DNA from: Telopea speciosissima
Taxonomy: Eukaryota > Streptophyta > Magnoliopsida > Proteales > Proteaceae
Length of the DNA stretch: 64,000 bases
Reading direction: 5' to 3'
NCBI RefSeq assembly: GCF_018873765.1
Contig: NC_057925.1
Coordinates: 61,941,970 to 62,005,969, forward strand
Position numbers and translations under genes: made by a program. Below, piece by piece: positions 1 through 64,000 of the stretch. The notes beneath the pieces were generated by a model. The model saw only the letters and a program-made list of their open reading frames with translations, was not told the DNA's origin and ran no database searches. How positions within the stretch are numbered: the first letter of the stretch is position 1; every line of letters begins with the position of its first letter.

Positions 1-3000
1 TAAAGAAATATTTAGTTGAGGGATGTAGCTGGATGATCTTATTGGGATGCCTAAAGTGTTTGCCAGCACAGGAAGTATCCATTTAGCTAGTGCCTTGCTG
101 CAGAACTTCACAAGAATTATCGCAGGAATGCCAAAAAGTATCCTTCCTACAAAAACTGGGAGCGAAAGTTGTGGGCTACAGATGTGTCGAATGGCTTTAC
201 GGTGAAAATGATGGTGAGCTTGCTGGAATCCAATAACCTGGACCATATCTAAAGTTATTTCTTTTTGCAGGAAGCAACAGAAAGAAGCTAACCAAGAAAG
301 TATTGACAAATAGAAGGAATCTCAACCACGAAGCAAATTTTTTTTTTTTTTTTTTGGGCGGGGGGGGGGGGGGTGAGGGATTAAAAGAAACATATATTAA
401 TACAAGTAAAAACAAGTTATATCGCTATAGCAGTGTCCATTAAGCACAGTGGCAACCAAGTATATATTATAGAAAAGAAAACCTAGAGTTTATAGCATAA
501 TGAGCAAGTCTATTAACTGGATCAATAGAGAAAGATAAATGTCATCAACAATGCTCCTAATTCAACGAAAAGAAAAAAATTAACCGCTTGTGTACAATAA
601 ACTTTGAATTCTATTTTCTCTACTAACAAACACCCACAAATAAGTAAACCAAGCTAGCTCTACGAAGATGAAAAAGTGCACTTTTCTTTTATGATCATTT
701 ATTTAGCAAAGTTTTCCAGTTTCCATGATCTTTTTCCAGGGGCAATTGGAAGGTGTTGTATTTTGCATCCATTTCTGTTTTTCTGATTCCAGAATCAAGA
801 CAAATGAAAAATATGTGTTTCTTTCATCTTGGTTCTGGTCACCTCCAGCCCACCCTAGTAGTAACCCAACAAAAGGCTAGTTGATGAGAAAAATTCAATT
901 GTAAGTGAGACTCAATTAAAGAGTGCAGTATCTGGAGTTAAGAATGATATCAGTCCCAAAAATATTGATGCCTGACTCACAACCTAGGTTGCATATTTAC
1001 TTCTGATGTCTATTATATTTATTTCATTTACTCTGAAATCACATGGCAAACATGATAACTTGTTTTCAGTTGATAACTTGCACAATAGTCAGTATGACTT
1101 CACACCAAATAAAAGCTATGCATTTATTGTTAGGTTGGGTACTAAACAACAGTCGTCATCTATGATGGCTCTCAACTCTAGGAAAATAATTACTGCCACA
1201 ATTTGTTAAAGCTCCAAAAGAAGCCACTGTTTTATTACCCATCTCCTGTACTGTTTTAGTCTCAAGTCTTGACAACCACTGGAACACAAGGATTCCAAAT
1301 TTTGTATCAAACATTCAATATATTGATTTCCTTTTTGAACTATTTTGATCAAGAGACATAACAGGTGCTTTTGGACTGCTGGTCTTAACCCAGGATAAAG
1401 AATGGTCTATAAATCAGGTAGGCTGCCAGCATTCGAAACCTTTGGCCAAAATGTTTTACCATGGATCCTAAAAAGTAGCTTTAAATATGGTAGAATTGAG
1501 AAACAGGATTCATCTATCTAACCACAATTAGCCGGAATAAGGCTTAGTAAATTCAGTTGAGTTTAGTTTTTAATCCAAAGAACAAAAATTACGAATGCCC
1601 ATCCATTTAAAAATAAGCCTTCTCAACATCTGTTTAAAGATACTTCATGTTGGCATGGTAGTCATATAATAATCTACTACAGAAATGTCGATTATCTTGT
1701 CATTTTTTGCATTTAGTTGTACCCATATTAGAAGACGATTGAATGGGGATGCCCATCAGCTAGCCAAATGGGCACATAATAATAATGTATTTCAGCAGGT
1801 TATCCGTGTGCGTCCTATGTATTTCAGCAGGTTATCCATGTGCATCCTAGCAGTTTATCAAGTGTCAGAATGTCTAACCAACCAAGTTTCTGAAATTATT
1901 CTGCTCTCTCATTAGTATAGCAATAAAGTTTAATTTCCAATAAAAAAAATATCATGGTGACTTTAAGTATTTACAACCACCCGTTCACAACCTATAATGT
2001 AAATAGTTGATATTGCCAAATATGTACTTGGACTCACTCAGCAAAGACAAGAAATTACGCAGTTTATGGTCCATTTTCTTAATGATCCATCCTTTTCCTA
2101 AAACTGTGCATCTTGTTGAAAAGATAACAGTTCTTTCCCCAATCATTAGGTAGTATGTAGGGATTAGATGTAATTTCTGTCAAACAATAAAGGTGGTGGC
2201 TCTATAGTTTGTATAAGACTATATTGGTCAGTGTCATGGATTTGATATATGAGTACCACAATGAACTTAAGATAACATCCTCTCACATGGGATTAAGAAG
2301 CCACTTCTGTTTTTCTTCTACAAATAACTCTTGTTTTATTAACCTTACAAATACTCTTTGGAAGTCATGTTTGGGAAGCCATATCTAGGGTGGAAGTTCT
2401 GTTATTTATGCAGGCATCTTGATTTGGGACCTCATAGATGAGTAGCTTATAAGTCCTCCCTCCCTTCCTCCCAACATCAATATCCAGTCAGTGGATTCAG
2501 ACATCTAAAGAAGCCCAGAGATGTAATGCATGCGAAGATTAGCAGGACATCAGATGTGACAAATATTTCCAGCAATACTAACATTAACATCTCAGATGAT
2601 ATGATAATACCAATCCTTAGTTTCAAGTTTCTATTATCTAGTTTTTGCCAGACTTCAATTATTTAAAAAGCTATTTTGGCAAATAATTTCTTCAGTACAT
2701 TTAAACTATTTTTAGTTGATAAAAACTACCATCTTTTTAGAGCTTAAGAAAACAACAGATAAAATCAGATGACAAATTCAAAGAATAACCATAAGAATAT
2801 AGTATATGACAAACTATTATTCAGCGCCAATATTGATATCTTAGATTTAATGGGTAAGGAGAGAGAGGGCAGTGGGGAATAATTAACTGGGCAATCTACA
2901 CAGGCAGGGGTGTCAAACAGTCGATTTCAGTCTGGCCCTAATCGCTCCGACACATCTGAGGCACAAGACCGAAACCAACTGATTATTTAATCGGTCCTCA

Positions 3001-4182
3001 AAGCCAAGGCCAAGATTGGCTAATAATTGGACGTTCGGTTATCGCTCTTTAATCGGCTTTGACTAATCAGTCCTTGATCGATCAGTTTTGGTTGGTTTTT
3101 TTCTATATTTTGGCTAATTGGTCCTTAAATGGTTGGGTTTCTGTCGGGTTCACTAATCAGTCCACATCGGTCGGTATATTGGGTTGGACTAGTCCCGACC
3201 AATTAATCCAAAAATTACATTTCATAGAACCAAAAAGTTTAACAAACAGTCAGTTCAGTTTCAGTTTTATTTGGTCGGTCTCGGTTGGGCCTGCTGGTGT
3301 GGCCTGAAATTGTAACCTTTATACACAGGGACAAAAAAACATGGATAAGTTGCCTCCAACACGTGATTTTGCAGCTATATAATCTCCATACTATTCTGAC
3401 TTCTAATTCCTTCAATTTATTCATAAAAAATCATGAACTTCTCCACAAATTTGAAATTTTATTATGGTTCCAACATTCTAATTTGAATCTCCAGATTCTA
3501 CCCATTGTTCCAACTTCTCATCATGTTCAAGTTTTATGCAAAGGATGTTGAGCTTCCACACTGACACTTTTAATATGCATTTAGAGTTTTGCTAAAGCAT
3601 ATAACTAGGCAGAGATAATAGGTATTTAGGACAAGGCACATGTACCTGTCAAATTCGAGATGCTGATCTAGCTCCTAAAGAAAGACTGATGACTTTAGAT
3701 TTGGGAATTGCAATCAATAGCGTGTTTCTCATAAATTCCTTTTGTAGATCAAGGAGGAAAACTGAGACACATTGTGAGTTTCAGTTAAATCGCTGAGATA
3801 AAGCATATTGTTTGTAACTTGTGTCACATTATGCCCAGGTTTTCTCTCTTGTGATATCCTCAAGGTAAGAAACTTCTTGGTTGCACACTGGCATATAATA
3901 TTTCATAAATTAATTCAAAACAGGAGAGAATCTAAGAAACATAGGCAAATGTGATTATCAATACTAGTAGCAGTAAGAGAAAGAGTAGACTCTGCACTTA
4001 CCATTCCCAATATGACACCATTGAAAGCTGTGTGATACTCAAAACTTGGGGTGGGACGCTCTGGGGTTGGATATGCAAAAAGCAATAAGAAACTAAAGGC
4101 AGTCCAGAAGGGGGAGACTGCAAGGGGAGCAATGATGCAAGCCAAGTTATTCATGTGAAATAAAAGGTCATAAAGGAAAAGA

Positions 4183-4221
<39 letters not shown>

Positions 4222-5512
4222 AAGAATTAGTAGCATGCATACCATTGTGTCCAGAGACTATAAATCTGTCCATGTATTCATGAACAGTGAGCCAAAAGGC
4301 AAGAATAACCAGTCCAAATACAAGCCCACCTAGGACATCGACCACGCTGTGCATGCCAAGGTAAATCCTTCCTAACAAGAGGCAAAAATTTCAGTTCTGT
4401 TTTGGAATTAACAACAGTTGGAACTTTGTTTTCATTGAATCAAAACCAAGGAATGATATATAAAGTAGCCAAAAAATGATAATGTGAATTTACCTAAGCT
4501 GACGAGTCCTACAAGCAAACAAGCCACGGTAACTCCAATCAATGCGTGAGTAGCGCCTCTATTTTCGGCGGAATACAGAACATAGTGCAACAAGTATCTA
4601 GAACACCCTCCAATCCAACAAAGTAGTTAAGTATATTTACACCACTCTTCTGAGAGCTGCCGCAACCCAAGTTTATGTAAGCAGCAGAAAAATTATGGAA
4701 AGTGGAATGGAAGAAAGAATTAGTACCCAGCCAGGCAAACTGTGTTAAGAGCGTGAGAGGAGGGAAATCCATATTCCAATGCGTTTTCTTCCTCATCTTT
4801 TGTAGCGGTTAATCTCCTAACGGGTGGAGAACTGGGTCTAGGAGCTGAGACTACATCCTATAACACAAGCAATTAATCAATCATGACTTGAGTTCAGATG
4901 AATACGAACAACTTAAAATCGATGCTATTGGTAATGGAAGCAAATACCTTAACGGAGTTTCCTAGATAATCACAGAAAGCCATCAACAACGTCATCTGCC
5001 TGGCCAATTTACAGTGCCCACTCTACAGAAATCTTGCCAAATATGAGTTAAAAACATAAATTTGGTTACAAGAACACAAAATAAAAGTGTAACCATGAAA
5101 GAGAAAAGGACATACCCAGAAGAGTAAAGGAAGAAAGGCAGTATAGAAGGGCACAGAGACAACACCCGAAAGACCAGAGAATAAGGCGTCCAAGAAACGA
5201 TGCTGGAAGCTCTGCAGAACCCACGAAGCCATAATACCATAAAAAATCAAATAAAAAGCAAAAGAATCACAAAGTTAGAATGTTAAGGGATAAAACGGGA
5301 AGCAGGTTGGTGCTGACCTGGATCTGAAGGATGAGAGGGGTATCTGCTATGACACGGTGAGTAATCCATTGTTGAGTGAGGGATCTAAGATTGTGGGTGA
5401 TGTCAAAGTACGAAGCGACGACATTCCACAACAGAAGAGCAGAAAGAGAAAGCACTTGACATAGAGCAATGCTCCATAGAGCAACGCTCTCCATTCTCTC
5501 CTTTCCTCTCAT
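1..5512 (-). CDS. LPPD: Long-chain-base / lipid phosphate phosphatase (PAP2 family), 3' end cut by window
   Basis: Predicted exons on the minus strand: 5318-5512, 5116-5211, 4948-5022, 4727-4857, 4494-4597, 4243-4371, 4002-4117 and <1-237. All introns have GT-AG ends and the frame is continuous. The start is probably the second ATG (5494, MESVALW); an in-frame ATG lies at 5512. About 355 residues are visible; I recall the Arabidopsis protein as a little over 400, so roughly 60 are missing. All three PAP2 phosphatase motifs are present: KDVVSAPRP (K-x6-RP) at the exon 3/4 junction, FPSSH in exon 4, and GRIYLGMHSVVDVLGG (R-x5-H-x3-D) in exon 6. Several hydrophobic helices are visible. Exon 8 (QQAHHHFHRK, then GRILFGIPAIILVKFCSKAL) matches the C-terminal part of the plant LPP-delta/SPP1 group, which dephosphorylates sphingoid-base phosphates at the ER. 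Family assignment is firm; substrate preference is inferred from the family. Confidence 0.9.
1685..1830 (+). pseudogene. LINE RNase H-like domain relic
   Basis: A short plus-strand reading frame encodes CTHIRRRLNGDAHQLAKWA. This resembles the 'H-xRR-x-N-x-x-AH-x-LA-x-WA' end of the RNase H domain that closes many plant L1-like LINE and RVT_3 proteins. Nothing else of the element is recognisable. It lies antisense within the LPPD intron. Confidence 0.5.
1788..1853 (+). repeat. Short tandem duplication, about 29 bp unit
   Basis: The words atttcagcaggttatcc and gtgtgcgtcct recur about 29 bp apart with one or two substitutions. The duplication overlaps the end of the LINE RNase H relic. Confidence 0.7.
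2906..3322. mobile_element. hAT-like non-autonomous element with 8-bp TSD
   Basis: The left end reads AGGGGTGTCAA. The right end is the degraded complement (ttgtaacctttat). The flanks are ACACAGGC (2898-2905) and ACACAGGG (3323-3330), a 7/8 match to an 8-bp hAT-type target duplication. The inside is rich in 'ggtcggt/cggttgg' words, as in the larger relative at 62428-63383. No transposase is encoded. Confidence 0.55.
4183..4219 (+). repeat. Poly(A) tract in LPPD intron 6
   Basis: About 33 consecutive A residues. On the gene's own strand this is a long U tract some 25 nt downstream of the donor after exon 6. Confidence 0.9.
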
Positions 5513-5870
5513 CTCCTCTCTTCTCTTCTCTTCTCTTCTCCTCTCTTCTCCTCTCTTTTCCTCTCTTCTTCAATTGGCGATTCAGAGAAAGAACAAATAA
5601 ACAAAAATGGACACGAAATCTATGGTGGGTTTCTTCTTCTCTTCCTCCTGCAAAATCTAACTCAGTTGAATCCTCAAAACTCTGGGTAACGGAGGAAAAG
5701 CCGGGAACACCTAAACGAAGTGGAAAAATCGAAACTTCCTAAGAGTAGAGAGAGAGAGACAAGACACAAGACACAAGACACACAGGGCAGAGAGACTAAC
5801 GAAAACACAGTGAAATAGAGAGAGAGAGAGAGGGAGAGATGTAATAACGTTGACCACACGTGGCACGCTC
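5513..5870 (-). promoter_or_regulatory. CT-rich leader/promoter region of the LPPD-type gene
   Basis: Directly upstream of the ATG the plus strand shows repeated 'tcttctcttctc' words (5517-5570). There are also (GA) tracts at about 5746-5757 and 5817-5832. Pyrimidine/purine microsatellites like these are common in plant 5' leaders and core promoters. The position fits the LPPD-type gene, but no TATA box or start site could be fixed. Confidence 0.5.
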
Positions 5871-6357
5871 ATGTTCAATAGAGCTTATCATGGTAAATGA
5901 GATTCTTATCAGACGGTCATAATTTTTTATTAATTTGGCGGCTTTATTTTACTATTCTATTAATAAGTAAAAAAGGAGGAGCCTATTAATGATTAATCAT
6001 TAATCATGAAATTAATTTTGATTAATAGAAGGTATCGGTTCTTAATAAGGGTAAATTTATCTAAAAACAAAAAAAATTATTAAAATTAAGGATAAAATCG
6101 TAAAAAATGGTCACAAATGATGTATATCATCAGTACACATATCGGTATCTGACACCCTTACCCGGCATACAGATCATCCAACGCCACTTGGTGAGGCTCT
6201 CCCTGTCATAGTACCTTTGGATTCCAAATTTTGTTGCTTGTTTTACTAAAATGCCTCTCTGAGACGCCTTGGGATGAATTTTTGCTGCTACACTTGTAAT
6301 AGGAATATTTCTGTTATTCTGTTGACAGTCAAGGAAATGAGATCTTAAAGGTTATTT
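5871..6357. other. Intergenic, AT-rich, no feature recognised
   Basis: The sequence is AT-rich with short repeated 'attaatcattaatcat' words near 5985-6010. I see no ORF, RNA gene or clear terminal repeats. Confidence 0.6.
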
Positions 6358-6892
6358 ATAGAAAAAATAAAACTTATGAGGGTGATAAGCTTTGCATTGT
6401 AGAGATGAGGATGTTAAGATGGTTGTGTGAAAAAACAAGAAACGATAAAGTATGGAATGAATGTATTAGAACAGATGTGAGAGTTGTCCCGATTAGTGAC
6501 AAGCACCGAGAGTGTTTAAGGTGGTATGGTCATATTCAACGGAGGCCTAGGGACGCCTCAATAAGGAGGAGTGATATGATCCCGATTGAAGGAGCTTAAA
6601 AAGTTAAGGGCAAACCTATAATAACCATAAGAGAGGTAGTGAGGAAGGACATGCATAACCTAGATTTTGAACCAAGTATGACTTTGGATAGAGTCTATTG
6701 GAGGGCAAGGATCCATGTAGCATATCCCATTTAGCTGAGATTCTTCTGTCATGCTGGGTTGGGTTTCATTCCTCTTACTATCTTTCATCTTTCATTTTTG
6801 TTTTTGTTAAAACTTAGTTTTCCTTGTTGTGTTTTGATCCATGTAGTTGACCGCATTAAGTTCGGATAAGGTTGAGTTTGTTGTTGTTGTAA
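6358..6892 (+). mobile_element. RTE-type LINE, 5'-truncated 3' end with broken RT frame
   Basis: A 64-codon frame (6405-6599) begins MRMLRWLCEKTRNDKV and continues with GHIQRRPRDASIRR, the hallmark C-terminal region of plant RTE reverse transcriptase proteins. A TAA interrupts it at about 6597. Homology continues beyond in the same frame (REVVRKDM, LDRVYWRARIHVAYP). The 3' end closes with a TTGTTGTTGTTG tail near 6876-6892, typical of plant RTE elements. It is a dead copy with no 5' portion. Confidence 0.8.
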
Positions 6893-9518
6893 AACCTAAG
6901 AGGGTATTTATGAACCCAAACAACTTATAAAGCTACAACGTGAACTTCCTTCCCCTCAAACCTCCTTTTATTATTTTAAATGATTTTTAAATTTAATGAT
7001 TTAAAATATGATTTGTTTTTATAAAAAATAAATTGTTAGAAGGTTATTTTTTTTTCAAATAAACACTTAAGTAACTAATAGATATGGTTATTGAAAGACA
7101 TGTTTGAATGACCAACATACATGTCTTGTCAAAAATACATGGTGTATGGACACGTCCTTTTGAGACAACCTTTGACGATGTATCTTTATCTTTTATATGT
7201 AGAGATGAAGTTTAACTCATTTCCCTAATAATTTTAAGAGACAATCTCAACTTTTGTTTTCTCTTGAACTTAGTCTTTCTTTAATCATGGTCTATTGAAA
7301 TCTGATTGAGCACAACTCTGAATTGTCCAGATATGACTCAATAAATGAGTGCAACGATTACTGAAAAGGGTCTATGGAAGTTAATTCACAATAACTTGAT
7401 CTGGAGTCTCAAAGAGAGTGACCACTGGCATAACTCAACTTCACCGAATCCTTAAGGATCTTTGCGTGTTTTCAGGCTTGTGATGTTATGTATGATGTTT
7501 GTCGTTGATGTGATCGATTGGATTTGTCCAGCTTATTTATGTTCCAAAATATTTTCCAACAAATCTTAAGACTTTAGATTTATTTGAGTAATTGCTATTA
7601 TGAAAAGTACCTCAACGAAAAATGGTTAAATTGTTGACACTAATAATAGATTATCTCTCTTGTAAAATTCAAGGGTAGTAAGAGGATAGAGCTCCTCTGC
7701 AGTGCGGGGGTGCGGTGGAAGATGTGCGATGCAGCCTCCGAGCTCGACACGTGATCAAGGTGTCGTTCTGATGGTGGGGATGGAAATGATTAGAAGTGTG
7801 GCAATCATTTCGTGCGCCCTTGTCTAGACACAGAACATCATGCACTACACGACCAAGTAGCGTTTTATTTCCCAAAAATTTATTATTATACGTTAAAGCA
7901 TCAAACATACCTCATATGTTTCGATAAAATAAAAAATAAAAAACAACTCACATGTGAATTGGGTTCCTCGTATATATTTTTAAAAGGGCTTTATGAGCCA
8001 CTCATTCAAAAAGGATGACCTGACCAATTTACACCATTAGAAAATTGTGTTTTTATGGGACTTGACTGAACCTATGCAACCATTGAGATAGATTACAGTT
8101 TTTCAATTTGTGGTTATGAAGTAGTGTCATAAAAGAAGTTTATTGATAATTGAATAAAGGATCAAGTTTCCCTTCTGTTACGGTGAATTCATTCACTGAG
8201 GCGGGTTCAGATGCATGCAGGAAGTATCAGAAGATGTTTTAGAAAAAATACTAAAACTTAAAAAGGTTTACCAACCATAAGAGAGGGGGGGGAGGGGAAT
8301 CTATTCACCAGGTGACAGAGGAAAACTTAATCTATAAAATAGTTTCCACGATTCACCATATATGGTTTTGGAATCTTTCATGGACTTCTCCAAGAGACTG
8401 AACTTTTGAGACAAAGTCATCTATTGGGCCGAAGAGGTAATATGTTTGTCCATCTGTAGAATGGATTTTATTCTCTTGGTTAGTTCTTTTGGGCCTATTG
8501 GATTTAAAGCATACAAGGTGATGTTTACAAATTGTTTGATAACTTTTTTTTGTATCTTCCCTTGGAAAGATTGATGGGTTCAAACTACTTGCCAAGTTCA
8601 AATTGTTAAAAATTGACTTTGACTTTCTAGATTGGATAGGAATCAATCAAATGCATTTTATAATTCATATGGGTACATGGTTTTGGATTTGATAGCCCAA
8701 ATTTTGATCATTTGGCTACTTGGTGGAGGCCTTAACTGGAAGAATTCTATAGGTTGCCTAAATCAAATTAATGTTGTATTAATTAGTTTCTACATTTGGG
8801 AATGTGCATGTAGTTGCTTAAATGCATATACAAGGAATCTATGAAGTCCATGTTTAGGAAACTAAATATTTATTAGGGATTATTTGGGTTGAGTAACCCA
8901 GTTTTGACCAAGAGACATGTATTGCTATATTGATTTTTCTTAATAATATCTCTACATGGACAATGTGTAAGGCCACATGGCCTAAGCTATCCAATGGTAA
9001 AATTGTGATGCAATTGGTAATGCAATGGTTTTTGTAGACAATAAATTTGTTAATTTGTGTTGCATTATATCATTAGTTTGTTCGATGTATCACTGACGTC
9101 GACGAAAAGTGTATTGGATATCAGACATGAATATGTTAGACGTCGGAATAATCAAAGTCTTTGTACTTTTTAGATGTGGGATTAATTTATTTGGTATGGT
9201 TTTTGACTATTCAAGCCAAATGACATATGTATTAAATAGTGCTTGTTGATTGGATTTTTAGTTTTAATTCTATGGATATCTGCAAATATATATATATATA
9301 TATATTGTGCTTGAGTTTACCATCATCAACCTCGGTTTGTCTACGATTTAGATAAGTACTCTATTCTCCTTGTCATATGTGTTAATATGTATATTTTGGA
9401 TAAATATGTCGGAGATACATCTTCTCTTCAGTTCCATGGATGAAAGAAATGATCAATTTGCTGTAGCTGCTTCTAATGCGAAACTATTTTGTTAACTTCC
9501 ATATAGCTGATGCAACAA
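6893..9518. other. Intergenic; no gene recognised
   Basis: The stretch is AT-rich with only short random frames. Visible are a poly-G patch (8285-8298) and an (AT)n microsatellite (about 9287-9306). The 97-codon minus frame at 8353-8646 has no recognisable domain. Confidence 0.55.
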
Positions 9519-9590
9519 GCGTTTGTAGTCCAACGGTTAGGATAATTGCCTTCCAAGCAATAGACCCGGGTTCGACTCCCGGCAGACGCA
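9519..9590 (+). tRNA. tRNA-Gly (anticodon UCC)
   Basis: The 72-nt sequence folds as a cloverleaf. The acceptor arm GCGTTTG pairs with CAGACGC (one G-U pair). The T arm is CCGGGTTCGACTCCCGG and the anticodon loop contains TTCCAA (UCC). Internal promoter boxes are intact: A box about TAGTCCAACGG, B box GGTTCGACTCC. CAA motifs lie just upstream (gcaacaag) and a T run follows, both usual for plant Pol III tRNA genes. There is no intron. CCA is not encoded except the final A being the discriminator base. It looks functional. Confidence 0.95.
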
Positions 9591-9618
9591 TGTTTTTGTT
9601 TTTGTTTTTGTTTTTGTT
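9591..9618 (+). terminator. Pol III terminator of tRNA-Gly
   Basis: Repeated TTTTTG units begin 2 nt after the tRNA end. The first run of five T residues is sufficient for Pol III termination. Confidence 0.8.
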
Positions 9619-10241
9619 ATATCAAACACTAAATGGTATTGTTAGTGCTAAGGAAAGCTTATCTGTTCTAGAAGTAGTTATTTTTTTCCCTGATGCATAA
9701 AATTCTTCCTTCAGTGGGGGAAGAATTTAGCACATAACTTGCCACCAGATTATATGAACTGGTTGAAGACCTTATGAGCTTAGGAATTAGCAGAAATGTG
9801 ACAGATTATTTTCTAATCCTATATTACTACCCTATTCATGTTGATTTAAGATCTTTTCTTCATTTCAAAGTATTTTATGGTTTTCTTTATGTTATAAGTG
9901 AATGAAGATGGAGAAGTAAAGGTTAATTTGCTGATTGAGATTTAGGTTTCAGAGACTATTCATTTGAAGGGACTGGATATTTCTAAAGAAAATGGTTGTA
10001 GGTGGATGACCATCCATGGAAATTGACAATCCTGTTTTTAAGCTGATGTAGTATTCAATACAGAATAGATAATTAGATGTATGTGGTCAAGTGCCTAGCG
10101 CACTTGATAGCTAGTGGTGCGTAAAGATAATCAGATGTATTTTTGGTGCTCTATCTACAAAGATATATAGCAAATAGACATGTATATATGGGATCTTTGA
10201 GTTTTTATTTTTATTTTTTTATATACCTTTTTCTATCAAGT
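9619..10241. other. Intergenic; nothing recognised
   Basis: AT-rich sequence without a supported ORF or repeat structure. Confidence 0.5.
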
Positions 10242-10424
10242 GTGAACAGGGTCATCGCTTAGTGCCATCATGGCAAGCTCTCATTATCGCCAGCCCAGTG
10301 GCACGGGTTCGAGTCATGGAATTCAGTCTCTCCATGAAGGGAGTAAGGCTGCCTACCATCTACCTCTCCCAAACCCTGCGAAAAGCTGGAGCCTTGTGCA
10401 CTGGGTAAGGGCCTTTTGTTTTTT
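10242..10424 (+). mobile_element. tRNA-derived SINE
   Basis: A Pol III B box GGTTCGAGTC lies at 10306-10315. The body ends with gagccttgtgcactgggtaa and a T-rich tail, as in the widespread plant Au-type SINEs. It is flanked by near-identical copies of TTTTTCTATCA(A/G)GT at about 10228-10241 and 10422-10435, fitting target-site duplications. The element at 34693-34870 has a related tail. Confidence 0.7.
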
Positions 10425-10435
10425 TTCTATCAGGT

Positions 10436-12063
10436 ATTCAGGTGTGAGCTAGCCAGGTTCTTATTACTCTTTATCATTTGTGTCATTTTCGGGTTTTAAT
10501 ATCTTGCGTGTTGCAGTAGGTGTAGATGACTAATGTGTAACTATATGTTGTCGTTTTGGGTCTCTAGTGTCAAGATAATTTGAACATTAAACCAATTCAA
10601 GATTCAAGAACAGTCGCTGTTTCGTGTAGTTTACAGGTTGAAGGATACTTAATCAAGTAGTCTTTGTGTTGGCATTTTGATATTTTTAAGAAATGGATTT
10701 TTTTTTTCTCTTATATATTGGTCTTGACCCATTGTCACTTCTTATCTCTTTGATCTAATACAATTTTCTAAGTGTTCACCATTGGACATTTTTCTATCTA
10801 TCATGTATTGGCTTAATGATGCTTGTACTTTTTTTTTTTTGTTATCTTGCCCATGTCAATCAAAAATTTCAATGCTTGAAACATAATATTGTAGGGGAGA
10901 GGGATCACTACGACGTTAGAGTGCAATTTCATGACAATCTTTTTCCGATATTGTAGATATAATTTACATCAGTTTTAGTCAACATTTAGACAATAATTCT
11001 TACATTTATTTCTTTGGAAAAATTATGGCATCACCGCATGCGTCATGCGTTCTCTCATATAGTTGTCAAGGTGTCACCTAAGCATTTAGGCGACCCTTGT
11101 TAGAAAGCACCTTGGTCACAGGTCGCCTATGCCCGCACTTTGTTGGTGTCGCCTTGTCTTTTTCCCTCTTCCAATGCTTTGTTAAACAGAGGTTAGCAAA
11201 ACCTGGGTTCCCAGTTGCTTCCCCTCTCCCCAGTGGTGCTCAGTTCCTACTTTTGTTGCAGCAGCAATAAAAGCCATAACTCCAACTTCTGGTTTGGGTA
11301 GTCTAGGCTTTGTTGATAAAAGCTAGACCTTGTTTAGAAGGGAAACACCCTGAAACGTTTCCCAGAAACCTTTTATTCATGTGACAAATGGAATCCTATA
11401 ACATGCATGGTTAACCCCTTAGCTTTGAGTGCTTGAATATAAAACTAAAATAAAATCAAAATTGATATTGTTAGGCCACACTCTCGGACAGAAAACTACT
11501 TCTCTTCCTAATAATACCAAACATACCTAAATGACTAACTAAAAAATTTGCAACTCTGGCAACTAAAAATTTCAACTAGGTTAACTAGATTTTTTTAAAT
11601 AGGTATGGCAAAGGAAATATTTTACTTCACTTTAAAGTACTACCCAAATGTAACCATTTTCTATTTTGCTATTTATTTTTCTTTGTAAAATATTAACAGT
11701 ACTTCACAACATTTTACATTTAACCAGACAAAGCCTCAAGTTAAATATTGGAAACTGTTAAGATTCTGAGTAACTACTTGATACACTATAGTTACATGTT
11801 AACAGGTATTCAATTCTCAAGTGATCAACATTCCATTTAGGGGGTTTCCATCTCTTGTACAGTTCTCCTGCATTTTTTTTGCATGTAAAGGGACCAAATA
11901 AAAATTTAAAAAAAAAATTGCGAAATTGGATGGAATTTTCTTTAATTGTTTTGAAGGGAATGTTTTCTTTTGTACATGCAGGTATGAGTACATTACCTTC
12001 TCAGGTTCTACCCTACTTCTCTTCACCCCCTATCCCTGTAAAGTTACTATTAGATTTTAGGAG
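10436..12063. other. Intergenic; Mutator-MITE fragment near 11480
   Basis: AT-rich sequence. At about 11480-11512 the words ggccacactctcggacag and aaaactacttctc match the terminal region of the Mutator-like MITE family seen at 20312 and 23340, but only one end is present. The rest has no recognised feature. Confidence 0.5.
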
Positions 12064-15000
12064 TCATTTGTTCTCCTTAATGCTCATTGGCATGGGTTTG
12101 AACGCTGCCAACACAACAGCAATCTTACATGCCAGGAACCCCATCATCCCAACCACGAGTTCTTTTGGTGTCAACGCCACAGCTGCATCCCCCCACTCAT
12201 ACTTCACTGCTGCAACAGCAAAGGCTAATGCCAGTGCCAGAGTTGGTATGGAACCCTTCACACCTCTAAAGAGATTATTAAGATTCTCTCCCTCCCTTTT
12301 CAAAGAAATTGATGCCGGAGCTGGTAATCCATCAACTGACCTTTGCAACAAAATTAAATATATGAAGCCACCAAGCCCACCAGTCAAGAAAGCCAAAGCA
12401 GCTCTATCTCCAGCTGAGAAGGATGCAACTGACGTTCCAGCAAATATGAGCATGGTGTCATAAAGTAGCAAAGAGAACTTCAGATCCGAATACTCTCTCA
12501 TGCTTTCCTCACTTGACACTGAAAAGCTTGAGAGTAAAGTTGACTGGTCACTTTGCGTGTTTAAGAAGGCTGAAAGGTCAGCTCCATGCAACTCAGTAAC
12601 AATATGAGGTCTTAGTTCAGCCACGGACATGTCCCCACCCTCTCCAAGCAGGATATCCTCTGATTCAAATTTGTACTGCAAGCCAATGTAGTGGATTGTA
12701 TTCCCATCATCTTCTTTGAATGGGGGTTGACATCCACAGACAACGATCAAGCTCAAACCTCCTAATCTCCAGCGACCTGATCATAGGTTAAAGGTGAAAA
12801 ATAAAAATATACAAGTTACACGTTTGTCTTCTACCCAAAAAAAAATGTCAAATGCATATGTCAACCAGATTTTCATTTCATGCTTGCAGCATGAACATGT
12901 TTTTTTTTTTTGATGGGATGCAGCATGAACATGTTGATCATTTGCAACAGCAACATGTAATGTTCATATATGGAGATATACTTTATGCAATCACAGGCCA
13001 TAAAAAGGGCAGAGCCGCAGAACTCTAAGCTAGTCATGGGATTGTATCAGCAATATGCTGCTAGAGCTGTTTAATACAATCATCTGAACACAAAATGATT
13101 GGGGTATCAGGTGAGCAGAAGGCTTTAACTAATCCACATCACACAACCGAGAAAATCCAGGTTCCTCGAGATCAGAGTGAGCCGATGATTTGAAGATTCA
13201 TGACTTGGCCAGCCAAAGTGTTGACCTTGTTACTGAGTAGCCATATTTATAATAATTGAACATAACTAAGTATGTTTGTGACTATACGCTCATGTATGCA
13301 TGCCTTAAAATGCAAAAAAAAAAAGAGAGAGTAAAATTTCTGCCTCCTATGATACACATTCTTAAACAAGCAAAGGAAATACAAATAATACTAGAAATGT
13401 GCTTCTCATTATCAGACTAACCTGATTCAAGACCAATCCAGACTGCTTCAACTTTTCCTATTTTAGGTCCTTCAAAAATAAAATTGTTGACAGAACCTCT
13501 TTGGAAGCAGAACAGGTTATGACCATACATTTCCTCTGTTTGTCCAGGAGAACCTTCTGAAGGACTCCCAGGAATCCTTTGTAATATTGAGGCACCATTT
13601 TCATCTATCACACAAAGTAATATCCCAGCACTTGAGTCACTCAGGCATGAGCCATAGACACGACTAGTGTGTAACTTAATCATGTATAGTGATCGAGATT
13701 CATCCTCTCCAAAGGAAGTAGACAACTTTTCCAGTGAAGACTCTGTGCAGATATCTGCCTCTGTGGCTGGCAGAAGAAGCAAAGGTCTTGTAAAGCCCTG
13801 AAAATCTGAAGACCACCATATTAAGTATCATCACTTTGATAGACAGGATGAGTTCAGAATCTGAAAAGACAGAAGGGCATGGACATACTACAGGGTTAAA
13901 CACATGAAACATTTCTCCATTGAAATCCTCACTATAAACTCTCCAATTGTCCTAACCATAATGAACATCGTCTCTAGCCTGGAGAATGAACCATGTAACC
14001 AATGGCCCACCTCTTCAAATGCATGCAGCCACTACTATTCCTGATGGGTATCCTTAATCCGTGCACAACACAGACACAGTTCTGGTAATTCACAAAAGAA
14101 AAAGATTAAATATCTAATTTTGATAAGGGAAAAGGTTCTCTGAGCCACCGAGGGAGGGTATGTAACACCACTGTGTCTATCTCTCTCTTCCTCACATGAA
14201 ATAACCTTGCTTCCCTCCTATGTGCGATACTGTTTTTTTCGCACCTCATTGGTGCGCTCCCCTATGGCCGCTTGCTCAGAGAACCCTCTCCCTTTTGATA
14301 AGACTTCACATGCAGGGGTAAAAAATAAGCTAAATGAACTGAAAAATAAGGATTTTGGATATATCCTGTAATGTCATAATAAGTACCTTTTACTAATAAA
14401 TGAAAATGTTATCACAGCTGCAGAGTGGGCATAAAGTTGCTTAAATTGTTAATTCTGTTAGTTTAAGTTTAGTAAATCTCAGTACATTTATCAGGTTTAT
14501 GATGTGGAATGAATTTAAAGAAAATCCATAAATTAGTTGGATTTTAGAGTCATTAAAATAATTATGATGCTCATACAAAGTTGGTGTATTCCCATTTTCT
14601 TCAAATTTCATCCTATTTCCCCCAGTATGACAAATTTCTGAACTTTAGATTATTAAGAAGCATATGCAAAACCGTGTGAAGCAATATATCAGTGGCAATT
14701 CCAAGATATCAATGAGGTCATGCCTTACAGCACATCCTTAGGTCTGAATTTGTATAGACAATCCAATCTCTGCTTTGGAATGTAGAATATGTTCCAAGAA
14801 CTTCAACTTAAACTACTGGCACTAAAATTGCAAGCTGCCAATCTCAGCGTAGTTTATCACCTAAAAGAGCACTTAGATTGACATAAAATGCAATTAGCTT
14901 CTCAATTGAGTTTGCTCTTTAGACTTAAATTTACACTCAAGAAATAAGAATGTTCCTGCCAGTTTTATCAAGAATTTGGAAATAAAATATATCAGCAACC

Positions 15001-15200
15001 AAGTTGAGAGGTAGCCAACCCCTGAAATCAGATCGTTTAGAACATTGAATGAGACGAGATTTATCAACCCTTGAACTTGTTCTGCTTCCCCGGCCTCGGA
15101 TTCCAGGGAACCCCTCCCATAGAGTACTGTCCGGGTGCCATCTAACTGGGAAGCTATTATGAACTGAAGATATCAAGTGCCTCAATGAAATTGCCTCCAT
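12064..15200 (-). CDS. Probable plastid integral membrane protein, DUF7755-like, unknown function
   Basis: Modelled exons: about 15000-15200, 13422-13797 and 12064-12776 (stop TGA 12064-12066), 429 residues. The exon 2/3 junction (GLESG|RWRLGG) is clean GT-AG. The exon 1/2 junction is less certain: I chose the in-frame donor at 14999, and another donor or an extra exon is possible. Residues 1-60 are rich in Ser/Arg with few acidic residues and look like a chloroplast transit peptide. The middle (about 80-260) is a soluble domain with KVEAVWIGLESG followed by RWRLGGLSLIVV, resembling a PLAT-like beta sandwich. Four membrane segments follow at about 292-312, 317-336 (LAFLTGGLGGFIYLILLQRS), 368-384 and 398-418. 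I recognise the family as conserved in plants but know no established activity. No metalloprotease HExxH motif is visible. Confidence 0.75.
12901..12919 (-). mobile_element. 19-bp poly-T insertion flanked by 15-bp direct repeats
   Basis: The 15-mer GCAGCATGAACATGT occurs at 12886-12900 and again at 12920-12934. Between them lie only 11 T residues and GATGGGAT. Read on the minus strand this is ATCCCATC followed by poly(A), so it resembles the extreme 3' end of a LINE or SINE with its target-site duplication. It lies in the last intron of the DUF7755-like gene. Confidence 0.75.
14127..14292. mobile_element. Mutator-like MITE with 9-bp TSD
   Basis: TTTTGATAA occurs exactly at 14118-14126 and 14293-14301. 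The ends are inverted: GGGAAAAGGTTCTCTGAGC on the left; the right end reads ...CTCAGAGAACCCTCTCCC. The 166-bp body has no ORF. A 9-bp duplication and GGGA-type ends point to a Mutator-like MITE. It sits in the first intron of the DUF7755-like gene. Confidence 0.85.
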
Positions 15201-16000
15201 TCCTGCATTTTCAATACAATAGGGAAAAGAACACGGGAAAAACACAAAAGAGGAAAAAAAAGATAATTATTTTGTTTTCAGGTGGATGAGGAAAAAATGC
15301 TGAATAATCACTAGAGACAAACCCAGATGAGCAAGACTTCTGGGGTAATAAAAAAAAACTGGACCTAACACAGCACTTAACAGCAATTTAAAAAGGGGTG
15401 GTGGGGGGGGGGGGGAGAGGGGAGGTTCCATCCCCCAAAATGACCTGAAGCATACATTTTGAACAGGACAAATAAGTTTGCCAAACACAACACAGAGAAA
15501 GAAATCTAAGAAAAATAATAACCCAAACTCAAGGATTGGCAGAACCCAGTTCTGAAGAGAAAATAGAACAAAGATGAACAAAAATGGTTAGTTTGGCAGG
15601 AAATTTTGCAAATTACCACTTAACTGAAAGTTTCGAATAGGCAAGAGAAAGCAATAGTTGCAGAGCTTAGAACAGTCTACCGAACTCACAAGGATTCCAA
15701 ACACATGGGCATGGGCCACATGGTATATCCTGGAAGACCCCCAAATGAGAAACCCTAGACGGTCACGAAGCTATGAAGCTCAACTCACTGACCCCAAAAC
15801 ATTTCTTTAAACAAAAAACTGCAGATTGACAAGGGAAGTCCACCCAGCAAACATGGGCAAAACTAAAGGGGAATAAGTGGGCTCACCTGCCGTCCGAAAT
15901 CCAGGCTAGAACTCGGGGAGAGAAAAAAAGAATCAGGATTCTGGAATCAGGAGGGTATCCTTGGAAATAAATGACATTTATCAAAATATCTTTGAGATGC
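15201..16000 (-). promoter_or_regulatory. Leader region of the DUF7755-like gene with probable 5' UTR intron
   Basis: On the minus strand ggcag|GTGAGCCC at about 15893 is a strong donor. It suggests a non-coding first exon near 15894-16000 spliced to an acceptor upstream of the ATG at 15200; the matching acceptor could not be fixed. A run of G residues (about 15400-15415) lies inside. Confidence 0.4.
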
Positions 16001-16230
16001 CTTCTATGGTGATGTGGTTGGAGGTTGGACACTTGTAACTGACTTTGGATCCACTATTATTTTTGATATTTTTTAAATATTTTTCCTTTTGGCAAAAAGG
16101 TCGTGGTACGTCCTTAAGAATTAGTTTGGGAAACGTTCTTCTCTCATTATCGTGGATTTCACCAAAAAAATCTGAACCGTAAAAATGTTAGTTAGTGTTA
16201 GACTAGCTGTGACCCTGACAGCCGGTGGAA
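16001..16230. other. Intergenic; no feature recognised
   Basis: AT-rich and without a supported frame. It may contain shared promoter sequence. Confidence 0.4.
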
Positions 16231-16364
16231 ATCTCCCTCCCCGTAGTCCCTTCTCTGCGCTCTCTCTCTCTCCATCTGATCGGCGATGGTATTGCAGAGA
16301 TATATCATTTCAATTCCTCTCTCTTCTCTCCTCTTCCCTAACCCTCTCAATCTCTTTATGATTT

Positions 16365-16592
16365 ATGATGTCCTCTCTCCTCTACCGTAACCCTCTCAAT
16401 CCCTCCCTCATTCTGCTAGGTCCTCGATTGGAATTTGCCTCACAAGGTGGAGTGCCTCTCAATCTCTCTCTCATTCTGCCAGGTCCTCGATTAGAAGTTG
16501 CCTCACAAGGTGGAGCGCGACCCTTTCATTCTATTTTGGACATTAGATTTTGCATTAGACAATTAGAAAAGGATGGAACATGGAAGGAATGA
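16365..16592 (+). other. Possible small ORF (75 codons) with an in-frame 21-residue repeat
   Basis: The frame follows a CT-rich, leader-like tract. A 63-bp unit is tandemly duplicated (about 16394-16456 and 16457-16519), so the product would contain NPSLILLGPRLEFASQGG and NLSLILPGPRLEVASQGG. The in-frame period keeps the frame open. I recognise no domain, and it may be non-coding transcribed or random sequence. Confidence 0.25.
16394..16519 (+). repeat. 63-bp tandem duplication
   Basis: The word aggtcctcgatt occurs at 16418 and 16481, and cctcacaaggtggag recurs with the same 63-bp spacing. There are only a few substitutions between units. Confidence 0.85.
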
Positions 16593-16661
16593 ATTTTCAG
16601 ACCTTGCACTAGTAAAATCAAGCAGCAGCAGAGGAGCAGCCATGGCCTGTTCGTCAAAGCC

Positions 16662-16687
16662 TTTTTTTTTTTTTTTTTGATAAGTTT
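16662..16687 (-). mobile_element. 26-bp poly-T insertion flanked by 13-bp direct repeats
   Basis: GTTCGTCAAAGCC (16649-16661) and GTCCATCAAAGCC (16688-16700) match at 11 of 13 positions. They enclose about 17 T residues plus GATAAGTTT. On the minus strand this reads AAACTTATC-poly(A), the common terminal word of plant LINE/SINE 3' ends. Confidence 0.6.
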
Positions 16688-16765
16688 GTCCATCAAAGCC
16701 CTTACCCTAGATTTCTCTGGTTCATTCTTCGAAGTAGGAGGTGGTGAAGAACCACAGGCCCTCAA

Positions 16766-18040
16766 CTTGTGGTGTCATCAAGTATTTTAATTCACTCATC
16801 TTCTATGCTCTTCAGCTGTTCAATTATGACTTATCCTAATATTAATATTGTCGTGTAGCTCGGTCAAAAAGTAAAATCATCATGTAAGAATGGCACTGTT
16901 GCTGTGTACGTAATATCAAAACTGAGAATTGATTGAAGTCCAATATTAACAACACCTTAGCATCCCAAATTATCTTGGATGATCTAATTATTTAGTATGG
17001 GTATCTCAAGAAATTTATTCTTGACAACCCAAATGTTACGAATTTTTCTCTTTATGTTCATGCGGTGTCTAACATATGTACTGTAAACATTGCAATACTC
17101 AGCTTGATGATATTGCAATTTCATCGGCAGGGTTTGCAATCAAGCTTGAGAAAACAAGGAAGTTCCCTGATCCACCCAAGCAAAAATTCAATTTTAATTT
17201 CTTGAATTTTATTCTCACATTAACTCTTGAACACATAGCTCTAGTTATGGACCTTGAATCATGAAACCAGCCGCCCTCTTTTACTAACCCCAGAAACCCA
17301 ATGCAGTTGGGGAACTCTGTGTTGGTTGTGACAACGCTTAAACAGCAAAAGGAAACATACTTAAAGACTTCAACTTCTGATGTTCTTAACTGTTCTTGGA
17401 ACTTATTTTCCTCCCTTTTTTTTTCCCTCTTCATCATCCTCACACGAACTTTCAAAATCATCAGAAAAAGAGAGCACTCCAGACAGATCTTGCTGCACTG
17501 TTCACATCAAAACTAGGTTTCCTAAGCTATTGTGCACTCGTTTCAGACCACCATCCAATTCTAAATCTTGATTAGTGAAAACTAGAGGCTTCTCAATCCA
17601 ATCAAAGCCAATTCTTACTGAGTTGGTGAAAGCCAAGATGAAACCAACGATAAAAGCGGAAGAGGAAGATGGATGGAAAAGCCCAGGGAGACAGGGTAAG
17701 CAATAACAGATGCAGGGAGAAAGAAAGAGATCCCCAAAAGAGAGATTTACCTGGTTTGTCATGCTCACAAGTCTCCCACTCTCTCCCTTTGATTCTGGAA
17801 AAAACATAGTCCTCGCGAGATTAATCCGTTGGGTTGGGATTGGGTTTTCAAATAATTACCGGCTGCCACAGTTTTGGGTGAACTGAGGGAGAAGCGGTTC
17901 AACGACTCAGATTCTACTTGATGAAATCAATGGTTAGCAGACAACAACGTTCTGCAAACAAATTCTCACGTACGTATCGCGACCACTCACCCATTCCTTT
18001 TCATTACGTTAGAAAGCTAAATCATAATTTAAAATTTAAA
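16766..18040. other. Intergenic; unassigned minus-strand frames
   Basis: Two minus-strand frames (17099-17461, 17502-17807) are open for 101-120 codons. There is a plausible donor (ACCAG|GTAAATC near 17751), but I could not join them into a credible protein and see no known domain. An acidic patch (SDDFESSCEDDEE) is readable near 17430-17470 in another frame. This could be a gene relic or the 5' part of an unrecognised gene. Confidence 0.3.
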
Positions 18041-18311
18041 GGTCAACTATCATCAGTTGCATCATCATGTTTGGTTATTCTTTCCTGATCTGAAGGACTC
18101 GCAGGCAATCTCCTCTGCACCCCGAGAATCCGTCAAACTTGCAGGGTGGGACCAAAGATGTTATTTTATGGGTTCAATTATTATGAATGAGCGAAGCTAT
18201 GAAGTTGCTGGCACAAATAAATATACCTTCAGGTTTCATTTTTAACCCCATCCATGATCCAATCCAACCCCCCAATCTGAGAAAGCCTGAAATAAATCCA
18301 GTAATCCACAG
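18041..18311 (+). promoter_or_regulatory. 5' flank of PUT copy 1, duplicated upstream of copy 2
   Basis: Blocks shared in the same order with 24140-24356 include caatctcctct, gatccgtc/gaatccgtc, gtgggaccaaa, ttattatg and agct(a/g)tgaag. The duplicated unit therefore carried its proximal promoter or leader. No TATA box could be fixed; aataaatata near 18215 is a candidate. Confidence 0.65.
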
Positions 18312-19790
18312 ATGACTGGCGAAACCGAAATGTCCAACCCCAGAATCGTAGGGGCTGGGGATGGAGGAGCAGGTGAAAGCGGAGCTGCAGACATGGAAGT
18401 AGTGGAAGATCTCGAAGTACCCAATAACAACACGAAGAAGAAACACAACAAACTCAAACTCCTCCCACTCATCTTCCTCATCTACTTTGAAGTCTCCGGT
18501 GGCCCTTACGGCGAAGAAACCACCGTCCAAGCCGCCGGACCCCTTCTTGCAATCGTGGGTTTCCTCGTATTCCCTTTTATCTGGAGCATCCCTGAAGCCC
18601 TCATCACTGCGGAGCTCGCCACCACTTTCCCCGGCAACGGCGGTTTTGTCATCTGGGCAGAACGAGCTTTTGGCCCTTTTTGGGGTAATCTCATGGGCTA
18701 CTGGAAATTCCTCAGTGGTGTCATCAGCAACGCCGCATACCCTGTTCTTTGTATTGATTACCTCAAACGTGTCTTCCCAATCTTTGATTCGGGTCCCCCT
18801 CGCGTTATCGCTATCTGTGGAGCCACTGTGTCCTTGACTTTCCTCAATTACACTGGCCTCACCATTGTCGGTTACACCGCCGTTGCTCTGGCTATCATAT
18901 CTATGCTTCCCTTCTATATAATGGGTCTGGTTTCCATACCCAAACTCCGTCCCCATCGATGGATCAGCATGGGCGACCCTGGATTGAAGAAAGATTGGCA
19001 CCTATACTTGAATACACTATTCTGGAACTTGAATTTCTGGGATAATGCCAGTACTTTAGCAGGAGAAGTGGATCGGCCACAGAAGACCTTTCCAAAAGCA
19101 CTGATATCGGCTGGAGTTGTGACTGTTGTTGGTTATCTGGTGCCTCTATTGGCCGTTACAGGAGCTCTAGAGTTAGAACAAGATAAATGGGGTGATGGGT
19201 ACTTGGCGGACGCAGCAGGGATGATCGTTGGCAAGTGGCTTAAATACTGGGTCGAGGTGGGTGCTGTATTGTCTGGGATCGGTCTCTTCGAAGCCCAATT
19301 GAGCAGTGCCGCCTACCAGGTGGTGGGCATGGCAGATCTCGGGTTTATCCCAAAATTTTTTGCTGTGAGATCGAAATGGTTCAATACCCCATGGGTTGGG
19401 ATCCTGTTGTCAAGCGTGATAACTCTGGGAATCTCGTTCATTGACTTCACAAACATCATATCAGCTTCAAATTTCTTGTACAGCTTAGGGATGTTGTTGG
19501 AGATATCATCATTCATTTGGTTGAGGAAGAAGTATCCAAAGTTGGATAGGCCATATAAGGTGCCCATGGGAATACCGGGTCTGGTTGCAATGTGCTTGAT
19601 CCCAACTGGGTTTCTGATATTGGTGATGGTCATAGGGAATATGGTGGTGTATATCATCAGTGCGGCTCTCACTGTGGTTGGGATTGGAAGCTACTTCGTT
19701 ATGAAATGGTGCAAGGCTCGCAGCTGTCTAGAGTTCACTAAGCAGGAGGAGCACAGGGATGAAGAGATTGGGAGCATCACTGAGGGTTAA
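18312..19790 (+). CDS. PUT: Polyamine transporter, PUT/LAT family (tandem copy 1)
   Basis: An intact, intronless 492-residue frame, normal for the plant polyamine uptake transporters (APC superfamily, L-type group; Arabidopsis PUT1-PUT5, including RMV1/LHR1). These carry spermidine, spermine and the analogue paraquat across plasma or endomembranes by H+ coupling. The N-terminal tail (1-48) is hydrophilic. The first membrane helix carries the family signature [11 protein letters not shown] (59-69), and about 12 hydrophobic segments follow. Conserved blocks include [19 protein letters not shown] and [20 protein letters not shown]. The C-tail is acidic ([11 protein letters not shown]). The ATG aligns with the ATG of copy 2 within conserved flanking DNA, which supports this start. 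By eye about 43 of 445 aligned core residues differ between copies, mostly conservatively, so both appear to be under purifying selection. Confidence 0.95.
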
Positions 19791-20311
19791 ACGGTAAGAC
19801 GGACTAGTGAGGTGTTTCTTATCTTTTCCCTTCTACTTCCACTTGACAAGCAGCATTATTTAGAGTCATTAGCCAAATAGAAAAATCAGAATTCAGAATT
19901 CAAGAAGAAGAAACAAGTTCAGTGTCAGGGGGGTGTGTGACCTATGAATACGGTAAAAAAAGAAAGGAAAAAAGGGGTGTACAGGATTATTTGAAGAGGA
20001 TTAGAATCCATAGAAACTGGATTGAATTGGTTAACCATTTGGGATTGGTGTGGGGTTTGTGTGGTTATATTTTCATAAAATAAAAAAAAGGATTGAATTT
20101 AAGAGAGTGTTTTCCTTCGCCAGGGTGGTCCTTTGACCGAGGGGTTCGGTTGGTGTGAAGAGGATTTCCGAAAACAATGGACAGGTGTTATAGATTTGGT
20201 ATAAAGTGTACTATGAAAACTTTTTCCTTTGAATTTATGGTAGTTGTAAGTGTAACTGATTGAATTTGACTTTCTCCAAATTGTTTCATAGTGATCTTCT
20301 ATAAAAATCTT
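19791..20311 (+). repeat. 3' flank of PUT copy 1, first part of duplicated segment
   Basis: Shares atcagaattcagaa and caagaagaagaaac with the 3' flank of copy 2 (about 25985-26020). Further similarity includes gatt(g/t)aattt and ttctcc near 20264 and 26145. Similarity then stops abruptly at the MITE insertion at 20312 and resumes at 23494. Confidence 0.7.
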
Positions 20312-20480
20312 GGAAAAAAATTGTCTGTCCGGGAGTGTGGCCTACGCCAGCACTCCTATGATTTTATCTCTCTCTTCCTCATGTGAAAAGACACCTATAT
20401 CCCCTTATTTTAAAGAGGAGAGAGATAGATATATGAGAGTGCTGGCATAGGCCACACTCTCGTCCAAAAAACTGCTTCCC
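20312..20480. mobile_element. Mutator-like MITE with perfect 9-bp TSD
   Basis: AAAAATCTT is found at 20303-20311 and 20481-20489. The element is nearly a perfect hairpin: gtgtggcctacgccagcact on the left, agtgctggcataggccacac on the right. It is 169 bp with no coding. Relatives are at 23340-23493, 57808-57976 and inside the 29-31 kb palindrome. Confidence 0.9.
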
Positions 20481-20544
20481 AAAAATCTTTTACAATGTTA
20501 AATTATTTGTAAGTTTATTTTTACCCTTTTAGCATAATAGTATA

Positions 20545-21380
20545 ATACTATCCCAATTAAATCGACTAAATGGATCTTTACCCTTCAATAAGTTCTACTC
20601 CATGATATACTTGATACAAAGTCTAAACTATGCATGTCTTTTTTAATCATTTTTTTCAAAATCATTTTAGGTCTGCCTTTTGGCTCTTTTAGTTCTTTCG
20701 GTCTAAAACAAATCATTTCTCTATACTAAAGCATCTAAAGACCTTCGTTGAACATGTTCATGCCATCTTAAATGAATTTTTTTGTAGTTTATCATGTATC
20801 AAAGCTACTCTCAAATAAGCTATAATTTGATCATTTCTTACTTTATCTTGGCTAGTTTTGTTACACATCCATCTCCACATCCTCATCCCATCAAAATTGA
20901 GTTTATCTATATGATGCTTTTTAATTGATAACATTATACAAAATACACCTTAGCTGATCGTATGATTGTTTTATAAAATTTTTCTATCAGATTTAAAGGA
21001 ATACATCGATTACACACACTTTGGACGTACCACTCCACTTCATCCATCCTATGTTAATTCTTCTGTGAAACATCATCCTCCATATCATCTTCTTTATTCT
21101 AAATATATTGACAACCTCTTTCTCCAACACAAACTTAATGAGTATAATCTTATCATCAAATTTTTGTTAAATATTTATGCCCACTCTAATTTTATTACTT
21201 TTATACTCTGTATACCAAATTTAAAGTCATCCAACTCCTTCAATTTTTTAACCCTTTCATCTTGTCTCTTGAATACAAGCTATGCGTAATCATTCTTCTC
21301 CTCATAACATGTATCAATTCTAGATTCTTACCTGTAAAACATCTTATGTTCCAAGATGCTAATTTAATCCTTCGTTTTTG
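20545..21380 (-). mobile_element. RTE-type LINE relic, reverse transcriptase C-terminal part
   Basis: Read on the minus strand, a decayed frame gives GWMKWSGTSKVCV (about 21040-21000), then MRMWRWMCNKTSQDKVRND (about 20890-20835) and KGRPKMILKKMIKKDMHSLD. These are the successive blocks of the plant RTE reverse transcriptase C-terminus. Stops and frameshifts break it throughout. Confidence 0.75.
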
Positions 21381-21651
21381 GATTGGCTTTTTTATCCACA
21401 CTTATCCACAGTGCGAGAACCCTTGCCTACTTGTCATTGCATCCGGACTCCGACACGGTGTGTCTTTAAAAAGGAACACCCTAATTAACCTTGCTCACTA
21501 TCCGCTACACCCGAGTCAAACTGTAGCACTTTGCTTACAAAGCACTTACAGGGAATACCTTAACATAAGATAAAAAATATAGGGTTCTAGAATCTATATA
21601 AAAAAAAGTCTGGCTAGAGTTTTTTTTTCCCAACTTCCAACCTGACTCACG
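21381..21651. other. Unassigned sequence between RTE relic and hAT element
   Basis: No coding region or terminal repeat is visible here. It may belong to an older element in which the hAT copy inserted. Confidence 0.35.
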
Positions 21652-23140
21652 GTCCTAGTTAGCAAATTCGGATTCGGGAATTATTCGGGTAAAGAATTAT
21701 TCAGAATAATTCATTTTGTTAATTTAAGATTTCGGTCAAAAAAAATTAAAAAAAAAAGGATATAATAAAATTCTGATTCGAAATCGGATTCAGGAATTAT
21801 TCGTTTTTCCAAAATAAAAGTCGAACGTTATTTTTAATATTTATAGTATCTGTTTAACAGTATCAATCAATAAATATACCCGCATAAGATACAAGTAACA
21901 TAAGAATTGGAATACAAGCATTTATAGTCCACTAATTCCATCATCCATAAAAACATAATAAGAATTACAATGGTCTAAAGCATAACAAAAATCAAGACTT
22001 TTTCTTTTCTTTTCCTTTCATAGTCAATTATGTGAAATGGGTTCATTATCAATTATGTGCAATCGGTATTGATGAACATGTGCAAAGAGGATTTCCAATT
22101 TCATTCAAGAATCAAGACTAAAGAGTGCAAGGACTTTGTGAGTGAGGCATGTCGTGGAGACAAATTGTGACTATTCAAGAGGAATTCCAATTTCATTCAA
22201 GAATCAAGAGTGCAAAGGCTATTGTGATTTGTGACTTGTGACTTTGCAAGTGGGGCATGCCGTGGAGACAAATACATTACAGAGCATGTGGTTTACCTCT
22301 TAAAGATCCTCAACCTTTAGTTGGTCCAATGGAAATTTGATTGGTCACTTGCTAATTGCTACACCGAACCTTGCTAAGCCCCACTTGAGAATTGAGAGAG
22401 AGGTCGATGCTATATACAATGAAAACAAATAATAAACTGAGAGCAGAGTCAGCAGACTAGCAGAATAGCAGGCAACAAAGTTTTTTTTTTTTTTTTTTTT
22501 TTTTGTTAAAGGGCAGCAAAGTTGAGAATGATAAAATAATCAAAAGGTTGGGACTTGGGAGGAGCGCGGCTACTTGGTGACGGTGTTTTCTTCTTTGGGT
22601 TTTTATTTTTTTATCTTTCAATCAATTGTAAAGTGAAGATCGATCAATAGCAGACCGTAGACGACGTCTTGTGAGCTGGATTACTGGAGTGGAGCCGTAG
22701 ATGGTGAAAGATGAGAGAGTGAAGAAGAGGGTTAGGAGAAGGAGCAAAGATGGAACTCAGGGTCACTTGCAGCGGTGGCCGTAGGGCCGGACTTGTCGGA
22801 GTGTCAAAGAAGAAGAGCTTTTTTGACTCTTTGTCTCTTTCACAATAAAACTGTAAAAGGGTTAAAGGGGTAAAACTGTGAAAGTGTTAAACCGTGAAAC
22901 CCTAAGGGATAAAAGGAATAGGAATAAGGGATATTAAGGGGTTTTTTTTGTTTTTTTTTAAGCTAACTGAATTATTCGTATATAATTCGGTTCGGCCGAA
23001 TATAACCCAATTTTTTAAATAGTTCGAATAAAGCGCAAATTTTTCTGACTTATATTTATAAATCGGATTCGGGAAGAATAATTCGTATTATTCGATATAA
23101 TTCGGTTCGGCCGAATAATTTGGAGAATTAAATAACTAGG
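21652..23140. mobile_element. hAT-like non-autonomous element, about 1.49 kb
   Basis: Ends are inverted: GTCCTAGTTAGCAAATTC on the left; aattaaataactagg on the right. Flanks GACTCACG (21644-21651) and GACTCACC (23141-23148) fit an 8-bp duplication with one mismatch. Sub-terminal 'gaattattcg' words recur at both ends. The interior lacks a transposase. It contains a duplicated segment of about 100 bp (about 22085-22275; attccaatttcattcaagaa and tcgtggagacaaat recur) and a poly-T micro-insertion. Confidence 0.75.
22483..22511 (-). mobile_element. 29-bp poly-T insertion flanked by 12-bp direct repeats
   Basis: GGCAACAAAGTT (22471-22482) and GGCAGCAAAGTT (22512-22523) match at 11 of 12 positions. 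They enclose about 22 T residues plus GTTAAAG. This is the same architecture as at 12901 and 16662, here nested in the hAT-like element. Confidence 0.55.
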
Positions 23141-23339
23141 GACTCACCAATGCTCCTCCTTTATCCAGGCTTGGGACCGGCAACAAAACACTAGTGGAGT
23201 TTAAAATCCCATTTTTACCCTTGATTTAAATAATTTTTGGTAAAAAACAATGACAATTAAAAGAAGGTATCAAGTTCTAAATACACTTATATAAAGAGGT
23301 GTCATTTAGTCAGTCTCTATTTTATAATAGGGAAGTGGT

Positions 23340-23493
23340 TCTTTGTCCGAGAGTCTGGCTTACGCCAGTGCTCCTTTTGTCTATTTCTCTCCCCAAAACA
23401 TGGGTTCAAAATGTCTTTTTACATGGGGAGGAAAGAGATAGACACATGAGAATGTTGGCCTAGATCATACTCTCGAACAAAGTTATTTTTCCC
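23340..23493. mobile_element. Mutator-like MITE, 154 bp
   Basis: Flanks TTTATAATA (23331-23339) and TTCATAATA (23494-23502) match at 8 of 9 positions. The ends are inverted: GGGAAGTGGTTCTTTGTCC on the left; gaacaaagttatttttccc on the right. Internal words (gcttacgccag, agagatagacacatgaga) place it in the 20312 family. Confidence 0.85.
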
Positions 23494-23700
23494 TTCATAA
23501 TAATATTAGTTCTTTTATGTAAAAAGTTTGAATTTGCTTTGCGGGAAAAGTTTTCATACAATGTATGTCACATCCACAATTGTTCTGCCATGTACCCTTG
23601 CTTTTCATATGTGATAAATCCTAAATTCTCTTGCTCACTTGATAGACCCACCCATATGTGGAATTGGGCCTCAAAACACACGATTTTATGTATCATTATC
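23494..23700 (+). repeat. Displaced remainder of the PUT copy 1 3' flank
   Basis: Aligns with 26165-26330: ataataatattag, aagtttga(a/g)tttgc, tcacatcc, tgtgat and ttgatagaccca recur in order. It therefore continues the duplicated 3' flank that stops at 20311. This shows that 20312-23493 was inserted after the tandem duplication. Confidence 0.75.
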
Positions 23701-23911
23701 GGATCGATTATATCGGTTGTGATTGATACCAAATTATTTTTTTTATATTCTTTCAGAAGATCAAGAAGGGATTTTTAAATAACTTTATAGATGATTTGAT
23801 ACTTTTAACAATAGTGAATCTTTGGAAGGCTTTCAGTCCATCTCAGTAAGATCCATTCTCTTGTAAAGTTAACTACATCCTTGGATATTCCATCAATGAA
23901 AGATCCAAGTC

Positions 23912-24067
23912 CGCTTCCTCGGGCGGAACTCCAGGTTGAGGAGTTACTAGGAATGCTGTCAAGAAATCCGTATCTTTGATTTTATAGTCAGAAATATAAT
24001 AAATCAATTTATAATCTTTAATACCAGCTTTAAATCCGACACTTGCTTTAATCTCTGTTTGTGATAC
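23912..24067 (-). pseudogene. rbcL: Plastid rbcL fragment (nuclear plastid DNA relic)
   Basis: The minus strand reads [19 protein letters not shown], then [21 protein letters not shown]. This matches the start of the Rubisco large subunit, from about residue 4 to the PPEEAG motif. Several substitutions are present and the ATG has decayed (gtatcacaaacag). Similarity stops after PPEEA. It is a non-functional nuclear copy of about 155 bp lying about 290 bp before the PUT copy 2 start codon. Confidence 0.85.
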
Positions 24068-24139
24068 AATCAATTTTATCTCTACCCAAACGGGTTTAAC
24101 CTTGAGAAAAAAAGTAATATCCTAAATAGTAATAAAAAA

Positions 24140-24356
24140 CCTGAATCCTGATCTGATATGGACTTCCCCAATCTCCTCTCCACCAAAGGATCCGTCACAC
24201 ACTCAAACTGGGAGAGTGGGACCAAACACGTTCCCATTTATATCTCCTCCATTCTTATTATTATTATGTATGGGCAAAGCTGTGAAGGTGCTTTCACTGT
24301 AAATAATCTTCAGTTTTCAACCCTTCTCTACTGGATCTACCCACTCAAATCAACGA
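24140..24356 (+). promoter_or_regulatory. 5' flank of PUT copy 2
   Basis: Holds the blocks shared with copy 1 (see the 18041-18311 entry). Its upstream border lies close to the rbcL relic, so more distal regulatory DNA differs between the two copies. Confidence 0.6.
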
Positions 24357-25931
24357 ATGACTGCGGAAATCCAAATTTCCTACACCCGAGTCAGAGGGGC
24401 TGGGGCTGGGGCTGAGGCTGAGGCTGGGAGTGGAGCAAGAGGAGGAGGTGAAGGTGGAGTTGCAGACATGGGAGTCTCTGCTTCTTCTCCTTCCTCATAT
24501 CATCAGCTCGAAGGAGTTGGGGATGGAATAGTGGAAGATCCCAATTTACCCAACAACAGCAACAACAACAACGTGAAGAAGAAAGACAACAAACTCAAAC
24601 TCCTCCCACTCATCTTCCTCATCTACTTCGAAGTCTCCGGTGGCCCCTATGGCGAAGAAACCGCCGTCCAAGCCGCCGGACCCCTTTTAGCGATAGTGGG
24701 TTTCCTCGTATTCCCCTTTATTTGGAGTATCCCTGAATGCCTTATCACTGCAGAGCTAGCCACCACGTTCCCAGGCAACGGCGGATTTGTCATCTGGGCA
24801 GAACGGGCTTTTGGCCCTTTTTGGGGTAATCTCATGGGATTCTGGAAGTTCCTCAGTGGTGTCATCAACAACGCTGCTTATCCAGTCCTCTGTGTTGATT
24901 ACCTCAAACGCATCTTTCCAATCTTTGCTTCGGGTCCCCCTCGCGTTATCGCTGTATGTGCAGCCACTCTGTCCTTGACTTTCCTCAATTACACTGGCCT
25001 CGCCATCGTCGGTTATACCGCCGTTGCTCTGGCTGTCGTTTCTATGCTTCCCTTCTATATAATGGGTCTGGTTTCCATACCCAAACTCCAGCCCCATCGG
25101 TGGATCAGCATGGGCGACCCTGGATTGAAGAAAGATTGGCACCTGTACTTGAATACTCTCTTCTGGAACTTGAATTTCTGGGACAACGCCAGTACTTTAG
25201 CAGGCGAAGTGGATCGGCCCCAGAAGACCTTCCCCAAAGCTCTGATATCAGCTGGAGTTGTGACCATTATAGGTTATCTGGTGCCTCTATTGGCTGCTAC
25301 AGGAGCTATGGAGCTGGAACAAGATAAATGGGGTGATGGGTACTTGGCCGACGCAGCAGGGATGATTGTTGGCAAGTGGCTTAAATACTGGATTGAGGTG
25401 GGTGCCGTATTGTCTGCAATTGGTCTCTTTGAAGCCCAGTTGAGTAGTGCTGCCTACCAGGTCGTGGGCATGGCGGATCTGGGATTCATCCCGAAATTCT
25501 TTGCTGTGCGATCGAAATGGTTTAATACCCCATGGGTTGCGATTGTCCTATCGAGCGCGATAACACTAGCAATCTCGTTCATGGACTTCACAAACATCAT
25601 AGCATCTGCAAATTTCTTGTACAGTTTAGGGATGTTATTGGAGATAGCATCCTTCATTTGGTTGAGGAAGAAATATCCCAAATTGGATAGGCCATATAAG
25701 GTTCCCATGAGAATACGGGGGCTGGTGGCGATGTGCGTGATCCCCATTGCGTTCCTGATATTGGTGATGGTCATAGGGAGCGTGCTGGTGTATGTGATCA
25801 GTGCGGCTCTCACTGTTCTTGGGATTGGAAGCTACTTCATCATGAAATGGTGCAAGGATCGTAGCTGTCTAGAGTTCACCAAGCAGGAGGAGCACAGGGA
25901 CGAAGAGATTGGGGGCATCAATGAGGTGTAA
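24357..25931 (+). CDS. PUT: Polyamine transporter, PUT/LAT family (tandem copy 2)
   Basis: An intact, intronless 524-residue frame. Membrane core, signature [11 protein letters not shown] (91-101), [15 protein letters not shown] block and acidic C-tail are as in copy 1. The N-terminal tail is 32 residues longer. Near 24400-24440 a GGGGCT/GAGGCT hexamer repeat encodes a Gly/Ala/Glu-rich stretch ([18 protein letters not shown]), and an Asn-rich run (NNSNNNN) precedes the first helix. The start ATGACTGCGGAAA aligns with ATGACTGGCGAAA of copy 1; an internal Met38 is an alternative. Function is inferred from the family: H+-coupled import of polyamines, plasma membrane or endomembrane. The variable tail may affect sorting or turnover, which is inference only. 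Confidence 0.95.
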
Positions 25932-26330
25932 CTAGTTTATCTTTGCTTCTCTTTTCATTTCCACTTAGACACCATAGAGTAGAAAAAATCAGAATTCAGA
26001 ACTCAAGAAGAAGAAACAGGGTCAAGGTGTGGATACAGTAAAAACAGAAAGAAAGAAAGAAAAAAAGGGTGTACTAATTAGGATTAATTGAAGAGGAATT
26101 CAAATCCATGGAATCTTCATTGTAGTAGTAATTGATTTAATTTGATTTTCTCCTTATTGGTTATAGTAATAATAATAATAATATTAGCTTTTGTGTGAAG
26201 TTTGAGTTTGCCTAATGTACCTCACATCCTTGGTTATTCTCATCTGTGATTGACCATGTGCCCTCTCTATTGCTCATTTGATAGACCCATTTTATGGAAA
26301 AATTGTGCCCCCATCGGAGATCCCTGGTCA
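25932..26330 (+). repeat. 3' flank of PUT copy 2 (uninterrupted duplicate)
   Basis: Matches both halves of the copy 1 flank (19870-20311 and 23494-23700) without the TE block. It therefore serves as the empty-site reference. A (TAA)n microsatellite lies at about 26165-26180. Confidence 0.7.
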
Positions 26331-27042
26331 CAGAGGTATCATGTAATATTTTGGAGATCAATGTTGTAGCAGTTCATGTGCTTTATTTTCTTAGACTAAA
26401 GATTGTCACGAATAAAGAAACATTTAGATGATAATAAACCATGTTTGATTTTGTAAGAATTAGAATAATAGTTGGAAGTCTTTGAAAGAGTAAACACTGT
26501 GTTTCAATACGGGATTTTTCGGCTAATCGAACTGTCTGAATAACATCTTTCTATATAGGTTTATTTAGAACATGTAACCTAATTTTGATTGCCTATGTTT
26601 TATTCCCAGAATCCCAAGTAAGGAAAAAAGATATTTTTCAAAATATCTTAGGATTAGTCAATGTTTGGCATGCTTTTCGATTACGCATGTGAAGGGAAAA
26701 AAAATATGTTTATTCATATAATTCATCTTCAAGGATATCGATAAGAAACCCCAAAATAAGACAGTTTATATACATCAAATTGCCTCTAAACAATTGAGAG
26801 GGTGTCAAGTCAGAGGTATTACAGCATATATATGTCATGTTGAAGGCTCTCTCATGACTTCACATCAACTGGGAGTGCAAAGACATATACATACAACACA
26901 AGAAAGATGCACCCAAAGCAAGATGGAATCAAAGATTGCATTGTAGCCTTATGGAATATTTACACAGAATTAATTCGAGGGGTTTTCCTCTTCCTAAGTT
27001 CCAATTGGTTCCTTTGCTTTCTGCAACTAATATCTTGTTGGA
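26331..27042. other. Intergenic; no gene recognised
   Basis: AT-rich. Short frames without domain signatures. Confidence 0.5.
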
Positions 27043-27208
27043 GATCTACTCTGTCCTCCAATGTCAAGCTTGTAGGAATGTGCTCCAATGATGTATCACC
27101 CTTTCATACCATTTGGAGGTCTAATGATCTACTCTGTCCTCCAATGTCAAGCTTGTAGGAATGTGTTCCAATGATGCCTCACCCTTTCATACCATTTGGG
27201 GGGATCTA
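27043..27208 (+). repeat. 83-bp tandem duplication
   Basis: gatctactctgtcctccaat occurs at 27043 and 27126. The following words (caagcttgtaggaatgtg, caccctttcataccatttgg) recur at the same 83-bp spacing with few changes. Confidence 0.9.
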
Positions 27209-27920
27209 ATCCAAAAGCTTAAGTTGTGGATTATTACTTTGTAACTCCCAACATCTCGATACAACATGAAACAATTTTTGTTGACCACTAACTTCTTCCC
27301 CATTTATTGAGCAGAAGAGAAAAGAGCTGGCATTGTCAAAGGATCTAAGTCCCTATACCAAAGAACCAAGTAATTCTAAGACGTCTATGCTGTGCTTTGA
27401 AAACCAAGTCCAAGGATTAGTGCTGACAATTCCACCTATACCCAATGGGGCTTAAACTTCAGAAACAGAGAAGTGTAGAGAAGAAGAAATAATTTTGTAC
27501 TGTAAGGAACTTATGGTTGATAGATTAGGTTGGGAGAATTGACACAGAAGGAAGAGTGCAACCCCAGAACATTCAAGAGAATCTTGAGAGATCAGACTTC
27601 TTGTTAAAGAGGAGTGGGAACAGGTTCTTGAGTCAATTTAAAGCTGTATTTCTTATGCATTCTAAGTCGATTTCGCATTCTTGAACGATAAAGAAAAATA
27701 TTTTTATCATTCGATAATGCAAAATAGACCTAGAATGTATTCCAAGAATGCATATCAAATGCAGCGTTAGCCAACCTGACCTTCTTTGAATTGTTATCGT
27801 GTGTTCTTCATCGATGGGTTCTACAGAGAGAAGGAGAGGTGTTAGACGACCAAATTGATGATTTATACTGATTTGATAATTGTGTTGATTGATGAATCTT
27901 GTTTTTCTGTGTCTTTTGTG

Positions 27921-27962
<42 letters not shown>

Positions 27963-28650
27963 CACGGAACTTAAAAAGAAAGGAAAGGCACTCTTTCGCT
28001 GTCGACATTATGAGTGAGAATGAGAGTTGTGGAATCTTTGCTACTATTATTGGAGTTGTCATGCAGTCATGGACCTCATGGTATGAAAAAGACAACATTA
28101 TCGTAATATTGACAAATCTGACATAACACGGGTATCTCCATTACTCTAAAGTCTAAATAAATCATCCTCTATTGTATTTTAACCCTTAAAAAAGCATAAA
28201 AAATAATAATAATAATTCATCCAATGGAATCAAATATTTTATCCCAGAGGCAAAATTGTCATGCTGATTTGTTTGTGACACCTCCATATTATCAACTTGG
28301 TTACATGAATATGATTTTTAATTAGTTATCATAAAAAGGGAAAAAAGTTTAGTACAACACCAGCTAAAAATTGAAATTGTACACTCGCTCATATATCCAT
28401 TATTATTCATGTGAGGGGGGTGATATCATAAATGCCCTTTCCCTATTGTCAGATTCCAAAAGAAGTGTCCTTATGTGCACGAAACTGCTGTCTGGCAATG
28501 TTGGAAACCCTCTCCCTCTAAAAAAAAGAGATAAATATTGGTTCAATTTTGGTTTCATGTTGATTTTTCTTATCATTTTGCTAACGGTTTGGGTTCAATT
28601 TACCATGTCAATATATCTATGTGTTGGAAAAAAATTATATATTTTTTAAT
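27209..28650. other. Intergenic; (GA)n microsatellite, no gene
   Basis: Contains a (GA) run of about 18 units at 27924-27960. The minus frames around it are translated simple repeat. Nothing else is recognised. Confidence 0.6.
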
Positions 28651-28952
28651 GAATTTAGGGTTGTTATTGGTTTCTTATCAGGTTATATCGGTTTGGGTTT
28701 GATTTTGATCCGATTTCTTATCAGTTTTGGTGTGATTCAATTTGGGTTCAGTGTCGTAAAACCTTAATCCAAAATCAATTAAGGCTTCATTTTGATTACG
28801 ATTTGGACCGATTTTAATTGGTTCAGCCTCAAATTCGTGGTTTCGGGCTAGTGTTTGACACCGCTAGGAACATATTTGGTGACCAATTCAATCTTATAAT
28901 TTTTAATCAATGTTTAATTTTTCAAACTTACAAGAAATTTTGCCTTTTTTTA

Positions 28953-29070
28953 GGGTCAAATACGCATGCACCCCCTAACTCGTTCAAAAATTCCACATAC
29001 ACCCCTGCTCTTCTGACGATTTCACACGCACCCCTTGATAATCCATGCGCACCCTTGCTTTTCAAATTAA
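28953..29070. repeat. Copy A of a repeat beginning gggtcaaatacgcatgca
   Basis: Shares its whole length with 30051-30175 in direct orientation (tcgttcaaaaattccacat, cttttcaaattaa). The start resembles TIRs of the gcaaattacatgcacc type seen at 54139. It is cut off by a poly-T LINE end at 29071. Confidence 0.7.
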
Positions 29071-29210
29071 ACTTTTTTTTTTGATAAAGAGAGAGTTTAC
29101 TGAATATAGTCATGTGTACAGCCAGTAGCTTCAAATGCACAAAGGTCCTGAAGCCACGGAATGGAGAATGGCCAATCTGTCTCACACATGATAGACAGGA
29201 CCTTCCTAGC
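29071..29210 (-). mobile_element. LINE-like 3' fragment with poly-T junction
   Basis: Starts with a T run followed by gataaagagagagttt, similar to the tails of the micro-insertions and of the element at 63874. The remainder (ggtcctgaagccacgg, ggaccttcctagcc) is non-coding. Confidence 0.4.
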
Positions 29211-31217
29211 CAAGACAATGAAGTCATTTCATGTAAAGAGGAGAGAGAGAGAGGATGCTATCATACACTCCCCTAAGGCTCATAATACTTTTTCCTTTTT
29301 AGGAAAAATGTTTTCTTATCCAAGTGTGGCCGATGCCACTGCTTTCGTATCTATGTCTCTCTATCATTTACCGGAAAAAAAAAAAAGTATCTATGTCTCT
29401 CTATCCTCTTATGATATGACATTTCCAACTCTTATTGGAGAGGAGAGATATAGACCTAGCGACACTGGCGTAGATCACACCGCGAATAGAGAATTCTTCC
29501 CCTCATTCATATTTCTTTATCATCATTATTATCGTAAGGGCAGCACACCGCATGCGTCTAGATAGCGTTTGCCCAAGTACCTTTCTCTCAAAAATAAAAA
29601 TATTTAGAACCTTGAATATTATCAGGATAAAAGATTTCCACCACATCCGTACAAGATACTCTTCACGTCATGCTTGGCCACTTCTCTGAATTAGGAAAGC
29701 TTACAATTGGATAGATTCAATAATCAACACCATTTAAACAAACCATCAAATTTAATAGCATTATCGTCTCCAATTCCTAAAGCTTGGCAGTGCGGCATTG
29801 GTAGATGGAGATGTCGACACGTGCTAGCTCAGACTATGAGCTCGGACCGTTAGATATCTGAGCTGCCATGTGTCAACATCTCCACCTAGCACTGCCAAGA
29901 TTTAGGAAATTAGAGAGGATAATTTTCTATATTTTATAGGGTTTTGCCATTGATTTTTCAATTTGAGTTCATTTTTTGCTCACTGCATAGACTTTTGAAG
30001 CTTTTATACCCTCTGATGACAACACACAAGGATAAAAAGGTTTTAAAAAAAGGGTTAAATACGCATGCACTCCCTAAGTCGTTCAAAAATTCCACATGCA
30101 CCCCCTGCTTTTCTGACAATTCCACACGGGCCCCTTGATAATTCCACATGCACCCTCTATTTTTCAAATTAATCTATATTTAAGTCACGTGGTTAATATC
30201 AGGTCTCAAATGCTAACGGTTCTAAAATTGAAGTATGTAATTTACATTCTTCAGTTTTAGAACCGTTAGCATTTGACACCTGATATTAACCACATGACTT
30301 AAATATGGATTAATTTAAATATAGATTAATTTGAAAAACAAGGGACATGGATTTAATTTAGAAGTACATGACTTAAATATGGATTAATTTGAAAAACAAA
30401 GGAGATCACTTAAATATTAACCACATGACTTAAATATGGATTAATTTTAGAACCGTTAGCATTTAACACCTGATATCAACCACATGACCTAAATCTTGGC
30501 AGTGATAGGTGGAGATGTCGACACATGGCAGTTCAGATATCTAACGGTCCGAGCTCATGACTATGTTGAGCTCGGACTGTTGGATGTCCGAGCTACCACG
30601 TGTCGCATCTCCACCTAGCAATGCCGCACTGCCGAGCTTTAGGAATTGGAGAGGATAATGCTATTAAATTTGATGGTTTGTTTAAATGGTGTTGATTATT
30701 GAATCTATCCAATTGTAAGCTTTCCTAAATCAAAGAAGTGGCCAAGCATGACGTGAAGAGTATCTTGTACGGATGTGGTGGAAATCTTTTATCCTGATAA
30801 TATTCAAGGTTCTAAATATTTTTATTTTTGAGAGAAAGGTAATTGGGCAAACACTATCTGGACGCATGCGGTGTACTGCCCTTACGATAATAATGATGAT
30901 AAAGATAATGATAATAAATATGAATGAGGGGGAAAATTCTCTATTTGCAGTGTGATCTATGCCATCGTCCCTAGGTCTATATCTCTCCTCTCCAATAGGA
31001 ATTGGAAATGTCATATCATAAGAGGATAGAGAGACATAGATACTTTTTTTTTCCGGTACATGATAGAGAGACAGAGATAGGAAAGCACTTGCATAGGCCA
31101 CACTTCTGGATAAGAAAACATTTTCCCTAAAAAGGAAAAAGTGTTATGAGCCTTAGGGAGTGTATGATAGCATCCTCTCTATCTCTCCTCTTTACATGAA
31201 ATGACCTCATTGTCTTG
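29211..31217. repeat. Large inverted repeat (palindrome), arms of roughly 0.7 kb
   Basis: Left arm about 29211-29930, right arm about 30480-31217. Paired coordinates sum to about 60,420-60,430 throughout. In the stretch 29581-29785 against 30635-30840 I see only about three mismatches in some 200 bp, so the structure is young or kept uniform. Each arm contains a Mutator-like MITE copy (29300-29515; 30930-31130) and a smaller hairpin with ends cttggcagtg (29783-29910; 30487-30637). The spacer holds its own palindrome. No ORF of note. Confidence 0.9.
30178..30305. repeat. Nested palindrome in the spacer
   Basis: The words taagtca-gtggttaatatcagg and gctaacggttctaaaa are followed, after about 15 bp, by their complements. 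The symmetry centre is about 30241. Derivative pieces (catgacttaaatatggatta) recur several times to about 30480. Confidence 0.85.
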
Positions 31218-31276
31218 TCATTCTCTCACACCTCAGTGGTGTGCTCTTTTATATCACTTCCTTAGAGAATCCTCTC
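31130..31276. mobile_element. Second-family Mutator-like MITE at the right edge of the palindrome
   Basis: Starts ggaaaaagtgttatgagcc and ends ttagagaatcctctcc, with an interior like the 14127-14292 element (ctctttacatgaaatgac). Only its first part is present, inverted, at the left edge of the palindrome. Confidence 0.55.
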
Positions 31277-31659
31277 CTTAATTAAAAAAAAAATTAATAA
31301 TATCTAATTAGGGATGACATTAGGGCTTGCTAATCCTTAAGGTTAGGTTAAGAATAGGTTTATAATATTTTTTTTGAGGGGGGGGGGGTGGTTGGTAGAA
31401 GAATAGGTTTCAGTACCCAAAAAAACAAAATCAAACTCTTCACCCTGACTGGGTCAACACAAGGCACGTTTCAAACATTGATCAATTCGAACCATTTTCT
31501 AAATATCTAGCTGGTTTTGAGGACATTAATACAAACCCAAATATTTCACTAGATTCTTATTGCTCTAAAGAAATAGAGGTGCACTCTCCCTCAAGAGCCC
31601 TCCCCCCCCTCCTCCACACTTCAGCCTATCACCTCGGATTTCAATTTTCTAAAACCGCA
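31277..31659. other. Intergenic; no feature recognised
   Basis: AT-rich, with a poly-G patch at 31378-31388. Confidence 0.5.
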
Positions 31660-31858
31660 CCTTCTTTCATATAAGTTTGGTTATATTCCTAGGGAGTCGA
31701 ACTTTGTAACCGATGCCCTAGCAAAGAAGACCCTGTCTTTGCAATGTATGATAATTTGGCCATTTTTCAATCCTTGGTTGACAGATCTTTGTAATCTTAA
31801 AACCATGTGTCCTACACATGCTCATCAATAGACTTATTCCTACCCAAAAAAAAAAAAG
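31660..31858 (+). pseudogene. L1-like LINE 3' end, RNase H relic and poly(A)
   Basis: The plus strand reads GYIPRESNFVTDALAKK, the usual 'H-x-PRE-x-N-x-x-AD-x-LAKK' end of LINE RNase H domains. About 150 bp later a poly(A) tail follows at about 31845-31857. It is 5'-truncated. Confidence 0.65.
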
Positions 31859-32670
31859 AAATTGAAGTCCATCATCATTTTTAGAACTATACATTTATGA
31901 TTCTATTCTTTTCAAGTTAAGGAGGGACGGATCCGTTTCTCTTCACCCATGGGCTACTTCAGATTTAGCTATTATTTTTGTAGACATTTTCACAAGCAGA
32001 TCTACATAAACATAGCTAAATCGATTTGGACTGATGCCGATACATATCAGATGGAATCAGTCCATATCAGTCCAAATCGCTTGCAAATACAAAAACCATC
32101 ACCTCTTTGCTCGATACCAATAATATGTATCGGTATCAGTCATGGCTGATACTGACACAGATACAGATTGGCCAATCCAATACAATACCGATACCTAAAA
32201 CCCTGTGGTTAATCATATCCCAGCTCAAACATTAGTTAGTGGCCTATTTCAGGTGAAGAAGAGGAGTTTTTAAGCCTTGAGTATCTGCCTCTTGGATTGG
32301 ACTGGGGAAGGATATTTCAACTATTTACAGTAAGGGATTATTTAAATGCTTGAGAAAATACTAGTAAAGCAGGAAGTAATCATTTAAATGTGCAATCCAA
32401 CTTGCTAAATAAACATGGCGAGGTTTACTGAATTGTACCAAGGAGTATACAAGTGAAACCCAAGATGTGAAAAGACAACAGGGAAGGGGGGGAAAGAATT
32501 ATCAACAGAGAATGAAAAACAAAAGAATGAACATTCAACCATGGTTGAGAGTTCTTGGACAAGAACAATACGTCTCTCTTTCTTTGCTCTTTACAACACC
32601 GCTATCTCCAAGCACTGTTTTAAACTTGATCAAAACTGGTGCAAAAATTGGAAATATGTACTCTTGGGAA
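31859..32670. other. Intergenic; degraded 'cgatac' repeat
   Basis: Contains words (cgatacatatcag, taccgatacctaaaaccctg) typical of the hAT-like elements near 44.8 and 56.5 kb, but the ends are not resolvable. No gene seen. Confidence 0.4.
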
Positions 32671-35600
32671 TCAGATAAGAGAAAGAAGAATCACCAGAAT
32701 CAGATACATAAGCTTGGAAACTTGCAGGGTTGAAGTTGAACCAGCATCAATGGTGCCCGAGGGTCCAAATGCAGATGGAGTTGTTCCTCCACTTGTGTTT
32801 GAATTAGAACTGCAACAAAAAAAAAACATGTTTAGAGCATGCGTAACAAATACGTTACAATTTTCTAGGAGAAGAAAAATTCAACAGCTGCTCACCTTCC
32901 AGAAAAAATACACGAACCATAGCCTGCAAAGCATACACACCATCAGAAACACATACAATACTCATATGAGTGGCTAATTTCTACCCAAAAAAAGAGAGGC
33001 TAAGGAATGCACATCCACTCACACTAGATAGCTACAGAAAGAGAATAATTAAAACTCTTCAAGTCCACATTCTTCAAACTACCAATAATTTAATTACTTT
33101 ACAAAAATTGGAAGGTCACATTAATTGCTGGTTTTTTTTGACCAAAAGTCTAAGAGGGTAAGATATTGAAAGAAGAATGTACGATCTTACTAGGATCAAC
33201 GTTGGAAACGGTGGCTGTACCACTAAAATCACAAGTCCCACCAACACTCTGCATTTTGTGAAAATAATCATTGTACGCATAAGAGGCATGGTTCTGGAGA
33301 GTGTCAGGATTATAGCATGGTTTCCCCTCTTGAATAGCAGTGCAATTAGCCTGTCCTTGCCCACAAGCCCAGTTCAGACCAGCCTGCAAAGCATCAGAAT
33401 CTGCACCTTGTTTTGCCACACAGAACACCCCAACACCAGAAGAGTTCCCAGTAAGTTGAGATGAAGAACCCAGAATCAAAGGATACACGGTTGTTCCATT
33501 TGTAAAAAATATGCCGAAATTTTTCTCAGATGTGGGCCCTGGTCGTTTGTCTTCATTGAACATCTCATAAATGTATGTACTGATTGGTATAGTTGGCTGA
33601 CTAGGAGGACCTGAATCATTGAGCACTCGGCGGACCAAGTTGTTGCTGTATGTCTGTGCATTCTCAAGAGTTGCATCAGATTCATTGGCTCCACCTAGCC
33701 ACGGCCAGCCCGATTCTGTCACTAGGACAGGAATCCCAGAAAAATTGAGTGCTTCAATAGAGTAATAGGTTGCATCAACCATGGAGTCAAACATGCTGGT
33801 GTAGTGGAAAAGAGTATTGGGATCAACAATTTGTTTGGTTGGAGAAAGTGACCTAAAAAGGGCATAATCAATTGGAAAGATGCCATCCCCTTTAGTGTAA
33901 CCATAATAAGGGTAAGCATTTAACATATAAAAGGATCCGGTGTTCTTCAAAAACTGGAGGAACTGGTACATGGTGGAGTTCCATGTGGAATTGAAGGTGG
34001 CAGTGGAAGGAGGGAAAGGCCTAGGAATCATGTCCATGGACTGTGGGCTCGAAACTTTGACCTGGAAATTGATATTTGAAGCAACTAGAGCATTGTGAAG
34101 GTAGTTCATGGCTTGAACCAGTACGGGAGCAGCATTGGGTATTGAAGTCAGCACCTCACTGCCAACAGCAATGGCTGTGATATTGGTTTGTGGCACATAA
34201 GCTACAATATTCTTATTGACCCAGGCTGCTGCAACTGATGGTGATTCTCCAATCCCTAGCACCTCTTCATTAGTGACCCCCACCATGACTTCAATCCCAG
34301 TGCCTGCAAGAGCACTCAGCATTTGATGGTCCGCATCATAGAAACGGACATGAGTAACTTGATAAGCTTTAAGGGTTGCAACCACATCCGCAGCAGATGG
34401 TAAATTGGAGACATCAGTGCCAATGTTTATCCCTATGAATGCACCTGTAAGTTCAAGCAATACAATTCAGGAACAGACAGAGGAAAATCTAGTTTGCTCC
34501 ATGCACTTGGTCTTTGAATACTCCTTCTGCATATATAATTTTTTTATTGTATCCCATGCAAGACTTTTCAGGAAAGAAATGAAATGTCATCTTTGTTCCC
34601 TTCTTTCTATTTTATAGCAAGTATTGCATATGATATGAAAGGAGAAAGACTGTCTATATGCAAGGTGCACAAAAAGATACGAATACAACTATAATAATAA
34701 TAATAGGACGTACCCAGTGCACGAGGCTCCTGCCACTGCGGGGTCTGGGGAGGGTCATAATGTACGCAGTCTTACCCCTGCTTTCGCAGAGAGGCTGTTT
34801 CCAGACTCAAACCCATGACCACTTGGTCACAATGGAGCAACCTTTATCGTTGCACCAAGGCCCATCCTCCAAAAAGATAAGAATACAACTATCAATTGGA
34901 TAATCCAATAAGTTTCTAGAACCATCCAATTTTTAGTATAACTTCCTTGGACCTGACAAAGAAATTGATTGCCATTCATGATGGCCACGAGGAGTAGGAA
35001 GCACAATTTCAAGTAGTGATGGATTTACCATCGGGAAAACAACTGGCCAAACCAGTGAAGTGCAAGCAGAGGATGCAGAAGGGCTGCATTAATATCCCCT
35101 AGCTCACCTTCTTTATAGGTCAAACAGAACTTCCTTGTTAAATGGATGAAGATGAAGGGTGACATACCATGGAGATTACCCTCATTCACTGAGATGGATT
35201 TCATAATGTCAGGACTAACTTTCGTTCATGTGTCCTATATTTGGAGGAAATGAAATTCCACAGTTCATATGCTTGAAAATGAACGTGCTGACAAACCTGA
35301 CATAAAGGATTCTCATTGACACTGATCTAATGACTCAACAGATTGGGGACTGATTATTTACACACCGAAACCTAGGCAAGCTACAGGACTTCCCTGTGCT
35401 GACACAAAAGGTAGTCAGCAGTCCCAGAACCCTTGTACCTCATAAGCACATCTCAAGTTCTCATTCCAATTGATATGCTTCAGTATTCAAATGTTGACTG
35501 TATTGTGCTTGCCAATATACTCAAGAGCTGTTCAGGCCAACAACTTCACCAAGATATTTTATGCGAGAGTCATTTGGATTAAGGTAAGAAGAAGCTGACA

Positions 35601-37378
35601 TTTCATCTTGCTCAGGGCGAACTGAGGGTTAGTGATCTCCATCATTTCATCAGCTAATTTAATGAAAGGGAAGATAAGCTAGACAGCACGCTTGATCCAC
35701 CCACTTAATAGCTTCCGACTTATCAACAATGGGCAAGCTATATTTATAGTGTTATGGTGTGGGTTTGACGTAGATTAGATTTCATAAGGTATCTGTGCAA
35801 AGATTAGTGGTTTATGACATCATGGATCAATTGATGGACTGAGTTGCACTTTTATCCTCCATACCACAAAATCAATAAGAGGAAACTAGGAAGTCTTAAC
35901 TTTTCAATATTAATTGAGACTTTCCTAGAGGAGTTACTCATAGACTCCTAAAAGAATAGGAATCACAAATCCAATGCTAAAACAAGATGACATTGAATCC
36001 ATATCAATAGCCGGTGAAAGAAATTGGACTTGGTCAACAGAGTTATTGTCACCATTTACTTTGTAACTAACCATGTATAAAGTGCTTTTCTCACTATATA
36101 CCATTGGTAGAAATTCTAATATTCTACAACTTAAAAGGTGAGAAAAGGGCTCTCCTTCTGCCATGTAGCAGAGATAATGAACTACAAATAACAAAATAAG
36201 GAGAGGCAAATACACTAAGGTTGCAAACAAACAGACATTCTTTTGCCATGTTGCGGAGAACTATTGGAGTGGGAAAAAAAAAGGAAAATCATAGCTGGCA
36301 AATACATTGATGAAGACACTAACATCTAAGATGCAATTCATTGACAAAAAAACCAATAAGTGCCAACTCCTCAATGGACCAGCCTTGTAGGAAACGGTAC
36401 CCCGATACATCATTATTAGGGAAAGTATTTCCTTATCCATCATTCCTAATCCATGGCCGTTGAAGCCAAGTGGAGGGCTGAAATGGTTAATCTGACCATT
36501 GGATAGATAAAGCAGACCTAGGATTGTCTGCCAAATTTTAGGGCACATCTCAACCATGTCACTAACCATCTAATGGATTTTCTCCAGTGTATTTTTACTT
36601 TTAGTTGTGCTACAAGGGGATGGGTTAGTACCATGTGCATTGGTTGGCCATCCAAAGACCTCAATTGACCTGCTGATTTTGCCATGTGGTGCAATTCTTT
36701 CAGGCAAAAACTTAACAGATGAACCAACGATAACATGGATAACACATTAGCAAGATTTTGATTGACAACTGAAATGCTACATGGCGGATAATTAGGTCCA
36801 TATAGTGCAGATGAAGAAGCTACCCTTTATCTGCCAACTAGGAAAATCATTGCCCTCCCAATAATTGTTTGTGTGTTATCATTGATTCATTGTTATTCAT
36901 GTCTTTTAATCCAAAGCTATATCATAAGTAAATAAAACAGAGTTCAGTAACTGCAGCAAGCAAATGGAAGATATTTCCCAAAATGTTCACCCTTCTCACT
37001 GGGCGGAGTCTATAAAAATGAGAAGAAAATTTCTTAACAGTTCAGAGAGGGTTAAGCCTCTCTAGAAACTGGAAGATAACTCGCTAGTCTTGTTAATTGG
37101 TCAGAACCATCAGATTGCAGATTAGACCACAAGCTCAAAGAGGAAGGAAGAAAGATACAATATGGAAAAAAAATGTATAGAATTGAAATAAGGTTACATC
37201 TCCAACCTTGATTATAGGTATTTAAAAAGGTATAATGATAGAAAGGAACAAAAGAAAAAGAAAACAAAAACGGCATCCTATGGTAAAAGTTTCTGAAGCA
37301 CATTGAAATACCTGACACATCATAAAAAATCAAGGTTAGCAGCAAAAACACACTTCCTTGGCATTTTCCAGGCTTCAT
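32671..37378 (-). CDS. GPI-anchored glucan endo-1,3-beta-glucosidase, GH17 plus X8 (CBM43)
   Basis: Four exons: 37312-37378, 33191-34444, 32896-32923 (28 nt) and 32671-32809, all GT-AG and in frame; 495 residues. Exon 1 encodes only a signal peptide (MKPGKCQGSVFLLLTLIFYD). The GH17 barrel spans about 23-345. The acid/base Glu is in VGSEV (about 119) and the nucleophile in TESGW (about 266). The X8 domain (about 362-447) has the six expected cysteines; the last is supplied by the 28-nt exon (YGSCIFSG). The tail is Ser/Gly/Thr-rich and ends in a hydrophobic segment (LMYLILVILLSLI), a GPI-anchor signal. The enzyme should cut callose at the outer plasma membrane or wall, often near plasmodesmata; that location is inferred from relatives. 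Many N-glycosylation sequons are visible. It resembles the Arabidopsis GH17 group that includes At2g01630. Confidence 0.93.
34693..34870 (-). mobile_element. Au-type SINE in intron 1 of the glucanase gene
   Basis: The body matches the conserved Au SINE family (gtgcacgaggctcctgccac, ggggtctggggagggtcata, ttcgcagagaggctgtttcc on the plus strand). The tail is a TTA/TAA repeat. The flanks at 34671-34692 and 34871-34892 are 22-bp direct repeats with one mismatch, an exceptionally clear target-site duplication. Confidence 0.9.
34893..37311 (-). other. Remainder of glucanase intron 1
   Basis: About 2.4 kb of AT-rich intron. The 70-100 codon minus frames inside have no recognisable domains and are not needed for the predicted protein. 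Confidence 0.6.
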
Positions 37379-40377
37379 TTGGCCCCTAAAATTCCAAATT
37401 AAACTTTCACAGTTATTTCTCTCTCTCCTGAGGCAGAGCCAGAACTGTAAAGAAGCAAACACACATAAGATCGGGTAAGGTACCAGTATGCAGGCCTCAA
37501 ATTAGAACTGGGCATATCAGTGAAAAGAAATGAAAAAATCTGTAAGAGAACCACAACTTGCCAAACATGAACAGGCTTTAAACCACAAAACAGAAACCAA
37601 TTCCCAGGACAAAGAAGGAAACACATGGACCTGAATGGTCTTCCAAGAAGTGCAATAAAAGATTCAACCTAGTAGCAACTAAATTATGCTTCACATAAGT
37701 AACATTTCTCTATCTTGAGGATCTGAGAAAAGTTCATTATGTAATTTTCCAGGCGTTAAGCCAGACAGCAATGGCTTCTAAGTGGCACCTTGGTGTACTG
37801 AGGTTTGTCAACGGAATAATGTTCCAGGCGTTAAAGCCAGAAAATTTTCCTTATATGCAACCAGGAAAAAAGGCAAGAAAACAAGATGAAAGGTTCACCT
37901 AAAAGGAAAAAAAAGACAAAACAATATGAAAGACCTGCATTAAAAATTGACAAAAGAAGAAGAAATCATGGAGGGTAAAATGAAGAAAAACACTTGTCAC
38001 ACCTGGGAACTGAAAAAGGCTATTATACGGGTACGAATGGCATGGTGAAAGTGGAAGAGATCATATGACCCTACACAGTTATTAAACTTCACAAAGAACT
38101 ACAGTCAATTCACTTATAGCTTCTTACCATCAGTTATACGAAATTAAAACAAAAATCTGAACTTTGCCCTTTAGACCAAATGGAATTATAAACGCAGAAC
38201 GAGCAAAAAAAAGTATTCCAAACTTTAAAAAATTGGATCTCGGTGCAAGTCTAGAAAGATAACCCTAACTCATACAACCTGGATGCTAAAACTCCACAAA
38301 CCATCAGAAAACATATTGCCCAGAAACGCAAAACAACCGACACCCCTCCCCCCCCCACCACACACACACACACACGCAAAAGAGAGAAAGAGAGGTACCT
38401 GAATCGACTTACCCAGCTAAAGAACGGTAGCTAACTTACAAGTTGGACCTCAAAATCGCGGAGCCATTCAGTTGTGACAAAACTGGGTGAATGCAGAAAC
38501 AAGTATCCAAGAGAGAATCCAGAGAGATTTTATTATAAATTTAACTTTAGAACCCAGAAACCAATAAAGCTGCACACTGGGCGTAGAATCAGAAGAGGCT
38601 ATAGCTGGAACAGTAAACACATAATCCAGATACACTACAATACTTGAAGACTCAAGAGTAAAACATCATAGAAAACATGGCAAAAGACATTATTAATTTG
38701 AACTGAACCCAACCCAGAGAGATACCCAAACACAAGAAAGGAGGAAAAGAAGTACCTCAAAATTTAATTATTTATATATTTTTTTTATAAATATCGCTCC
38801 TCAGTCACTGATCAGCAGCAGAAACAAAACCTGCAATTTGTTGTAATACACAATTGTCTTCAGATATAACATTTTTTCTCTAATAAAATAATAATAATAA
38901 AAAAAGACATAAGAAGGAATTTTTGCTTATGTCAGTAAGAGTAGGTTCATAAATTATATTTTTTTGAACAAAAATCGTAGGTTTCGAGTTTCTGGAAATT
39001 GCTGCCATTTTTTTTAAGAAAAGAAATGAAGAATTTGAAGGGACTCTGGAAATTTCTTTATTTTTTCAAAATTTTTCTTTTTCTATTTCCTTTAGTATGT
39101 CCAAAAGTCACATGTGGTGGTGTAAGAACTAAGAAGAGAAGATGCTTCTTTCAATTTCAAAGTTTTTTTTTTTTTTTTTTTGGGGGTAGAAATTGCATTT
39201 GAAAAGACACCGAAAAGTGGAAAGTCACGAAAGGGCTAATAAAGCATTAAACACTTCCTTGAGTCAAAAGAAAAACAAAATAAAAAAAGATACTTAGTAG
39301 GAATAGGTTGGGATCCACTGTCTCACCGGACCCACTATGTAAGTCCATGGGCGCACCGTATAGTCGTTGTGTCTAACACAAGGGTTCCCATTGAGTCTGA
39401 GCTGTTGTTGGATGGGAATAGGATTTACTAACACATCTGGGTCTTTCTCTCTTCTCTTCACATGAAATGTCTTGATTGCCTCCTCCTATTCGCATCGTTT
39501 TCTCTATGCCGCTTGCTCTCCCTACATATTTAACAAACATAACCTATGGTGGATTTTTTGGTACAATCCTCACTATCAAGGGCCATAGCTGCCGCATAGT
39601 TTTTTAGTTTAGGCCTTTAGGGTATGGGATCACATCGAAATTAGTTTTACTATTACTAATACGGTGGATCCAATACCAATACCAATACCAATACCAATAC
39701 CTATACCTAATAAGTAATAACTATGAGAAGGGGGAGTGGGGAATCTCCAACTCCACTGTCCACACATGCCTGGCACTGCATTCTAGAATCTAGAAGCCAT
39801 GCACAAACCGACTATGCTAAGCAGACACACACGACCATAGCCTAAGGTTTAATTGGTCCCCACTTGCTCTAGGCATATCTAGGCCGTTCAAGAAAGGAAG
39901 GTAACAATTAATCAGGTAATTAATTAAGATCGTCCAATTTCAATTTCATAGAATGTTTAAAAAACAGAAAACACACAAAATGGCGCATGCCTAATTGGTC
40001 TCCATCAATTTTAGGTCTCCCACTGTTTTCTACCATTTGGTGTTTTCGACCATTTGGTTTATCATGTCTCGTAGTTCAAGCATCAACACATTTCTATTCA
40101 GACCGGATTTTACCGGTCCATTCCCAGCTTCATATTAATCGGACTATAATCAGAGAGTAAAAACAGGTTAATTGATTGGGCTTTTTACTCAGGCTATAAA
40201 CAAGCTACAGCCAAGCTAATCAGCTTATAAAAGGTTGACTACCAACAACCAATCAGTCTCATTTGGAGCAGTGACCGGGCTTCAATGAGTCCATAATCAG
40301 GCCAAGCTGGGCATCCCCAATTTGGTAGTCAATTAGTCCGATGTCATTAAGATAGGAGGTCCAGTCTCTATGAAAAC
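37379..40377 (-). promoter_or_regulatory. Upstream region of the glucanase gene; leader exon possible
   Basis: Minus-strand donor ttcag|GTACCTCT (about 38398) may mark a non-coding 5' exon, but the acceptor is not fixed. There are a poly-C/(CA)n tract at about 38345-38375 and a poly-T run at about 39163-39180. Sequence near 39430-39530 resembles the inside of the 14127 MITE family without clear ends. No other gene is visible. Confidence 0.35.
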
Positions 40378-40761
40378 TAGGGTTGTAAATGAATAACCGA
40401 AATTCGTTTCTGTATTCGTGTTTGTATTCGTTTAGCATTATCTGAATCCATCTGAAAACTAAATGAATATAGATACAGATAGATTATAGCTATCCAAAAA
40501 GTTATATTTACATGTAAACAAATAAAATATTCAATCCATATCCGTATCCGTTTAACACTATCCGAATCCGTCTGAAAGCTAAACGAATATAGATATAGAT
40601 AAGTTATAACTATCCAAAAAGTTATATTTATATGTAAACAGATAAAATATTCGATCCATATCCGTATCCGTTTAACACTATCCGAATTCGTCCAAAAACT
40701 AATCAGATGTGAATGCGTATATAACAATTTCCCAGCCGAATCCGATCCATTTACATCCCTA
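40378..40761. mobile_element. hAT-like MITE with perfect 8-bp TSD
   Basis: ATGAAAAC lies at 40370-40377 and 40762-40769. Ends are inverted: TAGGGTTGTAAATG on the left; CATTTACATCCCTA on the right. An internal segment of about 120 bp is tandemly repeated (tatccgtatccgtttaacactatc recurs). 384 bp, non-coding. Same family as 56620-57263. Confidence 0.92.
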
Positions 40762-40769
40762 ATGAAAAC

Positions 40770-41943
40770 TGAGAATAAATTCTTTTATTATTTAAACGGA
40801 AAAATATCGACAGTTATGGGATGGGGTAGGGTATCTTGGTTTTAGTTTGAACAAAAGGCAAAAGATGAAAAAAGAAAATGAACTTCTGATCGATTGATGG
40901 GAGATGTAAAGAAGATGGGTGGGTGGCTACTGTCAAGGAAGACAAAAAAAAAAAAAAAAAACCAGTTAGTTGGAAAGGTATGTTGTAACAGCGGGTATCA
41001 AACTCAAACGTCGAGACGCTGTTCGCCACTTAGCGTTTGGATATCCACCCATCCCTCACCCCCACTCTGCCGAACAACCCTCTCCCCAAAACAAGAGTCT
41101 TTTCCACTGTTGTCTCGTTTTTTCTTGTGAAAAAGAAAAACACTATTCTCTCTCTCTCTCTCTCTAATCGTCTGCTACTTTCCACAGCCAAAAGTAGAGC
41201 TATAGTTACAAATGGTTGCACCTGTACCATTGATCCAAACCTGCGGAGGCGGACAGTGCCAATTCCAAATCAGTCTTAAAAAGCCTAAAATCAACAAATC
41301 CGAAGAATATTCCAACAATTGTGATATATTTATCCAAGAATCACGATTGGTGACCACCAATTACCAATTACTATCTGAATTGGGCAATTCCCGATCAATT
41401 TGCCAATACTTGGAACCCTGGTTGGAAGGGTATCGTGCCTGAACTGCTGAGCCTATTCCAGACCTTTCAAGTTTCAACCATGGATTTAGTTCACAAAATC
41501 AATGACCGTATCGATACAAAACAGGATGTCTGATTCTAGATCAAAACCAAATTTTCATTTAAAACAAAAAAAAAAAAAACTATCCATACCGTATCAACTG
41601 ATATGTAACGGTGTCAAGTATCAGTATCTGTATTGGTCAGGAATCGGCTGATACTCTGCTTTCAGTATCAACTCGACTGCATTGGCTACTACCACAACAT
41701 TAATCCTTCCAAGCACCATGGCACAATTTGCTTGACCATTACCGGAATGCTATTCCATAAAAAATCAGTCACTGAAACCAAAGAGGCACAATACAAAAGG
41801 GGAAATTGTAGCAGCTACAAGGTTCCCCACAAAGTGTATCAAAGCTACAGATTAAATATACTAACATATATCATTCAAACTAATTGTTGAAGATTGTCAT
41901 TAGAATACTGGATTATGCATACTGTTTCCCAAACCAGAGTGAT
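40770..41943. other. Intergenic between glucanase promoter side and SR gene 3' end
   Basis: A (CT)n run at 41142-41165 and poly-A tracts. Degraded 'cggtatcgat' repeat words near 41580-41640. No supported gene. The SR gene 3' UTR should lie just below 41943. Confidence 0.45.
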
Positions 41944-50579
<8,636 letters not shown>

Positions 50580-50713
50580 TCGTAAAAGTAGACAATACCT
50601 AACCTGTACACAATTCAAGTAGAAAAAAAAAAGAACATAAGACAGAAAAACAGCTCAAAAGGCAAAGCATACTGCATCATATTAGCTACTCAAATTCTCA
50701 AATACCAATAATC

Positions 50714-50900
50714 AGGGTTTTAAAACTTGGATCAGAATCGGCCAACTGATTCCAATTTACCACAATTCTATGTGTACTGAGTCAGACCAAGTTCAGGCGA
50801 GTCCAACCAAGTCTGGCTGATTCAGGGACGATTTGAATCGGAATCAAATTGGAATTGATGGAGACCGATCCTGTACCCAATTCAAAGTGTTTAAACCTTG
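50714..50900. mobile_element. Small hAT-like element, ends cagggttttaaaac / gtttaaaccttg
   Basis: Inverted ends resemble those of 44767-45749, and the interior has 'gaatcgg/ccgatc' words. About 187 bp; no clear target duplication. Confidence 0.45.
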
Positions 50901-51454
50901 AAAGTAATAGTTGGTTTTAAAAAGAATTCATGTTAGCAAATAGTATTTTCACACACACTCAAGCATTTCAAAAACACCATCAGCAACGCATGGTTTCTGT
51001 ATCATAGAAGAAAGATATCATCAAAACACAGGATTGAGATGTGAAGAAACATTTCACTGAAAGAAAGAGAAGATACAAAAGCTGAATCAATTGATATAAC
51101 CAGATCCCACGCAGACATAAAGGGGACAGACTACCCCAACTTGAGACTTCACCTGCTAGGCCAGACAGAGTTCATGCCTAAAAAGGTCAAAGCTTAAAAT
51201 CTGGCATAGGCTTCAGACCAAGTCTGAGAACATCAGGCTGGCAGTCCCCAGAACAGAGGCCAGTTATACATTTGGATGGCTCTGACTAGTTGTGCCAATT
51301 TAAATCTAAGGACCAGCCATTACAAATTCACCATCACAAATAACAATGAAATTCCAAAGATCCACATAGGACCAGTAGCCCACCCAAAATTCAACAGGAC
51401 ATCAGAACATTCACATGCTGGCCAAGCCCAGCAAAGACAATTCTACTCTAGTAT

Positions 51455-52560
51455 TGATGCAGGAGCATTTTTATAAGTCGACTCAAACACGTTTGAGAAC
51501 CCAGTTCAAGAACCGGGTCCAATTAATTTTTGGGTTCAGTAGGATAATTAGTTTATTTATTATTAGGGTTTTCATTAGTTGGGATATTTTTTGTTTTTCC
51601 TAAACTGCCCCTTTTATTTTCCTTTATTCTACTTTGTCATACTTTACATACCTTTCCAAGTGTACCCTCATACTACAAATGCTAATTCTCTTTGTGTACT
51701 GGCAACCAAGAAACTCCTTACACTTTCTGGTTATTAACCAAACCGATATTATTGCCTTAGTACTTGGTTTTAATAGTTTGGGTGGGCCCATAAATGACCC
51801 AATAAGGGTTAACTCGAACCGGGTTCGCATCAAATTGGTATCAAAGCCGAACCTGAGGCTACATCATGGAGGTTGATCGATACAATTTACTCCTTTCGAT
51901 TAGAGATGGTTTTCGTAAATTGCAAACAACACTCTTGATTTAAAGACAGGTTGTCAGCAGCTTGCTAATAATAATAACACCGGCCAACGAACGTGACAAT
52001 CAAGCCAAAGTGAATGGTCCGATGAAGGATGCAGTTGGAGAATTGAACAACGGTCTGATTCCGTTGTAAAACCATACGATCAGATTCCAATTGCAGAGAT
52101 GTCATTTGCCAACGACCATCAGAAGATCGTGACGGTTGATCGTGAGACTCACTGGATCCTCACTCCATCCAAGTCGATGTTTGTGAATGCCGATCAAGTG
52201 ATGTTGGTTCTGCCTTTTTTCAAAACTCGAGGTCGAGTTTTTCTCAACATTGAGAGAATTGATGCAAGAGCATTTTTATGGGTTCAATAGGATATTTAGT
52301 TTTTTTTATTTATTAGGGTTTTTAATAGTTGGGATTTAACCTGTAATCTTTTGGTTAGGCTAGAATTTCGTTCCTTTTAACTTTAGTGTTTAACTCCTTT
52401 TAGATTGGATTAGGTAATTAAGGAGATAGAATTTAATTCTATTTATGTTTTAGATTTTGATTAGGAAACTCCTAATTTCTTTTTATATATATGCTTGTAA
52501 CCAAATTCGTTGAGCAGATTGAAAAGAACAGAATGATTTGATTTTGTGAGAGCCTTGGAG
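51455..52560 (+). mobile_element. Possible TRIM-like LTR remnant
   Basis: TGATGC(A/G)-type starts occur at 51455 and 52260, followed by about 85 bp of direct similarity (gagcatttttat, tttatttattagggttttcat / agggtttttaatagttggga). A primer-binding-like site TGGTATCAAAGC at 51836-51847 directly follows a terminus ending CA (51832). It has one mismatch to the usual plant initiator-Met site. The interior is only about 420 bp and non-coding. The second LTR diverges after its first part, so the call is tentative. Confidence 0.45.
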
Positions 52561-53344
52561 GCCAATGCGTGTGCGACTTCCACCCTCCCTCTCTCTTTTG
52601 TGCGATCTAATTCTCACTTTTCTATTTCTTCCTTTATTCTTTCTTTCCCAGTGTCACTGTTCCAAAGATACCAGCAACCAGAATTGTTGCTATCGATCTC
52701 TCCATCATCTCTCTTTTGCTCTCAGATTTGAGTTGAAGGCAACCCATCCCTGAGCGAACAAACCCTTAGGGCCTCACTCCTTAAACCCTGTCCAATGGTG
52801 AGCACGAAAGCATCACAAAGAGTTGTTTCTCTGTTTACCACCAGCTTCAGTTTCAGACTTTAAATTCCTCTCCTTTACTTCCTGATTGGTATAGCTATTG
52901 ACGGGAATCAAGAAGCCATTAGGTTAGCAACCTATACCTAAAACCTAGCGTTGATTGGATTCTTCGAGAGGTAGTGATGCAGTTGCCTTAGCCTAGCTGG
53001 ACCGACATGACCCACTTTAGAGGCCCAAACCAAGAACTGGTCCTAAACCGGTTTTCTGGTTTGGCAAGGGCTGACAGTTTACTTAGGATGCGATATTTGG
53101 TTTAGTTTAGTTTATTACATGGGTAGATCACATAGGAGCTTCTTAGGTAATTTCCTCTCTCTTAGATATGGTTTAGTTTGGTAGTTTCTTCTTTTAGTTG
53201 GTTTCCATTTTAGGTAGTTTCTATTCTTATGCAAGGTTTTTTTCCTTTAAATTGATGTAATATGGTAGGAGAATTCAGATTTTGAGAATTTAAGTTGAAC
53301 TTGCTAGTTTGTGTAAAAAGTAATTGTGCGTGAGGGTTCCCTCT

Positions 53345-53346
<2 letters not shown>

Positions 53347-53382
<36 letters not shown>

Positions 53383-53390
53383 CCCCCCCT
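53347..53390 (+). repeat. (TC)n then poly-C microsatellite
   Basis: About 17 TC units followed by nine or ten C residues, in the SR 5' UTR intron. Confidence 0.9.
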
Positions 53391-53956
53391 TGCAATTCTG
53401 AATCTCCACGGTTCCCTCTTCCCCTAACCGCCAAATAAGCACCCAGGAACTGTCCGTTTCTCTCTCGATACATGCAAAAGCTTCAATAAAAAATCTTCAG
53501 AAATTCTGCATTCCTTTTTTTTCCTCCTTCTTTCACATCTACAGGACTGTCTATAGAGATCGCGCACACAATTTTTGCTACACAATTAGTGGCACTGAAA
53601 ACAAGCAAACTGAACTTGAATCGATTTGCAGATCACGAAACAACTCCGAACTAACAGAGAAATGTAACTAATCCTAGAGAAAAATTTGACGATCCGTAAC
53701 AGAAAAACCGTCAATACTAAATAAAAGCATTAGCGGAAACAAAGATGTTCGCATCACTACTAGATAAATAAAATCGAAAGCATGCAAGTCAAGTCTAAAA
53801 TTAATCGACCTCGACATGAAAACCATACAGGGAAACCCTAAATCAACAATAACATCTCACAACAAATGTATCCTTAAACGACAATAGTCGCCATACAATA
53901 ATAACAATAATGACAAATAAATTAAATAAAATGAAGTGCTCGGTAGAAGAAGATAC

Positions 53957-54135
53957 CTAAAACACAAAGGAATCGTTGTTGCTTCACTAGTTCTAATGCT
54001 TTCTCGCACTCTCAACTCTGATTTGATCTCTGCGGGTTTCAGTTGGGGTAGGAAGGGTTTGCTCTTTGCCCTCCCTCGGGCCTTTGAGACACCTCTTTTA
54101 ATTCGCGAAGCTTCGCCGAGCAGAACGAAATGGGT
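53957..54135 (-). promoter_or_regulatory. Probable non-coding first exon / leader of the SR gene
   Basis: The segment ends in a good donor at 53956 and is followed upstream (from 54139) by a transposon, which would then sit in the proximal promoter. The start site cannot be fixed. Confidence 0.4.
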
Positions 54136-54138
54136 TTT

Positions 54139-56375
54139 TTTAGCAAATTACATGCACCTCCCTCGTATTTTAACTAATTACAAAACATGCCCGATTGTTT
54201 CAATAATTACGTTTGTACCCATGAAGGCTGACCGTATTAGTTTTAAAATATAAAAGACATTTTTACCCTTATTATATTTTGAACTAAAATGATAAAATTG
54301 AAATACCATTTTTACCCTTTTTACATCCTCAAACCTATATTCCCCAAATCGTCGTCTTCTTCCTCCAACTCTTCCTGTTATATTTCTGTGAGAAACCTAA
54401 AACCCCCAAAAATCTTCCTCCTCCTGCTACATTTTAGTTTTTATCTTTCGAAAAGAATAATCTTGAACAATGTTGTTTGAGTCCCCTCCATTTGTTGTTT
54501 TCTTCATTGTTTCCATCGGAATTAGAACAATTCTAATTTGAACTGGGTTTACGGTTCACTCTAGTTTGGTTAGGCTTTCCACTCATTTCCAGACTCAACG
54601 TTCATGTTCCTTTAATAGTACTGGTGGTATTCCAATACACTTCTGAACTGTTCTCTATTTTTGCTGATTGGAATTGGGTTTGTGGTTCAAACTTTGATTA
54701 CAGTATGGTTTTAGTTCCCAGCTCGGTATTCATGTTCTTTAGTTACTACTGCTAGGCTTCCTCAATAATTCATGCTCTCCTTTTCGTTGATTGAGATTAA
54801 GTTTGTTGTTCAAACTCTGGTTTCACACTCAGTTCCCAGTTTCATGGCTCTCTGTTCTGCAGTAATTCGATCTTACCGGGGGAAAAAAATTAGACTATAA
54901 AACCAACTTTCTGCAGTGGCTCTCTGAGTTTCAAGATTTATTTCTGTGTTTGGTTTGATTACATGAATTGGGCAAATGAGGAATCCATGTTTAATGGGTG
55001 ATTTGAGTCTGAATATTTGATTGATGCTATCACCTTGGAGATCTGATGCCTATCCTTGCTGCCAATCTCCATTCTCGTTAGTATTTGCAGATGCATTCCC
55101 CCACACCCCCTTTTCCTATTATATTTTTTTCCTTGAGATTTTTATTTACAGAGCTAATTGTATCATCTTCTTGATTTTTGTAAATAAATCATCACGCGTT
55201 AGGGTGTTACTTGAACGGAGATGGGAACGCAGCGGAAGAGGATCTTGTACGAGTTTGGTTACTAGCTTCACGAATTCGAACGATCTCTTTCATGATCTTC
55301 GAATATCTTTAAAGGTTTCTTCAGGAAGAAGAATTTAACACCACAAATCCTTAGGAAGAGATGGAATCCCAAGAGCACACAATTATTTGGAGAGTAGGGA
55401 GACAAAAACAAATCTTGGTTACTGATGTTATCATGGGACTTAGGGTTAAAGCATCTATTTATAGCCAAAACCCTAAGTCTCCCTTTTTACAGTCTTTCAC
55501 TCTAAATAGGAAAGCGGGAGAGGGAGGCGCTCACTTAAAGTGAACGGCTCCCTCCCCTTGCTCACGGGTTGGGTCAGGCCGCCCCACATGGGCGCCATGG
55601 AATGGGTCCAAGACCCGGAGATTAACAATTTTGATTGTGAATATAATTACTAAACCTTATACTTTTCCCCATTTTTTGTGCCATTGATTAGCATTTTGTT
55701 TTTAAAATCTGAAATGTAACCAATTCTTAATTTTCTTGGTATGATCTTTAGGAGAAAGGAGAAGAATGAGATGATGATTTATTGATTTCCCTATTGGTTT
55801 GATTGCCGATATGATGACAACAAAAGTATTAGTTCTAGATGATCATTCTCTCCCATCTTCCATCTTTATGACCTATTTGATCGAAATCCTCTTCTCTTAT
55901 GTAGAATTTTCAATCTCTTATCTTGTATCCGAATGTATTTTTCATCTGGGTTTTATGAGTTTTCTTTCTATTCAGGGTATTGTTGCTGTAATCAATCGGT
56001 AATAATTTTCTTTTCTAGTTCATACTTGGCGACATTATTTTGTACTTGAATTTGTTGTACTGGATCATAGATTCTTCTGTCTAATTTTAGTAGTAGTTAT
56101 AACTGCAGTGGTTCTGATAGAAATGTAGCAGCAGGAGGATGAGGAGGAGGAAGAAGAAGAAGATGATTTGGAGATTTTAGGTGTGAGGATGTAAAAATGG
56201 TATTTCCATTTTATCAATTTAATTTAATATATAATAAGGATAAAAATATCTTTTAAATTTTAAAACTAATACTTCATTAACACCGTCAGCTTTCATGGGT
56301 GCAAAAGTAATTATCAAAATAATGCAGGTGTTTTGTAATTGATTCAAACACAAGAGGGTGCATATAATTTGCCCT
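54139..56375. mobile_element. Non-autonomous TIR element, about 2.24 kb, TIRs of roughly 270 bp
   Basis: Left end agcaaattacatgcacc, right end ggtgcatataatttgccc. Inverted similarity continues inward through acaaaaca, aattacgtttg/caaaagtaatt, acccatgaa, tagttttaaaat, ccttattata and the 'cttcttcctcc' block to about 54440 and 56090. Such long TIRs suggest a Mutator-like or similar DNA element. Flanks are T-rich, so a TSD cannot be proved. The interior holds three degenerate copies of a roughly 120-bp repeat (about 54536-54860; gttcccag, cattcatgttc) and no transposase. Confidence 0.75.
54536..54860 (+). repeat. Three degenerate tandem copies of an approximately 120-bp unit
   Basis: gggttt(a/g)(c/t)ggttca, ttcatgttc(c/t)ttta and ttgctgattg/tcgttgattg recur in order three times, the third copy partial. 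Confidence 0.6.
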
Positions 56376-56540
56376 TTTTTTTGGAGGGGGATAAAGGAAG
56401 GAAATGTGTTGTGTACTTACAACCTTAACGTACTTGTTATACTCTTTCCATTATCGCAGATTATCACGGCCGTGGAGGCTTGGACATTGATTTTGTATCT
56501 CTTCCGCTTACACCATGGTTTAAAACCCGTACTGGGGTCA

Positions 56541-57412
56541 GGGTTTTAGTAATCCATATCAGCAGAGGTCAATGTCGATCTAAATTGGTCCATATCGGTC
56601 TGAATCGGTCCGCTCTACCTAGGGATATAAACGGATCGAATTCGGTTGGATAGTGGCATTATCATATTCGTATCCGATTATATTCGGACGGATTCGGATA
56701 ATATCCTATCGATTTTTGGTCGGATTCGGATAATTTTCGGATAGTTATTTTTTGAATACAGGTTCCCCTAAATGGATATGAATACGGATCGAATACGATT
56801 TTTAGACTATCCGTTGACATGTTTACCGTTTTTATGATAAGGGTTAGGGTTGAGACTTGAGAGTTCAGTAACTACCTTTTCTTCTATTCTTCTTAGTCTT
56901 TTATTCTCTTACGTTTTTTGCTTTTGATTTTTTAATAGATATGTAATTCCATGCATTACATTGCATAAAACAATATATATAAACCTATAGCAAATCTAGA
57001 AAAAGAATTACATTATCTTAACTTATAAATTTATAAAAATAAGATAACAAAATCTAATAAGGTAACTTAAAAGGATAGACAAACACAGAGTTATATTTCA
57101 GATATTTTATTATTGTTGAACTGCTAAACGAATCGGATAATAATCGATCGGATAGGGGGATTATCATATTCGTATCCGATTAATTTCTTACGGATTCGGA
57201 TTCTCCTAAACGGATACGAACGCGGATCGAATACGAATTTACGAATATCCATTTACATCCCTAGCTCTACCCTTGTTTCTTTCAAAAAAATTAAATTTGT
57301 TATATTTTTACCCTTGTCTGTATCAAACCATTGATATGGGATCGTTCAAGAATTAATATCAGTCTCCGTGATACAAATACAAATTGGTTGATCCAATACC
57401 GATTCCTCAAAC
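56541..57412. mobile_element. Host TIR element split by the hAT insertion at 56620
   Basis: Starts cagggttttagtaatcc and ends near atccaataccgattcctcaaacc, with 'ggtccatatcggtct' words, like other 'caggggttt' elements here. Removing 56620-57263 and one TSD copy rejoins the sequence smoothly at gctctacc. Confidence 0.5.
56620..57263. mobile_element. hAT-like element with perfect 8-bp TSD
   Basis: GCTCTACC lies at 56612-56619 and 57264-57271. Ends: TAGGGATATAAACGGAT on the left; ATCCATTTACATCCCTA on the right. Interior rich in 'cggattcggat'. 644 bp, no transposase. Same family as 40378-40761. Confidence 0.92.
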
Positions 57413-57603
57413 CATTAATGGATTGGATCAGAGATTGGAATTAACTGAAAAACCCTAGAAATTACTTGCAAATCATTTGGGATTGATCCGAACTTGATTG
57501 TTCGAAATCAGGATCGCCTTTAGCTGATTCCGATCTAGATCATCCTGAATTGGCCATTCGATCCGATTTATAAAAAAGTCGTACACACTACACATATATG
57601 ATT

Positions 57604-57764
57604 TGGTAAAGACAACATTACTTGATCGTGTGGCCCCTACGGCGGTGCCAACGCGAGAGCCAATAGGAGCATGCACCCAAGCATCCAACATGAAGGTAGG
57701 ATGGTCATTTCACCACCCCTTGTGTCTGGGTGTAGGGGTGCCCGACCAAACGGTGTTCTTTTCC
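57604..57764 (+). repeat. Repeat copy 2 (related to 45424-45580)
   Basis: Same ordered words as copy 1, with more divergence in the middle. It stands outside any hAT ends. Confidence 0.6.
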
Positions 57765-57807
57765 CCATATGATATATCTCTTCATGTATAATTGATATTT
57801 TTCTTTT

Positions 57808-57976
57808 GGGACAAAGAGCTCTAGTTAACAGTGTGGCCCACACCAACACTCCAATGAGTCTATCTTTCTCCTCCCCATATGAAAAGACACATATGCCCCC
57901 TAGTTTTGAGTAGTAGAAAGATAGACATATGAGAGTGCTGGCATAGGTCACACTCCCTTATAAAAAGTTATTTTCC
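57808..57976. mobile_element. Mutator-like MITE with perfect 9-bp TSD
   Basis: TTTTCTTTT at 57799-57807 and 57977-57985. Hairpin arms gtgtggcccacaccaacact and gagtgctggcataggtcaca. 169 bp, the same length as the copy at 20312. Confidence 0.88.
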
Positions 57977-57985
57977 TTTTCTTTT

Positions 57986-60900
57986 ATACTAAGGCATCCC
58001 TTCACTCTTACCAAAACAAAAAAAGGTTTCCCTTCACCAATGGTGAAGAGGAATCTCCTCATTAGAGAGCTATCTCGGCTCCCCTCCTCTGATGTCTAGG
58101 GCCGAGAGGCATCAAGTACACTATAGCAGAAATGCACGAGGCCATATGCGGAAGCCACATGGGTGGCCGAGCATTGGCATACAAGATACTTCGGCAAGGA
58201 TTCTGATGAGCACAATTATGTGTGAAATCTTAGGGCATAAAGCATACATTTTACCACCTTGGACAGAGTTATTTTGGTGCTTTCTTGTGCTTTTCAGGTT
58301 TTAGGTGAATTCTTGTGAAAATGGAGCAACAGATGCTACGAATGGCCGAAAACACCGCAGGAGTCGAGAAAATCAAGTTTGGATTGAGCACTGAAAGAAT
58401 CACGCCAATCAATAAAGGTTCAGTTTCGGTGTAATCAGTTTGGTTTGGTGTATGTTTTTTAAGGTAAAATTAAAATCGAACAATTTAATAAACGGTTTTA
58501 AAGTGAAAATTAAAACCATTTATAAATGTTTTTTGTTTAATCGTTTAAACGTTTAATAAGGTTTTTAATTTTTTTTATTCAAACAGCTACTTCCATTACA
58601 TGTCTTTAAAAAAAAAAATTTATTGAAATGGAAGTATGAATTGTATTCTTATATGTTTTATTTAAATATTTATTTATTTGTATTATTACATATTTAATAA
58701 TTATTTTTTATTATTATAATGTTTAATTATTACCATTACATATTACTAATATTTGTTTTGGTTTAAACGGTTTTCTAAATAGTTTATCATTTGTTTAAAT
58801 GGATTGGTTCGGTAGAAACCGTTTAACTAAACATTGTCAGTTTTCAAACCAAAACGAACCATTTATTAAATGGTTTCACGATTTTGGTGTAAACGACTCG
58901 GTGCAGTTTCAATAAATAGTTTCGATTTGATTTTGACACCCTTAGGAAGAGATAGCAAAGTGCATTACCCATAATAATGTTTTACACATGTTGTCGTAAA
59001 TGCCCTAGATGGGCTTTTCCCGTGATATGGTTGGATGACCTAGGTTGGCCCATTGTAGTTGAACTAAAGAGGAGCAAAAATAAAGCACTCAATTTTCTTT
59101 TCACCTGTTAAGGTGACCATATGATTGGATTCTTGAGTCATCATCAACACGCATGCCGTATTAACATCTTTCTTTGGCATTCAGCTGAGTAAACACCTTT
59201 TCGGTGTAACATGTGTCTTTCCTTTTCCTTTTTCCTTTTGATATAGCTTCCCTCACAGACATCCAACACCTTAACCCCTGTTGGCAAAGGTTCGTAACAC
59301 GGGTGATGATACTCTAGCCAGATGCATTCCATATGACATAGTATGAGTCTGATGGTGTCAACCACATCCCATTCTACGGGCTACCACAGGCCTCATTTGC
59401 AAGCTGACTACGGCATCTAATTTAGTATTTTCACAAATATAACATTAACATTCAATTCCAACAGCCATCAGAAACGGATCATAATCAATGAGAATATAAA
59501 GCAATTTAATAAATAAAATAGTTAATATTGATGTTGTTGTCATGACTCATCAATCATGTTACACCTACACCCATGGTGTAATTCCACTCACCTTGTGTCA
59601 ATCCCGCTTGTCCTTCAGCCGACTCGGTCCCAGTCGGTGTCTGACATAGCACCTCGTGTTCGGGGTTATAACATAAGTTGACCACACCATTAGAACATAT
59701 TAAAGACTGTCTTAAAAAGGGTCTTAGAGTTCCAGGTTTTGTTTAGGTTTGCTTAACATTGTTCAGCAAATATAGGAACAGTAGCATGGTTCTGTTCCAA
59801 GTCTGGCTTGGGTTACAGTGTGGGTTTTTGACTCCCTTTTTGGGTTCACTGGCACACCCAAGACATGGTTACCAACAAGGATGGTTGGGGTAATTTTTAT
59901 GCCCCCAACATTGTCCAAGGCCTGCGGGTGCAGATCAAATTGGCTGGAATCAAATCAGACTTCAAACAGCAGCACTGGATGATTCACTGGATGTTTGGAC
60001 CAAACGTCCAGTGCATGCTCCAGTGCCTGTAGAACACGAGTTTCTTGCTCAAAACTTGATTTCAGCAATTGGTTTCATTCCATCTTCGAGTTGATTAGAG
60101 GGTCATACAGCATATGATTAAGCCAAAACAATGGTTCTAATAGTTTCCTAAATCGGTTTGTCTAATGGTTGATGGATTCGGGCTCAAACATCAATCAAGC
60201 TAAGCATGCAAGGTAGAGTTTTGACATGCAGCAGTTCCAAACTCACATACACACACATCAACAAGCGTGCATAGGCATCTCAGCTTAGATCTTAGGCCCT
60301 AAAATGCAAAACACCCCATGCATGCAAGGATCCATGCACTTAGCTCACAATCTATGGTTTGCATGCATGATCAGACATGAAGTCAAGCTAGATGCATGGC
60401 TGGAACTTAAGTTGCATGTAATAGTAAGCCAAAACAGTATAATTTCATATAAAACCCCTAAAACTAATCATGCATGTAAGATCTAGGCAACCCTGAAGCT
60501 CCAAGCAGTGATCCCATAGAGGTTCCTATAGAGACAGTCATATAGGCTCTGGTCTTGCGTTCAAAATTAGAGAACTAGATTAGGATCATGGTTATAGGGT
60601 AGTTCTTAGGTTAGAGGAGCTCACCTTGGACTACAAAAGGATTCGGCCAGGGGTTGCTAGGTGTAAGCCTCCCTTCTTCTTTCTTCTTTCACTCTTTCTT
60701 CCTTTCTCCCTTCCTTTCTTTCTCTCTTTCTTTGTTTGCGGTTTAGGAACAATAGCAGTCTATTCTCTAAGTTGGGTCCCTATTTATAGCTTTTATAAAG
60801 TTAAGGCCTGTTTGGCTAGGCAGCCCCATAGTGAAAATGCATTTTTAAAGTGATTATAGCTAGTTCAGCTACATAGGTGGGGCCCACATGGATTCCAAGA

Positions 60901-62427
60901 GGGGGTTTGGTTCCTAAAATTCCAAGGTACCTATTGGGGGTGTTTGAAGGTAGTAGGTTCAGCTCCCACAATTTTCGAATGGAAAAATGCAGGTTTTGAC
61001 ATTATTGGATGATTCAGTGGAGCTTTGGGCCAATTGTCTAGTGCATCATGCAGAGAATGCTGCTCTGCTGAGTTTTGCCTGTGGTTTCTACAGAGGATTG
61101 TCCTTCCACATGGCACTTTCCCAACACCCCACAATACATATAAAGAATATATATTTAAGGGCATAACCCTCCCAATGCGCACGAGAGAGAATTACCTGTG
61201 CTCTGTGTTGTATAGCAGGTGCATGGTGTTGCAACCCATCTTCTTACAGGCACGGTGGATGTCATCAGTGGGGGCTCCCTATTGATTGTAACCACTGGGG
61301 TGATACACCACAGGTCATTGGTGTGGGTGGTTGTTGATCCCTGTTCTTTAAGCAAAATCTACATCAGATTGGGGTAGGTTTGAGAGGAGCATCTTGAGGT
61401 GGTTGTTTCCTTCCTCTCCTAGTCTCTTCAGAATTAGAGGGTGGAAAGAGTTTGCACAGGAGGTGCGTAGGAGGCTCAAGGCTGGCGTTCTTCTTGTCGT
61501 CTTTAACCTCCTCTTCTCTTAAAGGGGCAGCAACTCAACCATGGGATCCATTCCATCTTCAGAGCGGCCTGAAGATTTCTGAATGGTGATTCCCATTTGG
61601 CAAACAGCCTTCTCAAGGTTTTTCGGGCCTGCTGAAGGCCGCAAGAGGGTTTGCCATGTATGTCTGGGTTAATCATATTCTGCTCGGCATCCTAGTTATG
61701 ACTACTCCTATCTCACACTTCAGTGCCTTGGACTCCGTTATCCTTTATATTTGCTGTCTGGCGCACCATGATGATGCTCTGCACGCTTGTGGTCTAGGCG
61801 CATTTTGTCCCTGCTTCTCTTTCTTGGCAAGGAGGAGGCCCTCACTGGAAACCGAACACGTCCACTTTTCTTTCTTGGGACTTTTGATCAGCTTAGGTTC
61901 CCATTTCTATGTTGTAAACGATAATGTGGCTATTGCCTCCCGTTTTCTATAACCCATTTCTATGTTGTAACAAGGCTCCATTTAATAAATGATAAATTTC
62001 TTATTTTTCTTATATTGCCCATGGTGCTCCGCCTTTCCCCACAAGGACTTACCATTTCCCAAAAGTTTATTTTCTTAGTGGATTTTTGTAGCTTTATCAC
62101 GTCCATTAACTTTGTTTGGACTAAAACTTTATGTATTAGTAAGGGTTTAGAGCAACCTAACCAGAGGATTTAAGGATTCCTCCAACCCACAACTTTGATA
62201 GTAAGGGTTTTGTTCATCTAATCTACAAGTGGAGGGTGATAATTTCCAACACGACCAATCAATATGACATCAACATTAAAAGTAATTAACATGACAAAAC
62301 ACAACACTAATAAACAAGTGTTGTTAGAACTCAAAAAGACACTCGATCTGTTTGACACGATTAAGGATTTTAAACTCGGCATCAAGTTGAATCAGTTGAA
62401 TATCGATTCCAATCTGGGAAATCGGCC
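57986..62427. other. 4.4 kb without a recognised gene
   Basis: AT-rich. Around 58420-58950 an AT-rich repeat ends in ttttgacaccctta, like the hAT-like ends at 62428, but its other end is unclear. A (CTTT)-type tract lies at about 60670-60735. The 59.4-61.5 kb part has the feel of LTR-retrotransposon debris, yet I find no PBS, LTR pair or protein motif. Confidence 0.5.
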
Positions 62428-63383
62428 TAGCGGTGTCAACCGGTTGGGTTTGGTTGGGGGTTCGGCCGGGCCTACAGGGCTTCACGATGCTTAAAGCCTG
62501 TATCGTGATCGCCCGTTTGAGTATTCGGGCCGGGCCTGGTCAAGCTCGATCGGGCTAGGTCGGGCTTCAGGCTATAATAGGGCCTTAAACGCTATAGAAC
62601 CGGGCTATGTGCCTGTTTAACTATAAACGGGCTTTAAATGGTGCAGCCCATTAAAACTGAATGTTTTAATTTTACGAAGAGGTGTGCCATCTTACCACCT
62701 CTTTTCTGTCTTTTCCCATTAAAATTGAATATTCCAACTGTTTAAATATTGTCGTGCTAGCCCATGTCCCCAATCCCATGAAGCAAATTTAAGCAGAAAA
62801 AATCATAAGAATATACCCAATACATCAGGCCCAGCCCAACAAAAAGTTAATGTCATAAAAAGATTTGGGCCAATAAATCAAATAGGGCCCAGACCCATAG
62901 TAAAGTTTACAAGTTAAAGGGTCGGGCTAGGTCGGGCCTGGAATCAGTTGGTCTAGTCAGGCGTCCAATGGGTTAGGACACTACATCGGGACCGCCCAGT
63001 TAGTAAACGTGTAGGGCTTAAGACCAACACGTTTAGTAAACGGGCTGGTTCGGTCCGGGCTAGGTCGGGCCTAGAATCAGTTGGTCTGGTCGGGGGTCCA
63101 ATGGGTTAGGACCCTACATCGGGACCGCCCAGTTAGTAAACGTGTAGGGCTTAAGACCAACACGTTTAGTAAATGGGCTGGCCCGGTCTGGGCTAGGTCG
63201 GGCCTGGAATCGGTTGGTCTGATCGGGGGTCCAATGGATTAGGACCCTACATCGGGACCGCCCAGTTAGTAAACGTGTAGGGCTTAAGATCAACACGTTT
63301 AGTAAACGGGCTGGTCCGGTCCGGGCTTTAGTTAGGCAGCCTCGGTCGGGTCTACTGGTCTGGGCCTGGAATTGACACCCCTA
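62428..63383. mobile_element. hAT-like element with 133-bp triple repeat
   Basis: Left end TAGCGGTGTCAACC, right end gaattgacacccCTA. Flanks AATCGGCC (62420-62427) and AATCGGTT (63384-63391) match at 6 of 8 positions. The interior is rich in 'gggctaggtcgggcc' words. It carries about three tandem 133-bp units (catcgggaccgcccag at 62984, 63117 and 63250). The short ORFs here are translated repeat. Confidence 0.75.
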
Positions 63384-63391
63384 AATCGGTT

Positions 63392-63873
63392 CCCAAAACT
63401 TAAGAATCGGTCCCTCATGTATGAAAACCCATGATTCGATTTTAAAAACCCTAAAATTGGTCGCTTTGGCAAATCCATAGTTGGGATCAGTCAGGGATCC
63501 TAATCGGCCGATTCGACCGATGTAATTCCAAATTTTAAAAGAGGGGACACGTTATATAACTTTTTTTTGAGCAAGAGATCGTTGTTTGGTTGTGAAACTC
63601 CAACACTACGGGGTCAATGAGAGCACGTATAGGGACATCAACATGGATGCTATTTTTTATTTCAGGAGAAGTTGGATGGGAATTCCACACTCTCTTGTGT
63701 CGATTTCGGTTTGTATACAACACCCTTCGATGAAATGTTCTTTGAAATTGCCACACGGCACATGTCAATCCTATGAATCTTATGGATTTTTCCTTTCTTT
63801 TTCTTTTTATTTTAGGGGGGTGTTTGGGTTGAGGTGGAGGAAGAAGAGAAATACAGTAATTTGTAGAGTGCTA
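63392..63873. other. Intergenic; no gene recognised
   Basis: A 118-codon plus frame (63586-63942) has no recognisable domain and runs into the poly-T tract, so I do not call it. Confidence 0.45.
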
Positions 63874-64000
63874 TCTCTTTTTTTTTTTTTTTTGATGGTA
63901 AGCCCCACACCGGGGTCAAACAAAGGATCCATTGGGGGCTAGATAGGACCCACAAGGGGCCAAATCAGGATTTACAGGAGACCAGCAAGGAATCCTACTG
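63874..64000 (-). mobile_element. LINE/SINE-like 3' end entering at the window edge
   Basis: A run of about 16 T residues followed by gatggtaagccccacacc. On the minus strand this is a 3' end finishing ...ACCATC-poly(A), like the micro-insertion word ATCCCATC. The body continues past the window. Confidence 0.5.

What the first reader, a model, noticed from the sequence alone, without database searches (positions are those of the whole stretch)
29211..31217. Young, roughly 2 kb palindrome built from nested MITEs
The arms are almost identical over long stretches (about three differences in 200 bp by eye), far closer than other repeats in the window. Each arm carries a Mutator-type MITE, an ordinary 200-bp segment and a smaller hairpin, so this is not simply one element's TIRs. 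The spacer has a second palindrome. Transcription through it would give a long hairpin RNA, a natural source of 21-24 nt siRNAs that could act on all MITE relatives nearby (14.1, 20.3, 23.3 and 57.8 kb). How it arose (inverted duplication or a giant foldback element) is open.
Basis: partly seen in the sequence, partly recalled or inferred. Interest (0 to 1): 0.72.

Follow-up and report, generated by a model that had tools for sequence, protein, structure and literature searches.

The report
Old fold-back duplication of transposon cluster
A 2-kb palindrome in a plant chromosome is most likely the fossil of a DNA fold-back accident that copied a small cluster of transposon remnants in reverse; it is an ordinary kind of rearrangement, notable mainly because its centre and edges can still be read.

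Summary
The palindrome is real and the coordinates are exact. The arms (29211-29906 and 30488-31217) match at 656 of 691 ungapped columns (94.9%; K2P 0.053). It is not especially young, and nothing marks it as a giant foldback element. The middle of the arm looks single copy: the only 2 genome hits are the two arms.

The "second palindrome" in the spacer looks like the true centre of the same palindrome. A dispersed element, here called D, is read forward to base 30241 and then backward, with 1 nt between. The turn sits at a short inverted repeat, TGTA-ATG-TACA, present in 9 of 14 D relatives. An exact second copy of the turn was not found. The reverse half then shows four partial re-copies of D and a 271-base skip before the long arm resumes. 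A 5'-truncated LINE cuts the left outer end.

Best reading: a fold-back inverted duplication with an asymmetric centre; two events are not excluded. A hairpin siRNA source remains possible, but nothing here tests transcription. The palindrome shares no exact 18-mer with the rest of the window, so siRNAs acting on the named neighbours are not supported.

The parts
29211..29906 (+). Left arm (read here as the original copy)
   Evidence: Inverted match to 30488-31217, 94.9% of ungapped columns
30488..31217 (-). Right arm (read here as the reverse copy)
   Evidence: inner end cuts repeat C inside its terminal repeat
30163..30319 (.). Centre of the palindrome: D forward then D backward, centre base 30241
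   Evidence: 78-nt arms, 92%, 1 nt between; turn at TGTAATTTACA versus TGTAATGTACA in 9 of 14 D relatives
30315..30494 (-). Four partial re-copies of one D tract, all in reverse orientation; about 30339-30365 and 30403-30413 stay unassigned
   Evidence: 30315-30338, 30369-30396, 30414-30447 and 30443-30494 match left-half D at 30183-30160, 30187-30160, 30199-30166 and 30229-30178; no forward-direction match of this stretch to 30051-30241
30488..30494 (.). Junction D to C (CCTAAAT), imperfect microhomology; 271 bases of the left half (30177-29907) have no partner in the right half
   Evidence: Overlapping matches 30443-30494 (D) and 30488-30558 (C)
30051..30241 (+). Dispersed repeat D (starts GGGTTAAATACGCATGCAC in most relatives), left half of the centre
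   Evidence: Many genome matches (capped list); 14 relatives aligned
29760..29927 (+). Repeat C in left arm, both terminal repeats present; Mutator-type MITE candidate
   Evidence: Genome copies mostly match from 29760 to about 29923-29930 (capped list); terminal repeats and flanks of 7 copies
30488..30659 (-). Repeat C in right arm, inner terminal repeat cut at 30488
29516..29759 (+). Single-copy core of left arm (partner about 30660-30903)
   Evidence: Query 29520-29775: 2 of 2 genome hits are the two arms, 97%
29300..29515 (+). Repeat B, small MITE-like segment (partner about 30913-31129)
   Evidence: 4 genome hits: the two arms plus 2 relatives at 79% and 82%
29211..29305 (+). Part of repeat A, cut at its outer side
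   Evidence: 21 of 24 other genome matches of the arm begin within its first 30 bases
31130..31280 (-). Repeat A in right arm, running on past the palindrome end (approximate limits)
   Evidence: 29 of 38 other scored genome matches of 31100-31340 span 31217, 28 of these ending at 31269-31304
29073..29212 (-). 5'-truncated LINE 3' end with poly-A, abutting the left arm
   Evidence: 39 of 39 other scored genome hits stop by query 178 = 29217 (40 of 279 candidates scored); frame reads LARKVLSIMCETDWPFSIPWLQDLCAFE...; relative L074 matches RVT_3, E 6.1e-10, while the window's own 39 residues give no Pfam match
28952..29079 (+). A second, cut copy of D outside the left arm
   Evidence: 85% to the spacer copy

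Best explanation
It is an inverted duplication made by DNA fold-back. A strand carrying, in order, repeat A, repeat B, single-copy core, repeat C, a unique stretch and repeat D ended or stalled in D; its end folded on the short inverted repeat TGTA-ATG-TACA and was extended by copying itself backward, giving an almost gapless palindrome centred on base 30241. During that copying or later, the reverse half was broken up near the centre (four partial re-copies of D and a 271-base skip from D to C), which left the present asymmetric 'spacer'. Later a LINE insertion with loss of flanking DNA removed the outer end of the left arm, and the arms drifted to 5% divergence. Shown by the sequence: the arms, the gapless centre, the segment order, the core without other copies, the LINE edge. 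Inferred: fold-back priming, one event, the order of steps, absence of function.
For: Arms include DNA with no other copy found, 2 of 2 hits being the arms. The right half matches the left half read backward, in segments (searched in that direction); the re-copied stretch has no match to D in the other direction. D relatives run on past the turn while the window turns back there; a product predicted from the commonest relative tip differs from the window at 2 of 23 bases. 9 of 14 D relatives carry TGTAATGTACA. Forward and backward D share, at 2 columns, states seen in 0 of 14 relatives; among 91 pairs of relatives none shares 2 such private states, 7 share 1 and 84 share 0; one re-copy shares one of the two. 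The turn occurs exactly only here. Centre arms (92%) and long arms (95%) are of similar divergence. Published fold-back duplications show 2-8 bp inverted microhomology, and 4-6 bp is said to suffice in yeast (PMC3907307, passages); central deletions that break the symmetry stabilise palindromes (PMC8701086, passages).
Against: Plain identity does not single out the two D halves: they agree at 70 of 75 columns, 11 of 91 pairs of relatives do as well or better, and the backward half is nearly as close to relative L006 (68 of 74). One re-copy has the family state at one of the two diagnostic columns. The long arms and the centre could be two events. A 4-bp inverted repeat is common by chance. Six genome sites within 2 mismatches of the turn were not examined. 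About 38 bases between the re-copies are unassigned. No outgroup lacking the palindrome could be examined.
Confidence: 0.68

Rival explanations
1. Two events: D folded back by itself (or two D copies met head to head) first, and later a template switch from the reversed D to C made the long arms with a real ~580-bp spacer.
For: The D-to-C junction at 30488-30494 has imperfect microhomology (D ..ACTTAAAT, C ..CCTAAATC), as a template switch would leave; divergence of centre and arms cannot separate the dates; D-half identity alone does not prove one copy.
Against: The reverse half follows left-half order apart from local re-copying, which one event explains with fewer steps.
Confidence: 0.2
2. 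A giant foldback or long-TIR transposon.
For: The outer 90 bases belong to a dispersed repeat and the arms are long.
Against: No second copy of the core was found; the dispersed repeat A continues past the right end in 29 of 38 other scored matches and the left end is a LINE junction; no target-site duplication is visible outside 29211 and 31217 (by eye).
Confidence: 0.03
3. Independent insertions of the same MITEs in opposite orientation.
For: A, B, C and D all have relatives; the 54/56-kb pair in this window looks like that (two members of a dispersed repeat, 77%).
Against: The shared core has no other copy found, and order and joins are the same in both arms.
Confidence: 0.02
4. A working long-hairpin RNA locus that makes siRNAs against the A, C and D families (Mu killer-like). 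This concerns function and can be true together with the fold-back origin.
For: Predicted fold of the transcript is very stable (-1331 kcal/mol versus -439 to -464 for 5 mononucleotide shuffles); 203 of 676 left-arm 21-mers pair perfectly; 21-mers at 122 positions of the palindrome match exactly some of 83 other genomic loci held.
Against: No transcription evidence; the longest perfect duplexes (108 and 75 nt) lie almost wholly in the core; none of the shared 21-mers is in the core; no exact 18-mer is shared with the rest of the window; no excess of G.U over A.C among arm differences (8 versus 12, p 0.50); no Rfam microRNA match.
Confidence: 0.08
5. Assembly or read artefact.
For: Fold-back reads do occur in long-read data (recalled).
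Against: Arms differ at 35 of 691 columns with several indels and a one-sided LINE edge.
Confidence: 0.02

Closest known systems
Fold-back inverted duplications (human: PMC3907307, passages; yeast: PMC10622511, passages)
   Same: Inverted copy of ordinary DNA, short inverted repeat at the turn, some complex joins
   Different: Those studied are chromosome-scale; this one is about 2 kb and interstitial. The human cases have spacers of 0.8-70 kb, here the turn is almost gapless
Template-switch mutations that create RNA hairpins (PMC8794818, abstract and passages)
   Same: Replication copies the strand in reverse and makes a new hairpin in one step
   Different: The patterns reported there are up to 59 bp; here about 1 kb
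Mu killer of maize (PMC3440606, abstract and passages)
   Same: Inverted duplication of transposon sequence able to give a long hairpin
   Different: Mu killer duplicates part of a transposase gene and silences it; here no coding match was found in the two arm frames searched, and no transcript is known
Inverted-duplication origin of plant microRNA genes (PMC3237417, abstract and passages)
   Same: Inverted duplication, MITE content
   Different: No microRNA family match here, and no gene-derived arm was seen

Membership tests
Fold-back inverted duplication | Inverted copy of non-repetitive DNA | tested here: met
   Core: 2 of 2 genome hits are the two arms
Fold-back inverted duplication | Short inverted repeat at the turn in the unrearranged sequence | tested here: met
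   TGTAATGTACA in 9 of 14 D relatives; the true pre-event sequence is unknown
Fold-back inverted duplication | Both halves of the centre come from one copy | tested here: inconclusive
   2 private shared states against at most 1 in 91 relative pairs, but identity is matched or exceeded by 11 of 91 pairs
Fold-back inverted duplication | Ancestral, unduplicated allele in a relative | not testable with these tools
   The genome search reports no relatives for this genome
Foldback/long-TIR transposon | Several copies with the same ends | tested here: not met
   Whole arms found only here
Foldback/long-TIR transposon | Target-site duplication at the outer ends | tested here: not met
   None by eye at 29211/31217; right end lies inside repeat A
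Mutator-type MITE (repeat C) | 9-bp target-site duplication | tested here: inconclusive
   3 of 7 copies have 8 or 9 of 9 bases (L091, L095, L097); boundaries were scanned, so chance helps; the window's left copy also gives 8 of 9, at shifted boundaries
Mutator-type MITE (repeat C) | Terminal inverted repeats, short, many copies | tested here: met
Mu killer-like hairpin silencer | Transcribed, with siRNAs | not testable with these tools
   No RNA data
Mu killer-like hairpin silencer | Arms derive from a transposase gene | tested here: not met
   Pfam: 0 families for one stop-to-stop frame of each arm (2 frames only)
MicroRNA gene | Match to a known microRNA family | tested here: not met
   3 Rfam hits in the window, none in the palindrome

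The most novel reading that the evidence does not exclude
The palindrome is a live hairpin locus born in one fold-back event, making siRNAs that silence the A, C and D MITE families across the genome: a Mu killer-like silencer made without any transposase gene.
Probability: 0.07. Interest if true: 0.6.

Novelty: new member of a known kind. Interest (0 to 1): 0.3.

Why it matters
Palindromes tend to lose their central symmetry, so how an old one began is hard to read. Here dispersed relatives of the element at the centre let the turn be placed to within a few bases, and the re-copied fragments show how the centre became asymmetric. It is a usable example for asking how often plant MITEs seed inverted duplications, which are one proposed source of new small-RNA genes (PMC3237417, abstract and passages).

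Tried and rejected
Giant transposon, separate MITE insertions and artefact were weighed and set aside (see rivals). A conserved or gene-converted middle tract was tested and is not significant: 633, 1042, 507 and 375 of 5000 shuffles at 100, 150, 190 and 220 columns. Selection for RNA pairing was tested by G.U versus A.C counts and not supported. Rfam gave no family in the palindrome. Pfam gave nothing for one stop-to-stop frame of each arm. As a biased substitute, 83 other held loci (211,189 nt, chosen for repeats) held 3 inverted pairs with alignments of at least 150 nt, the longest 272 nt. Dating is loose: with recalled rates of about 1.5 to 7 per billion per site per year, K2P 0.053 gives roughly 4 to 18 million years.

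It shows that plain identity does not discriminate. I lowered the best explanation from 0.72 to 0.68 for that, raised the two-event rival from 0.17 to 0.2, and lowered the siRNA rival from 0.1 to 0.08 to fit the novel case.

Dropped rows and limits: the 21-mer count left out 14 loci that overlap this locus. Genome hit lists score at most 40 candidates (of 1614 first-look candidates, 77, 279, 1015), so family sizes are lower bounds. For D I aligned 14 relatives (4 loci and 10 fetched) and for C 7, not all listed. The segment search was run in the reverse direction only; one search added the other direction for 30317-30487.

Full report
WHERE. The window lies on contig C10 (61941970-62005969) of a plant genome of 822,943,500 bases in 1287 contigs; contigs C1-C11 are 57-88 Mb. 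The size, eleven large contigs and a half-size contig of 69.0 Mb (my sum) fit Telopea speciosissima (823 Mb, 11 scaffolds, N50 69 Mb in a table of PMC13080361, passages). The identification is an inference; no call names the genome. The palindrome sits between two amino-acid-permease genes in tandem (18.3-19.8 and 24.3-25.9 kb, +) and a glycosyl hydrolase 17 gene with an X8 domain (33.15-34.47 kb, -), so between converging genes.

OBSERVATION. Confirmed with exact ends: 656 of 691 ungapped columns identical, 20 transitions, 15 transversions, 44 gap columns, K2P 0.053. Perfect runs reach 108 and 75 nt. The best 190-column stretch has 3 mismatches, but 507 of 5000 shuffles match that, so no special protection of the middle is shown. 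The only other separated inverted pair found in the window (at least 60 nt, less than 3 kb apart) is 77% alike and belongs to a dispersed repeat.

WHAT THE ARMS ARE MADE OF. From outside in: part of a dispersed repeat A; a small MITE-like repeat B with few relatives; a core with no other copy found, 2 of 2 hits being the two arms; and repeat C, a short element with terminal inverted repeats and many copies. Of 7 C copies fetched, 3 have 8 or 9 of 9 matching flanking bases when boundaries are scanned; the window's own left copy gives 8 of 9 at shifted boundaries. This suggests, but does not prove, a Mutator-type MITE. Because DNA with no other copy is inside the arms, in the same order and with the same joins, the arms are copies of one another and not separate insertions.

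THE EDGES. On the right, 29 of 38 other scored matches of 31100-31340 span 31217 (28 of them end at 31269-31304), 5 lie wholly outside it and 4 wholly inside, so the palindrome's end is not an element's end. On the left, 29073-29212 is the 3' end of a LINE in reverse: 39 of 39 other scored hits stop by 29217, the frame reads LARKVLSIMCETDWPFSIPWLQDLCAFEATGCTHDYIQ-stop followed by A-rich sequence, and the homologous stretch of L074 matches RVT_3 at 6.1e-10, while the window's 39 residues alone match nothing in Pfam. The LINE (as in relatives such as L066) and A share about four bases (CAAG) at the join. So the left arm probably once reached further and was cut there. No target-site duplication of the LINE was seen by eye.

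THE CENTRE. Aligned with 14 relatives of repeat D, the window follows D up to GAAGTATGTAAT and then turns back to read D in reverse, while the relatives do not turn. In 9 of 14 relatives the place of the turn reads TGTAATGTACA, a 4-bp inverted repeat around ATG. Fold-back priming on the commonest tip predicts a 23-base centre that differs from the window at 2 bases. Over the securely aligned stretch (30166-30240), forward and backward D share states absent in all 14 relatives at 2 columns; of 91 pairs of relatives, 84 share no such private state, 7 share one and none shares two. One re-copy shares one of the two and has the family state at the other. Identity is no guide: forward against backward 70 of 75, matched or exceeded by 11 of 91 relative pairs, and the backward half agrees with L006 at 68 of 74. 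A pattern search of the whole genome found the turn exactly only here; six other sites had 2 mismatches, three of them alike on C6, none examined further, with 1 hit for the reversed control pattern.

THE RIGHT HALF READ AS A REVERSE COPY. Outward from the centre, right segments match the left half so: 30242-30316 with 30240-30166; 30315-30338 with 30183-30160; 30369-30396 with 30187-30160; 30414-30447 with 30199-30166; 30443-30494 with 30229-30178; then 30488-30558 with 29906-29836 and 30586-31217 with 29834-29211. One search looked in the reverse direction only; a search of 30317-30487 against D in both directions found matches in the reverse direction only. The four short ones are re-copies of one D tract; short pieces between them are unassigned. 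The step from 30178 to 29906 skips 271 bases of the left half. Left C keeps both terminal repeats, right C lacks its inner one, which fits the left arm as source and the right arm as copy.

MECHANISM. The simplest history is fold-back priming at the D tip, reverse copying with slippage, and a skip or deletion near the centre. Literature agrees in kind: in human inverted duplications 13 of 18 junctions without long repeats have 2-8 bp inverted microhomology and 4-6 bp is said to suffice in yeast (PMC3907307, passages); in yeast a break near short natural inverted repeats drives inverted duplication in certain mutants (PMC10622511, passages); in cells with a long perfect palindrome 93% of 118 rearrangements were deletions, mostly small and breaking the central symmetry, and broken symmetry raised stability (PMC8701086, a review, passages). 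Whether the skip happened during copying or later cannot be told, and two separate events are not excluded.

FUNCTION. A transcript would fold strongly (-1331 kcal/mol; five shuffles -439 to -464) and 203 of 676 left-arm 21-mers pair perfectly. But the two longest perfect runs lie almost wholly in the core, for which no other copy was found. Exact 21-mers shared with 83 other held loci occur at 122 positions, in A, C and D but not in the core. With the rest of the window no 18-mer is shared, and 51 of 3974 21-mer/strand tests have a site with at most 3 mismatches; the seven at 2 mismatches all lie in repeat A. Arm differences show no bias to G.U (8 against 12 A.C). No microRNA family matches. 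I therefore take it as most likely without function, with a small chance of a hairpin siRNA locus. Mu killer (PMC3440606, abstract and passages) is the nearest working analogue, and that paper itself proposes short antisense transcripts rather than the long hairpin as the main route.

NOVELTY. New member of a known kind. One search of the paper library for Telopea with transposable element, inverted repeat and palindrome found no paper; most subscription papers are not held, so this says little.

Noticed in passing
54143-54374 and 56141-56372: An inverted pair (77%) of a dispersed repeat with many genome matches brackets two C/D-box snoRNA genes (54967-55054 snoZ101 and 55764-55848 snoZ102_R77).
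   Followed up: partly
18291-19790 and 24303-25931: Two long open frames in tandem that match amino-acid permease (Pfam AA_permease_2); the polyamine-uptake subtype is recalled, not tested.
   Followed up: partly
28952-29079: A second cut copy of repeat D lies just outside the LINE on the left, 85% like the spacer copy and in the same orientation, so probably a separate older insertion.
   Followed up: partly
20297-20495: A 66% self-palindromic segment, weakly similar to part of the palindrome's outer arm (75% over 68 nt).
   Followed up: no
9519-9590: A tRNA gene (Rfam).
   Followed up: no
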